Source of the DNA: Opitutaceae bacterium
Lineage (GTDB): Bacteria > Verrucomicrobiota > Verrucomicrobiia > Opitutales > Opitutaceae
Reading direction: 5' to 3'
Length of the DNA stretch: 64,000 nt
Assembly: GCA_028284235.1 (NCBI GenBank)
Contig: JANQSC010000072.1
Coordinates: 1 to 64,000 of the forward strand
Both the position numbers and the translations under genes were made by a program. The notes under the pieces were generated by a model, which did no database searches, was not told the origin of the DNA, and saw only the letters and a list, made by a program, of their open reading frames with translations. Shown here piece by piece: positions 1-64,000 of the stretch; position 1 is the first letter of the stretch; every line of letters begins with the position of its first letter.

Positions 1-1217
1 AGGTCGTGTCGCCGCGCTAGTTGTTCAATCCAGGTTCGAGTCGCGAGGATCTGCCCGTAATAGTTCAGACCGTCCGTTAGCGTGTCTTTTGATCGTAGCG
101 GGCTTTCCGCCGGCTTGAGGTTGGTGCTTACGCTCTTGTCTAAAGCGACATTGCGACCTTCTGATATCAGCTCGATCTCCGCGAAACCGACTTTTTGAGG
201 AGCGGCGTTTTCGGGGCTGATTTCTCTCTGCGGTTCCGCGGTCAGACGGACATAGCGGCAAGAAGTTTCCGCTAGAGGTAAAGTGGTGATCGGGCCGATG
301 TCTTTAATGTTGTTTCGCCGATAGTCGATGAGAGTTGCTGCGTCCGAAAAGTCTTCCTGGTTGGCTCCCTCCACGATCAGCCGTTTAGGTAGGCCGAAGT
401 CTCCGGGAGTGGAGAGCGGAACGGTGGTGCTTTGTTCTACTGTATGCAGGTTGATCTGCGTCAAGGCGTACGGTTTTCCCAAGTCGATGAGAAAGTAGGG
501 TTGTTCTTCTGGCAGACCCACAAAAGAGAGGCTTTTCTCGCCTTGCGCTGCGTCCATCAGATACGGAACGAACCCGTCGACAGCAAAGTCCTTGTTCCAG
601 GCGCTCGTTGTATCCGTTGGCTGCTCACGAATTTTTACGGGTTTTCTAAGGGCTACGTTCTCAAAGCCGCTAAAGACGAGTATTTCAGCTAGCTGAAGAA
701 AGTACCTTCCTTCGAAACCTCGAGGCGTTAAGGTTGTGGCCTCAATGCGAACCCAATCCGCAACGACATCGGGAACGTCGATAACTAGAGGAGCGATGCG
801 CGGCAGCAATTGATCTTCCGCTTTAAAGCGAGCGACTTCAATGCCGCCGCGAATGTCCCCCGTTCCCGCGATCACTCGAAACTCTGAAGGAAAGCTCTCA
901 GCTATAAAGCCTTGCTTCGTCTCGCGCAAGATGGACGGGACCAGCGCGATTTGGTTGACGGCATAGTCATCGCCCAAGTCAATTTCGATCCACTCCGTAT
1001 GACGAGGATCTGCATGGCCATTGGATCGGTACCCCTTTGAACCGAGCCCTGCTCTAAGGCTGTAGTTGGCGAGGCCGCTTAGTTCTTCATCGATTTTGTC
1101 TAGTCGTTCCTCAAGAGCCGAGATCGACATGCTGTCGATTGAGGTCTCGCCACCGCGCGAGGCGATGGCGGTCGCGGCCAACAGGGGCAGGGTGAGGATT
1201 GTTCGAATGCGAGGCAT
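1..1217 (-). CDS. Secreted protein with discoidin (F5/8 type C)-like repeats, C-terminus truncated by the window edge
   Basis: Hand translation of the minus strand from ATG at 1217 gives an open frame to the edge: MPRIRTILTLPLLAATAIASRGGETSIDSMSISALEERLDKIDEELSGLANYSLRAGLGSKGYRSNGHADPRHTEWIEIDLGDDYAVNQIALVPS... with two or more 'IDLG..Y.l.qi.l' type segments. It is absent from the ORF track because it has no stop inside the window. Confidence 0.65.
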   Translation of the reverse strand, partial: MPRIRTILTLPLLAATAIASRGGETSIDSMSISALEERLDKIDEELSGLANYSLRAGLGSKGYRSNGHADPRHTEWIEIDLGDDYAVNQIALVPSILRETKQGFIAESFPSEFRVIAGTGDIRGGIEVARFKAEDQLLPRIAPLVIDVPDVVADWVRIEATTLTPRGFEGRYFLQLAEILVFSGFENVALRKPVKIREQPTDTTSAWNKDFAVDGFVPYLMDAAQGEKSLSFVGLPEEQPYFLIDLGKPYALTQINLHTVEQSTTVPLSTPGDFGLPKRLIVEGANQEDFSDAATLIDYRRNNIKDIGPITTLPLAETSCRYVRLTAEPQREISPENAAPQKVGFAEIELISEGRNVALDKSVSTNLKPAESPLRSKDTLTDGLNYYGQILATRTWIEQLARRHD

Positions 1218-1431
1218 TTCCTTCGCGATTTAAATGAACTGAGGGATTTGGCGCAACACGCTTTTCTTAGGGGAGAAAGTGTAAGGTGAAAACGCGGAGC
1301 GAGGCATCCTATAAAATGAGGATAGGCGGCCCTTTGACGAGCGCTATTCTAGTTGGCGCTCAACCCAGGAGACTCCCATACGCGCCTCGTTCGAGACGCG
1401 TGAAGTTAACCCCTTAAACTAGATTACGAAA

Positions 1432-3720
1432 ATGAAAAACACTACTTACTCAGTTATTAACCACTCTACCCAGCTGAAGCGGGTTGCGCTCTTTTGTAGC
1501 GCTATAGTTGGCGCGTATTCGTTTGCTCAAGACGATTCGGAAGGCGACGAGGTTTTCACACTCAGCCCTTTTGTTGTTGAAGGTACAGACGGTTACGCTG
1601 CTACTAACACGATCTCGGGCACGGGCCTGAATACCCCGCTTATCAACTTGCCGATGTCGATAAACGTAGTGACGGCGGACTTTCTGGAAGACAGTCACAT
1701 TGGTGAGTTCACGCATGCGTTGGACTACAATTCTTCGATATCCCAAACGGGGAGAAACCACAACGGCCGTACGAATCCACAGATTTTCTCGATACGTGGT
1801 TTTAGGAATAGCACGATGCTAGTAGATGGCGTACTTGGAGGCGCATCGCTCCCGATGCAAATGATTGATCGGATCGAAGTCGTCAAAGGGCCCAATACGC
1901 TCTACGGCCAGGCGGAGCCAGGGGGCTTGGTCAATATAATCAGTAAAAAGCCAAGCGCTGAAGAGGGAGGCGTTGTTAGAGCGATCGTTGGCGACGGTGA
2001 ATGGCGCCAATTGAAACTGGACTACACCGTTCGAGCTATGGACGACAAACTCGGTGTGCGAGTTATGACGGACAATAAGGAATTCAATGGCTGGAGATGG
2101 GTCGACGGTCAGAAACACGATTTCAAAGGCGTTTCCGGAACCTACGATCTAGCGGAAGCCACTCACTTGGACTTCTTGGTTGCCGAGAATGACATATCCG
2201 GTTTTCCAACACAGCGCGCGACTTGGGGTTTCCAGCGAATTGCCACCGATTTAAACGGAGATGGAGACACTGAAGACACTGTAAATGGAATCGGCGAAGC
2301 AAGCGCTCGCTATAATAACACATTCTTGCCACGAGAATACGTATCCTCGACGGCGGAGAACATTATGGATCACGAAAACTTTTGGATGTCTTTGGGTTTT
2401 CGGCACAGTTTTAGCGACCGTCACACTTTGCAGTACAAATACAACTTCCACGACCTGCACAATGTGACTACGTTCAGGGAGTTTAATACCTTCGGTACCG
2501 ATGGAGTCGCCGGTGGTCTCGACGCGCTGGACGATTTTAGAGGTCGCGATGAAGTGCATACTCTCAACGACACTATCCAATTCGAGTCGGGCGACGTCAG
2601 GCACCAAGTACTTTTGGGCGTTAGAAAGTCCGAGCGATACAATAGGGGTGGAACGTATCGGCTGAGAGCCACGAACGCCGCCGAGTCCGCTATAAGAAGA
2701 GAGCTTGAAGCCCGTACTGGAAAAGTCTTCCGGGATTTCCTCAGTAGAGACGAGGTTCTCGCTGGCGTGCCGATTTACGAAGAAGACGTACCAAGTCCGG
2801 AAGAGCTTTTGACCTTCGGGGTTCGGAGCAATCAAAATGATCTTAGTATCCAGGAGGTTACTACTTTCTATGCAACGGACAACGTCTACTTCAACGAGGG
2901 TAGATCGAATATCCTAATCGGAGTACGTCACATCGATCTCGAGCAACGGTCTACTCTGCTCGGAGGGGCGGAGAGTGGGTCCGTTTCGGGCAGCGACATG
3001 AATTTCCAGTTTGGAGCCGTGCACCGCATCAACCCTCATATGAGTGTATTCGGGAGCTGGGCGGACGCGTTCCGTCCGCAAAACACGATCGATCCCAATA
3101 CGGGCGAGTTTGTCGGCCCTCAGACCAGCGAGGCTATCGATCTGGGCCTCAAGTTCGACGGTTTAGGTGACGGAAAACTGAGCGGTTCCGTCGCTTTGTT
3201 TCGCATCGAGCAAAGCAACGTGTTCCGAAGCGACCACAATCCAGTGACCTTCATTAACGACACGGCAATCACAGACGATCTAAGCGAGGGGTTCGAATTC
3301 GAGCTATTCTACAATCCGGTCCCCCATTGGAATATCGTGGCTGCGTATAGCTACATCGATGCAAAAGTAGTCGGTGAAGTTGCTACGGGTTTGCGCTTGG
3401 AGGGCGCGACCCCGCACCGGTTTACCTTGTTTAACAGCTACACAGTTCAAGAGGGCCCCCTTGAGGGAGCTCGATTCGGGGGAGGCATGGTCTTTGCGGA
3501 TGGCCCTATTCAGCAGTTCGGCAACATCTCCAACTCGCTTGTAGTGGAGGATGGATACACGACGTTCGATTTCTTCGCTCGATTTCCGGTTACATTCGGC
3601 GAGCGGGATTGGGAAATCGGGGTCAACGTCGACAACGTGACCGACGAATTTTTCGTGCGTTCTCGAGCCGGGACAAGTGAAGCCCGCCAGGTGCTGTTCT
3701 CCCTGTCCACGGATTTGTAG
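1432..3720 (+). CDS. TonB-dependent outer-membrane receptor
   Basis: Signal peptide, 'TLSPFVVEG' N-terminus, plug domain (LPMSINVVTADFLEDS, IDRIEVVKGPNTLYGQAEPGGLVNIISKKP) and C-terminal beta-barrel (VNVDNVTDEFFVRS). Confidence 0.93.
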   Translation: MKNTTYSVINHSTQLKRVALFCSAIVGAYSFAQDDSEGDEVFTLSPFVVEGTDGYAATNTISGTGLNTPLINLPMSINVVTADFLEDSHIGEFTHALDYNSSISQTGRNHNGRTNPQIFSIRGFRNSTMLVDGVLGGASLPMQMIDRIEVVKGPNTLYGQAEPGGLVNIISKKPSAEEGGVVRAIVGDGEWRQLKLDYTVRAMDDKLGVRVMTDNKEFNGWRWVDGQKHDFKGVSGTYDLAEATHLDFLVAENDISGFPTQRATWGFQRIATDLNGDGDTEDTVNGIGEASARYNNTFLPREYVSSTAENIMDHENFWMSLGFRHSFSDRHTLQYKYNFHDLHNVTTFREFNTFGTDGVAGGLDALDDFRGRDEVHTLNDTIQFESGDVRHQVLLGVRKSERYNRGGTYRLRATNAAESAIRRELEARTGKVFRDFLSRDEVLAGVPIYEEDVPSPEELLTFGVRSNQNDLSIQEVTTFYATDNVYFNEGRSNILIGVRHIDLEQRSTLLGGAESGSVSGSDMNFQFGAVHRINPHMSVFGSWADAFRPQNTIDPNTGEFVGPQTSEAIDLGLKFDGLGDGKLSGSVALFRIEQSNVFRSDHNPVTFINDTAITDDLSEGFEFELFYNPVPHWNIVAAYSYIDAKVVGEVATGLRLEGATPHRFTLFNSYTVQEGPLEGARFGGGMVFADGPIQQFGNISNSLVVEDGYTTFDFFARFPVTFGERDWEIGVNVDNVTDEFFVRSRAGTSEARQVLFSLSTDL

Positions 3721-3763
3721 TAGATAGTGACGTAGGTCGTAGCACGCCTTGCTAGAAGGCAAA

Positions 3764-3797
3764 GCCCCCTTCAAGTGACGTTGGAGGGGGCCTTTTT
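3764..3797 (+). terminator. Rho-independent terminator after the TonB receptor
   Basis: GCCCCCT...AGGGGGC stem followed by CTTTTT. Confidence 0.7.
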
Positions 3798-3809
3798 AAG
3801 AAGAAACGC

Positions 3810-5360
3810 ATGATCCATTTGAGAATCGCAGGTATTCCTTTTTGTGGTAAGCCCATAGTGGTAGGTTTAGCGCTCTTGGCCTTTGTCGCGGGACTTGGCG
3901 CCCAAGAGGAGCTCAGCGCGGATAGAAAATTCGACTACACGTGGGAATCGTTGAAAACCCAGCCAGTTCCTCGATGGTTCGACGAGGGGAAGTTCGGCAT
4001 ATTCATACATTGGGGCCCGTATAGCGTTGTTGGATACAGCGAAGGAGGCGTTGGCTATGCGGAGCACATCCCGAAGCAAATGTATCGGGATTCCGAGCAC
4101 TACTACCCGCTCATCGAGGGTTTGTTTGGCGCTCATCCGCCCGAGTTTGGCTACAAAGACATCGTGCCGCATTTCAAGGCTGAGAATTGGGATCCAGATG
4201 ACTGGGCTGCGCTATTTAGTCAAGCGGGGGCTCGGTACGTTGTGATGACTGCGGAACACCACGACGGCTACGCAATGTGGGACTCCGACCTCACGCCTTG
4301 GGCCGCGACCAAAGTGGGTCCCATGCGCGATCTCGTGGGCGATCTTGGCGAGGCGGTTCGGGCTAAAGGTCTCAAGTATGCGCCTTCATTTCATCGGGAG
4401 CGTCACAACGGTTTCTTCGCTTTGGAGCGCTATGCCCAAGCGAGTCCGCCTCACCCGGATGTCGCTGCGGAGATCGAAAGGGTGCCGGAAGCGGAGTCGC
4501 TTTACGGGCCCTTCGAAATTGATGGCGCCTTCATCGCGGACTATGTCGCTCGTTGGAGGGAGATCGAGCGAAAGTACCAGCCTGACTTGATGTGGCTCGA
4601 CCATGTTCCCGTGTTTCATGAGCAGTGGTGCGAAGAGTTTGACCATCCGTATATCCGCAGTTTTCACGTCGCTTTGCAGCGGATGATCGCCGACTACTTC
4701 AACGCTGCGGAAGACTGGGGCAAACCGGTTTTTGTCAACAACAAGGGTCCCGAAGGCGCTCACAATTGGCCAGTTGGTGTAGGCTTTCGGGAGGCGGACA
4801 ACTTGGAACTCGAAGGAATCTCGACCAAGTGGCAGAACCCGGCCACGCTTGGCACTTCCTACGGCTATTTGGAAGCGGAGGAAATTGGCGATCTCTACAA
4901 AAGTCCGACCGAACTCGTCCACTTGCTCTGCGACGTGGTGAGCAAAAACGGGAATCTTCTGCTGAACATCGGACCGAGAGCGGACGGGACTATACCCGAT
5001 GGCATGCGAAGACGTTTGCTGGCTATGGGGAAGTGGCTGGAAACGAATGGCGAAGCGATCTACGGGACCAAGCCCTGGATGGTCGCTCGACAGAAGAAAC
5101 CGAATACACGATTCACAATCAAAGAGACCACGCTTTATGCAATTGTCTTTGAGCAACCGGCTAGGCCCTTCGTGATTCAGGCGGGTGAAGTTGATCTCGA
5201 AGAATTCCAGGATGCAGAAGTATCCCTTCTCGGGTCAGACGAACTGATAAAGTGGAGTTTGACGGACGACGGGATTCGCGTCTATCCGCCCCGCGAGTGG
5301 CCCGGAGAGCATGCGTGGACTTTTCGAATCGATAGAGTTCCTGGCAAATCGCCAAAGTGA
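3810..5360 (+). CDS. Alpha-L-fucosidase (GH29)
   Basis: PRWFDEGKFGIFIHWGPYSV, YVVMTAEHHDGYAMWDS, SKNGNLLLNIGPRADGTIP motifs. Confidence 0.93.
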   Translation: MIHLRIAGIPFCGKPIVVGLALLAFVAGLGAQEELSADRKFDYTWESLKTQPVPRWFDEGKFGIFIHWGPYSVVGYSEGGVGYAEHIPKQMYRDSEHYYPLIEGLFGAHPPEFGYKDIVPHFKAENWDPDDWAALFSQAGARYVVMTAEHHDGYAMWDSDLTPWAATKVGPMRDLVGDLGEAVRAKGLKYAPSFHRERHNGFFALERYAQASPPHPDVAAEIERVPEAESLYGPFEIDGAFIADYVARWREIERKYQPDLMWLDHVPVFHEQWCEEFDHPYIRSFHVALQRMIADYFNAAEDWGKPVFVNNKGPEGAHNWPVGVGFREADNLELEGISTKWQNPATLGTSYGYLEAEEIGDLYKSPTELVHLLCDVVSKNGNLLLNIGPRADGTIPDGMRRRLLAMGKWLETNGEAIYGTKPWMVARQKKPNTRFTIKETTLYAIVFEQPARPFVIQAGEVDLEEFQDAEVSLLGSDELIKWSLTDDGIRVYPPREWPGEHAWTFRIDRVPGKSPK

Positions 5361-5464
5361 TTATACTCCGAACGGCTTCTGCATCATAGGAAGGCTCTAC
5401 AGACCGGAGAGTCTAGACCGGCTGTAGCAGACTTGTGGAGCGGAAGATTCAAGTTCGACTATAT

Positions 5465-6892
5465 ATGAAACGACTGATCCTCCTTTGCGTTCTTCCCAAT
5501 TTCGCAAGCGCGCTATTTGCACTTCAAGGGCAAGATACTCACTCTGTTTCGCGTCGATCGGGGGAAATGATCTATCAGCAATTCTGCGCTACGTGCCACG
5601 GCGTGAATTTTGAAGGCGGAAAGGCCCAATCGTTGATAAAAGAGAAATGGCTCTTTGGAAGCGTGCGGAAAGCGATCTCTGAAAACATCGAGCACGGTAT
5701 AGCTGCGGTCGGCATGCCAGGATTCGCGGCTGCCTTGAGCGATGAAGAACTGGGGCGAGTGACAGATTATGTTCTCTCAATACAAGGGACGGAATTGGAA
5801 GCCAGGAAATCTATACCAAAGAGAATAGAAACGGAACTGAATACACTGCGTGTCGAGATCCTGGTGGCAGATGGGCTTCAAGTTCCCTGGAGCATAGAGT
5901 TTGTCGACGAGCGACGAGCTCTCGTGTCCGAACGGCCTGGCGGACTTCGATGGATTGTCGATGGAAAGCTCGATCCCAGGCCGATAGAAGGACTGCCTAA
6001 GACCTGGTATTTTCGAGACGCAGGCATGCTGGATATCGCGTTGCATCCAGACTACGAGGAAAACGGCTGGGTATATATTGCGAATAGCGACCCTATAGGC
6101 GATGAAAAAGACCGGCAAACACCCGCTATGCTTCAAATCATTCGGGGTCGAGTCAATGGCTACCAGTGGATCGATCAAGAGACCATTTTCTCGGTTCCCG
6201 AAGAAGAGTATTTCGCCTCGAGTATGCACTTTGGTTGCCGCATGTTGTTCGACAGAGAAGGGCATCTGTACTTTTCCTCTGGAGACAAAGGAATACCGGA
6301 AGACGCTCAGGATCTCTACGATGCCCAGGGCAAGATACACAGAGTTTACGCAGACGGCTCGATTCCGAAAGACAACCCGTTCTTCAATCACCCGACCCAG
6401 TACAAGAGTATTTTCACATACGGTAGTCGCAATGTGCAGGGTCTAGCCCAACACCCGGAAACAGGAGGGATCTGGGCAACTGATCACGGTCCCATGGGAG
6501 GGGACGAGCTGAATTGGGTTCGTCCGGGCGCGAACCACGGCTGGCCGCTGGCGACCTATGGCATTAACCACGACGGCACCCTCGTTTCCGAGCGTGCCGA
6601 GTACCCTGGAGTGACGAGCCCCGCTCGCTATTGGGTTCCGTCTATAGCGACTTGCCCGATTGCGTTCGTAGACAGCGAACTATTCCCTGAATGGAAAAAC
6701 AACCTTCTGCTCGGAGCGCTCAAATTTCAGGAAATCCGTCGACTGGTTTTGGAAGGAGAAGAAGTTGTCGAAGAGGAGATCCTATTCCAGGGATACGGTC
6801 GCGTGCGCGACATTAAGTTTGGTCCCGATGGCGCGCTCTATGCGTTGTTGAACGACCCGGATCAACTGATCAGAATCACTCCGTACAAGTAG
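5465..6892 (+). CDS. PQQ-dependent sugar dehydrogenase with N-terminal cytochrome c domain
   Basis: Heme motif CATCH (QQFCATCHGVNFEGG), then a GSDH-type propeller (VPWSIEFVDERRALVSERPGGL, FGCRMLFDREGHLYFSSGDKG, GANHGWPLATYGINH). Start ATG 5465 preferred over 5435. Confidence 0.85.
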   Translation: MKRLILLCVLPNFASALFALQGQDTHSVSRRSGEMIYQQFCATCHGVNFEGGKAQSLIKEKWLFGSVRKAISENIEHGIAAVGMPGFAAALSDEELGRVTDYVLSIQGTELEARKSIPKRIETELNTLRVEILVADGLQVPWSIEFVDERRALVSERPGGLRWIVDGKLDPRPIEGLPKTWYFRDAGMLDIALHPDYEENGWVYIANSDPIGDEKDRQTPAMLQIIRGRVNGYQWIDQETIFSVPEEEYFASSMHFGCRMLFDREGHLYFSSGDKGIPEDAQDLYDAQGKIHRVYADGSIPKDNPFFNHPTQYKSIFTYGSRNVQGLAQHPETGGIWATDHGPMGGDELNWVRPGANHGWPLATYGINHDGTLVSERAEYPGVTSPARYWVPSIATCPIAFVDSELFPEWKNNLLLGALKFQEIRRLVLEGEEVVEEEILFQGYGRVRDIKFGPDGALYALLNDPDQLIRITPYK

Positions 6893-7028
6893 TTGAGAAT
6901 CTTGTGCCTGTGTCCAAACTCAGGCGATTCTGTTACTTGCGAAAGTGAACGATCTACTCTTCACTTTGCAATCTGTATTCAAAAATAGAGTATGGGGATA
7001 CACGAGATTCAGCCGATTACATAGAGTC

Positions 7029-7913
7029 ATGGTAGGTACAAACAATAAGCTCGGGGCGTTGCTTGTTATTCTATCGATGTTTTGCTTCTCGATTAACGAC
7101 GGGTTTATGAAGTCGCTGTCTGGGAAACTCGAATGGCATCAGGTACTAGCATTGCGAGGCATTCTCGGCACGGCGCTATTGTTTGTATTGGCGGTTCTCG
7201 TGGACGGTAGAAGGAGCGCAAGAGAAGTGGTGGGGTACTTTAGGCATCCTTCATTTGCGCTTAGAACGATCTTCGAAGTTTTGGCGCTTTCGATCTGGAT
7301 TGTCGCGGTAATGAACATGTCGTTGGCGAGCGCCACCGCGATTAATCAACTGCTACCGGTGTTTCTTACGATCGGCGGAGCATTGGTTTTTCGAGAAAAG
7401 ATTGGCTGGGATCGATTGACCGCTACCGCGATTAGCCTCGTTGGAGTTCTGTTGATTGTAAAGCCGGGTAGCGAGAGTTTCACGCCTTTCGCCGTACTGG
7501 TCTTGCTCGCCACTTTGCTCATGGCCGCTCGGGATACCACGACGCGGGCGCTCAACGCGGAGGTTCCCTCAACCTACACAGCCGCAATAAGTATGGCTGC
7601 GTTGAGCCTATTTGGAATCGCGTTCGCAGCCCGCTCGGATTGGCCTCCTCTGGGAGTGGATATTCTTCTACGAATAATCGGGGCCGCTGTCTCCATGTCG
7701 TTAGCCTTCCTCTTTGTTGTGATGGGTGCGCGAATAGGCGAAGTGAGCTTTCTCGCTCCATTCCGTTACGCGGCGTTGATTGGAGGTTTGGCTATCGCTG
7801 TTTTCTTTTTTGGTGAACGGCCCGACTCGCTGTCATTGACTGGGGCTGCAATTGTAGTTGTCGCGGGAATTTGGATGCTCCGCCGTCAAAGTAGCGTGGC
7901 AGACGGAAGGTGA
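7029..7913 (+). CDS. DMT/EamA family transporter
   Basis: About 10 hydrophobic segments; EamA-like sequence (SLASATAINQLLPVFLTIGGALVFREKI...). Start chosen at ATG 7029. Confidence 0.85.
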   Translation: MVGTNNKLGALLVILSMFCFSINDGFMKSLSGKLEWHQVLALRGILGTALLFVLAVLVDGRRSAREVVGYFRHPSFALRTIFEVLALSIWIVAVMNMSLASATAINQLLPVFLTIGGALVFREKIGWDRLTATAISLVGVLLIVKPGSESFTPFAVLVLLATLLMAARDTTTRALNAEVPSTYTAAISMAALSLFGIAFAARSDWPPLGVDILLRIIGAAVSMSLAFLFVVMGARIGEVSFLAPFRYAALIGGLAIAVFFFGERPDSLSLTGAAIVVVAGIWMLRRQSSVADGR

Positions 7914-7965
7914 TCTAATTGGTGTTGAACCTTCGGGTTTTTACCTCTGGTCTGTCTCCACTCCC

Positions 7966-9102
7966 ATGGCCCGCGTTTCCCTTAGCAAAATCGAAAAGAC
8001 CTTTTCGGGTTCGCGGAAGAATGGTGGGTTTCATGCGGTGAAGGGAATCGATCTGGAAGTTGCAGACGGCGAGTTCATGGTGATCGTAGGCCCTTCGGGT
8101 TGCGGCAAGTCCACCACGCTGCGGATGATCGCCGGTCTCGAGTCGGTGGATTCCGGGACAATTGAGATCGACGGCGTGCGCGTGAACGACGTCCCGCCGA
8201 AGGATCGCGACGTATCGATGGTTTTCCAAAGCTACGCGCTCTACCCGCACATGACGGTGTTCGAGAACATGGCTTTTGGATTGAAGATGCGAAAGCTGGG
8301 TTCCGAGGAGATAGAGCGACGAGTATCGGATGCGGCTCGATCGTTGGGGTTGGATGAACTGCTGAAACGCCGGCCGAAAGCGCTCTCCGGGGGACAGCGC
8401 CAACGGGTGGCCCTCGGGCGGGCGATTGTCCGCGAACCGAAGGTGTTCCTGTTCGACGAGCCTCTTTCCAATTTGGATGCGAAGATGCGGGTGGCGATGC
8501 GGGCCGAGTTGGCGAAGCTCCATCAGTCCCTTAACGCCACGATGATCTACGTAACGCACGACCAGGTGGAAGCCATGACCATGGGCGACCGGATTTGCGT
8601 CATGAACGAAGGTCGGATTCTGCAAGTGGACGAACCGTTAGCCGTCTACAATAACCCCGCCAACGTATTCGTGGCGGGATTCATCGGCAGTCCGCCCATG
8701 AATCTGGTTCGAGGTGTCTTGAGGCAAGCGGGTGAGAGAATTGAATTCGTGGAAAGCGCCGATGAAGGTAGTGGATTCTCGATTACGCTGAGTTCCGATT
8801 GCCGCTACGCGCTTGGAGACGGATCTGAACGGAGCGTCGTACTAGGGATTCGGGCGGAGGATTTGGCGATCGGGGATGCGAGTGATCGTGATTCCTCCTC
8901 CGCGACAGGCATTGCGGCCCGCGTGTCGATGAGCGAGCCAACCGGCTCGGACACACTTGTCTATCTCAATTCGGGAACGAGCGACTGGGTGGTCGTTGAA
9001 CGTTCCAATCGCGCCAGGAAAGTCGGAGACGAGGTCGAACTTCAAATCTCGGAAGATCGTATCCACTTTTTTGATGAAGCGACTGGAGATGCGATTCGTT
9101 AG
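7966..9102 (+). CDS. ABC transporter ATP-binding protein, UgpC/MalK-type
   Basis: Walker A GPSGCGKST, signature ALSGGQRQRVALGRA, Walker B VFLFDEPLSNLD, C-terminal TOBE-like domain. Confidence 0.93.
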   Translation: MARVSLSKIEKTFSGSRKNGGFHAVKGIDLEVADGEFMVIVGPSGCGKSTTLRMIAGLESVDSGTIEIDGVRVNDVPPKDRDVSMVFQSYALYPHMTVFENMAFGLKMRKLGSEEIERRVSDAARSLGLDELLKRRPKALSGGQRQRVALGRAIVREPKVFLFDEPLSNLDAKMRVAMRAELAKLHQSLNATMIYVTHDQVEAMTMGDRICVMNEGRILQVDEPLAVYNNPANVFVAGFIGSPPMNLVRGVLRQAGERIEFVESADEGSGFSITLSSDCRYALGDGSERSVVLGIRAEDLAIGDASDRDSSSATGIAARVSMSEPTGSDTLVYLNSGTSDWVVVERSNRARKVGDEVELQISEDRIHFFDEATGDAIR

Positions 9103-9164
9103 AATTGGTTAATCTCGTTAATCGAAACTCTCCAATTGCAGGGGCGTTGCTTCCGTTTACACCC

Positions 9165-9527
9165 CTAATCTTCAGGCGCGTTTGCCTGCAATTGCTTCGG
9201 GTCGAGGGTCAGCTCGCGGGTTCGCTCTTCTTGTCGCAGTTTCAGATGCAAAGCGGATTTGGCCATCAGGTGGGCGCCAACTGGAGCGGTGATGAACAGG
9301 AAACCAGTAATCAGGATTTCGTGCAGGCTGATGCCGTCCACGTGGCCGGAGAACGAGATGGCGGAGGCGATCAGGATGGCTCCGGTTCCGAGGGTTGTCG
9401 CTTTGGTTGGCCCGTGCAGGCGCATGAAGAAGTCGGGCATCTTCACCAACGCGAGCGAGCCGAGGAGGATAAACACCGCCCCGATGAGGACGAAGACTGC
9501 CAGTATGATGTCGAGGTATTCAATCAT
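9165..9527 (-). CDS. mrpG: Na+/H+ antiporter subunit G (MrpG)
   Basis: GAVFILLGSLALVKMPDFFMRLHGPTKATTLGTGAIL; operon position. Confidence 0.9.
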   Translation of the reverse strand: MIEYLDIILAVFVLIGAVFILLGSLALVKMPDFFMRLHGPTKATTLGTGAILIASAISFSGHVDGISLHEILITGFLFITAPVGAHLMAKSALHLKLRQEERTRELTLDPKQLQANAPED

Positions 9528-9534
9528 CGTTCGT

Positions 9535-9825
9535 CTATTCCATGATGTCGCCGCGCAAAAGGTATTTGCTCAGCGCGATTGTGCCGATGAATCCCATGAC
9601 CGCTATAAGCAGAGCGGCCTCGAAATAGAGCATGCTGTTTTGAGTGAGGCCGAACAGGATCACCAAAGCGATCGTGTTCACGTAGAGAGTATCCAAGGCG
9701 AGGATACGATCGGAGATATTGGGGCCGATGGTCAAGCGTATCAAGCTCAGCACGGAAGCGATGCTCACGAGCAGAATGGCGATGTCGAGAGCGAGTTCGA
9801 GAATGGGTGAGAGAGGGATCAGCAT
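9535..9825 (-). CDS. mrpF: Na+/H+ antiporter subunit F (MrpF)
   Basis: LIRLTIGPNISDRILALDTLYVNTIALVILFGL; operon position. Confidence 0.88.
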   Translation of the reverse strand: MLIPLSPILELALDIAILLVSIASVLSLIRLTIGPNISDRILALDTLYVNTIALVILFGLTQNSMLYFEAALLIAVMGFIGTIALSKYLLRGDIME

Positions 9826-10331
9826 GATTTAAGAGCCTCCAGTAAGGGTTGTTCGTAACGTTCGTGAATCTGCCGCGCCAGCCCTTCCGCATCGTCGGTG
9901 TGGAGCGTGTGGATGAGAAGGTGGCACTGGTCGGCGGAGAGATCGCACGAAACCGTTCCGGGCGTCAGGGAAATGGTATTGGCCAGTACGCTGATCGCGA
10001 GAGGCGACTGCAGTTCCAACTTGTAGCGAATGAACGCCGGCTGCAGCCGATTGCTGGGTTTCATAATCCAGATCGCTACTTGCAGGTTGGCGGTAAAGAT
10101 GTCCAAGACAAGACGGACGCCGTATCTCAACAGCGCTCCGGGGCGCTGCAAGTAGACGGGCTCCGGCCCGAACGCCGTGGTAGCCAGCGGGATTACAATG
10201 GCCAAGCATCCACCGAGCACGATGTGGCCGGGCGACATCGTGTTGTTCACCAGCAGCCAAATCGCGGCTAGCATCAGGCTTAATAGTGGATGGGGAAACA
10301 GTTTGCTTGAGGACTTCATTTGTTCTCCCAC
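9819..10331 (-). CDS. mrpE: Na+/H+ antiporter subunit E (MrpE)
   Basis: VRLVLDIFTANLQVAIWIMKPSNRLQPAFIRYKLELQSPLAISVLANTISLTPGTVS. Confidence 0.9.
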   Translation of the reverse strand: MGEQMKSSSKLFPHPLLSLMLAAIWLLVNNTMSPGHIVLGGCLAIVIPLATTAFGPEPVYLQRPGALLRYGVRLVLDIFTANLQVAIWIMKPSNRLQPAFIRYKLELQSPLAISVLANTISLTPGTVSCDLSADQCHLLIHTLHTDDAEGLARQIHERYEQPLLEALKSC

Positions 10332-11851
10332 GTGTTTTGGTTCTGCATGACCGCTTCGATATACAAGGGAACCTGTTGTAGTTGAGCGACGGTTTCGTTG
10401 GCGTACGCGGTGACGCTACCGGCGAAGAGCGCGAGGAGGGGAGCGGCGGCGAGCAAGCTACCCACGATCCACAGGCCTCGAACGGGTGGCGGGGCGTCGA
10501 TCTGGGCGCCCTCTTCCGACTCGATTGCTTGCGGTCGGAAGAAAAGAAAGGAGCCGGCTCGGGTGAGCGACACGAGAATGAGCAAGCTCGCGGTCAGAAC
10601 GCTCGCCAGTATTCCCCAACGCCAAGGATGCTCGAGGGCCGTATCCAAGATCATGATCTTCCCTAAGAATCCGGAAAGAGGCGGCAGTCCCGCGATGGCC
10701 ACGGCGGCTACGAAGAATCCGGCCCCCAACCACTTTTCGTTCTGTATCCGAACTATGGTTTCGAAGCTGTCCGAGGCGTTTCCTCTTTCTCGAGTGATCA
10801 TATCGGCCAGCAGAAAAAACGCCGCCGCCAAGAGTGTTGAATGGAGGAGGTAGTAAAGTCCCGCCGCTAGCGCTTCCGGTCGGTTCAATCCGACCGCGAC
10901 AAGCAGTGTCGCCACGGACGCCAGTACGAGGTAGGCAACTTGTTCGCGCAGGCCCCGAGCGGCCATAACCCCGAGAGCGGCGAGCACCAGGGTAATCAGC
11001 CCGCCGGCCAGCAGCCAGGGCATATGCAGCCAAGCGAGATCGCCCGCGTGTTCGCCGAACACCGTGCCGTGTACGCGGACGATCGCGTAAACGCCCACTT
11101 TGGTCATGATGGCGAAGAACGCGGCGACCGGGGCGGAAGTGTTGGCGTATGCTCGCGGCAGCCAGAGGTAGAGCGGGAACATCGCGGCTTTTATTCCGAA
11201 CACGATTAGCAGCAGGAGCCCGGCGGCGGCGATGAGTCCGCTCCGCTCGGCGGGCGCGGCCGCGACTTTCTGGGCCATGTCCGCGATGTTGAGCGTGCCG
11301 AGGGTTCCGTACAGCGTTCCCACGGCGAATAGAAACAGCGTGGACCCGACGAGATTGATCACCACGTAATGAAGTCCGGCTCGAGTTCGCTTCGCCCCCG
11401 ACCCGTGTAGTATCAATCCGTAGGACGCGAGCAGCATCACTTCGAAGAACACGAACAAATTGAATACGTCGCCGGTGAGGAACGCGCCGTTCAATCCAAA
11501 CAGTTGCAGTTGCAGCAAAATGTGGAAATGGGCGCCTTTTTCGTCTACTCGGGTGACCGTTGCGTAGGCGAGCGCCGCCAGGGCGAGCACGGCGGTCAAG
11601 AGCGTCATCAGGGCGGAGAGTCGGTCGAGCGCCAGAATGATTCCAAATGGAGCCGGCCAGTTGCCCAAGTAGTACACGTACGTTTCTCCCGACTGGGCGA
11701 CCATCAGCGTCTTGATACTCGCAATCAGCAGTCCGCCCGCTAGCGCCAGTCCCAACACGCGCTGAGTCGGCAGACCGTAGCGCCGGACCATCAGTTGCAG
11801 GAGGCCGCCGACTAGAGGGAGGAGCACGGGCAGGATCATCCAAATTGTCAT
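10316..11851 (-). CDS. mrpD: Na+/H+ antiporter subunit D (MrpD)
   Basis: Proton-translocating NuoM/N-like polytopic protein in the Mrp operon. Confidence 0.92.
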   Translation of the reverse strand: MTIWMILPVLLPLVGGLLQLMVRRYGLPTQRVLGLALAGGLLIASIKTLMVAQSGETYVYYLGNWPAPFGIILALDRLSALMTLLTAVLALAALAYATVTRVDEKGAHFHILLQLQLFGLNGAFLTGDVFNLFVFFEVMLLASYGLILHGSGAKRTRAGLHYVVINLVGSTLFLFAVGTLYGTLGTLNIADMAQKVAAAPAERSGLIAAAGLLLLIVFGIKAAMFPLYLWLPRAYANTSAPVAAFFAIMTKVGVYAIVRVHGTVFGEHAGDLAWLHMPWLLAGGLITLVLAALGVMAARGLREQVAYLVLASVATLLVAVGLNRPEALAAGLYYLLHSTLLAAAFFLLADMITRERGNASDSFETIVRIQNEKWLGAGFFVAAVAIAGLPPLSGFLGKIMILDTALEHPWRWGILASVLTASLLILVSLTRAGSFLFFRPQAIESEEGAQIDAPPPVRGLWIVGSLLAAAPLLALFAGSVTAYANETVAQLQQVPLYIEAVMQNQNTWENK

Positions 11852-12210
11852 GACGCTTTCGCCTCCTTGCTATTTGAAATTTGAGTTTCGCCCGCGCCGT
11901 CGACATGATCGGTGCCCAACTCGTCTCGCGCTTTCAAGGCGAGCACGATCACGAACGCGGTCATGGCGAACGCGATGACGATAGCGGTCAGCACCAAAGC
12001 TTGCGGCAATGGGTCCGCGTAGGTCTCCGCGGCCGCGTCGAGCACGGCCGGAGCGCCCACTTTCGGGCGTCCCATGGAGAACAGGAATACGTTGACGGCG
12101 TACGAAAGAAGAGTCAGTCCCACTACGACCGGAAAGGTGCTGGAGCGCAGCGCGAGGTACACGCCGCATCCGCTCAACACGCCGACGCTTAATGCGATAA
12201 GAAATTCCAT
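11848..12210 (-). CDS. mrpC: Na+/H+ antiporter subunit C (MrpC, NuoK-like)
   Basis: NuoK-like small membrane protein (GLTLLSYAVNVFLFSMG...DPLPQALVLTAIVIAFAMTAFVIVLALKA). Confidence 0.92.
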   Translation of the reverse strand: MEFLIALSVGVLSGCGVYLALRSSTFPVVVGLTLLSYAVNVFLFSMGRPKVGAPAVLDAAAETYADPLPQALVLTAIVIAFAMTAFVIVLALKARDELGTDHVDGAGETQISNSKEAKAS

Positions 12211-15035
12211 CAGCGTTTTCCTTTCGCATTAGAGTTGGGATCCGCTTGGAGAAGATTGAACTTCCCCAGCTCGACGAGGATCATGACCGTGGCGCCGACG
12301 ACTACGAGGAACACTCCGAGGTCGAACACCAGGGCGCTGGCGATTTCAAACTTGCCCACGATGGGCCAGTTCAAATAGGTGAACGCGGACGTCAGGAACG
12401 GGTATCCCAACCCGATCGATACCAGTCCGGTTCCGATCGCGCAGAGCAGCCCAGCCCCGATGACTTGGTGCATGTCGGGCCGAATGCGGGCGGACGTCCA
12501 GGCAATGCCGTTGCTCAAGTACTGCAGGATGATGGCCAGCATGGTGATTAGCCCTGCGATGAATCCCCCTCCGGGCAAGTTGTGCCCGCGCAGGAAGACG
12601 AAAAAGGAGAAGAGAAGCATAAGCGGGAAGAGCAGGCGCGAGAGGTTCTGCAAAATTATCGGGTGCGCGTCCGTGCTCCAGGGACGGCCCCTCAGGTCCG
12701 TCATGGACGCGTGCAGGCGGATGTTGCGCAGCAGGCTGAAAATGCCGAGTCCGGCGATCGCCAGGACGACGATTTCCCCCAGTGTGTCGAAGCCACGGAA
12801 GTCGACCAGGATCACGTTGACGACGTTGGTCCCTCCGCCGCCTTTCTTGCTGTATTCGAGAAAGTATCCGGAAATCGGCGACAAGTCGCGAGTCAAGACG
12901 GCCAGCGTCAGCAAGGTAGCGCCCAAACCGATACCCGCCGCCCACAAGGCGTCGCGTGAAATCCTTAAGCGAGAACTCGTTTCCTTAGTGTATTGCGGCA
13001 GGAAAAAGAGAGCGAGCATGAGGAGCACGACGGTAACGATTTCGACCGAGAGTTGCGTCAAAGCCAGATCCGGCGCGGAAAATTTGGCGAAGCCCAGCGA
13101 TATCAGCAAACCAACTACGCCGAGCATGATCAGGGAAACCATTCGCCGGCGATGCATGACCACGGTGAGCAGGCTTGCCAGAATCAGCCCTCCGAACGCG
13201 ATCAAGGCTACCGGATCGAAGTCGGTCAGTTCACGGTCGCCGAGGAGCGGACCGCCCCTGGAGGCGAATCCGACCACGGCGATTAGGCCGGCCCCGCCCA
13301 GCGTCCACGCCATCATGTGCTGAAGCGATCCTTTGTCGAACCGGCGGGTGACGACGGTGGCGAAGCGGCCGATGCCTTCGATGACGGAATTGTAGGTTTT
13401 CCGGGCGTCGATTCGGGCTAGCCGCTTGTCATTCCAAGCGAAGAGGCGTCGTCTGAAAATATACACGACGATACCGCCGGCCAGTGCCACGGCGCTCATC
13501 ATCAACGGTACATTCACGCCGTGCCAGATCGCCAAGCTGTAGTAGGGTAGCTCGCCTTGAATGGTGGCGCTGACGGCCACCGCGAGCAAGGGGCCGATTG
13601 TCAATGCCGGCAAGATACCGACGCCCAGGCAGATCACTACGAGGAAGTCGACCGGAATTCTCATGTAGCGCGGAGGCGAGTGAGGCAGACGCGGCAAGTC
13701 CACCGGATCTCCATTGAAAAAGACGTCGTGCACGAATCGAAGCGAGTAGGCGACGGAGAAGATGGCCGCCAGAGTCGCGAGCACGGGAATGGACAGCGCC
13801 CATGGGGAGGCCGCGGACGCGACCACCGCTTGGTCGAAGAACATTTCTTTGCTAAGAAAGCCGTTGAGCAAAGGCACGCCGGCCATGGCGGCCGAGGCGA
13901 TGATCGCCAGCACGGAAGTGTGCGGCATATATTTCAGCAAGCCCGCCAGCTTGCGCATGTCCCGCGTGCCGGCTTCGTGATCGATGATTCCCGCCACCAT
14001 GAACAGCGACGCTTTGAAGGTCGCGTGATTGATGATGTGAAATACGGCCGCTACTGCCGCCAAGGGCGTGCTGAGGCCGAAGAGAAGCGTGATCAACCCG
14101 AGATGGCTGATCGTGGAGTAGGCGAGCAATCCTTTGAGGTCGTGCTGGAAAAGGGCCACGAACGCGCCGATCAGCAGAGTCAGCATTCCGGCGGTCCCTA
14201 CGATCCACAGCCATTCGCTCGTGCCGGAGAGCGCGGGGAAGAGTCGGGCGAGAAGAAAAATCCCCGCTTTTACCATGGTGGCTGAGTGCAGGTAAGCCGA
14301 AACCGGAGTGGGGGCGGCCATCGCTCGGGGAAGCCAGAAGTGGAAGGGAAACTGGGCCGACTTGGTGAAGACTCCGATTAGAAAGAGAACGAGCGTGGGA
14401 GTGTACCAGTCGTGGGCGCGGATTTGGTCTCCCGCCGCGAGCACGTCGGTGAGATTGTAGCTCCCGACAATTTGCCCAAGCAGCAGCACGCCGCCCAGCA
14501 AAGCCAGCCCGCCCATTCCGGTCACCGCCAGCGCCATTCGGGCTCCGTGCCGGGCGTCTTCCCGATGTCCCCAAAAACTGATGAGCAGGAAAGAGCTCAA
14601 CGCGGTCAATTCCCAGAAAACGAGCATGAGCAGCAAGTTTTCGGAAAGGACCACTCCCAGCATCGATCCCATGAACAGCAGCAGGTAGGTGAAGAAACGC
14701 GCCGTCGAATCCTTGGACGAAAGGTAGTAGCCGGCGTAAAGGATGACGAGCAGTCCGATGATCAGGATCATCAAAGTGAATAGCAGCGACAGTCCGTCGA
14801 GCCGGAAGGCGAATTCGAGCCCCAGGCTGGGGATCCAAGCCCAGGTTTGGATCAGCGTCTCGCCCGCGAAGGCGCGAGGGATCGCGGGAACGGTTAAAAG
14901 GAGAGCGACAAGGGCTGCGATCGCCGCCACCCACGCGGGAGCCGATCGGCGGGAGCCCTCTAAATTCGCCGCTACAGGCGCGGCGAGAAATGGCAGCAGC
15001 GCTGCGAGTGGCAGCGCGAAGCTCAAAATATCCAT
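12210..15035 (-). CDS. mrpA: Na+/H+ antiporter subunit A fused to subunit B (MrpA/B)
   Basis: 941 aa; NuoL-like N-terminus (FWLPRAMAAPTPVSAYLHSATMVKAG) and C-terminal MrpB-like segment (LLFSFFVFLRGHNLPGGGFIAGL). Confidence 0.93.
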   Translation of the reverse strand: MDILSFALPLAALLPFLAAPVAANLEGSRRSAPAWVAAIAALVALLLTVPAIPRAFAGETLIQTWAWIPSLGLEFAFRLDGLSLLFTLMILIIGLLVILYAGYYLSSKDSTARFFTYLLLFMGSMLGVVLSENLLLMLVFWELTALSSFLLISFWGHREDARHGARMALAVTGMGGLALLGGVLLLGQIVGSYNLTDVLAAGDQIRAHDWYTPTLVLFLIGVFTKSAQFPFHFWLPRAMAAPTPVSAYLHSATMVKAGIFLLARLFPALSGTSEWLWIVGTAGMLTLLIGAFVALFQHDLKGLLAYSTISHLGLITLLFGLSTPLAAVAAVFHIINHATFKASLFMVAGIIDHEAGTRDMRKLAGLLKYMPHTSVLAIIASAAMAGVPLLNGFLSKEMFFDQAVVASAASPWALSIPVLATLAAIFSVAYSLRFVHDVFFNGDPVDLPRLPHSPPRYMRIPVDFLVVICLGVGILPALTIGPLLAVAVSATIQGELPYYSLAIWHGVNVPLMMSAVALAGGIVVYIFRRRLFAWNDKRLARIDARKTYNSVIEGIGRFATVVTRRFDKGSLQHMMAWTLGGAGLIAVVGFASRGGPLLGDRELTDFDPVALIAFGGLILASLLTVVMHRRRMVSLIMLGVVGLLISLGFAKFSAPDLALTQLSVEIVTVVLLMLALFFLPQYTKETSSRLRISRDALWAAGIGLGATLLTLAVLTRDLSPISGYFLEYSKKGGGGTNVVNVILVDFRGFDTLGEIVVLAIAGLGIFSLLRNIRLHASMTDLRGRPWSTDAHPIILQNLSRLLFPLMLLFSFFVFLRGHNLPGGGFIAGLITMLAIILQYLSNGIAWTSARIRPDMHQVIGAGLLCAIGTGLVSIGLGYPFLTSAFTYLNWPIVGKFEIASALVFDLGVFLVVVGATVMILVELGKFNLLQADPNSNAKGKR

Positions 15036-15211
15036 GCGTGGTTGTTGTTAGGTCTTGTGGTTGAAAAAGGAAGGTGGGACCCGCTTTTGTGGCGGAGAGC
15101 GGGCTCCGAAATGAGTATTGGTATCCGCTTTTTGAGGACTGCGTCTCGAACGTTCGCTGTTGCGTTCGTTCGTTCGATCGGTCGGCGGGCGGTTTCCGCC
15201 AGTCGCGTCGG

Positions 15212-15508
15212 CTACTTCACGAATTCCAGCAGGTCCGAGACGCTTCGGTGGGATTCAATCGGATGCCTCAGTTTGACCCGCTTGCGGATGGCGTAGTGGT
15301 TTCGCCGCCCGACTCGCTTGCGCGTTACCACTTTCGCCTCCTCGAGTTCCGCTACGATTTTCTGCACTGCGCGCTCAGTGATACCGACCTCGATGGCGAC
15401 CTCCCGCAGGAGGACGTCCGGGTCTCGGTGGAGGCACAGAAGGACGTGGGTATGGTTGGAGAAAAACGTCCAGGAACTCGATTTTGCAGAAGAAGTAGGG
15501 GAGGACAC
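15212..15508 (-). CDS. Winged-helix (MarR/ArsR-like) transcriptional regulator, probable GTG start
   Basis: SSWTFFSNHTHVLLCLHRDPDVLLREVAIEVGITERAVQKIVAELEEAKVVTRKRVGRRNHYAIRKRVKLRHPIESHRSVSDLLEFVK. The ORF track extends it to 16051; GTG 15508 (VSSPTSSAKSSSW...) is proposed as a more sensible start. Confidence 0.72.
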   Translation of the reverse strand: MSSPTSSAKSSSWTFFSNHTHVLLCLHRDPDVLLREVAIEVGITERAVQKIVAELEEAKVVTRKRVGRRNHYAIRKRVKLRHPIESHRSVSDLLEFVK

Positions 15509-15681
15509 TCTGCGACGATTCTTCGACGGATCCGACGTTTGTAAATTTAAAAATGCGAAATTGGCATCGTGAATTCGTTTTCGGCCATTGGCGCTGGTTT
15601 TAACTGGAAGCGGGGAAGGGGCGCCGCCGCCTGAAGGCGTGCGGCGCCGTTTTCTTCCTTCTTCCACGTAAGTGTGCGGTT

Positions 15682-16017
15682 TCATACCCGCTGTTTCACC
15701 TTGAAAAGTCGTGCTCGTTTCCGGAGCTGCCGGTCGGCCACTTCGAAGACTTGAGCGATCGCGTCGAATATCTCTGCGCTGCGTTTGCGAATGATCCGGT
15801 CGTATCCTGGTAAAACGAGCCGCGTTTGGGCGACGAATTCGCTGTTGCGACTTCCCGCGGTCTCTCGTTTTACGTTCATTCGTATCCCTTCCAGCCTCGG
15901 GTATCGTCGAAATATCCCGTCGGCCTTCCCGCTGATGAACCTCAACACCGAGCGTTTGGAGCGGATGTTCTCCACTTCGACCAGGAGCTTCGGATTCTCT
16001 ATGGTTTTCTCTCTCAT
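15682..16017 (-). CDS. HPF/RaiA-like (ribosome hibernation / sigma-54 modulation family) protein
   Basis: Family-like pattern: LEGIRMNVKRE...FVAQTRLVLPGYDRIIRKRSAEIFDAIAQVFEVADRQLRKR (cf. 'lPG.dl.a.a...dmy.Aid...dklerQLrKhk'). Confidence 0.6.
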   Translation of the reverse strand: MREKTIENPKLLVEVENIRSKRSVLRFISGKADGIFRRYPRLEGIRMNVKRETAGSRNSEFVAQTRLVLPGYDRIIRKRSAEIFDAIAQVFEVADRQLRKRARLFKVKQRV

Positions 16018-16289
16018 CGTACCCTGTCCTGCCTAAAGGCCACCCGCCCAAAGACCAGAAGCTCTGCGGCTTCTGAAAAGACCGCTCCGGTTGGCCCAGA
16101 AGGACCTCCCCAGCCCTTTTTTAGACAGCCCCTTCTCCCAGATTGATTTCGGGCGGGATTCCGTGTTTGCCGTGGCAGTCGCCAGTTCGTTTTTGCTGTT
16201 CGAGTTTTTCATTGTTTTTAAAGTAAGAAATTCAATACACGAATACTATTTCGTATAAGAATCGACCGAGTCAAGCGAATCTGAAGAAA

Positions 16290-16311
16290 AACACGAAATT
16301 TTTTTCGTGTT
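16290..16311. promoter_or_regulatory. Perfect inverted repeat upstream of the HPF-like gene (operator-like or cruciform)
   Basis: AACACGAAA-TTTT-TTTCGTGTT, 9-bp arms, in an AT-rich stretch. Confidence 0.35.
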
Positions 16312-16569
16312 AACAATTTCGTAGGTCTTCTCCGGGGAGTTCAGAGGGGAAGCGGCGCTCGAAGGCGTGTCTCGCGGGTGGTCGTGGACTGGATTTGAAC
16401 AGTGTCCCGGGACTGGTTGGCGGTTCGTTTGTCTGAATTCGGGCGCTTTGATGAGCGACGCGAATTGGGAGGAAGCTTGCAATGTCGCTTCGCTGCTGGC
16501 AGCAATGTCGCTTCATCACTGCCGCGATGGGGTTCCCTGCCCGAAACGCTGGCTCTACCCCTGGACTGA

Positions 16570-17532
16570 TTGAGTAGACTTTTCGAAATGCTGTTGATTG
16601 GCGCGAAGCGCGCTCGATGGATTCGTGCCGTCGTCTTATTGTCTTTGGTTGGAGGCCAGTATGCGTGTACTCCTAATATTAGTAGCGAACAGACTCTGGC
16701 AGCCGGAACGTTCGTGAAGTCGAATCTGCATGTGTGGGCGTACGAGGAGTATGACGCGGTAGATCGTTCGCCAGCGGAGCGGGCCCAGGTTCTGGTCGAT
16801 CTCGGTATTTCGAAAGCGGGCTACATTTGTCGAAACGAGCGGCGCGTGTCGGAGTTCGAGGCCTACGTGAAGGCGTATCGAGATGCGGGTATTGAGCTCG
16901 TTGGCGTCTGGACGCCGATCCATACGGATGCCCCGCTGGAGGAGGTTCAGGTTCGCGAGTTTTTGGAGGTAGTCGACCGATATGGACTCCGTATCCAGTG
17001 GTGGCTTACGCTCGAGCAGAACTTCGACGCGTTGCCGGAGGCGGATCGCATCGACGACGCGCTCGCTCGTTTACGACCGCTCGTGTCGGAAGCGAACCGC
17101 CGCGGTTGCCGTCTCGTTTTGTACGGGCATGGCGTGAATCGCTGGTTCACCCAGGCGGAGAATCAGATTGAGATCGTCGAGCGTCTTCAGGCGGAGCTAC
17201 CGTCGGCGGAGCTCGGCATCATCTACAATTTTCACCAATCGCACGCGCAGATGGACCGGCTTCGAGCGGTCATGCCGCGACTCCAGCCTCACCTTGTCGC
17301 CCTCAACTTGAACGGCATGCGTTCGGATCTCGTGAAAATAGAACGCATCGGAAAAGGTGATCGCGAACGGGAGATGATCCGAGTCATCGGAGACTCAGGC
17401 TGGCAGGGCCCCACTGGTATCATCGCGCATGACCGGAACGCGGATGCGGCAGTCGTCTTCCAGGAGAACATGGACGGATTGAAGTCCATTCTCGACGAAT
17501 TGGGTTATCATGATGCGGCCGGGACGTACTAG
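16570..17532 (+). CDS. Secreted TIM-barrel (xylose isomerase-like) protein
   Basis: Signal/lipobox-like N-terminus (LLSLVGGQYACTP); alternating beta/alpha pattern (GIELVGVWTPIHTDAPLEEV, RGCRLVLYGHG, AELGIIYNFHQSHAQMDR, LVALNLNGM). Confidence 0.6.
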   Translation: MSRLFEMLLIGAKRARWIRAVVLLSLVGGQYACTPNISSEQTLAAGTFVKSNLHVWAYEEYDAVDRSPAERAQVLVDLGISKAGYICRNERRVSEFEAYVKAYRDAGIELVGVWTPIHTDAPLEEVQVREFLEVVDRYGLRIQWWLTLEQNFDALPEADRIDDALARLRPLVSEANRRGCRLVLYGHGVNRWFTQAENQIEIVERLQAELPSAELGIIYNFHQSHAQMDRLRAVMPRLQPHLVALNLNGMRSDLVKIERIGKGDREREMIRVIGDSGWQGPTGIIAHDRNADAAVVFQENMDGLKSILDELGYHDAAGTY

Positions 17533-19627
17533 AGTGGCGTTTAGGCGTTACGCCAGTTTGATCACGCTTGCAGGTCTCGCCCTTTCCGCCGCCGATGGCG
17601 GGCTCTATCGCGACTGGGAAACGGTAGGGGGCGATCCAGGTATAACTCGATTCTCCAAGCTCGATCAAATCAACGCGTCCAACGTTTCCCAATTGGAAAT
17701 CGCCTGGACCTACCATTCGGGTGGCGCCCAAGGGCGATCGACCATTCAGTGCAATCCGATCGTGGTGGACGGTATCCTCTACGCAACGACGCCGACCCTC
17801 GACCTCGTTGCTCTGGACGCGGCGACTGGAGAAGAGCGCTGGCGGTTTAGCGATTCGAGCGAAGTCGAAAAAGGGCCCGATACCAACCAGGGCCAGTACT
17901 ACGGCCTCAATCGGGGAGTCGCGTATTGGCGGGATGGAGACGACAAGCGGATTTTGTACAGTCGCGGCTACCATATTCTTGCGATAAATGCTGATACCGG
18001 AAAACTGATCGCCCAATTCGGAAAAGACGGTCGCGCCGACTTGCGAGAAGGGCTTTCAAGACCGCCGGCATTCGTCGGCATCGCCAATCCAGCAGCGGGT
18101 GTTGTCTACAAAGACCTTTTCATTGTCGGCTCGCGCGGCAATTCCCCTGGGCACGTTCGCGCCTACGATATTCGCAGCGGAGAGATGGAGTGGATTTTCT
18201 ACACGATTCCACGCCCGGGAGAGCGATTCGCGGACACCTGGCCCGCGGACGCTCATTCGAAAGCCTACGGGGCCAATGTCTGGAGTGGGCTGAGTGTCGA
18301 TGTGGAAAACGGGATGGTCTTCTGCTCGACCTCCAGTCCTAAGCCGGACCTTTTTGGTTGGCTGTATCCAGGAAAAAACGACTTGGCCAACTCGGTGATC
18401 GCCCTCGATGCGGCTACAGGCGAATACGTCTGGCACTTTCAGGAGATCAAGCACGGGATATGGGATTTGGATCTGCCGGCGCCGCCGGTGCTGGTTACCG
18501 TCGAGCGCGACGGGAAACCAGTCGACGCGGTGGCCCAGGTGAGCAAGACGGGCAATACTTATTTGCTCGACCGGCTAACGGGAGAGTCGCTCTTCCCGCT
18601 CGTCGAGCGACCGGCCCCCGAGTCGGACATCGCCATCGAGCAAGCGTGGCCGACGCAAACCGTACCGCTGCTTCCGCCGCCTTTCACACGTCAAGAAGTC
18701 ACCTACGACCAGCTCACGACCTTGTCCCCGGAGGCCCACATCGACGCGGTCGAGCGCTTCATGAACGTCCGAAGCGGCTGGTTTACGCCGATCAGCCCGA
18801 AGGGGACCCTTCTCTACGGTGTGCTGGGAGGGGCGGAGTGGCCCGGAGCTTCCTTCGATCCGACTACGGATCTGCTCTATGTTGCGGGCAATAACCTACC
18901 TTTGATTATTCGGCTGGACCCCGTCACCGGAAAAGCGGCCAAGGGCGCGGTGACCTTTTCAACGGCGTGCACAATGTGCCACGCCATCGAGCGCTTGGGC
19001 GGCGCCGCTCGACGGTACGAGCCGGAGGCGCTCGCCGAGTTGCTCAGGACCGGGCGAGGCGCGATGCCTTCCTTCGCTCATCTGGGAGACGCAGTGATTG
19101 GAGATCTCGTGGACTTTCTTCAGATCGATCCCAAGGAGAAAGTTGAGGAGCCTGTGGATCCGGATTTCGTTCCGCAGGCGTATACCTTTAGCGGCTTCAA
19201 TCGGTTTCTCGACAAGGAGGGCTACCCTGCGGTCAAACCACCTTGGGGCACGCTGAGCGCCATCGATCTCAACAAGGGCGAAATCGTCTGGCAGACTCCA
19301 ATTGGCGAATACGAGGGGCTCGCTGAGCGTGGTATCCCCCCGACGGGTACGCCGCTCTTTGGAGGTCCCACCGTTACCGCGGGAGGCCTGGTTTTTATCG
19401 GCGGGTCAACGGATGAGAAGTTTCGCGCCCTTGACAAGGTAACGGGGGAGATCCTTTGGGAAGCCCAGCTTCCATACGGGGCGTACGCGAATCCGTCGGT
19501 CTACGAAATTGACGGCCGGCAGTTCGTGGTAATCGCGGCGGCGGGAGGCGGAAAGAACGGCACTCCGTCGGGCGACGCCTATATCGCCTTCGCGTTGCCG
19601 GGGATCGGTCAATCGCGCGGCCCGTAG
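17510..19627 (+). CDS. PQQ-binding quinoprotein dehydrogenase (glucose/alcohol dehydrogenase type) with embedded heme c motif
   Basis: YRDWETVGGDPGITRFSKLDQINASNVSQLEIAWTYHSG; propeller repeats (VALDAATGEERWRF); heme motif CTMCH (FSTACTMCHAIERLGG). Confidence 0.9.
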   Translation: MMRPGRTRVAFRRYASLITLAGLALSAADGGLYRDWETVGGDPGITRFSKLDQINASNVSQLEIAWTYHSGGAQGRSTIQCNPIVVDGILYATTPTLDLVALDAATGEERWRFSDSSEVEKGPDTNQGQYYGLNRGVAYWRDGDDKRILYSRGYHILAINADTGKLIAQFGKDGRADLREGLSRPPAFVGIANPAAGVVYKDLFIVGSRGNSPGHVRAYDIRSGEMEWIFYTIPRPGERFADTWPADAHSKAYGANVWSGLSVDVENGMVFCSTSSPKPDLFGWLYPGKNDLANSVIALDAATGEYVWHFQEIKHGIWDLDLPAPPVLVTVERDGKPVDAVAQVSKTGNTYLLDRLTGESLFPLVERPAPESDIAIEQAWPTQTVPLLPPPFTRQEVTYDQLTTLSPEAHIDAVERFMNVRSGWFTPISPKGTLLYGVLGGAEWPGASFDPTTDLLYVAGNNLPLIIRLDPVTGKAAKGAVTFSTACTMCHAIERLGGAARRYEPEALAELLRTGRGAMPSFAHLGDAVIGDLVDFLQIDPKEKVEEPVDPDFVPQAYTFSGFNRFLDKEGYPAVKPPWGTLSAIDLNKGEIVWQTPIGEYEGLAERGIPPTGTPLFGGPTVTAGGLVFIGGSTDEKFRALDKVTGEILWEAQLPYGAYANPSVYEIDGRQFVVIAAAGGGKNGTPSGDAYIAFALPGIGQSRGP

Positions 19628-21603
19628 TGTGGAAGCGGCTTGCCGCGCTCGTAAGCGCCCAAATCCGGAGCGTCGCCGGTGAAACCGTCGGTCAATCCGG
19701 GCAGTTCAACCCCCGCGTCCACGGCGGCGGAACCGGCTTTGAGACGGAAGTCGAACTCGTCCAGTTGAAAAACGCGTGCGCGGTCGTTCGCGTCAGGCGG
19801 TTCGACTCGAACGAGAACGTCGTAATCGAGCATGACGCCGTGAGGCTCTTGGCCGGTGGCCGCGCTGAAGGCTTCGAGCGATTGGAAAGTCTGGGGGCTG
19901 CCGTCTTCAGGGCTCCGGCGGGCGGCTAGGGCGAAGTCGCGCAGCCGCTCGCTCGGCTGGGACCAGCGGAAAAGGGCGTCCGCGTCGGGTTTGTCCCGAT
20001 AGCCATTGTAGTCAAAAGACGTATACGACGTGTAGCTCATGGACGAAAGAGCGGGCTGGTCCAACTGATTGCCGAGAAACAAGTTGTTTCGAAAATGCCC
20101 GTTGGAGTATTGGGAGACTCGGGTTTCGGAGCAGAACGTGTTGTTGTATACGACCATCCCCGTTGGCCGGGCGGAGAATTTCAGGGAGTCGCCCACTGAG
20201 TGAACGACGTTTCGGATGAAGTAGGCGGGGCCGCCGAAAACGGGCTGGCTGCTCAGGGCCGAATGCCAGACGTTGATCCCTCGATTGTTGTAGACCCGGA
20301 GATTGTGGGCGCCGCCGTCGGTCTCGATGAAGTTGTCCGCCATCAGGAAAATGTCGTTGTTGTAGAAGTCGATAGACGCGCAATATTCGCCGGGGCCTCC
20401 TTCGGGGCGGCCATGCGTGTCGATGCAGATCGCGTCGTGGTAGTAGGCGATGTAGTTGTGGCAGACGACGTGCCCCTGCCCGTAAACCTTGACAGCGTTG
20501 TAGGAGGTGATCGGCGCAGGGTCCGGAAGGCGGGCCCAGCCGTGAACCCGATCGCGGTCGTGCATGCCGATCATGGTGTTGTCGGCGATGTAGAAGTCGT
20601 TGGATCCGGCCCAGTGCGTCATGACTACCTGCCCGACGTTTTCAGTTTTGCAATTGACGACGGAAAGTCCGGAGCTGCCCAGGACGCGCTTCAGTCCCGC
20701 GTAAAATGCGATCTCCGTATTCACGATCGTAAGACCTTCAAAATAGTGGTGGTCGGCGGCCATAATGTCGAAAAGGCGGTAGTTGCCTTCTCCATCGAAG
20801 ATCACTTCGCCATCGCCCGCCGCCTTGATCGTGATGGGGCGCTCGGCGGTCCCGTCCTGAGTGAGCACGTAAGTTCCGTGGAAGTCCAGACCGAGCGGAT
20901 TCGCGTATTTGTAGCGCTCGCCCTTGTAGACGCCCGCGTGGACGAGGATGGTGTCGCCGGCCTTGACCCGAGGTTCTGAATACAGCCACCAGTCGCCGCT
21001 GCCGTTATAGCCGTAGTAAGCCTCGTTCAACCCGGTGAAGGCGGGCTCTTCCCGCGGCCCTTCATAACCGAGCGGATAAACGTGGTAGATTTTGCCGTGC
21101 TCGTACGGCTTCGGAACGGATCGGGTGGTGACGTGTTCCACTCGTTTGGCGACGCCTATGAGGCCGTCGGGATCGACCATGGTGAACTCGCATTCATAGG
21201 TCTTGCCCGGCTCGAGTCCGAAGATACTGCCGGCGAACATGTTGGGGGTTTCGTAGACATCACGCTGCTCGTGCCCCCAGATCTTCTCGCGCTGGATACG
21301 CAGCAAAGGGATGCTGTCGCGCCAGGCGTCGGCGCCCACTTCGCGGAAGCGAACCCGCACGGTGGCGTTGTGGTTCTCGTCGCCGGAAACGTACCATTCG
21401 AAGCCGGCGTTCTCGAGCGTGGGGCGCTCGATATAGAATTCCTGCGGAACAACCGTGTCGTCGGGCAGGACGGTAAACTCGCGATCGCCCACCACCTGCG
21501 GCCGCACTTCCTTTGATTGAGCGTTGGAGAAGCTGGGGCTGAGCGCGACAGCGATGATCAGTAGGTATTCAAAGATGGCTTGGGGAAATGTAGTGCGTTT
21601 CAT
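19609..21603 (-). CDS. Secreted right-handed parallel beta-helix protein (polysaccharide lyase-like)
   Basis: Signal peptide from ATG 21603 (MKRTTFPQAIFEYLLIIAVALSPSFSNAQ); beta-helix pattern (GDTILVHAGVYKGERYKYANPLGLDFHGTYVLTQDGTAERPITIKAAGDGEVIFDGEGNYRLFDIMAADHHYFEGLTIVNTEIAF). Confidence 0.8.
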   Translation of the reverse strand: MKRTTFPQAIFEYLLIIAVALSPSFSNAQSKEVRPQVVGDREFTVLPDDTVVPQEFYIERPTLENAGFEWYVSGDENHNATVRVRFREVGADAWRDSIPLLRIQREKIWGHEQRDVYETPNMFAGSIFGLEPGKTYECEFTMVDPDGLIGVAKRVEHVTTRSVPKPYEHGKIYHVYPLGYEGPREEPAFTGLNEAYYGYNGSGDWWLYSEPRVKAGDTILVHAGVYKGERYKYANPLGLDFHGTYVLTQDGTAERPITIKAAGDGEVIFDGEGNYRLFDIMAADHHYFEGLTIVNTEIAFYAGLKRVLGSSGLSVVNCKTENVGQVVMTHWAGSNDFYIADNTMIGMHDRDRVHGWARLPDPAPITSYNAVKVYGQGHVVCHNYIAYYHDAICIDTHGRPEGGPGEYCASIDFYNNDIFLMADNFIETDGGAHNLRVYNNRGINVWHSALSSQPVFGGPAYFIRNVVHSVGDSLKFSARPTGMVVYNNTFCSETRVSQYSNGHFRNNLFLGNQLDQPALSSMSYTSYTSFDYNGYRDKPDADALFRWSQPSERLRDFALAARRSPEDGSPQTFQSLEAFSAATGQEPHGVMLDYDVLVRVEPPDANDRARVFQLDEFDFRLKAGSAAVDAGVELPGLTDGFTGDAPDLGAYERGKPLPHYGPRD

Positions 21604-21604
21604 A

Positions 21605-22297
21605 TTACTGTGAAGAAGGGAAACTCTGTAGGACCCGATAGCGGATCGAATCGCTCGTGGCCCGGATGACTTCGATGCGGGCGCCGTTGCTTTCGATGAT
21701 CTTCGAGTCGGCGAGGTCGTATTCGACGAACTGGAGCTCTGACGGCCGCGTGATATGCATCCAGATTTCCCGGTAGCCCAATTTGATTTTGCTGCCTGTC
21801 TTGCCGCCGTAGAGGAGCGCTTTTTGAGTATACTCGCTCGACAGCGCGGGCCTCGAAGATCGAGTGACTCCGGTGGCCTTCCCGTACACTGCCTGATAGT
21901 AATTTGTGACGACGCCGATGGTCGCGCCATCGCTTGAAACTAGGAATGACTCTTGCAGGGTCACTACGTCCGGGGCTTTTATTATCCGTCCGCCTTCCGG
22001 ATCATCTGTAGCGACGACGTAGGACTCCCAATCGCCTCCTCCACCCGATCTCAAATAGTATCCGGGAGTCAAGGTGTAGGCGCCGTTTTCACCAATGACC
22101 ACGTCCTCGGATAGATGAATGACGTCTCGCTCGTAGTATACACCCTCGTGGAGGATCTCGTCGCCAACCTGCGCGACGCTTTCCGTATGCAGCTGTGGCG
22201 TCGTTACGGGAGCGTTCTCGGCGCCGAAGGTCAGCGGGGCCAACGCGGCGCCAAAGGCGAGCAATGCGAGGCTCGGAGAAGAAACGAGTTTACACAT
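21605..22297 (-). CDS. Secreted protein of unknown function
   Basis: Signal peptide (MCKLVSSPSLALLAFGAALAPLTFGAEN); immediately upstream of, and co-oriented with, the beta-helix gene. Confidence 0.65.
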   Translation of the reverse strand: MCKLVSSPSLALLAFGAALAPLTFGAENAPVTTPQLHTESVAQVGDEILHEGVYYERDVIHLSEDVVIGENGAYTLTPGYYLRSGGGGDWESYVVATDDPEGGRIIKAPDVVTLQESFLVSSDGATIGVVTNYYQAVYGKATGVTRSSRPALSSEYTQKALLYGGKTGSKIKLGYREIWMHITRPSELQFVEYDLADSKIIESNGARIEVIRATSDSIRYRVLQSFPSSQ

Positions 22298-22450
22298 GGG
22301 GTCGACAAAGAGGGGTATCTAGTTCGATGGTAGATTCTTGTGTAATGAACGCGCTTTTCCAAGCGGTATCGTACAGCATCCCGTAAAAACGGGATGGGAG
22401 TGGTGATTGTTTAGGGCAGCCAAACCTCAGGAGGTTTATTGAGCTCGAGA

Positions 22451-22552
22451 AATGGCCGCTCGGAGATCGGCCGCTACCAAATAAACGCGCCGGGACGGCC
22501 CGTTCCACCTTACTCCGGTAGAGAGGTGGAACCCGCCGTCCCGGCGGGTTTT
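22451..22552. repeat. Palindromic repeat, copy A
   Basis: AATGGCCGCTCGGAGATCGGCCGCTACCA (22451-22479) plus hairpin core AACGCGCCGGGACGGCCCGTTCCACCT...AGGTGGAACCCGCCGTCCCGGCGGGTT (22484-22552); both parts recur at 25041-25257. Confidence 0.85.
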
Positions 22553-22566
22553 ATTCATCCCCGCAG

Positions 22567-25068
22567 TCAGTTCTCTCGAAATCCTTCGCTCGTGGCGACG
22601 AGTTCGACCAGGTCGCGAAAGCCGCCGCCGCGCTGTTCATGTCGGTCGAGAATCTCTTGAACGGTAGCTCGGTCGCCAAAGTTCAACTCCCTGCCGAGGG
22701 CGTAAGTGAGCAGCTTCTCGGTCAGGCATTTGGCGAATAGGTCCTTTCGACCCAATAGAAGAGTCTTCAGTTCAGAGAGATCGTTGAATGGCTCCCCGCT
22801 TGCGAGCTGTCCCGAGGCGTCGATTTTGCGGGTGGGTTTGCCTCGGTCGTCGCGGTAGAACGAGCGCTGGCGGCCGATGGGATCGTAGCTTTCCAAGGCG
22901 AAGCCAAGCGGATCGATCTTGCGATGGCAAGCAGCGCAGGTTTCGACGTGCCGGTGCTTTACGAGCTGTTCCCGTATGGTGGTGGCTCCGCGAATATCGG
23001 GCTCAAGCGGTTCGACGTCGGGAGGAGGTGGAGAGGGCGGCGTACCGAGAATATTCTCAAGTATCCAAATGCCTCGTACGACCGGAGAAGTTTCCACGCC
23101 GTTGGAGGTAGTCGTGAGAATGCTTGCATGGCTGAGCAAGCCACCTCGGTGGGATTTGGTGGGCAGTTGCACTTTTTGGAACGCATCTCCCGTCACGTTT
23201 CGAATTCCGTAGTGATCAGCCAGATACCGATTAAGAAAGGTATAGTCGGAGTCGATAAACTCGTCGATCGAGCGGTTGTTTTTGAGAATGTGCTGAAAGA
23301 ACTGACGCGTTTCCTCTTTCATGAGAGGCTGCAGTTTCCGGTCGTGGTAGATCTTGAATTTCCCTTCGTCAGGGGGCATCGAACCGAGGGCGTTTAGGCG
23401 CAGCCAGGAGTCGGTGAATTGTTCTGCGAATGCTCGAGACTTTGGATCTCGGAGCATTCGTCGCGTCTGGACGAGGACCTGTTCGGCAGTTGCGAGTTCG
23501 CCTCGATTGGCGGCCTCTAGTAGGGTTTCGTCGGGCATCGAGCTCCAGAGGAAGTAGGAAAGACGGGAAGCGAGGGCGTATTGCTCGTGGTGTTTCGGAG
23601 CTGCAGCAATATCTGCCTCGTCGTCGTTTCGGGGTCGTTCTACATAGAGAAAGTGGGGGGAGGTGAGGATCGCGGAGAGGGTCGCTTTCAGGGCTATCAG
23701 TGGACGGGTTCCGGCGTCGCGCAACCTGTCGTAGAATTTCACATACCGGTCGCGTTCGGCGGGGAGCAATGGGCGGCGAAAGGCCCGCGGAGCGAAGCGC
23801 CCGACGATTGCGGCCGGATCGAATTGGTTGGGGCGCGAGGGGCCGGGACCGAAGAGGGCTTGATGGCTTTGCGGGGGCCACTGGTCGATTTCCGGCCCTT
23901 CGATCTCCATCGAATAGATACGAAGGCGAGGACCCGCGTAGACGTCAGACAAGTAGATCTCCTGATTTTCGTCCGGCTGGGTGTCGGTACCGGACCGCCA
24001 GTTGCTGGGAACGACGTCGAGGTGGTGCTTTTCGGTCAATCGAGTCAAGGTTCGCTTGAAGGGTCGGGGACCGTTGGCGAAGACGAGAATGGGCACGAAG
24101 CCTTTGTCCATCCACGCGCGGACTTCGTAGGTTTTTCGGTCGTTGTCTGCTATCGGGAGGATCGCGATGGAGCGATCGGAGGCGTTGGTGCGGCGGTCGG
24201 GAGTACCGACGGAGGGGTCGGTAACGATGAGTTCCGCTTTCAGCGGTTCGCTCGGGTCCATACCCAGAATTTCGGGATCGTAGGGATGGGCTCTCCCGAT
24301 CGCGGTGGCGTCGATGCGGATGGTGTAGTAGCCGTCTGCGGGCACGCCTTTGAACCGGTCGGCGTGGTAGCGCTGGGATTCCCTATCTCCGTGGCCGATG
24401 TCGACGTATTCGCCGTTCACGTTGACTTCGAACCAAATTTGCGGTCGGAAGTGGAAGGTCCGGTCGGTGATGTCGTCCGGCAGGAAACGCTCATTGATTG
24501 ACGCAGGTTTTGCGTCGAAATTGATGGCTTTGTCCAGTGAAAGGGAAGCGGCCTCCAGGTATTTTTCCAGAAGATGGTCGGACAGGACCAGGCTCTTCCC
24601 TAGGTTTTGAAAGCCGTCTAATTCTTCATCCGGCGGGAAAGACGCGGTTGGATCGAACGAATCCACGTTGATCTGTAGCAAGTCGCGAACGGTGTTGCGG
24701 TATTCGAAGGCGTTGAGGCGGCGTAGTCGAGTCGTGTCTTGCCCGGCGCGGGCGGCGTGGACGCGCTCGAGTTCGCTGGTAATCCAGTCGACCATCGCTA
24801 GTCGTTCGGAAGTCGCGGGCTGCGGCTCGTCTTCGGGCGGCATATCGCCGAGGTTCAGCATGTCCAGAATTTCCTCCCACGACCAGGCTTCGTCGACGTC
24901 ATCAAAATTCAAGGACAAGGTGTCGAAACGGCGGTCGCCTTTTTGTTTCTCGTCGCCGTGGCAACTGATGCAATGGGTTTGGAGAAAGTCCAGAGGGTCG
25001 ATGGCATGGAGAGGGATCGAGCTCGAAACAAAGACCAAAATGGTAGCGGCCGATCTCCGAGCGGCCAT
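22567..25068 (-). CDS. DUF1592/DUF1588/DUF1587-type protein with N-terminal cytochrome-like (CISCH) motif
   Basis: LDFLQTHCISCHGDEKQKGDRRFDTL, LRRLNAFEYRNTVRDLLQINVD, YALASRLSYFLWSSMPDETLL, HRHVETCAACHRKIDPLGFALESYDPIGRQR. Start placed at ATG 25068 (MAARRSAATILVFVSSSIPLHA) rather than the track start 25320. Confidence 0.87.
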   Translation of the reverse strand: MAARRSAATILVFVSSSIPLHAIDPLDFLQTHCISCHGDEKQKGDRRFDTLSLNFDDVDEAWSWEEILDMLNLGDMPPEDEPQPATSERLAMVDWITSELERVHAARAGQDTTRLRRLNAFEYRNTVRDLLQINVDSFDPTASFPPDEELDGFQNLGKSLVLSDHLLEKYLEAASLSLDKAINFDAKPASINERFLPDDITDRTFHFRPQIWFEVNVNGEYVDIGHGDRESQRYHADRFKGVPADGYYTIRIDATAIGRAHPYDPEILGMDPSEPLKAELIVTDPSVGTPDRRTNASDRSIAILPIADNDRKTYEVRAWMDKGFVPILVFANGPRPFKRTLTRLTEKHHLDVVPSNWRSGTDTQPDENQEIYLSDVYAGPRLRIYSMEIEGPEIDQWPPQSHQALFGPGPSRPNQFDPAAIVGRFAPRAFRRPLLPAERDRYVKFYDRLRDAGTRPLIALKATLSAILTSPHFLYVERPRNDDEADIAAAPKHHEQYALASRLSYFLWSSMPDETLLEAANRGELATAEQVLVQTRRMLRDPKSRAFAEQFTDSWLRLNALGSMPPDEGKFKIYHDRKLQPLMKEETRQFFQHILKNNRSIDEFIDSDYTFLNRYLADHYGIRNVTGDAFQKVQLPTKSHRGGLLSHASILTTTSNGVETSPVVRGIWILENILGTPPSPPPPDVEPLEPDIRGATTIREQLVKHRHVETCAACHRKIDPLGFALESYDPIGRQRSFYRDDRGKPTRKIDASGQLASGEPFNDLSELKTLLLGRKDLFAKCLTEKLLTYALGRELNFGDRATVQEILDRHEQRGGGFRDLVELVATSEGFREN

Positions 25069-25257
25069 TCGTATGATAGGAGCGAAGCATTGTGGTTCCG
25101 CTGAGCGCATTGGTGTCAACTTAAACCCGCCGGGACGGCGGGTTCCACCTTTATTTGACTGAGCTTGCGGTGGAACGCGCCGTCCCGGCGCGTTTATGCG
25201 GATGAGAAGTAGAATAAGCTGACAACAATGCGCTAAGCGGAAAGATCGGCCGCTACC
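25041..25257. repeat. Palindromic repeat, copy B (imperfect inverted repeat about 216 bp)
   Basis: Outer arms GGTAGCGGCCGATCT (25042-25056) / AGATCGGCCGCTACC (25243-25257); inner arms CCGCTGAGCGCATTGGTGTC / GACAACAATGCGCTAAGCGG; core 25122-25195 matches copy A. Confidence 0.85.
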
Positions 25258-25323
25258 TTGAGTGGATACAAAGTTACGAATCGGAAAATTCACTTTCGAA
25301 CCCAAACGTTGGATACGCAATCT

Positions 25324-26622
25324 TTACACGAGTCCTTGCAGTGTGCCGGAGCTGGTGCCGAATTGCTCGATCTCCATCCCGAACTTCTGCAGCATGGAAA
25401 GGTAGAGATTGCAGGCGGGAGTCTGCGACCGGCCGGATTTGGGGTAGTCCTTATGTTCCCCGTGCTGGAATCCGCCGCCCGCGAGGAGCAGCGGCAGGTC
25501 GCGGTTGGAGTGGGAGCTGGCGTTGCCGAGCCCGCTGCCGAACAGGACCATGGTGTTGTCGAGGAGGGACTGATCCGCGCTCGCCTGATGCCGTTTTAAG
25601 TCTTCGAGGAAGCGAGCTAGCTCGCGACTGTAGAAAGTCTCGATAATCGCCAATTGCTTGAGCTTTTCGGGGTTCTTCCCGTGATGAGTCAGGTCGTGGT
25701 AACCTTTGGTCACTCCGGTTAGGCCGGACTCGGATTTCCAGCCGACGATATTGTAGGTCAAGACACGCGTTGAATCGGTCTGCAGGGCCAGCTTCATCAG
25801 TTCGAAGTAGAGGGGGACCTCGTCGTAGAACGCGGTGGGAAGCGGGTCGGGCAGGGCGTAGTCGACGACGGGCTTGGCCCGATTGAGCCAGGCTTCTGAC
25901 ATGGAAAGCCGCTTCTCGACTTCGCGCACCGACGTGAAATACTCGTCGAGTTTTTCCCGGTCGTTCTTGCCGAGGCGTTTTTGCAGCGACTGGGCGTCCT
26001 CGCGAACGACGTCGAGGATGCTCGTATTCAGTTTGTAGGATTGAGCGAGTCGGCCTTTCTGGGATTCGGGGGTTTCTCGGAAGAGCGCGTCGAAAAGGCT
26101 GTTCAAGTCCGGAACGGGCGCTTTGGCGACCCCGTTGCGTGTCCAGGAAATGCCGCCGCCGTACGAACCTCCGCCGGTGTTGAGCTGGATTGAAGGGAAG
26201 CGCGTGTTCGCCCCGACGAATTCCGCCGCTTTCTGGTCGAGGCTAATATTCCCTTCCGGCATTCCTTTGGACTGCTGGGAAAGCACGCCCGTCAAAAAAG
26301 AGTGCGTCGCCCGGTGGCCTCCTTTTATGCCCGGGTGGTCCAAATGAGAGAATAGGGTAAAGTCCTGGCGCAACGACTCGAGCGGTCTCAGGAGGCTCGG
26401 CATCGTGTAGCTCGGCCCCGTTTCTTTTGGGAAAAACCCTTCCGGATGCATGCCGTAGTCCAAGCCGATGCAGACCATTCGCGTTGGTTGACCGGACGCC
26501 GAAGCCGCCGCTCGGGCGAGGCTCGCAGCAGGAGCAATTGATTCTAGGAAAGGCAGGGCAACCGCGGCTCCGGCTCCCCGAAGGAACGCCCTGCGATCAA
26601 TATGGTTTCCGTGCGTTTTCAT
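25324..26622 (-). CDS. DUF1552 protein with Tat-type signal
   Basis: DRRAFLRGAGAAVALPFLESIAPA; IGLDYGMHPEGFFPKETGPSY; SVREVEKRLSMSEAWLNRAKP; DNTMVLFGSGLGNASSHSNRDLPLLLAGGG. Confidence 0.88.
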   Translation of the reverse strand: MKTHGNHIDRRAFLRGAGAAVALPFLESIAPAASLARAAASASGQPTRMVCIGLDYGMHPEGFFPKETGPSYTMPSLLRPLESLRQDFTLFSHLDHPGIKGGHRATHSFLTGVLSQQSKGMPEGNISLDQKAAEFVGANTRFPSIQLNTGGGSYGGGISWTRNGVAKAPVPDLNSLFDALFRETPESQKGRLAQSYKLNTSILDVVREDAQSLQKRLGKNDREKLDEYFTSVREVEKRLSMSEAWLNRAKPVVDYALPDPLPTAFYDEVPLYFELMKLALQTDSTRVLTYNIVGWKSESGLTGVTKGYHDLTHHGKNPEKLKQLAIIETFYSRELARFLEDLKRHQASADQSLLDNTMVLFGSGLGNASSHSNRDLPLLLAGGGFQHGEHKDYPKSGRSQTPACNLYLSMLQKFGMEIEQFGTSSGTLQGLV

Positions 26623-27099
26623 TGGGGTATATTGAGAGACTGACCAAGAACTCCATTCCTTCGCCCTTTTGCTCTATTCGAGTTCAGGATCCATTTGCTC
26701 ACGTCGCAATACCCTTCCGCCTTCGCTCCCGCTTTGCGGGGCTTCGGCGAGACGCGGCCGGGTATTCCTCGGATCGCAGCCTGAATTCTGATTCTCGAAT
26801 ATAACTTCAATGGCTCGAAAGCGAATTCTTGGACAGTCTCTAGGAACGCTAGTGGTATTGAGAGAATTGGCAAATGGAATGTGGAGCGGCGCTTCGGCCC
26901 GAGTTTGCGGCGTATTGTCCAAGAAAATCGCCCGGCGCGCCATCCTGTAAATAAGGGATAGGTGGCGCTTCTGGTTTATATACAATGGCGGCGTGAACTC
27001 TCGATTCTTGGTTTCCTCCCTCATTTATTCCGCTCCCAGTTCAGCAATGGCTTGTTGGAAGCGGCAAACCGCTTTATCTATTCCGGTGCCCCATCCCCT

Positions 27100-29430
27100 G
27101 TGAATAGACTCAAAACACCCGTTTTCGCGCTCGTTTTCCTCTCAGTTGGAACGTGCCTTTCCCCGGCTCAATCCCTGCCCGCTCTTCAAAAAGGGGTGAC
27201 CCGACCTTGGATCGGTCCCGAGTACTGGACGAATCCGCTCATGAATTGGCGACTTGCGGATGGTCGCATCGAGAATACGCACGGCGGGTGGGTGAACGAG
27301 ACCCATTCTCTGACGCATCAGTTGAAGCCCGGGGACGGGTCGTTCGCCGTGAGCGTTCGGCTGGGTTTGATGGATAGTTCCGACACGGCGTCGCAGGTGG
27401 TTGGATTTGCCGGATTCAAGATTGGGGCGGTGGGGCACCGGAACCACTACCTTTCCAACGTGCTGCACGATTTGAATGGCAGCTTCGCGAGCGAACTGGC
27501 CCAGGCGTCTCCCGTCGCAGCGGGGATCACGACGGACGGGCGCCTGCGCATCGGAGAGCTGTATTCAGAAAAGCAATTCGATTTTGCGCAGCTGGACGAG
27601 GCGACGCTCATCCTTTCGGGCATCTACTCGAACGGCCGCTTGGCAATGAGCGTAGCTCTCGCGCGAGGGGAGGAGCAGATCGCTTGGCTCGATGCGGAGA
27701 TCGAACGCGAGTCGCTGTCTGGAAATATAGCCTTGGCTTGTCATGGGTTGAACCTCCCGCGCTTGTACAAGCGCAGCGCGGAGGATATCGACCATCCGCG
27801 ATTCTGGTTCTCCGGCTGGGAAGCGGCTGGGAGCAAACTATCGGCGAATTCAAATCAGACGATCGGACCGATTCTCTGGTCGCAGTATACGCTGCACGAA
27901 AGCGCGCTGACGATGATGGTGTTTTTGGCGACGATGGAGGTGAAGGCGAACCAGACCGTTGAGTTGCAAGCGAGATCGGGCTCGTCTTGGAATACGATCG
28001 CCGAGAGCGCCGTCGATTCGCTGTCGAGTTCGGCTCGTTTTCGCATTGAAAACTGGGACAGTCGCATCGACCAGGAGTATCGGATCGCCTACCGTTGGAA
28101 CACTGCGAACGGCCCGCGCGTCGACTACTGGAGTGGGACCGTCCGCAAGAATCCCGCCGAAGATAAATCGATCGTTCTTGCGGGGCTGTCGTGTTCCAAC
28201 TCTGAGCTGTTCCCCAACCGGTTCCTCGTCGACAATCTTCTAACGCAAGATCCTGACCTCGTATATTTCTCGGGCGACCAAATTTACGAATCCAATGGCG
28301 GGTATTGGATCGTTCCGGCGAAAACCGAATCGGATGTGCCGCGGGCGGCATTGAACTATCTCGGGAAATTCTGGCTATCCATCCTCGGCTTTCGCGATTT
28401 GCTCAAAGACCGGCCAACCGTGATGACGCCCGACGACCACGACGTCTATTCGAACGACCTCTGGGGCAAGGGCGGCATCCCGATGGGGAAGGACCGCTGC
28501 TTCGGTGGCTACACCATGCACGCCGATTGGGTCAAGATGGTCGAATACACCCAGATGGGGAATCGTCCGGATCCCTACGATGAAGCGCCGATTGCTCAAG
28601 GTATCCGCGTTTACACGACAAGTCTCGATATAGGCGGCGCAAGTTTCGCTTTGATCAACGACCGCAAGTTCAAGTCTGCGCCCGGCGATGTGATCGACGC
28701 CATGGAGCCGCTCTTCGCCATGCGTGGGGAACGCAATACGCCACGGATGGATACCATCAACGAGACGAACTTCGATACGCGCCTTCTCGATCGGCCGGAC
28801 CTGGAACTACTCGGCCAGAGGCAGCTCGACTTCCTCCGACAATGGGGCAGGGACGGGACGAAACTGCGGGCGGTACTGTCCCAGTCCGCGTTTTGCCAGC
28901 CGCACCACCTCATGGTCGCGGACATGGACTCCAATGGCTGGCCGCAATCGGGTCGCAAACGGGCCTTGGAAGCGATCCGCGAAGCCAACGCGGTCATGAT
29001 CACGGGCGATCTCCACTTCGCCACCTTGGTGCAGCAAGGTATCGACGACTGGGAGGACGCCGGCTGGTCGTTTACGGTGCCCTCCGTATCCACGCAGACC
29101 CATCGGGCTTGGCGGCCGACTGTGGAAGGGAAAAATCGCTTGCCGGGGATGCCCGACTACACGGGCCGCTACCTCGATGGCTGGGGGAACAAGATCACTG
29201 TCTGGGCGGCGGCGAACCCCTACAGCTTTCTCGTCGAGGATTCGTATGACGGCGAAGGGGCGGATACGCTCAGATACTTGCAGAAGAGCGGCCAAGGCTA
29301 CGGAATCGTTCGTTTCCACCCGAAGGACAACACCGTGACGTTTGAAAGCTGGCCCGTCTTCGGCGATTTCAGAGGACCAGAATCCCACGAACCGCATCCC
29401 GGATTTCCAAAAACCATTTCAATGCAGTAA
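27100..29430 (+). CDS. PhoD-like alkaline phosphatase D family protein (probable GTG start)
   Basis: DPDLVYFSGDQIYE, VMTPDDHDVYSNDLWG, MITGDLHFATLVQ; signal peptide if started at GTG 27100. Confidence 0.83.
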   Translation: MNRLKTPVFALVFLSVGTCLSPAQSLPALQKGVTRPWIGPEYWTNPLMNWRLADGRIENTHGGWVNETHSLTHQLKPGDGSFAVSVRLGLMDSSDTASQVVGFAGFKIGAVGHRNHYLSNVLHDLNGSFASELAQASPVAAGITTDGRLRIGELYSEKQFDFAQLDEATLILSGIYSNGRLAMSVALARGEEQIAWLDAEIERESLSGNIALACHGLNLPRLYKRSAEDIDHPRFWFSGWEAAGSKLSANSNQTIGPILWSQYTLHESALTMMVFLATMEVKANQTVELQARSGSSWNTIAESAVDSLSSSARFRIENWDSRIDQEYRIAYRWNTANGPRVDYWSGTVRKNPAEDKSIVLAGLSCSNSELFPNRFLVDNLLTQDPDLVYFSGDQIYESNGGYWIVPAKTESDVPRAALNYLGKFWLSILGFRDLLKDRPTVMTPDDHDVYSNDLWGKGGIPMGKDRCFGGYTMHADWVKMVEYTQMGNRPDPYDEAPIAQGIRVYTTSLDIGGASFALINDRKFKSAPGDVIDAMEPLFAMRGERNTPRMDTINETNFDTRLLDRPDLELLGQRQLDFLRQWGRDGTKLRAVLSQSAFCQPHHLMVADMDSNGWPQSGRKRALEAIREANAVMITGDLHFATLVQQGIDDWEDAGWSFTVPSVSTQTHRAWRPTVEGKNRLPGMPDYTGRYLDGWGNKITVWAAANPYSFLVEDSYDGEGADTLRYLQKSGQGYGIVRFHPKDNTVTFESWPVFGDFRGPESHEPHPGFPKTISMQ

Positions 29431-29482
29431 CTACTGTTCCCGGCGGCGCTCCCGATTGCCTCCCCGTACGAGACTACCCCCT

Positions 29483-30358
29483 ATGAGATATAAAAACCTG
29501 GTTTCCGCCCTCCTAGCTGGAGCGCTAACGCTCTTGGCTCAGTCCGAGCTCTACGCGAGCGATTCTCTCAAGCCTCACGCCGTATTGGTGGCGGGGACGC
29601 TGCACTATTCACCCGAGCTGACTTTGCCGGTGTTCGCCGAGGAGCTGGAGCGGTTCGGCTTTCGGACGACCGTGGTGATGGGCGAGGGGGATCCGGAAAA
29701 GAAAACAGAGAACGTGTTGCCGGGTATCGAGGCCTTGGACGACGCGGATATCGCCATTTTCTTCATGCGCTTTCTCAAGCTGCCCGACGATGAATGGGCG
29801 CCGATCGAGCGCTACATTAAGTCGGGAAAGCCGGTGATCGGCCTGCGGACCGCCAATCACTCGTTCAAGTACCCGAAAGAACACCCGCGCTACGAATGGA
29901 ACGACGGCTTTGGTCGGCGGGTTCTCGGCACGCCCTACATCGTGCACCAGCAAGGAAAAACCAAAATCAGCGTCGTGCCGCAGCGGGCCAAGCACCCGAT
30001 CATGACCCATGTGGATCCCGCCGACTGGGAGTCGCTCGGGACGCTTTACCTGACGCGTTTGGAGCCCGGTTGCATTCCGCTCGTAACCGGCACGGGCAAC
30101 GGCAAAATGCGATTGCTGGAACGGACTTTCGGAACGACCTACGTTAACGAGAGCGAGGCCGACATTGTTCTCTGGGCGTGGGAAAACGAATGGGGCGCCA
30201 AGGTAGTTGGCTCGACCCTCGGGCACCCGGGGGACTTCGGCGAGGAGTCCTTTACGCGCATGCTCGTGAACGGCGCTTGCTGGGCGGTGGACAAGCCGTT
30301 GCCGAGCCCCGACGAGAAGATTAGCACGTGGAATATCAAACGGGCGGACAAGAAGTAA
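29483..30358 (+). CDS. ThuA domain-containing protein
   Basis: Signal peptide; DADIAIFFMRFLKLPDDEWAPIERYIKSGKPVIGLRTANHSF. Confidence 0.83.
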   Translation: MRYKNLVSALLAGALTLLAQSELYASDSLKPHAVLVAGTLHYSPELTLPVFAEELERFGFRTTVVMGEGDPEKKTENVLPGIEALDDADIAIFFMRFLKLPDDEWAPIERYIKSGKPVIGLRTANHSFKYPKEHPRYEWNDGFGRRVLGTPYIVHQQGKTKISVVPQRAKHPIMTHVDPADWESLGTLYLTRLEPGCIPLVTGTGNGKMRLLERTFGTTYVNESEADIVLWAWENEWGAKVVGSTLGHPGDFGEESFTRMLVNGACWAVDKPLPSPDEKISTWNIKRADKK

Positions 30359-30361
30359 ATT

Positions 30362-31615
30362 ATGGATACACGAATTTTCAGCGCGATTACGCTAGCCATT
30401 ACGTGCTGCCTCGGATCGCTGGCCCACGACGGGCATGGCCCAATGATCGAGCCGGGGGACCGGATCGCCATCGTCGGCAATACATTCGCCGACCAGTTGC
30501 GGACGAATGGCTATTTGGAGACGCTCCTCTTGCAGCAGTGGCAGGACAACCCGATCTCCCTGCGCAATCTTGGCTGGGCGGGCGACACGCTCACGGCGCG
30601 AGACCGGCCGACTAATTTCCCAACAGAGGAGTCGACCTTGAACGATCATCAGACGGACGTGATCATTGCCTGCTTCGGCATGGGCGAGTCCTTCGCGGGC
30701 AAAGCGGGCGTTGCCAACTTCAGGAGCGACCTGAAGGCCTTTATCGATTCCCATCGCGGAAAACGCTACAATGGCGAATCGGAAGCCCGGTTGATTCTCG
30801 TTTCGCCCATCGCTTACGAGTATCTGGGAGAGCATACTCCAAACACCCAGGTCAGAAACCGAGATCTGCGTTCCTACATGCGGGCGATGGAGTCGGTCGC
30901 GGCGAAAGAGGAGATCGCCTTTATCGATCTTTTCAGTCCGTCGCTGGCGCTCTCGAACAACCGCAATAGAACGCCGCTGACGACCAATGGTATCCACTTG
31001 AATGAATACGGCTACTGGGCAATGGCTCACGTTCTTTACGATCGTCTCGTCGGAAGTGAGCAGGCGTCGCTTGTCCGATCATGGCAGTTCTCCGTCGACG
31101 CTAAGTCGGGAAAAGTAAACGCGGATGGACTGGACGTGTTGCCTCTCGCGTCGACGCGCGGCGAGCTCAACTTCGAGGTACTGGAAACGACGTTCCCTTC
31201 TTTGCCGGCGCCCGTGCAGGACTCATTGCCAGAAGCGCTTTCCATTCTTCGCGACACGATGACGGTGACTAATTTGAAGCCCGGCAGCTATTCGCTAGTG
31301 GTCGATGGCGAAACGGTTGTGTCGGCCACTCACAAAGAGTGGGCTCGAGGCGTGGCCATCGACCGAACGCCGGCCCACCGCGAGGCGGAGGACTTTCGAG
31401 CGGCCATCAACGATAAAAACCTGCAGTTTATATACAGCTGGAAGGCGCTCAACCAAGTACATATCGTTGGCGAGCGACGCCATTCGCCGAGCGGTCGAAC
31501 GCTCCCCGCGGAGGTAATCGAATTCAAGGAAATCTCTGAGCGGAAGGAAGCCGCTCTCGATCGCGGCGCAATTCTAAATACGCGCGAGTGGCGTTTAATT
31601 CCGGATACAAATTAA
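30362..31615 (+). CDS. Secreted SGNH/GDSL-type hydrolase
   Basis: GDRIAIVGNTFADQL (block I variant), RNLGWAGDTL (block II-like), GIHLNEYGYW (block V). Confidence 0.82.
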   Translation: MDTRIFSAITLAITCCLGSLAHDGHGPMIEPGDRIAIVGNTFADQLRTNGYLETLLLQQWQDNPISLRNLGWAGDTLTARDRPTNFPTEESTLNDHQTDVIIACFGMGESFAGKAGVANFRSDLKAFIDSHRGKRYNGESEARLILVSPIAYEYLGEHTPNTQVRNRDLRSYMRAMESVAAKEEIAFIDLFSPSLALSNNRNRTPLTTNGIHLNEYGYWAMAHVLYDRLVGSEQASLVRSWQFSVDAKSGKVNADGLDVLPLASTRGELNFEVLETTFPSLPAPVQDSLPEALSILRDTMTVTNLKPGSYSLVVDGETVVSATHKEWARGVAIDRTPAHREAEDFRAAINDKNLQFIYSWKALNQVHIVGERRHSPSGRTLPAEVIEFKEISERKEAALDRGAILNTREWRLIPDTN

Positions 31616-31619
31616 TACT

Positions 31620-34600
31620 ATGAAGTCATTGTTCTTTGCCTTCTCGATACCCCTGTTCCTGTCCACAGCCCTGCTGGCCCAGCAAGCCGATGGCATTAAG
31701 GTCGCCAACCTAAAGGGCGCAGATCTGAATTTGATGAACAATCACGATCCGGCGTCCCAGTTGGAGAATTTCGAGTTGCTGCCGGGCTACGAGGCGAATC
31801 TGTTCGCGGCCAACCCGATGCTGGCCAACCCGATCCACATGGTTTGGGATTCGAGAGGGCGGCTGTGGGTGGCCTGCTCCTGGGCGTATCCCCAGATCAA
31901 GCCGGGCGACGTGGCCAACGACAAAATCATCATTCTCGAAGACACCGACAACGACGGGGTCGCTGACAAGTCGACCGTGTTCGCTGATGGGCTTTATCTG
32001 CCGACCGGTATCGAGCTGGCCAACGGCGGCTGCTACGTTGCCCAGTCGCCAGACGTGCTGTTCCTCAAGGACACCGACGGTGACGACGTGGCGGACGTCA
32101 AGCAGCTCGCGTTGACGGGATTCGGCATCGAGGACAACCACCACTCGATCAGCGCGTGGCGGCGCGGACCAGGCGGCTGGATCTACTTCCAGGAAGGGAT
32201 TTTCCTCCATACGCAAGTCGAGACGCAGTACGGCGTGGTGCGGAACTTCAACGGTGGAGTCTACCAGTACAATCCGCGGACCCAGGAGTTGAGGATGTTT
32301 TGCCGCGGGACGGGTGGCAATCCCTGGGGACACGTATTCGATAAATGGGGACAATCGTTCATGGTGAACAACCCGCGCATCATGTACCTGACGCCGGGAA
32401 CGGGAGCGTCGACGGAGCCTTCACGCATTCCTCCACTCATTTCTACTGAAAAGCAGTGCGGCGGCGACATCGTCACGGGCAGCCACCTGCCCGAAGAACT
32501 GCAAGGCCAGCTTTTGACCGGCCGATTCAAGAGCCGGGCGGTCGTTCGCTACGAATTCATCGATGACGGCGCTGGATTCAGCGCCAATGTGCTTGAACCG
32601 CTCATAAGGTCCAAACACCCGAATTTTCGCCCGGTGGACGTCAAGATTGGTCCGGATGGCGCCATCTACGTCGCGGACTGGTACAACTCGATCATAAACC
32701 ATGCCCAGCATGACTTCCGCGATCCGCGCCGCGACCACGATCACGGGCGAATCTGGCGGATCACTTACAAAGACCGCCCCTTGGTGAAGAAGCCGACCCT
32801 GGTGGGAATTCCCTTGCCGGATCTCGTCGCCCAGCTGGAAAGCACGGAAACGTGGACGCGACACCAGGTTCGCAAAGAGCTGAGCGAGCGCGATCCGGAG
32901 GCGGCTCTGGCGGCGATCGAAGCATGGGTGGAAAATTTGGATACAGGCGCGGAAGGCTACGAACACCGACTGGTCGAAGCCATGTGGGCGTGTCAGAACG
33001 TGGAACGCGTGAGCGAGCCCATCCTCGAGCGCGTATTGGCTTCGGAAAGCGGCTACGCGCGTTCGGCGGGCGCTCGCGTTATCCGCTACTGGCAAGACGA
33101 GCTGTCAGATTCGATCGGCATGATCACGGATCTCGCCAATGACCCCTTTCCGCGGGTTCGCATGGAGGCGGTATTATCGGCGGGGTACATTCCCGATGCG
33201 AACGTGGTACCAGCGGCGCTTCAGGTATTGGACCATGAGACAGACCGATTTATCGATGCCACCATCCCGTCGACCTTGAAGGCTCTCGAAACGCATTGGG
33301 TACCGGAATTGGAAAAGGGAAACTTGGCGTTCGCCGATTCGAGTCACCAGGATTTCGCCGAGAGCTTTGCCGGGATCGGAGTCGACAAGCGCATGACAGC
33401 TCTGATTGGCAGCGACCGTCCGGAAACGAGGGAAATCGAATCGGTGCGGCGGCAATTCGTAGCGTCCCCCAGCGCGAAGCTGGTCCGCATGGTCGTAAAC
33501 GCGGTAGGGAAAAATGCGATACAGAACGAGTCGGCCGCGGTGGGTTTGCTCGATGGCCTGAGACAAGTGGGGGAACGGACGAACTGGGAAACGCCGCGCA
33601 GCTTCGCGACGCTCGTGCCGGCCCTTTCCAGTCCGAGCGATAGTGTGGCGGCGAGCGTAGCGGCGAGTTTGGGAGCGTGGGAATTCGCTCCGGCGGGGCC
33701 CGAACTGTTGAGCATCCTGAAGGATGGCGATCGTGCTCCCGAGCTGAGGAAAACGGCGGCGATTGCGTTGGGGAAGCTGAGGAAGACGGAGTACGTCAAC
33801 GCTCTCAAGTCGCTGGCGAGTGTCGGCGACATCGAAACGCGCTACCACGCGATATCGGGTCTCGTGGCTGCGGATATTGAAACGGCGAAGTCGAGTGCCG
33901 CTTCCGCTTTGATGGAGGCCCCGCTCAATGCGGACCCCGTGGGGCTCGTCGCGGAGTTCACACGATTGAGGAGAGGCGACACGGCGTTGGCAGCTACGCT
34001 GAACGGTGTCGCCATTCACCCCGAGGTGAAGCGTAGCGTATCGAATTATCACCGACAAACCGGGCAGCTTCCGAAAAGCTTGAGGGAGTTGTTCAGCGAT
34101 AGCCATAGCGACTCTCTCAGCATCGCGTTGCTCGGCGAGAAACGCTCGACGCTTGTTTCCGACGTGGATCGTCTGGGCGATCCTGCCAGAGGAGAGTCGA
34201 TTTTCCGGCGCAGCGAGTTGGCGTGTATGAGCTGCCATGGTATCGGTTCGGTCGGTCCGACGACGGGCCCGAATCTGGTCGCAGTGGGAACGGCGGCGGG
34301 AACGGGCTACATGGTCGAGTCGATTCTCGAGCCCAACGCGTCGATTGCGGAGCACTTCGAGAACCAGTTGTTTACGATGACGGACGATACAATGCGTATG
34401 GGCTCCATCACCTACCAGGACGACAAGCAGGTGGTTGTTCTCGACTCCGTCTCGGGCCAGGAAGTCACCTTGCCGGTCGAACAGATTCGATCCAAGAGGG
34501 ACATGCCGTCTCTGATGCCGGCCGGGCTGGCGGACCAACTGAAGAGCCGTCAGGAGTTTCTCGACTTGTCCAAGTTCCTCTCGGTGCTGGGGCAACCGGG

Positions 34601-34997
34601 TCCGTACGCGAACGACGAGCGCCCGGTCATTCGGAAGTGGGGAGTACGTCGGGGTGACGACGTATCAGCCTCTGCTTGGACGACTGTCTATAGCCGGGTT
34701 GACGGGGAGTTGCCGTTCGCGGACATCGATTTGGGCGGGCCCGTGGTAGCGCGTGGTTTTGTGGATACGCAAGTGGCGGGACCAGTGATATTAAAAGCGA
34801 ACTCCTGGGAAGGAGTCGAGCTTTGGATCGATGGAGAGAAGGTGGACGATCCCTCCAGTTCGATTGACTTTTCGAATGGACGCCGGGAATTGGCCTTGGC
34901 GATTGACCCCATGAAGCGCGGAGCGCTGGGCATCAGCGTCGAGGTGACGGCGATACCTGGGTCGCCCGCGAAATTCAAACCGGTTGGTGGCAATTGA
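31620..34997 (+). CDS. PVC-type heme-binding CxxCH protein (membrane-bound dehydrogenase-like propeller, HEAT-like repeats, C-terminal cytochrome)
   Basis: FELLPGYEANLFAANPMLANPIHMVWDSRGRLWVACSWAYPQ; IGPDGAIYVADWYNSIINHAQHDFRDPRRDHDHGRIWRI; SELACMSCHGIGSVGPTTGPNL. Confidence 0.9.
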   Translation: MKSLFFAFSIPLFLSTALLAQQADGIKVANLKGADLNLMNNHDPASQLENFELLPGYEANLFAANPMLANPIHMVWDSRGRLWVACSWAYPQIKPGDVANDKIIILEDTDNDGVADKSTVFADGLYLPTGIELANGGCYVAQSPDVLFLKDTDGDDVADVKQLALTGFGIEDNHHSISAWRRGPGGWIYFQEGIFLHTQVETQYGVVRNFNGGVYQYNPRTQELRMFCRGTGGNPWGHVFDKWGQSFMVNNPRIMYLTPGTGASTEPSRIPPLISTEKQCGGDIVTGSHLPEELQGQLLTGRFKSRAVVRYEFIDDGAGFSANVLEPLIRSKHPNFRPVDVKIGPDGAIYVADWYNSIINHAQHDFRDPRRDHDHGRIWRITYKDRPLVKKPTLVGIPLPDLVAQLESTETWTRHQVRKELSERDPEAALAAIEAWVENLDTGAEGYEHRLVEAMWACQNVERVSEPILERVLASESGYARSAGARVIRYWQDELSDSIGMITDLANDPFPRVRMEAVLSAGYIPDANVVPAALQVLDHETDRFIDATIPSTLKALETHWVPELEKGNLAFADSSHQDFAESFAGIGVDKRMTALIGSDRPETREIESVRRQFVASPSAKLVRMVVNAVGKNAIQNESAAVGLLDGLRQVGERTNWETPRSFATLVPALSSPSDSVAASVAASLGAWEFAPAGPELLSILKDGDRAPELRKTAAIALGKLRKTEYVNALKSLASVGDIETRYHAISGLVAADIETAKSSAASALMEAPLNADPVGLVAEFTRLRRGDTALAATLNGVAIHPEVKRSVSNYHRQTGQLPKSLRELFSDSHSDSLSIALLGEKRSTLVSDVDRLGDPARGESIFRRSELACMSCHGIGSVGPTTGPNLVAVGTAAGTGYMVESILEPNASIAEHFENQLFTMTDDTMRMGSITYQDDKQVVVLDSVSGQEVTLPVEQIRSKRDMPSLMPAGLADQLKSRQEFLDLSKFLSVLGQPGPYANDERPVIRKWGVRRGDDVSASAWTTVYSRVDGELPFADIDLGGPVVARGFVDTQVAGPVILKANSWEGVELWIDGEKVDDPSSSIDFSNGRRELALAIDPMKRGALGISVEVTAIPGSPAKFKPVGGN

Positions 34998-35148
34998 TGA
35001 AACCAACTGTGGTTGCAAGCCTGGGATGATCCGATGGAATCGTATTGTATTGATAAAATAAGTACATTTGCATAAGAAAAGGGAATATTAGCCAAGGAAT
35101 CCCCACATTGACCTTGACTGTCTTTCCTGATCTTGATTTCAAACTGCG

Positions 35149-36141
35149 ATGAAGCCGCTTCGGAATTTCCTTCAAAATTTCCCACGCCTATTCAAGATGC
35201 CTCTTGCGCGCGAAGTCGAGAAAACGCGATGTGAATACGAGAAGAAGATCGACGAATTGTCGTCTGAGTTGGGCCAGGCGATCTCCTCGAAAAATGCAGC
35301 GGATGCTCAAAATGTAGAGTCGTCTTCGGAAATCGAGAAGCTATCCGCGGAAATCGAAAGTCTGAAAGTCGTTAGTGAAGAATCGAAGGCAGATGCGGAC
35401 TCCCTGAGGGTAGAACTCCGCCAACTTTACGATGTAGCGCATCGTGAAGGCGGTACTGCGCCGCTTCCACCCAAACACCTTCAGTTTCGAGTTGTCGGGG
35501 TCTATGCTCCGGATTTCATAGAGAGTGGATACCGGATTTGTAGAAACCTTGATGAGATACTGGCCCAGTCCGGGAAGCGGCTCGCCGATTTCGGACGTGT
35601 TCTCGATTTCGGTTGCGGATGTGGCCGCGTAAGCAGGGCGCTCAGGTCGCTACATCCGCAAGCGGAGATTTATGGAAGCGACATCGACGAGGAAGCGATA
35701 GGCTGGTTGCAAGAGCATTGCTCGTCGATTGCAGACTTTCGAGTGAACCCGCATCGACCGAAAACGAACTATCCAGACGATTTCTTCGATTTTGTGTTTA
35801 GTATCAGTGTACTTACACATTTGCCAGAGGATATGCAGTTTGAGTGGCTGCAGGAACTCAAGCGAATTACAAAGCCCGATGGCTGTCTTGTTCTTTCCAC
35901 CCATGGGGAAAATCATTTCCAGTATTTGAGTCCTGAAAATCGAGATATACTCGAATCCAATGGATTTGTTTACCAAGTAACGCCCGCTCCGCCTGAAGGC
36001 CTGCCCGACTATTACCACAACACGTTTCACAAACAATCCTATATAAAAAAAGAATGGAGCCGGTTCTTTGAGATAGTAACGATCTCAGATCAGTTGATCG
36101 ACAGTTCTCAGGACGCAGTGTTAATTCTGAATCGAGTTTGA
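35149..36141 (+). CDS. Class I SAM-dependent methyltransferase with N-terminal coiled coil
   Basis: VLDFGCGCGRVSRALRSLHPQAEIYGSDIDEEAI; FVFSISVLTHLPEDMQFEWLQELKRITKPDGCLVLSTHG. Confidence 0.87.
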   Translation: MKPLRNFLQNFPRLFKMPLAREVEKTRCEYEKKIDELSSELGQAISSKNAADAQNVESSSEIEKLSAEIESLKVVSEESKADADSLRVELRQLYDVAHREGGTAPLPPKHLQFRVVGVYAPDFIESGYRICRNLDEILAQSGKRLADFGRVLDFGCGCGRVSRALRSLHPQAEIYGSDIDEEAIGWLQEHCSSIADFRVNPHRPKTNYPDDFFDFVFSISVLTHLPEDMQFEWLQELKRITKPDGCLVLSTHGENHFQYLSPENRDILESNGFVYQVTPAPPEGLPDYYHNTFHKQSYIKKEWSRFFEIVTISDQLIDSSQDAVLILNRV

Positions 36142-36230
36142 GTATTTGCGGAAAACTGAATTCCCGTGGCTTCAAATACATAGTATGTATTCAAACGACT
36201 AGATATGATACAGTTATAGTGACGTTTTAG

Positions 36231-37655
36231 ATGAACATGCAAAATCAAATGCGTTTTATTAGGTTGAACATTTGGATTCTTCTAACGTTAGCGGCGCCGT
36301 TGGCGGCGGCAGACCGTCCCAACATCCTCTTCATCTTCGCGGACGACTGGGGTTGGGGGGATCTCAGCTGCCATGGGCATCCGTATGTCAAGACGCCAAA
36401 TATCGATCGACTCGCCGAGGAAGGGACGGACTTTCACCGGTTCACCGTGGCCAGCGGCGTGTGTTCGCCCAGCCGGACCGCGGTGATGACTGGGCACTTT
36501 CCAGCTCGATACAATATCGACGGCCACTTCGCCTGGGTGCCGAGCAACGCGAAACGCAACATGCCGGACTGGCTCGATCCGGAAGCGCCGCTGCTCTCGC
36601 TCATGCTGCAGGAGTCGGGCTACGCGACGGCTCATTACGGCAAGTGGCACTTGGCCAACAACATGATCCCCGATTCGCCGGTTCCCGGCGAGTATGGATT
36701 CGATGAATACGGCGCCTTCAATTGCGCGGGCGAACAGATACCGGTGCACGAGGACTCGCAACGTGCCAGCGCGTTCATTGAAAAGTCCGCCGTGGCCGGG
36801 AAGCCCTTTTTTATAAATGTTTGGCTGCACGAGCCGCACACGCCCTTTCATACGGTGCCGAAATACGAATGGCGTTTTCGGCATATGGAGAGCGAGGAGG
36901 ATCGTATTTACGCGTCGGTCCTCTCCCATGCGGACGACCGGGTTGGGGAGCTGCTGGATACGCTGGATCGGCTGGACATTGCGGACAACACGCTCGTGAT
37001 TTTCAGTTCCGACAATGGACCCGCTCGCGCGTCGGGGCCGACGGAGCTTAAGTTAATGTACGACACGGCCACAGGAGCGGGCTGGAACCTAGCCGCAGCT
37101 AAAGGGATCACCGGCGGTCGCAAGGGCTACAAGGCGGCTCTGTTCGAAGGCGGGATCGGGGTTCCGTTCATCGCTCGTTGGCCGGGGAAGATCGCTGCGG
37201 GCGCGGTCGACGACCAATCTCTGATCTCAGCTGTAGATCTTCTGCCCACGTTTTGCGAGATTGCGGGTGTGGATTTGCCAGACGACTACACGCCCGACGG
37301 TGTCAGCCAGGTGTCGACATTGAAAGGAACGGCGTATCCGTCTCGCGAGAAACCGCTTTTTTGGAAGATGGCCGGGGCTTGGCCGCCTCGGGATGCGAAG
37401 CCGGATCACTGGGTGTCCTACGCCGTCGTCGATCAGCAGTGGAAATTGGTGGCCAACGAAGACCGGAGCTATCTAGAGCTCTACGACATCGCTGGCGATC
37501 CGTATGAGCAATCGAACCTGGTGGAGGCCAAACCGGAAGTGGCCCGCCAGTTGCGAAAGAAGATCGATCGGTGGATCGAGACTTTGCCCGAGAAGCCCAC
37601 CGGAAATGTCTTTTCGGCAGAGCGGCTTGAGGGAACCGCGAATGGACGCGAATAG
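36231..37655 (+). CDS. Type I sulfatase (arylsulfatase)
   Basis: NILFIFADDWGWGDLSCHGHPYVKTPNIDRLAEEGTDF; C-x-P-S-R motif in SGVCSPSRTAVMTG. Confidence 0.93.
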   Translation: MNMQNQMRFIRLNIWILLTLAAPLAAADRPNILFIFADDWGWGDLSCHGHPYVKTPNIDRLAEEGTDFHRFTVASGVCSPSRTAVMTGHFPARYNIDGHFAWVPSNAKRNMPDWLDPEAPLLSLMLQESGYATAHYGKWHLANNMIPDSPVPGEYGFDEYGAFNCAGEQIPVHEDSQRASAFIEKSAVAGKPFFINVWLHEPHTPFHTVPKYEWRFRHMESEEDRIYASVLSHADDRVGELLDTLDRLDIADNTLVIFSSDNGPARASGPTELKLMYDTATGAGWNLAAAKGITGGRKGYKAALFEGGIGVPFIARWPGKIAAGAVDDQSLISAVDLLPTFCEIAGVDLPDDYTPDGVSQVSTLKGTAYPSREKPLFWKMAGAWPPRDAKPDHWVSYAVVDQQWKLVANEDRSYLELYDIAGDPYEQSNLVEAKPEVARQLRKKIDRWIETLPEKPTGNVFSAERLEGTANGRE

Positions 37656-37710
37656 ACGCGAATCTTATCAAAGCAAATCATTCGCGAACATTTGCGTGAA
37701 TTCGCGGTTT
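37634..37710. repeat. CGCGAAT-type inverted repeat overlapping the sulfatase stop codon
   Basis: Left arm AACCGCGAATGGACGCGAATAGACGCGAAT (37634-37663); right arm ATTCGCGAACATTTGCGTGAATTCGCGGTTT (37680-37710). Confidence 0.7.
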
Positions 37711-37742
37711 CGAAACTTTTCTGGCGGTTTGATTGTCGCCTT

Positions 37743-38306
37743 CTAAGGTGCCGCTGAGGTGTGGTCGTGTAGGATTTTCCAGCCGTCGTTTGTTCGCTGC
37801 ATAAGAAGGGTAAACAGTCCGGTAGCGTTGCCGTAGTCGCCTTCCCGATACAAGCGATAGCGGCCATGGACTTCGGCCCATTTTTCCGATAGAACTTTGA
37901 TTTCGAGATCCTCGAACTCCAGACGTCCCATAGCGTCGTCGGTGGGATAGCGTCTTTGGTAGCGTTGGAGCGTTTCCTCCCAGCCGCGTTGCACGGTCCC
38001 CCCGGAGGCAAAGCGCAGGGCGTCCGATTTGACGTAGGTTTCCATGAAGGCGGGGATGTCGCCTCGGTTCCATTCCGCTACTTGCGTATCCAGAATCGCC
38101 TGAATCTCTTTTTCGACGCCGGGTGGCGGGAAGGAGGTTTCAACTGAGCAGGCCGTAAGAGAGAGGGCTACGATTGGCCAAATAATCGAAAACGTAGGGC
38201 TGGCGCTTGCGCCACGCCGCGAAACCGGCTCCGAACTGAAACTACGCGGCGCTTCGCAAGCGAAGGCCCTACGAAGAAATTGATGCAGTAGCGAATTATT
38301 GGACAT
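37743..38306 (-). CDS. SnoaL/DUF4440-like lipoprotein
   Basis: VEKEIQAILDTQVAEWNRGDIPAFMETYVKSDALRFASGGTVQRGWEETLQRYQRRYP...GLFTLLMQRTNDGWKILHDHTS; lipobox LSLTAC. Start at ATG 38306 assumed. Confidence 0.75.
   Translation of the reverse strand: MSNNSLLHQFLRRAFACEAPRSFSSEPVSRRGASASPTFSIIWPIVALSLTACSVETSFPPPGVEKEIQAILDTQVAEWNRGDIPAFMETYVKSDALRFASGGTVQRGWEETLQRYQRRYPTDDAMGRLEFEDLEIKVLSEKWAEVHGRYRLYREGDYGNATGLFTLLMQRTNDGWKILHDHTSAAP
38193..38272. repeat. Inverted repeat inside the 5' end of the SnoaL-like gene
   Basis: CGTAGGGCTGGCGCTTGCGCCACGCCGCG (38193-38221) / ACGCGGCGCTTCGCAAGCGAAGGCCCTACG (38243-38272). Confidence 0.65.
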
Positions 38307-38343
38307 TATATTAGGGAAAGAAGGGCTTGCTACTTGGGCGATC

Positions 38344-39885
38344 TTACGAGTCCGCAGCAGCGGCTTTCTTGGGTGTTGCGGCGGGGTTCTTCCACCAGCC
38401 GGTGGTTCGAACGGAGCTGGTGATGAACCACTCGGAGAGGTCTTTTCGCAGGGTCGCCTTGGCGTCCGCGTAGTCGAGGTCGTCCCAGACATCGTTGAGC
38501 TCGTCGGGGTCCTTTTCGAGGTCGAACAGTTGCCCGGCGTCTTTTCCGATGTATTCAATGAGCTTGTACTGTTTGCTTCGAATCATGAGGGAATGGTCGA
38601 GGTCTTGCAGCATCAGGTCCTGGGCGTGTTCGGAATAGACGTACTTTCGTTCAGTCGCGTTCGGATCGTCTTCGAGGAAGGGAAGAAGCGATTCCGCTTC
38701 CATTTTTTCGGGCGGCTCGAGGCCGGCGAGCTCCAGGACTGTCGGGCCGATGTCGAACCACTGGGTGAGAGCGGGAACTTTCCGGTCGCCTTTGAATCGA
38801 TCGGGGCTCCAGACCACTAGCGGCACGCGGACGGACTGGTCGTACATAGTCCACTTCTCCACGAGGCCGTGGTCGCCGAGGCATTCCCCGTGGTCGGAGG
38901 TGAAGATGACGACGGAGTTGTCGAGGAGGCCGCGTTCTTCGAGGCGGTCCATGATGCGGCCGACTTGCTCGTCGATCATGGTGACGTTGGCCAAGTAGTA
39001 GGCGCGCTGGAACTGGCGGGACGCTGCGGATGCGTTGGGATCGAAGGCGATGGAGTCGGCGAAGCGCTGGGTGAGCCGCTTTCGGAAGGAGTGGAGGGTC
39101 TCGGGCTGGGCGTCCATTTCCTCTTGGGTGACGGGTAGCATGGGGAGGTCTTTCTCCATGTACTCTTTCGTGTATCGCTCGATGGGGTCGAAGGGCGGAT
39201 GGGGTCCGGGGAAACCGATTTCGAGGAAGAGCGGCTCGTCGTCAAGTTTTGGGCGCTTGTCTTCGTCGATCCACTGCATGAGCGTCGACTGGTCCGCGCC
39301 GTAGGGGGACTTGTCGATCCAGCGCAGGGCGAGGTCGCCGACGAACACGTCGGGGTGGAGGTCGTCGGGGAGTTTCCATTCGTAGGCGCCTTGGCGCTCC
39401 TGCACGTCGGGCCAGTCTTTGTAGAATGGCTTCTCGGGGCGGTCGAAGCCGCGCAGGTCGAGGGCCTTGTCCCATTCGTCTTCGAAGATGTGGGGATTCT
39501 TCTTCCACATGAGTTCGGATTCGCGGCGCTGTTTGTTCTCGACGACGAAGCGCTCGTGGAAGCCGTGGTTCTCGTTGTAGGGGTCGGCGTGCATTTTGCC
39601 GATGTTGACGCAGTAGTAGCCGCTGTCGCGGAGGTCTTGAACCCAGGTGCGTGGCCAGGTGTCGTTGTTCTTGAGGGCGCCGGAATTATGAGGGAAGTAG
39701 CCGGTGAAGAGGCTTGCCCGGGAAGGCCCGCACGACGGGGAGGTGACGTGGCATTGCTCAAAGGCGATGCCTTCTTTGACGAGCCGGTCCGTGTGCGGGG
39801 TGTTGAGGTGAGGGTAGCCGAGCGCGGCGATTGTGTCGTACCGCTGCTGGTCGGTGATGATGAGAATGATGTTGGGGCGTTTCAT
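38344..39885 (-). CDS. Type I sulfatase
   Basis: PNIILIITDQQRYDTIAALGYPHLNTPHTDRLVKEG; C-x-P-S-R motif in SPSCGPSRASLFTG. Confidence 0.93.
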   Translation of the reverse strand: MKRPNIILIITDQQRYDTIAALGYPHLNTPHTDRLVKEGIAFEQCHVTSPSCGPSRASLFTGYFPHNSGALKNNDTWPRTWVQDLRDSGYYCVNIGKMHADPYNENHGFHERFVVENKQRRESELMWKKNPHIFEDEWDKALDLRGFDRPEKPFYKDWPDVQERQGAYEWKLPDDLHPDVFVGDLALRWIDKSPYGADQSTLMQWIDEDKRPKLDDEPLFLEIGFPGPHPPFDPIERYTKEYMEKDLPMLPVTQEEMDAQPETLHSFRKRLTQRFADSIAFDPNASAASRQFQRAYYLANVTMIDEQVGRIMDRLEERGLLDNSVVIFTSDHGECLGDHGLVEKWTMYDQSVRVPLVVWSPDRFKGDRKVPALTQWFDIGPTVLELAGLEPPEKMEAESLLPFLEDDPNATERKYVYSEHAQDLMLQDLDHSLMIRSKQYKLIEYIGKDAGQLFDLEKDPDELNDVWDDLDYADAKATLRKDLSEWFITSSVRTTGWWKNPAATPKKAAAADS

Positions 39886-39980
39886 TTCAGGGTGCGGCTA
39901 ATAAAGCGATCGGGACGTGGGGCGACAAGACTGCAGTTGGTCAGTGGGGATTGGGTTAGTAGTCGGGATGCGTTTAGAAA

Positions 39981-40146
39981 TTAACAGTGATCTCTACGAG
40001 ATCAAATTCCGCTACGCGGAAGCAGGATCCCGTCCCGATTGTCGGGGCGGGAGCAAGATGATAGAAACCAAGAAACGAAATCCTGTTGGCTCTTGAGAGC
40101 CATCTTGTTGGCGCGAAGCGACATTTCGCCGCAAGGCGACTGTTAA
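39981..40146. repeat. TTAACAG-family palindromic element, copy R1
   Basis: TTAACAGTGATCTCTACGAGATCAAATTCCGCTACGCGGAAGCAGGATCCCGTCCC...GGCGCGAAGCGACATTTCGCCGCAAGGCGACTGTTAA; closely matches 59470-59646. Confidence 0.88.
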
Positions 40147-40182
40147 CGAATTGGTAGTAGGAAATTGGCTATGATTTTTTTA

Positions 40183-40226
40183 GCGGGATACGCTCGCCCG
40201 CCCTGCGTTTGAACGCATCTTGTTAA
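40183..40226. repeat. Partial inverted TTAACAG-family element
   Basis: GCGGGATACGCTCGCCCGCCCTGCGTTTGAACGCATCTTGTTAA; reverse complement resembles the left end of R2/R3 (TTAACAGGATGCGTTC...). Confidence 0.6.
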
Positions 40227-40350
40227 CAATAGTCCCCCAATCTCCCCTCTCTATCACTCTGTCCGAAAAGCGCGTTTATCGTGGACGCGTCGCGAGGGTG
40301 TTGATTGTGTTGCTGTGTACCCCACCTCGCTTTGAATCCCCTATCCCCAC

Positions 40351-41682
40351 ATGAGCGCGATCGCTGACGCCCCGACGAGTTGGCGGGGTATCCGTTCGCA
40401 GCTGGGTCCCGGGCTGATCGTGTCGGCGAACATCGTCGGTTCGGGGGAGTTGATCGTGACGACGAAGCTGGGCGCCGATGTGGGGTTCACCATGCTCTGG
40501 TTCATTCTGTTGGGATGTGTGGTGAAGGTGTTTGTACAGCTGGAGCTGGGGCGGTACGCGATATCGAAGCGGAAAACGACGCTCGAAGCACTCAATTCGG
40601 TCCCGGGGCCGAAGCTGCGTGTATCGTGGCTGGTTTGGCTGTGGTCGCTGATGTTCGCCGCCATTTTTTTCCAGCTTTCGGGAATGGTGGGCGGCATCGC
40701 CCAGGTTCTCGGCTTGGCGGGTTTGGAGTGGTCGCATACCGTGTTGGCGATCTTGATAACCGGTTCCTGCGCCCTGTTGCTTTCGATCGGGCAGTATCGG
40801 TTTATCCAGAATTTCTCGTCGGTCATGGTGGCGTCGTTTTCGATATTCACGGTGTTCGCGGTGTTTTCTCTTTACTGGACGGACTACGGAATCACGGGAG
40901 CGCAGTTGGCCGAGGGGCTCAGCTTTCGATTGCCGAGCGATTTCATGATCGCCTTCGCCGCGTTTGGCGTGATTGGCGTGGGGGCGTCGGAGCTGATCGT
41001 CTATCCTTACTGGTGTTTGGAAAAAGGATACGGTAAATACGTGGGGCCGGACGATGGATCGGAGGCTTGGATCGAACGGGCCCAAGGGTGGATCCGGGTG
41101 ATGAAATACGACGCCCTGCTGTCGTTGGTCATTTACACGGGGGCGACGGTGGCGTTTTACCTTCTCGGAGCCGCGGTGCTCAATGGGCGTCAAATCGCGG
41201 TGGAGAATGAAAACTTGATGGTGAACCTCTCCAACTTGTACAGCACGTCGTTTGGCGCGGTCGGGCTTTGGATCTTCATCGTCGGGGCGTTCGCCGTGAT
41301 GTACTCGACGGTTTTTATCGCGACCGCTTCCAACAGTCGCTTGTCGGCGGATTTTCTGAATTTGCTGGGTATATTAAAACTGGATACGGAGGAACAGCGA
41401 AAGCGGGCGGTCAAAGTCGCATGCGTGGTGTTGCCCGCCTTGTTTTGCATTTTCTACTTGTCCTTTAGCAAGCCGGTCACGCTGATAGCGATCGGAGCGG
41501 TCGCCCAGGCGTTGATGCTGCCGATCATCAGTTTCGCCGCTTTGTATTTTCTCTATTACCACACGCACGAGCGCTTGCGCCCCCGTCTGAGCTGGATCGT
41601 CTTCGTTTGGATCTCCGCCTGTCTCATGGCGGCGGTGGGGTTATTCCAATTGTCCCGCGCGGTGGACAAACTACTGGGTTAG
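40351..41682 (+). CDS. Nramp-family divalent metal transporter-like protein
   Basis: LGPGLIVSANIVGSGELIVTTKLGADVGFTMLWFILLGCVVKVFVQLELGRYAI; about 11 hydrophobic segments. Confidence 0.85.
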   Translation: MSAIADAPTSWRGIRSQLGPGLIVSANIVGSGELIVTTKLGADVGFTMLWFILLGCVVKVFVQLELGRYAISKRKTTLEALNSVPGPKLRVSWLVWLWSLMFAAIFFQLSGMVGGIAQVLGLAGLEWSHTVLAILITGSCALLLSIGQYRFIQNFSSVMVASFSIFTVFAVFSLYWTDYGITGAQLAEGLSFRLPSDFMIAFAAFGVIGVGASELIVYPYWCLEKGYGKYVGPDDGSEAWIERAQGWIRVMKYDALLSLVIYTGATVAFYLLGAAVLNGRQIAVENENLMVNLSNLYSTSFGAVGLWIFIVGAFAVMYSTVFIATASNSRLSADFLNLLGILKLDTEEQRKRAVKVACVVLPALFCIFYLSFSKPVTLIAIGAVAQALMLPIISFAALYFLYYHTHERLRPRLSWIVFVWISACLMAAVGLFQLSRAVDKLLG

Positions 41683-41837
41683 TTAACAGGATGCGTTCGA
41701 CCGCTTTGCGATCTCACTCTCAGGATCCCGTCCGTCACTGACCCCGGCACAGTCGGCGGCCAAGGTGGGAGCAGGATGAAAAAAACAAACTAAAATCCTG
41801 TTGGCGCGGAGCGACATTTCGCCGCAAGGCGACTGTT
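41683..41837. repeat. TTAACAG-family palindromic element, copy R2
   Basis: TTAACAGGATGCGTTCGACCGC...CAGGATCCCGTCC...AATCCTGTTGGCGCGGAGCGACATTTCGCCGCAAGGCGACTGTT. Confidence 0.85.
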
Positions 41838-41852
41838 GAGAACGGGCTTTTT

Positions 41853-41995
41853 TTAACAGGATGCGTTCACCCGCTTCGCGGTTTCACTCACTTGATCCCG
41901 CGGAGGCGGGAACTTGATGATCATCCAAAAACAATCCTGTTGGCTCGCCAGAGCCATCCTGTAGCGAACCCGTTAGGGAGCGCGTATCCTGTTAA
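41853..41995. repeat. TTAACAG-family palindromic element, copy R3
   Basis: Perfect 10-bp terminal inverted repeats TTAACAGGAT / ATCCTGTTAA; internal CCCGCGGAGGCGGG and GGCTCGCCAGAGCC hairpins. Confidence 0.85.
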
Positions 41996-42025
41996 ATTAC
42001 TTTGCGACCCTGGAGATTGTCGGGA

Positions 42026-42583
42026 ATGTTGTTAAACATCATGAATGAACTCGAAGATTTTGTCTCTTTGGCCACGCGCGAATTCAAGCGACTGAAAGAC
42101 CTGTCGGACCGGGCAGTTGCCCAAATCTCGGAGGACCAGTTCTTCTTTGCGGACAGCGAAGGCGACAACAGCGTCGCCCAGATCTACAAGCACATGGCGG
42201 GAAATATACGTTCCCGGTGGACTGACTTTCTCACTACGGACGGGGAGAAGCCTGATCGGAATCGGGATACGGAGTTCGTCATTGCGGAGACGGACACGTA
42301 TTTGCATCTGCACTCGCGATGGGAGTCTGCGTGGAAAATCCTGTTCGATACCTTGTCTGATCTGAAATCGTCAGACCTGTCTACAGTCGTTCGTATCCGG
42401 GGGGAAGGCTTGACGGTTCTACAGGCAATCAGCCGGCAGCTGACTCACTACGCTTACCATGTCGGTCAAATCGTCTATATCGCCAAGCGCCTCGCGGAAG
42501 AAAACTGGACGAGCTTGAGCATTCCGAAAGGGGAGTCTGCCGCGTTCAACCAGGCTCCGGATCGGTATTTGGAAAGTGAATAG
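42026..42583 (+). CDS. DinB/DUF1572-like protein
   Basis: MNELEDFVSLATREFKRLKDLSDRAVAQISEDQFFF...NSVAQIYKHMAGNIRSRWTDFLTTDGEKPDRNRDTEF...QLTHYAYHVGQIVYIAKRL. Confidence 0.8.
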   Translation: MLLNIMNELEDFVSLATREFKRLKDLSDRAVAQISEDQFFFADSEGDNSVAQIYKHMAGNIRSRWTDFLTTDGEKPDRNRDTEFVIAETDTYLHLHSRWESAWKILFDTLSDLKSSDLSTVVRIRGEGLTVLQAISRQLTHYAYHVGQIVYIAKRLAEENWTSLSIPKGESAAFNQAPDRYLESE

Positions 42584-42692
42584 GAGGGAGAGACGGAGAG
42601 ATGGGGGGAATGAGGGATGTGGACCTCGAAGTGAACCGGAGCGCTTGTAGTCTCAAGTCTCCCCATCCCTCCGTCTCTCTTTCCCCCTATCC
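42581..42692. terminator. Inverted repeat between convergent genes (likely bidirectional terminator)
   Basis: TAGGAGGGAGAGACGGAGAGATGGGGGGA (42581 onward) faces TCTCCCCATCCCTCCGTCTCTCTTTCCCCCTA. Confidence 0.55.
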
Positions 42693-42696
42693 CGGT

Positions 42697-43119
42697 TCAT
42701 TCCAGCTCGACGACGAAGCTCCCGAAGTGCGTGTTCTTTAGAAACGACTCGGACGATTCGCGCATGGCGACTAGTTCGTCGTGGACGGGGCAGGGATTGT
42801 CGTTCGGGCAGTAGCCCGCGCCGAACGGGCAGGGGTAGGGGTCGGACGCGGGGTCGAATTGAGCGACGATGTCGTGGAAGGTAATTGTTTCGGGCGGACG
42901 GGCCAGTCGATAGCCTCCTTTGGGGCCGGGAGACCCCTGGACGTATCCCGCTTGCGACAGAATCGTCAGAATTTTTGCAACTAGCGTTTGCGGCAGGTCT
43001 CGAGCCTCGGCAATCGTGGCGGAGCGGGCGAGCGACTCGTGGTCGGGGTACTGGGCCGCCAGGTAGCTCATGGCGGCGATCGCGTTTTGTGACATTTTGC
43101 TGTATCCAATACCGGCCAT
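42697..43119 (-). CDS. Rrf2-family transcriptional regulator (NsrR/IscR-like, candidate NO sensor)
   Basis: MAGIGYSKMSQNAIAAMSYLAAQYPDHESLARSATIAEARDLPQTLVAKILTILSQAGYVQGSPGPKGGYRLARPPETITFHDIVAQFD; clustered Cys (CPFGAGYCPNDNPC); divergent from nirK. Confidence 0.87.
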   Translation of the reverse strand: MAGIGYSKMSQNAIAAMSYLAAQYPDHESLARSATIAEARDLPQTLVAKILTILSQAGYVQGSPGPKGGYRLARPPETITFHDIVAQFDPASDPYPCPFGAGYCPNDNPCPVHDELVAMRESSESFLKNTHFGSFVVELE

Positions 43120-43471
43120 CGATTTGAGGTATTTTCCCGCCGAGGCTGCTACGATTGGACAGCGGGTCAATCTGTAAACGACCGGCGACTCGTCGCATCA
43201 TGGCGGTTTCAACCAGTAAATAAAGAAATAAAGAAATTTTATTCTTGAATAGGTTGAGTGAAGCAGTACGCTACGGGATCGATGAGGAATTCGCTGCGAC
43301 GCTTGGTGGGCGCGATGCTTGGGTTGGCGACTCTGGTTTCCGGGTCGCGGTGTTTTGAGGGCATTCGGCTTGTCGCGGGCGATTTTTCGTGGGCGTGGCA
43401 GGGTGACGTCACGCGATTTTCCTGCGAAATCAACTACAGTTTCGAAGATTCTCTCTGATCCACAATCTGCC

Positions 43472-44914
43472 ATGAAAAAAACACTACAAAACCCTCTCAT
43501 GCTTGCGGCGTTCGCTGTGGCGTGGCTCCTTCCAAGCCTGTTGTTCGCAATCGATCCTGCCGATCTGGAGCCCGTACAGGGCGAGGAAGTGGCGATTCTC
43601 ACCGACGCCCCGCATGTACCGCCGCCAATCACGCGGAAACACCCGACCAAAGTTATCGTGCACTTGGAGGTGAGCGAAGTTGTCAAGCGGCTCGCGGACG
43701 GTGTCGACTACACCTTCTGGACGTTTGGCGGGAGTGTACCCGGAAAGTTCATACGCGTGCGCGAAGGCGACTACGTCGAGTTCCACTTGGCCAACCATCC
43801 AAGCAGCAAGATGCCGCACAACATCGATCTCCACGCAGTGACTGGGCCCGGAGGCGGTGCGGCGTCTTCGTTCACGACGCCCGGCCACGAGTCGGTGTTC
43901 TATTTCACCGCCCTCAATCCGGGGCTATATGTCTACCATTGCGCGACCGCGCCAGTAGGCATGCACATCGCCAATGGCATGTACGGACTGATCCTGGTAG
44001 AGCCGCTGGCCGGGCTACCCCCGGTCGACAAGGAGTTCTATGTGATGCAGAGCGAGTTCTACACGAAGGGGGCTTACGGCGAAGGCGGCTTGCAGCCGTT
44101 CGACATGGACAAGGCCCTGCGCGAGGAGGCGGACTATGTCGTCTTCAACGGAGCGGTCGGGGCGATGGCGGGCGACAATGCCGCGCAAGCGGAGGTCGGC
44201 GACACGGTGCGGCTCTTCGTCGGCAACGGCGGGCCGAACTTGGTTTCCTCCTTCCACGTAATCGGGGAGATTTTCGACAAAGTCTACGTCGAAGGCGGGA
44301 CCTTCATAAACGAGCAGGTGCAATCGACTATGGTGCCGGCGGGCGGCTCCGCCATCGTGGAGTTCAAGCTAGACGTTCCCGGGACCTTCATCCTCGTCGA
44401 CCACTCGATCTTCCGGGCCTTCAACAAAGGCGCCATCGGAATGATCAAGGCGGCGGGCGGCGACGAGAAGCGTATTTACTCGGGTAAGACAGACGATCGG
44501 ATCTATCAACCGGAGGGTGGCGCGATTCAGTCCATTCCTCAGGACGAAGCCCCACAAGCCTTGGCGCAGAACAAAGCGGAGCGCATTGAGAACGGTCGCA
44601 TCGTGTACAATCAAGTGTGCGTCGCCTGTCACCAGGCGGAAGGTCAGGGCATCCCGATGGCTTTCCCGCCCCTGGCGAAGTCCGACTATCTCAACGCGGA
44701 CGTGGACCGGGCGATCAGCACGGTTCTGCACGGTCTCACCGGCAAAGTCACGGTCAATGGAGTCGTTTACGAAAGCATCATGCCCAAGCTCGAACTGCCG
44801 GACGAGTCGGTCGCCAACGTGCTGACTTACGTGTACAGCCAATGGGAGAACAACGGCGCGGAAGTCACCCCCGAGCGTGTCGCCGCTGTGCGAGCGAGCG
44901 GAGCGGTACATTAA
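43472..44914 (+). CDS. nirK: Copper-containing nitrite reductase NirK with C-terminal cytochrome c domain
   Basis: Cu-ligand motifs [55 protein letters not shown]-terminal heme motif [26 protein letters not shown]. Start ATG 43472 preferred over 43319. Confidence 0.93.
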
Positions 44915-44929
44915 ACGAAAGGGGCGGCC

Positions 44930-45658
44930 ATGTTAAGCAAACGACAAGCGCGCGCGTTCTTTCTTGGAGGGACTTTTGTTTTCTCCGCGGCATTCGTTGG
45001 ATTGACGATCGACACCCATCGCCATGTGCCGAAGCAGACGAACGCGCATCTGATTACCCCCGAAGTCGTCGCCGGCAAGAAGATATGGGAAGACAACAAC
45101 TGCATGGGTTGCCACACGCTTTTCGGCGAAGGGGCCTACTACGCTCCCGAGCTGACGAAGACCGTCGAGCGGCGCGGCAAGGCTTGGCTCCGCATATTCC
45201 TGAAGGATCCGGAAAAAATGTATCCGGGGCGGCGTAAGATGGTGAACTACCATTTCACGGACGAGGAGATCGAGCATGTCATCGCGTTTTTCGAATGGGC
45301 GGGCCAGGTCGATCTCAACGGGTTCCCCGCCGACCCACCCTTGCGCGACGCTCTCGCCGCGACTTCCGGGGTGGAGTATCCGGAACCGCTGCCGTTGCCG
45401 GTTCCCGCGATTCTGGAAACCGCGGCGTGCACCGGCTGCCATCGCGTGGCGGGACAAGGGGGCGATGCGGGAGCGCTCATCGGCGCGCCTCCGTTGGACG
45501 GCGTGCACTTGCGCAAGACGCGCGACGAGTTGATCCAGTGGATTTCGGATCCGCAGGCGATCAAGCCGGGGACCGCGATGCCCGACCTTGTTCCGAGTGT
45601 AATCTCGGACGCCCAAGTGATCGAGATTGTCGACTACCTTTATTCACCCGCCAACTGA
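44930..45658 (+). CDS. norC: Nitric oxide reductase subunit C, extended with a second cytochrome c motif
   Basis: NNCMGCHTLFGEGAYYAPELTKTVERRG (NorC) plus TAACTGCHRVAGQGGDAGALIGAPPLDGV; N-terminal membrane anchor. Confidence 0.9.
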   Translation: MLSKRQARAFFLGGTFVFSAAFVGLTIDTHRHVPKQTNAHLITPEVVAGKKIWEDNNCMGCHTLFGEGAYYAPELTKTVERRGKAWLRIFLKDPEKMYPGRRKMVNYHFTDEEIEHVIAFFEWAGQVDLNGFPADPPLRDALAATSGVEYPEPLPLPVPAILETAACTGCHRVAGQGGDAGALIGAPPLDGVHLRKTRDELIQWISDPQAIKPGTAMPDLVPSVISDAQVIEIVDYLYSPAN

Positions 45659-45666
45659 TTCAGCCA

Positions 45667-47043
45667 ATGAAATTTAAGTCACAACAATTCGGATACTGGT
45701 TTTTCGCCTCGGCGATGCTTCTTCTCGTATTGCAGGTACTCTACGGATTTATCATGGGGTTCGCCCACATGGGCTACGACAACCTTCACGAGTGGATCCC
45801 CTTCAACACTGCCCGGGCGGTGCACACCAATCTCTTGGTGGTCTGGCTACTGCTTGGATTCATGGGCTCGGCCTACTATATTATTCCCGAGGAAGCCGAC
45901 CGGGAAATCTACTGGCCCAAGCTGGTGATGCCGCAGCTGATCAGTTTTCTCCTCGTTGGCGTCGTAGCCGTCGGGGGTTACCACGTCAACTGGTGGGAAG
46001 GCCGGAAGTTCCTGGAAATCCCGCGTCCGCTCGACTGGCTTGTCGTCGCCAACGTCCTGCTCTTCCTCGCGAATGTGGGCATGACTATTTGGAACGGGAA
46101 GCGATTCACGACTACGTCGATCGTTCTCTACTTGGGGCTGCTGTTCGCGGCGTTGCTCTATCTGCCGGGGATGATCGCCTTCGACAACCAAACGCTCGAC
46201 TCATTCTACCGCTGGTGGGTGGTTCATCTTTGGGTTGAGGGCGTTTGGGAGCTGATTATGGGGGGGATGCTGTGTTTTCTGCTGATCAAGTTGACCGGCA
46301 TCGACCGGGAAGTGCTGGAGAAGTGGCTGTATATCATTGTTGGACTGACCTTTCTGTCAGGAATTTTGGGTACGGGGCACCACTACTACTACATTGGGAC
46401 GCCGAGCTACTGGCTCTGGATCGGGGGAGTGTTCTCGGCGCTCGAACCGGTGGCCTTCCTAGGAATGGCAATCTACGCCATTGCGGTCGCTCGCAAAGGC
46501 GAGCGCAAGCATCCCAACCGGATCGCCCTGCAGTGGACTGTGGGGAGCGCGATTGTCGCTTTTGTCGGGGCGGGCTTTCTGGGCTTGGCCCACACTTTGC
46601 CACAGGTGAATTTGTGGACGCACGGGACGCTGGTAACCGCCATGCACGGGCACATGGCGTTCTGGGGCGCCTACGCCATGATTAATTTCGCGATCATCGC
46701 CTACGCGCTGCCGCAGATGACAGGGCGGAAGCTATGGGACCAGCCGTCGGCGATGCTTGCGTTCTGGTGCAGCAATATTGGGATGATTTGCATGACGGGC
46801 GCTTTCGCGGTCGCGGGAATCACCCAAGTGAATCTGGAGCGTCGCATGGGGCTGGATTTCCTCCGAGTCCAGGAGGAGCTGCACGTGCACTTTTTCGGGC
46901 TTATTCTGGCTGCCTGCCTGTTCGCTCTAGGGATCGGGTTCTTCATTTTGAACTTCATTCGTCATGGAACTCCCAATACCGAGGCGATCGGAATGGATGT
47001 GGATGGGTCCATTTCCGATGAAGGCGAATTCGCTACGTCGTAG
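45667..47043 (+). CDS. norB: Nitric oxide reductase subunit B (cNOR-type NorB)
   Basis: MKFKSQQFGYWFFASAMLLLVLQVLYGF...RAVHTNLLVVWLLLGFMGSAYYIIPEE, VVHLWVEGVWELIMGGMLCF, GTGHHYYYIGTPSYWLWIG, TAMHGHMAFWGAYAMINFAIIAYALP. Start ATG 45667. Confidence 0.95.
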   Translation: MKFKSQQFGYWFFASAMLLLVLQVLYGFIMGFAHMGYDNLHEWIPFNTARAVHTNLLVVWLLLGFMGSAYYIIPEEADREIYWPKLVMPQLISFLLVGVVAVGGYHVNWWEGRKFLEIPRPLDWLVVANVLLFLANVGMTIWNGKRFTTTSIVLYLGLLFAALLYLPGMIAFDNQTLDSFYRWWVVHLWVEGVWELIMGGMLCFLLIKLTGIDREVLEKWLYIIVGLTFLSGILGTGHHYYYIGTPSYWLWIGGVFSALEPVAFLGMAIYAIAVARKGERKHPNRIALQWTVGSAIVAFVGAGFLGLAHTLPQVNLWTHGTLVTAMHGHMAFWGAYAMINFAIIAYALPQMTGRKLWDQPSAMLAFWCSNIGMICMTGAFAVAGITQVNLERRMGLDFLRVQEELHVHFFGLILAACLFALGIGFFILNFIRHGTPNTEAIGMDVDGSISDEGEFATS

Positions 47044-47049
47044 CTGACG

Positions 47050-47823
47050 ATGGAACCCGTTTACTATCTCGAAGTCGGGAAGGAAACCTCGGTCTTCGAG
47101 CACGCCTGGAAGACGCGTCTGCCGGTTTTGATCAAAGGCCCGACCGGGTGCGGCAAGACGCGTTTTGTGCGTCACATGGCGGAGAAGCTGGAGTTGCCCC
47201 TAATCACGGTCTCGTGCAATGAGGACACGTCGGCGACCGATCTGCTGGGTCGTCATTTGCTTCTAGACCGGGAAACTCGCTGGATCGACGGTCCGGTCGC
47301 TCGGGCGGTGCGGGAGGGGGCCTTGCTTTATATCGACGAAATCGCGGAGGCGCGTCCCGACGCGATTGTCGCTCTCCATTCCATCACGGACGATCGACGC
47401 GAACTCTTTCTCGATCGAACGGGCGAGACGCTGCAAGCCGCAGAGCGCTTCATGGTGGCCGCCAGCTACAATCCGAGCTACCAGCGCAGCATGAGGGAAT
47501 TGAAGCCGTCCACGCGGCAGCGATTCGTGGGGATGAGCTTCTCGTTTCCACCGGAGGAACTAGAGGCCCGAGTAGTGTCTCACGAGACGGGCATCGACGG
47601 CAAAACGGCTCGCGCCTTGGTCAAAATCGCCACCAAAACTCGCTCCTTGACGGAGCTGGCGTTGCTGGAACCGGTATCCACGCGGCTGCTAGTCGACGCG
47701 GCCAAGCTCATCGTTTCCGGCTTGCCGCCCCGGTTGAGTGGACACACGGCGATCGCCGAACCGACTACCGACGATCCTGACGCTCTGGCCGCGGTGCGAC
47801 AGATAATTGATCTTCACATGTGA
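47050..47823 (+). CDS. norQ: NorQ/CbbQ-type MoxR AAA+ ATPase
   Basis: Walker A GPTGCGKTR, Walker B ALLYIDEIAEAR; between norB and norD. Confidence 0.93.
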   Translation: MEPVYYLEVGKETSVFEHAWKTRLPVLIKGPTGCGKTRFVRHMAEKLELPLITVSCNEDTSATDLLGRHLLLDRETRWIDGPVARAVREGALLYIDEIAEARPDAIVALHSITDDRRELFLDRTGETLQAAERFMVAASYNPSYQRSMRELKPSTRQRFVGMSFSFPPEELEARVVSHETGIDGKTARALVKIATKTRSLTELALLEPVSTRLLVDAAKLIVSGLPPRLSGHTAIAEPTTDDPDALAAVRQIIDLHM

Positions 47824-49523
47824 TGTTCGAATGGGAAGAAGGCGCGTTCATGGGGGTCAAGTCCCTGTACGAGAGGATGGTCACTCGTCCGCGGGAGCGG
47901 CGCGCCTCCGCCGTCCGAGTTTTCCTCGCCCCGAATCGGCAACGGCTGTTCTTGCTCGCTCATTTGATGGCGGAGCGTTCTATCTCGGTCTTCGAGACGG
48001 AGGAGAACGCTTTGTGCGACGACGAGCGGGTCTTCCTCCCGCCACAGGTGTCTTTTGGGCCGAGTGTCGACGCCAATCGCGAATTTCTCGATCTCAAAGC
48101 GATGATCGGCGGGGTTGCGATCCGCAAGGGCTGGAAACCGGGTCCCCTGCCGTCGGACTGGCGCTCTCAAGTTCCCGAGCTCGCCTGTCGTCTCGATGAC
48201 GTGCAAAACGTGTTCGGCGAGTGTTCGCTACTGCTGAAGCTGGGCAACATTCGGCCGCGTTCTGGAACCTCCGATGACGCTCGCGCAGACGGCTCGGACC
48301 AGGAAGCGGCTGAACCCTTCGAGGAGAACGAGGATGCCCCGGTCACGGAGATCGAAGGCAAAGGGCAGCTCGATGTAGAGGTCGAACTGGATACGGGCGA
48401 CGACGGCCCGGGAGGGGACATGCCCATTCATACCTTCGAGAAAACGGAGACACTGGAAGAGCATACCGGTTTGAGTCGCAAGTCGGACGACGAGGACGAG
48501 CTCGAGGAGCATGAAGAGGCGTTGAAGGAAGTCGCCATGAATCGTGTCTTCCGTTCTCGAGACCGCCCGCGATCGATCTACCGCGCCGACGCTTTGTTCC
48601 AGGTCGGGTTTTTCGAGTCGAACGATGTTGAGGCAAAGGGGATTCCGTACCCGGAATGGGACTACAGGAAGAAGGACTACCGGCCGGATTGGTGTCGCGT
48701 GCGCGAGTCGAACGTTGTCGAATCGGACTGCGAGTGGGCTAGCCAGGCGGAACGGAAGTACCGGGCCTTGATCCGCGAACTCAAGAAGAAGGTGGCGTGC
48801 TTGGCCACCGTCTCGCTCAGGGCAAAACGTCAGACGGTTGGCAGCGAGTTTGACGTCGACGCTCTGGTCGACTGGGAGATCGACCTGCGGACGGGGAAGG
48901 TGCCGGACGACCGTCTTTATATCGATCGGAGAAAACGTCTCCACGACGTAGCGGCTCTCGTGCTGGTGGATCGCAGTTTCTCGACCGACGGCTATCTCGA
49001 TGGGCGGCGGATTCTCGATATTATTCGCGATACCTTGTTGTGCGTGGGCGAGGCGATCGACGATTTCGTGGACACCTTCGCCGTGGCCGCGTTCAGCTCG
49101 AACACGCGACAGCAGTGCGCCTTCGACTGGGTGAAGCGCTTCGATGAGGATTGGTCGAGCAGCCGAGGCCGGCTGGGCTCGATCCACGCCAATGGATACA
49201 CGCGCATCGGTCCGGCGTTGCGGCATGCGCAAGAGTCCCTAGTCGATCGTCCCGAGGAACGCAAAGTGGTGGCCCTCATCACGGATGGAAGGCCTTGCGA
49301 CTACGATCGCTACGAGGGAGAGTACGGCGTGCGCGACGTGAAAAAGGCGATTGATACGGGAAAGCGAAACGGAATAGCGACGCATGCGTTCGCGGTAGAG
49401 GATCGGGCCAAGGAGTACTTCCCCGCCATGTTCGCCCGCGACTGCTTCAGCATCGTTCCAAGACCCCGAGCGTTGACGGAAAGCCTGACCGATCTATTTC
49501 TCAAAATCAGAGCCAATGACTAG
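47820..49523 (+). CDS. norD: NorD (VWA-domain activation protein)
   Basis: MIDAS-like ALVLVDRSFSTDGYL, KVVALITDGRPCDYDRYEGEYGVRDVKKAI; overlaps norQ stop. Confidence 0.92.
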   Translation: MMFEWEEGAFMGVKSLYERMVTRPRERRASAVRVFLAPNRQRLFLLAHLMAERSISVFETEENALCDDERVFLPPQVSFGPSVDANREFLDLKAMIGGVAIRKGWKPGPLPSDWRSQVPELACRLDDVQNVFGECSLLLKLGNIRPRSGTSDDARADGSDQEAAEPFEENEDAPVTEIEGKGQLDVEVELDTGDDGPGGDMPIHTFEKTETLEEHTGLSRKSDDEDELEEHEEALKEVAMNRVFRSRDRPRSIYRADALFQVGFFESNDVEAKGIPYPEWDYRKKDYRPDWCRVRESNVVESDCEWASQAERKYRALIRELKKKVACLATVSLRAKRQTVGSEFDVDALVDWEIDLRTGKVPDDRLYIDRRKRLHDVAALVLVDRSFSTDGYLDGRRILDIIRDTLLCVGEAIDDFVDTFAVAAFSSNTRQQCAFDWVKRFDEDWSSSRGRLGSIHANGYTRIGPALRHAQESLVDRPEERKVVALITDGRPCDYDRYEGEYGVRDVKKAIDTGKRNGIATHAFAVEDRAKEYFPAMFARDCFSIVPRPRALTESLTDLFLKIRAND

Positions 49524-50382
49524 AACCTATCCCAGAACCGCCTTGCTCCAGGCGATCTCCCGCGCAACGGCATCCAAGAAAGGTTTTGGGATAGGTTCTA
49601 AAGTTTGCGTAGTTGTAGTCAATTTGTGTATACAATTGACCGTTGCAGACGTCCCGGAAGAGATGGTCGAGATTCCTGCGGGGGCGTATACGCCGATGTA
49701 TATCGAGCGAGCGGAAGAGCGACCCGTCTCTGGTTTCCTTTTGGATCGTCGCCCCGTGACCAACGGCCAGTTTCTCGAATTCGTCCGGGCCAATCCTAAG
49801 TGGAGGCGGTCCGCGGTCAAGCGGCTGTTCGCGGACGAGGCGTACCTGGCTCATTGGGGAGGCGATCTCGATCTGGGGCCGAACGGGGACCGGATCGCGG
49901 ATAGCCCGGTCACTCATGTATCCTGGTTCGCGGCCCGGGCCTATTTGAAAACCGTCGGCAAGCGCTTGCCCTCGGAGGACGAATGGGAGTACGTCGCCCG
50001 AGCGGACGAGACGCGCGCCGACGCGTCCAAGGACCCGCGGTTCACTGCTCGATTGCTCGACTGGTATGGTCGGCCATCGCCCGCGATCCTGCCGTCCGTT
50101 GCAGACGAGGCTCCCAATGTGTACGGTGTGAGTGGATTGCACGGCGTAGTGTGGGAGTGGGTACGTGATTTCAATAACGCGATGGTAACCGGCGAGTCGC
50201 GCGGAGACTCCAGCTTGGAGAGAGGTCTCTATTGCGCGGGGGGCGCGCTCGGGACTACGGATCCGCGCAACTACGCCGCGTTCATGCGATACGCGTTTCG
50301 CTCCAGTCTCCAGGGCGCCTACGCGGTGCCGAATCTCGGGTTCCGCGGGGCCCGGTCAATTGAACGGGGGCCTGTTCCGTGA
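49516..50382 (+). CDS. SUMF1/formylglycine-generating-enzyme-like protein in the nor cluster
   Basis: VEIPAGAYTPMYIE...PVTNGQFLEFVRANPKWR...PVTHVSWFAARAYLKTVGKRLPSEDEWEYVARA...GVWEWVRDFN...NLGFRGAR. Confidence 0.85.
   Translation: MTRTYPRTALLQAISRATASKKGFGIGSKVCVVVVNLCIQLTVADVPEEMVEIPAGAYTPMYIERAEERPVSGFLLDRRPVTNGQFLEFVRANPKWRRSAVKRLFADEAYLAHWGGDLDLGPNGDRIADSPVTHVSWFAARAYLKTVGKRLPSEDEWEYVARADETRADASKDPRFTARLLDWYGRPSPAILPSVADEAPNVYGVSGLHGVVWEWVRDFNNAMVTGESRGDSSLERGLYCAGGALGTTDPRNYAAFMRYAFRSSLQGAYAVPNLGFRGARSIERGPVP
49521..49600. repeat. MITE-like inverted repeat at the norD/SUMF1 junction
   Basis: TAGAACCTATCCCAGAACC (49521-49539) / GGTTTTGGGATAGGTTCTA (49582-49600), 18/19 bp arms. Confidence 0.8.
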
Positions 50383-50387
50383 ATCGA

Positions 50388-50515
50388 AACTCAGGTAGGG
50401 GCGGACCGTGGTTCGACACTGCTCACCATCCTGAGCTTGTCGAAGGACCGGGCCGTCCGAACGATCGACTCTATCAAGATGTTGTGCGGCTCGCCCGGCG
50501 GTCGAGCCCTACCTC
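50388..50515. repeat. Intergenic repeat with GGTAGGG...CCCTACC-type ends
   Basis: GGTAGGGGCGGACCGTGGTTCGACACTGCTCACCATCCTGA...GGTCGAGCCCTACC; left part resembles 59350-59395 (GGTAGGGACCGACTGTGGTTCGATACTGTTTACCATCTTGA). Confidence 0.6.
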
Positions 50516-50563
50516 TGGCGCTTAGCCGGGATTAATAGACACTCTTTTAGAAAGGAAAGAATC

Positions 50564-51163
50564 ATGAAAAATCGAATGTCGCCGACCTTATTTTCAACGC
50601 TTGTTTGCCTCTTTGGCATTGTCGCCGTTTGTGGGACAGAGTCGTTCACGTTACCGAGTGGCCCAAGTTCGGAGGGTTCCCTGTACGAGCTGGAGTCGGT
50701 TTGGAAGTCGCAGGACGGGAATGCGGTCCGGCTCGACGCGCTCGGTGGAAAGACGCGGGTTTTCGCCATGGGCTATACCTCCTGCCAGTACGCCTGTCCT
50801 CGAATCATCGCGGACTTGCAGCGTATCGAAAAGGCCTTGGACGAGAAGGGGATTGGCGCGGACAAGGTGGAGATTTCGTTTATATCGATCGATCCGGTCG
50901 TGGATACGCCAGAACGACTGAAGGCGCTTGAAACGGAGTACGGGATGGACGCCCGCCGCTGGTTGTTGTTGACTGGGGACGAGGACGGCGTGCTGGAGCT
51001 TGCGGTGGCGTTGGGAATGAAGTACCGGAAGACGACGGCGATGGACTTCGCCCACTCGAACATCATCACGGTGCTCGCCCCGGATGGCCGCATCGTCTAC
51101 CAAACGCCGGAAATCGGAAGCGACCTTTCGGAAGCGCTTCAGGCGATCGAAAGCGGTTTTTAG
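50564..51163 (+). CDS. SCO1/SenC-family copper chaperone/thiol protein
   Basis: GKTRVFAMGYTSCQYACPRIIADLQRIEKAL (CxxxC), FISIDPVVDTPERLKALETEYG, DFAHSNIITVLAPDGRI. Confidence 0.9.
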   Translation: MKNRMSPTLFSTLVCLFGIVAVCGTESFTLPSGPSSEGSLYELESVWKSQDGNAVRLDALGGKTRVFAMGYTSCQYACPRIIADLQRIEKALDEKGIGADKVEISFISIDPVVDTPERLKALETEYGMDARRWLLLTGDEDGVLELAVALGMKYRKTTAMDFAHSNIITVLAPDGRIVYQTPEIGSDLSEALQAIESGF

Positions 51164-51164
51164 T

Positions 51165-51430
51165 TTAACAGTGATCTCTTCGAGATCAAATTCCGTCTTG
51201 GTCCCCGACTTCGTCGGCTCCCTCGCGGAAACAGGATCCCGTTCGTCACTGACCCCGACACAGTCGGCGGCCAACGGCGGGAACAAGATCATCAAGTCAA
51301 TCGTGTCGGAGACCCCGACAAAGTCGGTGGTTGGTCCTGCTAAGCCCCGACGATGCCGGGGTCTTGGACGGGACCATCCTGTAGATCTCCCGAATGGGGG
51401 AGCGTATCCTGTAAAAAACAAATCCTGTTA
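51165..51430. repeat. TTAACAG-family palindromic element, copy R4 (expanded by extra hairpins)
   Basis: TTAACAGTGATCTCTTCGAGATCAAATTCCG...CGGAAACAGGATCCCGTTCGTCACTGACCCCGACACAGTCGGCGGCCAACGGCGGGAACAAGATC...AGCGTATCCTGTAAAAAACAAATCCTGTTA. Confidence 0.82.
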
Positions 51431-51484
51431 GGATATTCCAATTGGCTTGTTGTCAGTCGTCAGAGGATACAGTTTGGTTAGATT

Positions 51485-52345
51485 GTGTACTCCTGTCGCT
51501 ATTCTCGCTACCTTGTTCTCTCAATCCCCTTCGTGTTTGTGTTCGCCGCTATAGCCGGCGCTCCCATGACCTTGGTGTACAAGGACTCCTTTGATTCAGA
51601 GGTTTCTCTCGGCGACTGGGTGATGGAAGGGCCGGGGATTGCGGAGATCAGCGACGGTCGGCTGCTGTTGTATTCAAAATGGCAGCCGAAACTCGAAGCG
51701 TTGGGGGATCAGGTTGACCTGCTCGAACCCGGAGGAGGACATTATTACCCATTTCTTGAACGTTGGGTCAGCGAGACCGAGCCGGAGAATCTTCCCAAGT
51801 ACGCGCTAGGCCCCAATAAGAACTTCTCGGGAGGACATATCCAATATTGGAATACGCATGCGCATCCCGAGAATTTTTTGATTCGCGTTACGTTTCAGCC
51901 AGCAAACCCAAATCCGCTCCACATGGTGACCTTCTGCGGGCGAGGCGTGAACGGCGAGAGCGTCTTTGATGCGTCTCTCTTGCCCCGCTATGGTTTGGGC
52001 GGACAATACATGTCGGGCGACCTCGCGAATTATCGGATCAGCTATTGGTCAGGTCCTCGTGGGTCTTCCCACTTGCGTCGGGCTCCGGGGAGGAAGCTGA
52101 CTGCGCAAACGCTCGGCGACATTCCGCGCGACGCCATGGATCGGGCTGTGCAGTTGGAGATCGTTCGCTGGCAAGGGAGGGTGGTCTTTAAGCAGGACGG
52201 CGTAACGCTCTTAGACTGGACGGATGATGAGCCGCTCGGAGACGGGTATTTCTCGCTCCGCTTGATGGCTGCGGCGAAAGGCTGGTACGACGATTACAAA
52301 GTGTATCGGCTTGATGAGGACCCGTTTCGCGAAGCGGAAAAATAG
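51485..52345 (+). CDS. Secreted DUF1961 (YesU-like) protein
   Basis: LVYKDSFDSEVSLGDWVMEGPGIAEISDGRLLLYS...NFLIRVTFQPANPNPLHMVTFCGRGVNGESVFDASLLPRYGLGGQYMSGDLANYRISYWSGP. Confidence 0.75.
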   Translation: MYSCRYSRYLVLSIPFVFVFAAIAGAPMTLVYKDSFDSEVSLGDWVMEGPGIAEISDGRLLLYSKWQPKLEALGDQVDLLEPGGGHYYPFLERWVSETEPENLPKYALGPNKNFSGGHIQYWNTHAHPENFLIRVTFQPANPNPLHMVTFCGRGVNGESVFDASLLPRYGLGGQYMSGDLANYRISYWSGPRGSSHLRRAPGRKLTAQTLGDIPRDAMDRAVQLEIVRWQGRVVFKQDGVTLLDWTDDEPLGDGYFSLRLMAAAKGWYDDYKVYRLDEDPFREAEK

Positions 52346-52357
52346 GAGTTCGTCGGG

Positions 52358-52729
52358 ATGAATGGCGACGATGAACACGAGTTGGAGACCGAGCGGCGGC
52401 GGACTGTCGAGAACCTCGAACGCCTGTCGCGTTTAATGGATACGGAGTTTCGTGTTCCCGGAACGCGTATTCATTTCGGATTGGACGGATTGCTCGGACT
52501 CTTGCCGGGAGTGGGCGACCTGCTAACCACTGCGCCGCTTGCCTACTATTGCTGGGTGGCGTATCGGTTCGGACTGGGAGCGGGAGTTTGGGCGCGGCTC
52601 ATCGCCAACCAGGCGGTCGACTTCGTGGCCGGTCTGGTCCCCGTCGTGGGCGACTTGCTCGACATCGGATTCAAGTGCAACAAGCGGAACGCGGACTTGC
52701 TGATCCGGGCGATGGAGCGAAGAGAATAG
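52358..52729 (+). CDS. DUF4112 protein
   Basis: LSRLMDTEFRVPGTRIHFGLDGLLGLLPGVGDLLTTAPLAYYCWVAYRFGLGAGVWARLIANQAVDFVAGLVPVVGDLLDIGFKCNKRNADLL. Confidence 0.87.
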   Translation: MNGDDEHELETERRRTVENLERLSRLMDTEFRVPGTRIHFGLDGLLGLLPGVGDLLTTAPLAYYCWVAYRFGLGAGVWARLIANQAVDFVAGLVPVVGDLLDIGFKCNKRNADLLIRAMERRE

Positions 52730-52916
52730 CCGGTTTAGGGGCTTTTTTTGGACGATCTCAAAAAAGGTAGAATTTCTTTTGGCGGTTTTCGCGGGCTCGC
52801 GCGATAGACCCACGTGAAGGCCTGCCTCAGCCTCTTAGCCCCCGCTCGATATTCCGTGGGTTGCGCATTCGCGTTTGTTCTCCATAGTGGGAACGGGGCG
52901 ATTCTAGAATACTCGC

Positions 52917-53459
52917 ATGGGACACGATAGAGAAAGCGAAGAATGGTTCGAGTCGGACTTGAAGCCGCACGAGCCAATGATGCGGGCCTGGCTACGGGCG
53001 CGCTCGTTTTCGCCCGAAGATGTCGATGATATTGTGCAAGAGACATTTATGCAGGTTTTGTCGACCAAGACGAAGGCGGAGCTGACGTACCCGAAGGCGT
53101 TTCTTTTCAGCGTGATTCGCAATATATCCTATTCGCGTCTGCGTCGAAAATACGCCTCCAAGCAAGTGTACATGGCTGATGTGGAAACTGTGGAATTCGT
53201 CGAAGAACAGCCCGGTGTCGAGGAGCTAGTGGTGCAAAACGAACGAATGGAGCTCCTCAGCCGGGCAATTCAGTCGCTCCCGAAGCGTTGCCGGCAGGTG
53301 GTTACCTTGCGCAAGATTTACGGCATGTCCAATATCGACATCGCCCGGAATTTGAAGATCAGCATCAACACGGTGGAAACGCAGGGAGGAATTGGAATTC
53401 GGAAGCTGCGGGAGTTCCTGGTTCGGAATAACAAAGAAGGACATTTTGGAAATGGATAA
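52917..53459 (+). CDS. ECF-type RNA polymerase sigma factor (FecI-like)
   Basis: WLRARSFSPEDVDDIVQETFMQVLS; LSRAIQSLPKRCRQVVTLRKIYGMSNIDIARNLKISINTVETQGGIGIRKLREFL. Confidence 0.92.
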   Translation: MGHDRESEEWFESDLKPHEPMMRAWLRARSFSPEDVDDIVQETFMQVLSTKTKAELTYPKAFLFSVIRNISYSRLRRKYASKQVYMADVETVEFVEEQPGVEELVVQNERMELLSRAIQSLPKRCRQVVTLRKIYGMSNIDIARNLKISINTVETQGGIGIRKLREFLVRNNKEGHFGNG

Positions 53460-54480
53460 ACGAGGAAAGCGAAGTCGCGAAAACGACCCGGTGGCGGTCG
53501 CGGCGTCCAAGTGGGCCTGGAAAGTCGATCAGGGGTTGGAAGCGGAAGAGCAGGACGCGTTCATGACCTGGCTGGGGGCCGACCCGCGTCACGGCGAGGC
53601 GTATCGCGCGCATGCGAAGAGTTTCAAGGAGTTCGACCAGCTGATCGACTGGCAGCCCATTCACGGCGTCACTCCAAACGCGGATTTGTTCGCCCCGCCG
53701 GAATCGGCGACGCGCAAGCGGCTGGGCATTTTCTTGGCGCTCGCGGCATCGCTTGCCTTGGTCGCGGGCAGCCTGTTGTTCCGGGGAAGAGAAGAAGCGG
53801 GAACAGTTGATATCGCGTTGAGTGGTGGGGAGATGATCTTGGCCGACAAGTCCGTGATTCACTACAACAAAGGAGCGGAGTTCGATGTCGACTATTCCTC
53901 CGACGAACGCCGGATTGCTCTCCGCTCGGGCGAGGCCTACTTCGATGTGGAAAAAGACGCGGCTCGACCGTTCGTTGTTGAAGCCGAGGGCGTGGAGTTG
54001 GTCGCGATCGGAACGGCGTTCAACGTGCGTGTCGGCTCGGAACAGCTCGAAGTCTTCGTCGAAGAAGGGATCGTCGAAATGAATCACTCCGTCGCCCCGG
54101 AAGCATGGGAACGTTTGGGGGAGTTGGAAGACGCTCGATCGCGTCGCCTCAATCAGTTTACTAAAGCGGTCGTGTCGCTGAATTCCACTGACGAAGTTCC
54201 ACGACTCGCCGTTATTTCCGAATCAGAACTCAAGCAGGAGCTGTCGTGGCAACACCGGATGCTAGTGTTCAAAGGAACCTCATTGAAGAGCGCCGTCTAC
54301 GAGTTCAACCGCTTAAACGAGTCGCAATTCGTTTTGGCCGATTCCGCGATGGAGGAGCTGCAAATCAGTGGTACCATTCAGTCGGACAACGTGATGGGCT
54401 TGTGTAGCCTGCTCGAGGTTTCTTTCGATATTTCCAACCGATCTTTAGGCCCCAACCAGATCCTACTGTTTCAAAAATAG
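53452..54480 (+). CDS. FecR-family anti-sigma factor
   Basis: AASKWAWKVDQGLEAEEQDAFMTWLGADPRHGEAYRAH; GEAYFDVEKDAARPFVVEAEGVELVAIGTAFNVRV; start ATG 53452 overlaps the sigma-gene stop. Confidence 0.9.
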   Translation: MDKRGKRSRENDPVAVAASKWAWKVDQGLEAEEQDAFMTWLGADPRHGEAYRAHAKSFKEFDQLIDWQPIHGVTPNADLFAPPESATRKRLGIFLALAASLALVAGSLLFRGREEAGTVDIALSGGEMILADKSVIHYNKGAEFDVDYSSDERRIALRSGEAYFDVEKDAARPFVVEAEGVELVAIGTAFNVRVGSEQLEVFVEEGIVEMNHSVAPEAWERLGELEDARSRRLNQFTKAVVSLNSTDEVPRLAVISESELKQELSWQHRMLVFKGTSLKSAVYEFNRLNESQFVLADSAMEELQISGTIQSDNVMGLCSLLEVSFDISNRSLGPNQILLFQK

Positions 54481-54579
54481 AGTATATATAAAATTTTCTT
54501 TGGCGGAATGGGATAGTCCGCGCGACTCAGCCCGCGATGGTGTCCATTTGCCATACCCCTAACTTACATCGCTGCAAGC

Positions 54580-57500
54580 TTGGTTCAACTATCCAGATTT
54601 TGGAGACGCTTGAAGGCCGGATTGTTCTGCCTTCCCGTTTGTTGCGTCTGCTTGGTATTGAGCGGTCAGGAAAAGGAAGGGCAAGTGGTGACCATACCGC
54701 CAGGAAACGCGTCCGAAGTTCTGGAGGAGCTATCGCTCAGCCTGAACATGCAAATCGTCTATCCAACGCGACTGTTGGACGGTGTCTACCTTCGAGGGGC
54801 GCAAGGCCACTATTCAGTGGTCGCCGCTATCAACGAAACCTTGTCTCCGCACTCGCTGGTTTGCGTGCGAGACGATGTGTCGGGCGTTCTGGTGGTCAAA
54901 CGCATGGAGTCGGTCTCCGTCCCTGGCGATGAATCGCCGGGCGAGAGCGACTCGCAGACTAAAACCACAACCGACACGACTATGACCCCCAAACCCTTTA
55001 AGAACAACGCCTTGCTGAAAAAGCTAGGCGGCATCGCGTCCGCGGTATTCGCCGCCGGCGCGGCGTCGGCCCAATCGGACGACGCAGACTCGGAAGAAGT
55101 CTACGAGCTGAGTCCGTTTACGGTCGATGCATCCCAAGATACTGGATACACCGCAACTTCAACCCTGGCCGGAACGCGCGTCCGCACGAATCTGAAAGAT
55201 CTCGGGGCGGCGATTAGCATCTACACGACCGAATTCCTCGAGGACACTGCCGCCACCGACGCGGCTACCTTGCTTTCCTACACATCCAATGCCGAGGTGG
55301 GCGGCGCCCAAGGCAATTTCTCCGGAGCGGAGGCGGTCGAGAACAACCGCTTTTTCCAGCGGGACGAACGCACCAATCCTCAGCAGAACCAGCGTATCCG
55401 CGGATTGGGGAGGGCGGACTTGACGCGCAATTTGTATCTGACCGACATTCCGTTCGATAGCTACAACACCGAGCGCGTCACCGTAAGCCGCGGACCGAAT
55501 TCGCTGCTATTCGGGATCGGCAGTCCGGGCGGCGTGATCGACAATACCACCAAGCGAGCGATTCACGGAAACGACTTCGGAGAAGTCCAGGTGCGTATCG
55601 ACAACTACAGCAGCCTGCGAGCGTCGCTCGACTACAATCGTTCGTTGATTGAGGACCGACTGGCTTTGCGCGTTGCGATCTTGAATGAGGAAACCCAATA
55701 CAAGCAAGAACCCACCTTCGACGATCAGAGGCGTTTTTACGGGGCGTTGGACTTTATAATATCCAAGAACGAAGGCAGCTCGGCCTTTGACGCGACCAAG
55801 CTGAGAATCAACTTCGAGGACGGGGAGCAGGAGAGCTCGCCAGTCGAGATTATTCCTCCTTCGGTCGCCTACCACGGATGGTTCGAGCCGACACCCGCGA
55901 ATATCCAGCAATATTCGGGGATTGCGCCGCCGGCGCGCGTTGTTTCCCCGAGCGAAGGCGGCACGTGGCAGTTTCAAGAAACCTTCAATCCATTCGCCAT
56001 CAACTCCGAAGGCGGCATCAATACCAACACGCACCCAAGCTGGTTTCGCTGGATCGCGGCGGTTTGGGACGACCCGAATAGCTCGGTCGCGAATCTCGGT
56101 ACGGGAGACGGTTTGCAGGGCTACCAGGGACTGCTCACCTGGTCGGCGGGTCGCGGCGACACGCTGGACAGTACGGGCCTGGCGGGCACGCCGGGAGCGA
56201 TCGCTGCGTTCGGACCGGAGGCTCCGGGCGACACGCTCGTAAATCGGACAGTCGACTACCATGCAAACAGTCCGTATTCGGAGCCGTACGCGATTGGGTT
56301 TTCAGTTCCTACCATCCAGAATCCGAGTGTATTCGACTATCGGAACCAGATTTACTCGGGAGGGGTGGATCGAGTGGATCGAGAGTTCGACAATATCAAT
56401 TTCGCGATCGAGCAGAGCTTCTTCGACAACAAGCTGGCCATCGAAGTCGCGTATGACGAACAGCACTACGAAACGCATCAGGACTTTCTCTTTACTGGAA
56501 GCGGCGGCACGAGCACCACGGGTCCCTACGATCTCTATGTGAGCATTGCGGAGTACCTGCAGAACGGGCAGCCGAATCCAAATCTTGGGCGCGCCTACAC
56601 GCGTATCGGTCGGCCGGAAACGCGATTCGAGGGAGTGGACCGAGAGACGTTCCGAACAACCGCGTTTGGGGAGCTGGATTTCACGGCTCGGGACGGCATC
56701 GTCAAGTGGCTTGGGAAACACCGTTTCACCGGGCTCTACAACGATCACACCCGCGATGACACCAGCCGCAATTATCGCGAGTCGTGGGTGAGCGACGAGT
56801 TCGACGTGCGGGCGGCGGTGCAAGGGCCCAACCTAAACAGCGCCCGCAGCACGGCGGGGATGGTGTTCTTTTCCAGCGACTCTCTTTTGGGTCTCCAGTC
56901 GATCGACGACGTGCGCATCAATCAGCTCCGAATCACGCGTCCCCAACCCGGGGATTCGTATCTGGTTAGCTACACGGACACCAGCTCGGCGGATCGAACC
57001 GTGGCGGAGCGAACCCTGCGGACCGGTCGGGTGCAGCTCGAGCGCTGGCTCAACAACGAGGGAATCAGCCAGACGAATGTGGAGGCGAAAGCCTTCGCGT
57101 GGCAGACGTACTTGTTTAGCGAGAACCTGGTGGGGCTGTGGGGCTACCGCGAGGACGACACGGTGAGTTTCGCTCGGGCCACGGAAGCGGAGGCGGGTGT
57201 CGACGATCGTGTCGAGCTGGGCGTGTGGAATCCGGAGTTTACGCGGCTATCGACCACGCCGAGCTTAGAGGAATCTGGCGACACTACGACTTGGAGCATC
57301 GTGGCCCGCTATCCGGAAAATCTGATCGGCGAGCTGCCCGCAGGGATGGACATTCAGGCCCACTACGCGGAGTCGGAGAATTTCAATCCGATCGGCTTGA
57401 GAAACAACGCCTTGGGGCAGTCGATCGGCCAGCCCAGCGGGACGACGGAAGAGTACGGCTTCCAGGTGAGTTTCGCGGAGAGCAAATACATCATCAAAGC

Positions 57501-58488
57501 AAATTGGTTTACGACCGCGCTCAACGACGTGAACGCCGCTCCGCGCGTCAACATTGGAGGGGAAGCCTACGGCGCCATCACCCGCTATCGCCGGGCGGAG
57601 CTCGACGGGATCGACTTTTCGGAGCAACTTGTAACGGTTGACGGCGATCCGGAGGATTTCCCGATTCAGAGCTACAGCGCGTTCATCGACGCCATGATGG
57701 CAAACGTACCGGCGGAGTTCCGGGCTCTCACCAACCCCCGGATGGTCGACAACGAACTCGACGACGGGCTTTGGGACACGATCGAATGGGACACCATCCC
57801 GGCTCTCAGTTCGACCCAGGACCGGATCGCTGATGGATTCGAGGTTGAGTTTATCGCCAATCCCGTACCCGGCTGGCGGATACTTGGAAACGTGAGCCAG
57901 CAGGAGACGATTCAAAGCAACACCGCGACGGTGATGTCCGCGGTGGTGGAGGAGTACAATGCCAATTTGCAGGCGTCGCGAGCGGGCGAAGTGAATCGAT
58001 CCCCGGATTTGACTGTGCAAACACGCTCTATCAACGAGATTTGGCTCGTCAACGGGCTCGCTCCGATTCGCGGCGCGACGGCCCTGGACAACACGGTTTC
58101 CAACGAGCAGCGCGAATGGCGCTACACCTTCGTTTCGACCTACCAGTTTATGGACGGCGCTTTCAAAGATTTCGCCATTGGCGGCGCGGGTCGCTGGCAA
58201 AGCGAGGCCGCGACCGGGTACGTCTTTTCGCTCGAAGCGGAAACGGGCGTTCCGGTTCCGGACACGAACCGGCCCTTCTACGATGACGGGCTTTTTAGCA
58301 GCGATCTCTGGGCGTCGTACGAGCGTCAGCTCAATGATACGCTCCATTGGCGTATCCAGCTGAATGTGCGCAACGCGTTTGGCGACAGCAACGACGTGCC
58401 CGTTAAAACCAACCCCGACGGCCAGGTCGCGGTCGTCCGTATCCCCAATCCGAGGACGATCTATTTGACGAATACGTTTCGTTTCTAA
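54580..58488 (+). CDS. STN-domain TonB-dependent receptor (FecA-like transducer)
   Basis: STN: VVTIPPGNASEVLEELSLSLNMQIVYPTRLLDGVYLRGAQGHYSVVAAINETLS; plug: LKDLGAAISIYTTEFLEDT, TERVTVSRGPNSLLFGIGSPGGVIDNTTK; TTG start in the track; downstream of the ECF/FecR pair. Confidence 0.9.
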   Translation: MVQLSRFWRRLKAGLFCLPVCCVCLVLSGQEKEGQVVTIPPGNASEVLEELSLSLNMQIVYPTRLLDGVYLRGAQGHYSVVAAINETLSPHSLVCVRDDVSGVLVVKRMESVSVPGDESPGESDSQTKTTTDTTMTPKPFKNNALLKKLGGIASAVFAAGAASAQSDDADSEEVYELSPFTVDASQDTGYTATSTLAGTRVRTNLKDLGAAISIYTTEFLEDTAATDAATLLSYTSNAEVGGAQGNFSGAEAVENNRFFQRDERTNPQQNQRIRGLGRADLTRNLYLTDIPFDSYNTERVTVSRGPNSLLFGIGSPGGVIDNTTKRAIHGNDFGEVQVRIDNYSSLRASLDYNRSLIEDRLALRVAILNEETQYKQEPTFDDQRRFYGALDFIISKNEGSSAFDATKLRINFEDGEQESSPVEIIPPSVAYHGWFEPTPANIQQYSGIAPPARVVSPSEGGTWQFQETFNPFAINSEGGINTNTHPSWFRWIAAVWDDPNSSVANLGTGDGLQGYQGLLTWSAGRGDTLDSTGLAGTPGAIAAFGPEAPGDTLVNRTVDYHANSPYSEPYAIGFSVPTIQNPSVFDYRNQIYSGGVDRVDREFDNINFAIEQSFFDNKLAIEVAYDEQHYETHQDFLFTGSGGTSTTGPYDLYVSIAEYLQNGQPNPNLGRAYTRIGRPETRFEGVDRETFRTTAFGELDFTARDGIVKWLGKHRFTGLYNDHTRDDTSRNYRESWVSDEFDVRAAVQGPNLNSARSTAGMVFFSSDSLLGLQSIDDVRINQLRITRPQPGDSYLVSYTDTSSADRTVAERTLRTGRVQLERWLNNEGISQTNVEAKAFAWQTYLFSENLVGLWGYREDDTVSFARATEAEAGVDDRVELGVWNPEFTRLSTTPSLEESGDTTTWSIVARYPENLIGELPAGMDIQAHYAESENFNPIGLRNNALGQSIGQPSGTTEEYGFQVSFAESKYIIKANWFTTALNDVNAAPRVNIGGEAYGAITRYRRAELDGIDFSEQLVTVDGDPEDFPIQSYSAFIDAMMANVPAEFRALTNPRMVDNELDDGLWDTIEWDTIPALSSTQDRIADGFEVEFIANPVPGWRILGNVSQQETIQSNTATVMSAVVEEYNANLQASRAGEVNRSPDLTVQTRSINEIWLVNGLAPIRGATALDNTVSNEQREWRYTFVSTYQFMDGAFKDFAIGGAGRWQSEAATGYVFSLEAETGVPVPDTNRPFYDDGLFSSDLWASYERQLNDTLHWRIQLNVRNAFGDSNDVPVKTNPDGQVAVVRIPNPRTIYLTNTFRF

Positions 58489-58518
58489 CACCGGAACCGT
58501 TTAGTAGTAAGTGGGATC

Positions 58519-58550
58519 GCCCTTCATTCTTCGGAATGAAGGGCGTTTTA
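58519..58550 (+). terminator. Rho-independent terminator with UUCG tetraloop
   Basis: CGCCCTTCATTC-TTCG-GAATGAAGGGCG-TTTT, perfect 12-bp stem. Confidence 0.85.
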
Positions 58551-58629
58551 GTATTGCGCGAAGCCGTTTCGGAATAAGATCGGTTTTGAGTCGCAAATGT
58601 ACGGGAACCTGCCGTAGACCAAAAACTGC

Positions 58630-59316
58630 ATGAGCGATATTCCCGACAAAGCCGAGCCCGCTGGACGCGTCCTAAGCGTACAGATCGGTTTGCCCAAGAC
58701 GATCGAGCCGAGCGCGAGCGACCCGCGCGGAAAAACTTGGGTGTCTGGGATCTTCAAGGATCCGGTGGAATCTGCGGTGGCGGTTCGTTTCGACGGAATC
58801 GAAGGCGATGGGCAGGCGGATTTGAAAGTCCACGGCGGGAAGGACAAGGCGATCAACGCTTATCCGTCGGAGCACTTCGACCACTGGCGTCAGGCGTTGT
58901 CGTTTGAATTCTCGGGAGGCGCGTTCGGTGAAAACCTAACGACGCGCGGTAGGGGCGAGGCGAATACGTGCATCGGAGACGTTTACAGGATTGGCGAAGT
59001 CTTAGTGGAACTCTCCCAGCCGCGGCAACCCTGCTGGAAACTGGGCCGCAAGTGGGATTCCAAAGAACTAGTGCCGCAAGTGATAGCGACCGGATTCACG
59101 GGCTGGTATTTTCGCGTAGTTGAAGAAGGACGACTCGCAGCGGGAGCGGACATTGTCCTCGAGGATCGACCCTTTCCCGAATTGACGCTCGCGATGGCCA
59201 ATCGAGCCCGCTATCACGACAAGGCGAACCCGGACGCTGCTGCGGCGCTGGCCGATTGCCCGGCGCTTTCGGAAAGCTGGCGGAGCGTGTTTCAAGAGCG
59301 GGTCGAGAAAGCGTAG
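58630..59316 (+). CDS. MOSC domain-containing protein (YiiM-like)
   Basis: VRFDGIEGDGQADLKVHGGKDKAINAYPSEHFDHWR...GAFGENLTTRG...ELSQPRQPCWKLGRKW. Confidence 0.9.
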   Translation: MSDIPDKAEPAGRVLSVQIGLPKTIEPSASDPRGKTWVSGIFKDPVESAVAVRFDGIEGDGQADLKVHGGKDKAINAYPSEHFDHWRQALSFEFSGGAFGENLTTRGRGEANTCIGDVYRIGEVLVELSQPRQPCWKLGRKWDSKELVPQVIATGFTGWYFRVVEEGRLAAGADIVLEDRPFPELTLAMANRARYHDKANPDAAAALADCPALSESWRSVFQERVEKA

Positions 59317-59469
59317 CAATAATCTAATTGGCCCAGAACAGTGACTTGTTGGTAGGGACCGACTGTGGTTCGATACTGTTTACCATCTTGAAACAGCCTA
59401 GGGGACTGGTCGTCTGCGAAGCCTATTATTGTGAAACCGGAACGGGTCTGTGGAAGAGGGTCGGATTTC

Positions 59470-59646
59470 TTAACAGTGATCTCTCCGAGATCAAATGCCG
59501 CTGCGCGGCAGCAGGATCCCGTCCCGATTCTCGAGACAGGAGCAGGATGGTCAAAGCATGCGAGACGAATAGATCCTGCTGGTCCCGCTAATGACGGGAC
59601 CATCCTGCTGGCGCGAAGCGACATCTCGCCGCAAGGCGACTGTTAA
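59470..59646. repeat. TTAACAG-family palindromic element, copy R5
   Basis: TTAACAGTGATCTCTCCGAGATCAAATGCCGCTGCGCGGCAGCAGGATCCCGTCCCGATT...CATCCTGCTGGCGCGAAGCGACATCTCGCCGCAAGGCGACTGTTAA. Confidence 0.88.
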
Positions 59647-59769
59647 ACGAATGGGCTAGTAGCTCGAATTTTTGAGCCCTGCTTTCAGGAAGGTATCAAT
59701 TGTATCTTTGGCAAAGGCAGCGCCCGATTCCGGATCGTAGGGCTCGCCGGCTCTCTCGCTCGTCGATTT

Positions 59770-62700
59770 TCAATCAACTTGCGATACTTCTGTTTTTTGC
59801 GGATTCTCCTTGCGGTATTCGGAAGGCGACATGCCGTACTCGTCGCGGAAGATCTTGCCGAAATGGCTCAATCCTTTGATACCGACCTCTACCATCGCTT
59901 CGCCTACGTTGACATTCCCTGACCTCAACAATTGAGCGGCTCGCTTCAATCGAATCGAACGAATGAACTTGAACGGCGTCTGTCCGACAATTGCTTCTAG
60001 TTTTTTATACAAAGAGGTCCGAGCCATCCCCACTGCCCGCGCAAATTGTTCTACGTCGAAGGACTCGTCCTTAATGTGCTCCTCTACGATGGCGATGGCT
60101 TTCGTCAATAGGGTTTCGTCGGCGGAGGTCACTGCGATTTCTTTGGGTTTGACGACAATCTGGCGTGTAAAAAGCTCTTTCAGCAAGCGGCGCGATTCCA
60201 GAAGGCTCTCAATGCGTGTCTTGAGCATCTCGATGTTTACCGGTTTGGCGAAGTAGTCATCCGCTCCTGTTTCAATTCCCTTGATTCGATGCTCGTCGGA
60301 ACCACGAGCAGTCAGCATGAGAATGGGAATATGGCAGATCTCCGTACGTTTCCTCAATTCCTCACACATTTCGAGGCCGTCCATCTCCGGCATCATCACA
60401 TCCGTAACGATTAGATCGGGCATCTGCTCCTCGGAAATTTGGAGCCCTTCCTTCCCATGGATAGCGGTTAAAACTTCGTATTCCGACTCCAGCTCGCCAA
60501 CCAGAAATCGACGAACGTCGGAGTTGTCCTCCACGACAAGCAGCAAAGGTCTCTCCCTTTCTTCTTCCAGCGGATCGTCTTGTTGCGAATCGTGGGAATT
60601 TGATTCAGCCAGTTTGGCGATCTCGTGTCCGCCCGCGAGCTCCTTCATATCTGCAACCGGAGCCCCCTCGTGTTCAGTAATAGGGAGCCAAACTGTAAAT
60701 CGAGTGCCTGCGTTCGAGTCGCGTCCCGGAACGGGACTTTCTACGATTATCTCGCCGCCCCAAAGTTGTACGAGCTCATAGGTATAAGCGAGTCCAATAC
60801 CGCTCCCCTCATGGTCGCGCTTAATATCTCGGGCGCGATAAAACGGCCTAAATATCGCTTTCTGCCTTTTCGCCGCAATACCGATGCCGGAATCGGATAC
60901 ACGCACGATTAGAATGGAATCCGGCTTTTTTGACTCGGGTCTAGTAATTCCAAAAAAAGATCGCTTCTTGCGCGGTCGCCAGTCGCATCGGGCAAGCGGT
61001 TTCACATCGATCTCAATTTTAACGTCGCCGCCCTCATGCGTGTATTTGATCGCATTAGACACCAGGTTGCCAACGATATGCTGGAGTTTTTCCGGATCGT
61101 AACAGCAGACGCAGCGATCTTCAGAGCATTCGAGCGTAAAGCGTTGCCGTTTCTCCTCCCACAATGCCGCGTGCGAATATACCGCGTCCTTTAGAAAGAG
61201 AACAATGTCTGACCGAACCGGCTCGTAATCCAAGTTGCAAAGCTCGATTTTCCGAAACTCGAGCAATTGATTCACGAGTCCCTGCATCTTGCGGGCGTTC
61301 CGATATGCCATCTCCAGTTTCTCCTTCACCTTGGAGTTGAAATCGTTCCGCATCAGGCTTTCCAGCGGACCAAGTATGACAGCGAGCGGCGTGCGCAGCT
61401 CGTGGGAAATATTTGTGAAGAAGTCGATCTTAAACTCCTCAAGTGCCACCAAGTGCCGCACTCGATTGCGTTCCAGCAAGTATGCTAGAGTGACTACTAG
61501 TCCGACAGTGAAAAATACTGTACCCAAAAACCAAGGACGTTTCCACAAGAAAGGCGCAACGCTGAAATTTACCGAGGCCGGACTCGGATCGATATTCCAA
61601 TCGGCATCCCGCGCCCGCACCTCCAATCGATAGTCGCCCGGCGCGAGCGATGGAATCGAGACGCTCCCCGTTTTCTTAAACGGGGACCATGCGCCTGCAT
61701 TGAGTCGATATGAGTATTCAAGATCCTTAGACCACGTGCGGGACCATGCGTCGACCCCTGACCATTCGAAGTACGCATTGCCCGATTCAGGAAGCTTCGA
61801 TTCGTAGGAATCAATTCGAGTTTCGGGTGGAGCATCGTCTGGCAAACAATGTATTGTCTTAAACTCCACGAGCGCTTCTGCCGAGTTGGGTTCAACGTTG
61901 AGATTCCAGGAGCGCGAGGCTGAGTTTATCCATATACGCCCGTCTTGCGATTCATGCAGTCGGGCTCCCTCCCGCTGCAGACGCAATTCAGGAAATCGTG
62001 TATGCTGACTCCAGGAGTCGCCGTCGAACCGACCCAAACCGTCGGTTGTCGCCGCCCAAACACCTGGCGAATCGCTCACAGCCAACAACGATACCAACTG
62101 ATCTCGAGCCCGTCCCTCGGAAATCGAGAACCGCTCCCATTTGCCGTCCACAAGTCGCGATACGCCCGACCGCCAATCTCCAATCCAAAGCGTGTCATTC
62201 GAATCGACTACAACATTGTCTACGGTGTAGGATTCAAACTCTCCTACCAATTCGCGCGGCTGGCCCTCGGGTATTCGATACAGAGAGTATCCCCCTGTCC
62301 ACAAGTCGCCATTTGACATTTGAGCGATTTGAAACGTCTGTACGGGAAAGTCAGGAGGCGTCAAATAAGTAGACGTGGCTCCGCCATTGGAAACTCGATA
62401 GCGGATTATCCCGCCAGTCCGGTCCTTTATCGCCCATGGCCTCAAATCGGATCCAAAGTAAATGTATCCATCTTTCCCTTCATAGGGAGATGCGTGACTT
62501 ATCCTCTCACTGTATTCCGGGTGGATATCTCGCTTCCATCGCTTCCCGTCGAACCACGAAACGGCCGCCGCCTCTCCGTGGCTTCCCGAAACCCAAATTC
62601 GATCTCCCGTAGTTGCCAGCATCGCATTGGGCTGATCAATAAGTCCATCCTCTTCGCCATAGGATATCCATGAATCTGCTACGGGATTCCATCGGACGAC

Positions 62701-63819
62701 GCGTTTGTCCTCGCTCAAGAACCAAGTGGTTCCGTCAGACTCTTGACATCCGAAATTCAGGGCCTCGTAGGTGTTCCATCGACTCCGAGATACATCAAAT
62801 GTATACGTTTTGTCTGTGTTCCCCCCTGTTATGAAAATATCGTCATCAAGGTTATAGAGAAAAGTGAACCAGTTTACTTGGCTGTCCATTCGCTTAACGC
62901 TCCACGCGCCGTCGCGGTAGTTTCCGAGCACTCGCGAACTGGCAGCCCAGAGCGTTCCATCCGCCATTTCCGTGAGCGATCGATTGGCGGCGCCGAATTC
63001 GGCCCAGCTGGAAAGCGCGGTGTAAACAGAATCGTCATACACGTACCTGAGGGCCTCTGCTTCGCTGGTACTCGCAATCCACATTTTTCCGGACGTTCCT
63101 TCGTGAAACTCCGTGATAGAACTCGCTCCTCCGGCATATTCCTCCGTCGAAATTCGCCAGGGATCGCCAATTCGAGTCCCACTAGACCAATCGAGCTCGT
63201 ATCGCATGATCTCGCCAGTAGTCGCCCGGGACAACCAAAGTCTATTTTTCCCATCCACTTTTACGCCATTGACCTGACCTAGGTCGTCGATCAACTCCAA
63301 TTCGTCACCATTAGTTCGGTACAGTTTTTGATCCGGCATTCGAGCTGAACCGGTGGTCGCTATTGGGCCGACTCGAGCGACCACCCAAATGCTGCCGTCC
63401 GCGGATTCATCGATACCACTCCCAGTCGAACCAAGTCTCCACACACTGCCATAGCGGTGCCACACTCCGTCTCGAAATCGAGCGAAAAACTGATTGGTCA
63501 AGACATAGACCGCGCCGTCGGATGCCACTTTGATCGCCAGTGAATTCGCGTTGCCCAGTCCCGCGTCCTCAAACCAGTAGGGCGTCGCCCGATATCCATC
63601 GAATTCGAGGATGCCTCCATGGATAGCGAACCAGAGCGTACCGTCTCCGGAATGATCGACCTGTCTAACCGTATAAGGAGTCAGCGCTTCCAGTTCCCTC
63701 CAGCGCCAGCTCTCATCAAAATTAGCAGTCTGAATTGGCTCGTAGGGTTTCGATGCGCTTCCTGGCTCGATCCAGAGAGAGAGCATCGTAAAAAGCAGTG
63801 CCAATCGCGATGGAGTCAT
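59770..63819 (-). CDS. Hybrid two-component regulator: periplasmic propeller/Y_Y_Y-like sensor, histidine kinase, receiver, AraC-type HTH
   Basis: Reg_prop-like repeats (DGTLWFAIHGGILEFDG, DGSIWVVARVG); HisKA DFFTNISHELRTPLAVILGPLESL; HATPase VSDSGIGIAAKRQKAIFRPFYRARD; REC LIVTDVMMPEMDGLEMCEEL; AraC HTH SHFGKIFRDEYGMSPSEYRKE. Confidence 0.93.
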   Translation of the reverse strand: MTPSRLALLFTMLSLWIEPGSASKPYEPIQTANFDESWRWRELEALTPYTVRQVDHSGDGTLWFAIHGGILEFDGYRATPYWFEDAGLGNANSLAIKVASDGAVYVLTNQFFARFRDGVWHRYGSVWRLGSTGSGIDESADGSIWVVARVGPIATTGSARMPDQKLYRTNGDELELIDDLGQVNGVKVDGKNRLWLSRATTGEIMRYELDWSSGTRIGDPWRISTEEYAGGASSITEFHEGTSGKMWIASTSEAEALRYVYDDSVYTALSSWAEFGAANRSLTEMADGTLWAASSRVLGNYRDGAWSVKRMDSQVNWFTFLYNLDDDIFITGGNTDKTYTFDVSRSRWNTYEALNFGCQESDGTTWFLSEDKRVVRWNPVADSWISYGEEDGLIDQPNAMLATTGDRIWVSGSHGEAAAVSWFDGKRWKRDIHPEYSERISHASPYEGKDGYIYFGSDLRPWAIKDRTGGIIRYRVSNGGATSTYLTPPDFPVQTFQIAQMSNGDLWTGGYSLYRIPEGQPRELVGEFESYTVDNVVVDSNDTLWIGDWRSGVSRLVDGKWERFSISEGRARDQLVSLLAVSDSPGVWAATTDGLGRFDGDSWSQHTRFPELRLQREGARLHESQDGRIWINSASRSWNLNVEPNSAEALVEFKTIHCLPDDAPPETRIDSYESKLPESGNAYFEWSGVDAWSRTWSKDLEYSYRLNAGAWSPFKKTGSVSIPSLAPGDYRLEVRARDADWNIDPSPASVNFSVAPFLWKRPWFLGTVFFTVGLVVTLAYLLERNRVRHLVALEEFKIDFFTNISHELRTPLAVILGPLESLMRNDFNSKVKEKLEMAYRNARKMQGLVNQLLEFRKIELCNLDYEPVRSDIVLFLKDAVYSHAALWEEKRQRFTLECSEDRCVCCYDPEKLQHIVGNLVSNAIKYTHEGGDVKIEIDVKPLARCDWRPRKKRSFFGITRPESKKPDSILIVRVSDSGIGIAAKRQKAIFRPFYRARDIKRDHEGSGIGLAYTYELVQLWGGEIIVESPVPGRDSNAGTRFTVWLPITEHEGAPVADMKELAGGHEIAKLAESNSHDSQQDDPLEEERERPLLLVVEDNSDVRRFLVGELESEYEVLTAIHGKEGLQISEEQMPDLIVTDVMMPEMDGLEMCEELRKRTEICHIPILMLTARGSDEHRIKGIETGADDYFAKPVNIEMLKTRIESLLESRRLLKELFTRQIVVKPKEIAVTSADETLLTKAIAIVEEHIKDESFDVEQFARAVGMARTSLYKKLEAIVGQTPFKFIRSIRLKRAAQLLRSGNVNVGEAMVEVGIKGLSHFGKIFRDEYGMSPSEYRKENPQKTEVSQVD

Positions 63820-63944
63820 GGGAGTAGAACTAGTGGAACTTAATACGCTAGTTGATGGTTGGGCAATCTAAAGGTGTGGCGCGAGGTCCCTGCGAGGGAG
63901 TCGCGTGGGGTGATGCGATTCTGTGTTGAGCGGGGTTAAGCGGC

Positions 63945-63977
63945 AAAAAGCGCGGGCCGTCCCCTGAGGAACGGCCC
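63945..63977 (-). terminator. Candidate minus-strand terminator for a gene to the right of the window
   Basis: GGGCCGT...ACGGCCC stem with AAAAA on the left, i.e. a T-run after the stem on the minus strand. Confidence 0.4.
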
Positions 63978-64000
63978 ATGCCGTTACAAGGCTGACTTCC

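Follow-up and report, generated by a model that had tools for sequence, protein, structure and literature searches.

Probable in-frame capture of a GTAG-type REP composite in the signal-peptide n-region of a coupled DUF1592 gene

GTAG-tagged REPs and REPINs carry, according to the passages devoted to them by Di Nocera et al. (2013; PMC3733652) and by Bertels and Rainey (2011; PMC3116915), a GTAG tag and a small palindromic body, and they occur as inverted doublets 20-100 bp apart and as dispersed copies near gene 3' ends. The REP passages of the former paper locate these repeats usually just after stop codons, and they also describe GTAG REPs that lie within ORFs, predominantly in Opitutus terrae and in a fraction of cases at ORF amino ends; many of the amino-terminal or 5' cases are treated there as probably untranslated (PMC3733652). 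Rickettsia palindromic elements (RPEs) are presented, in the sections that deal with them (PMC10969869, PMC3733652), as in-frame palindromic repeats found in many genes and apparently tolerated. The repeat studied here is similar to both systems in these respects. It lies in the window, by which we mean the whole 64,000-nt stretch analysed (positions 1 to 64,000 of contig JANQSC010000072.1, assembly GCA_028284235.1, Opitutaceae bacterium), where a preliminary description had noted a palindromic repeat that appeared to supply the start codon and signal-peptide n-region of a DUF1592 gene.

The repeat itself was found as described. The 29-nt sequence AATGGCCGCTCGGAGATCGGCCGCTACCA is exactly identical at 22451-22479 (plus strand, copy A) and 25041-25069 (minus strand, copy B), with 0 such matches expected from shuffles, and no further copy with up to three mismatches is present in the window. 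As had been claimed, the frame of copy A reads MAARRSAATK and then stops, the hairpin core is common to copies A and B, and copy B is palindromic, the palindrome proper being the 216 nt of 25042-25257. Copy B is a composite of a REP, a 147-nt MITE-like unit and half an inverted REP. Inverted repeats are nested in it at three levels, namely REP ends of 15 nt (100% matched), arms of 28 nt (89%) and an inner hairpin of 28 nt (93%); copy A is a single REP with the inner hairpin only (Table 1). The two related copies (22451-22551 and 25042-25257) are inverted, lie 2.5 kb apart and bracket the DUF1592 gene, which makes them a possible substrate for inversion.

Table 1. Features of the DUF1552-DUF1592 junction and of the two repeat copies, in window coordinates.
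Feature	Position	Strand	Basis
DUF1592-type protein from ancestral coupled start TTG 25320; 917 codons including the insert	22567..25320	-	open frame, domains
Upstream DUF1552 gene (PF07586), coupled partner	25324..26622	-	domain match
Shine-Dalgarno AAGGA for TTG 25320, within DUF1552 tail	25333..25337	-	duplex -6.6 kcal/mol; position as in orthologues
ATG inside REP, start of the preliminary description; 833 aa if used; without Shine-Dalgarno	25066..25068	-	duplex energy
Further in-frame ATG inside MITE-like unit, possible start	25108..25110	-	
216-nt palindromic insert, 72 codons, between DUF1552 stop and DUF1592 hydrophobic core	25042..25257	.	inverted repeats; one stop-free frame; flanks join in frame
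REP unit GGTAGCGGCCGATCTCCGAGCGGCCATT; minus strand encodes MAARRSAAT	25042..25069	+	exact repeat; genome-wide REP matches
MITE-like unit	25096..25242	.	28-nt terminal inverted repeats 25096-25123 / 25215-25242
Inner hairpin of MITE-like unit	25122-25149 / 25169-25196		inverted-repeat analysis
Half inverted REP, complementary to 25042-25056	25243..25257	-	inverted-repeat analysis
REP of copy A, intergenic, 3' of DUF1592 gene	22451..22478	-	exact repeat
Copy A inner hairpin of MITE-like unit, terminal repeats missing	22483..22551	.	inverted-repeat analysis

The repeat family is a GTAG-type REP, GGTAGCGGCCGATCTCCGAGCGGCC, in which the tag GGTAG is followed by a small palindrome with the stem GGCCG/CGGCC. 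A search for more copies in the 6.1-Mb draft genome returned 57 matches to the 15-nt REP core at up to one mismatch and 0 for the reversed control; given these counts, and since the 147-nt inner unit, which resembles bacterial MITEs in its 28-nt terminal inverted repeats, has about 40 relatives elsewhere in the same genome, the repeat is not a product of chance. Many of the REP copies form inverted doublets (REPINs) in both orientations, and at 22 of 34 REP sites in this genome, as counted with a home-made gene caller, a gene 3' end lies within 60 nt. The fold of a single REP unit (-6.9 kcal/mol, z -1.75) indicates only a modest stem, and the doublets give near-perfect hairpins with z below -11. 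With a slightly degenerate pattern, matches were obtained for 10 of the genus's 11 genomes, with 3-114 in each, and for a single one of 27 genomes from elsewhere. At four further loci of this genome (L009, L030, L043 and L044) the MITE-like unit, or the hairpin from it, is found together with a full or half REP, so that composites of this kind may form a mosaic element that recurs. Copies of the REP within other long ORFs (L031, L041, L045, L054 and others) were discarded, being, by the gene caller, not genuine 5' coding cases. Contigs C4, C14, C16, C60 and C63 (L032, L038, L039, L052, L053) end in or near a copy of this REP.

The window's DUF1592-type protein has the domain order PSCyt1-PSD3-PSD5-DUF1592-PSCyt3-PSD2. 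In its orthologues, nine from the same genus and one from a closer relative (L157, 73% protein identity), the DUF1592 gene begins at the stop of DUF1552 or a short way beyond it, and its Shine-Dalgarno sequence mostly lies inside the DUF1552 tail. The window retains this arrangement at TTG 25320, for which the calculated Shine-Dalgarno duplex energy is -6.6 kcal/mol, as compared with -5.0 to -9.8 in G001, G002, G004, G008 and G009 and -2.4 in L157. From this TTG the frame is open through the insert to 22567; the 216 nt make up exactly 72 codons, and the frame in use contains 0 stops, as against three in each of the other two. Joined without the insert, the flanks read MRIQRLGSKVNFPIRNFVSTQ|ILVFVSSSIPLHA, an ordinary signal peptide, and the stop-to-CxxCH distance of 351 nt less the 216-nt insert is 135 nt, compared with 132 in L157, the closest relative. 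From the retained start, the stop-free 72-codon insert and the joined flanks we infer that the repeat was captured in frame within the signal-peptide n-region. Translation probably proceeds from TTG 25320 through the repeat, and the product is presumably still exported, although the resulting n-region of about 94 residues would be unusually long for this gene, which counts against capture.

With respect to the proposed donation of both start and n-region, the second part stands: the residues AARRSAAT directly before the hydrophobic core derive from the repeat, and MAARRSAAT occurs at the N-terminus of none of the orthologues examined (the nine of the same genus and L157). The first part is not supported as proposed, as the ancestral TTG 25320 with its AAGGA survives in frame, and donation of a start codon is unneeded; as the main event it was rejected since the upstream start is retained. 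The repeat would thus supply residues beside the hydrophobic core and need not have donated a start codon. That the repeat displaced the old start, so that translation now begins at the REP ATG (25068) with MAARRSAAT as new start and n-region, is a possibility we hold to be rather doubtful: it would yield a signal peptide of normal length (22 residues) with two arginines, but this ATG has no Shine-Dalgarno sequence (+1.5 kcal/mol, against -6.6 at TTG 25320), is buried in a very stable fold (z -8.6), and is preceded by the ancestral start, which is intact and in frame together with its Shine-Dalgarno. The insert carries a consensus-perfect REP and so is probably recent, and it adds a long, highly structured leader. 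A recent hit by which this copy of the gene lost its export or its expression, with an accidentally open frame prior to decay, could account for these features; the remainder of the 917-codon frame is however intact with all domains present, and older captures in sister species (P2, below) are still open, making such an inactivation unlikely.

Insertions of this kind recur in other genes and species. A further DUF1552-DUF1592 operon of this genome (P2) is split by the assembly, at a REPIN, between contigs C16 and C60; the two ends have 19 exact nt in common and differ at one position in the 12 nt of REP alongside. Joining them, as these two contig ends would suggest, gives MRSTKSQ-GSGRSPSGQNLFNKYGRSEIGRY-LIVILGLVFICPSSSFA from an ATGA start, and here the REP is read in another frame, without the ATG on which the displaced-start model depends. 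P2 carries a degenerate in-frame REPIN in G003, G006 and G010, with an additional 39-nt insert nested in frame inside the captured REPIN of G003 (L116), and is without REPIN in G001, G002, G004 and G007. The 39-nt insert is similar to a sequence that recurs at other places in G000 (gctcaccatcctgagcctgtcg). The window's paralogue has a different in-frame REPIN in G001 (GGTAGGGAGGACC...), in-frame palindromes are found in P4 of G001 and in P5 of G001 and G006/G010, P6 contains another repeat in G000/G006 and a GGTAGC REP in G008 and G002, and P7 of G010 has captured a single REP. The captured in-frame palindromes come from at least four families, and the net charge of the repeat-bearing n-regions is +2 to +12. 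Separately, four loci of the window's paralogue (L070-L073, from G003, G005, G006 and G010) have a leader about 120 nt longer than that of other repeat-free species; the extra stretch, which follows the DUF1552 stop and precedes the cytochrome motif, is in frame and open in all four with no recognisable palindrome, and is perhaps an old, decayed capture.

An unrelated gene gives the same picture. In three species (G007, G002 and G009) an in-frame REPIN lies in a gene for a PhoD-like phosphatase that is joined to the gene upstream by ATGA coupling; the REPIN reads KVAADL... and then, just before the hydrophobic core, MTARRSVAT, VTARRSVVT or MAARRSIAT, the last being the peptide of the preliminary description with one change. 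These REPINs have an in-frame ATG (GTG in one species) at the place matching the REP ATG at 25068, which speaks for the displaced-start model. In the PhoD-like loci L257, L266 and L264 the REPIN has a dS of 0.23-0.63 against a saturated gene body; this suggests that the REPIN either entered later at this same site or underwent gene conversion.

To evaluate the frame, strong palindromes (inverted-repeat score of at least 13) judged to be independent were compiled from five genomes, in which every DUF1552 match was surveyed, and from P1 and P2 of the remaining genomes. The results showed that eight of the nine at DUF1552-DUF1592 junctions are in frame with an upstream start (P about 0.001 against the one third expected by chance), the number of events depending on independence as judged from a two-gene tree. 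P2 of G000 was counted apart from P2 of G003/G006/G010 because G000 is outside the clade containing the empty sites; merged as one event, they leave seven of eight in frame. The sole exception, which counts against capture, is P10 in G001 (L183), where the palindrome is out of frame and the start lies downstream of it. This case favours a reading, of the kind cautioned about for many N-terminal REPs (PMC3733652), in which the repeat serves solely as an intercistronic RNA element or 5' leader and translation begins beyond it. The start would then be TTG 25038, for which a Shine-Dalgarno-like stretch within the REP gives -6.6 kcal/mol. Such a start would however produce MVFVSSSIPLHA, with no basic n-region; P2, P6 and P7 have no usable start between the whole repeat and the hydrophobic core, and frames are kept far above one third, for which reasons we consider an untranslated leader very unlikely. 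Among G003, G006 and G010, changes in n-region length are multiples of three, and repeat-bearing n-region codons have a dN/dS of about 0.4-1, compared with 0.06-0.16 in the mature part; judged from these substitution patterns, the repeat peptide is weakly constrained and its frame kept. Selection for the repeat peptide was set aside and is not claimed, because dN/dS is relaxed.

Our preferred explanation, to which we assign a probability of about 0.68, is that the window's 216-nt composite is an in-frame capture in the DUF1592 n-region, brought about by a REP settling at a coupled stop/start. GTAG-type REPs and REP doublets would tend to settle just 3' of stop codons, and with ATGA-type coupling, in which the start of the next gene overlaps or adjoins the stop, the site would fall among that gene's first codons. 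At ATGA-type junctions the position after the stop is 20-26 nt into the next gene, and the P2, P6 and PhoD insertions are found there. Signal-peptide n-regions tolerate differences in length and favour basic residues. In a gene for a secreted product the REP site would coincide with the n-region, which may tolerate added, preferably basic, sequence, and insertions that keep the frame and lack stops would survive as a longer n-region. RAYT-type (Y1 enzyme) transposition is the presumed source of the insertions. Y1_Tnp genes number three in the window's genome and 22 in relatives (draft genomes), and a RAYT adjoining a GGTAGC REP was not found: none of these 25 loci is closely flanked by GGTAGC REPs, one GGTAGC copy in L244 being the only occurrence, and that no cognate transposase for the GGTAGC family came to light among them counts against the capture model. 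The GTAGGGC family, also captured here, flanks a Y1 transposase gene in C17. There, at L061 (G000:C17:126174-126416), the Y1 transposase gene with flanking GTAGGGCCGGCGCTTGCG repeats is likely the mobiliser of another REP family, captured in paralogue P6.

A wider reading, which we offer tentatively, is that across the genus REPs and REPINs are a recurrent source of n-regions, and that captured copies are kept because they serve in export or in the translational control of export; they might be pre-adapted to this by arginine-rich coding in more than one frame together with targeting to stop/start junctions. On the capture model itself, selfish repeats in related uncultured Opitutales repeatedly become the front part of protein-export signals, by a simple rule for the entry of palindromes into proteins: they settle near stops, and coupled starts place n-regions there. 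The repeated captures with their empty sister sites provide a natural experiment on n-region sequence tolerance and on whether mobile DNA contributes new protein termini. In practical terms, gene callers can misplace starts at repeat-bearing coupled genes.

In the open literature, most subscription-journal papers being outside that scope, we found no precedent linking REPs or RPEs with signal peptides, and signal peptides are not named in the REP passages of the GTAG REP paper (PMC3733652). Borrelia IS605 stem-loops were rejected as a precedent, being located at gene 3' ends. Unlike bacterial MITEs, the 147-nt unit is enclosed by pieces of REP. RPEs are recognised by their insertion, in frame, into protein-coding genes, and this is seen here as well, the likeness being one of behaviour only: in the sections concerned with them, RPEs belong to another phylum and to another sequence class (CGTC-type or RPE-1; PMC3733652) and occupy variable ORF positions, whereas few of the copies described here are coding, and these lie at n-regions. 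Unlike the known GTAG REPs, the captures described here cluster at coupled signal-peptide n-regions, involve several families and have empty sites in sister species. In-frame REPs are known from Opitutus and Rickettsia; what looks new, within the open literature, is that several families have been captured time and again at the coupled starts of signal peptides.
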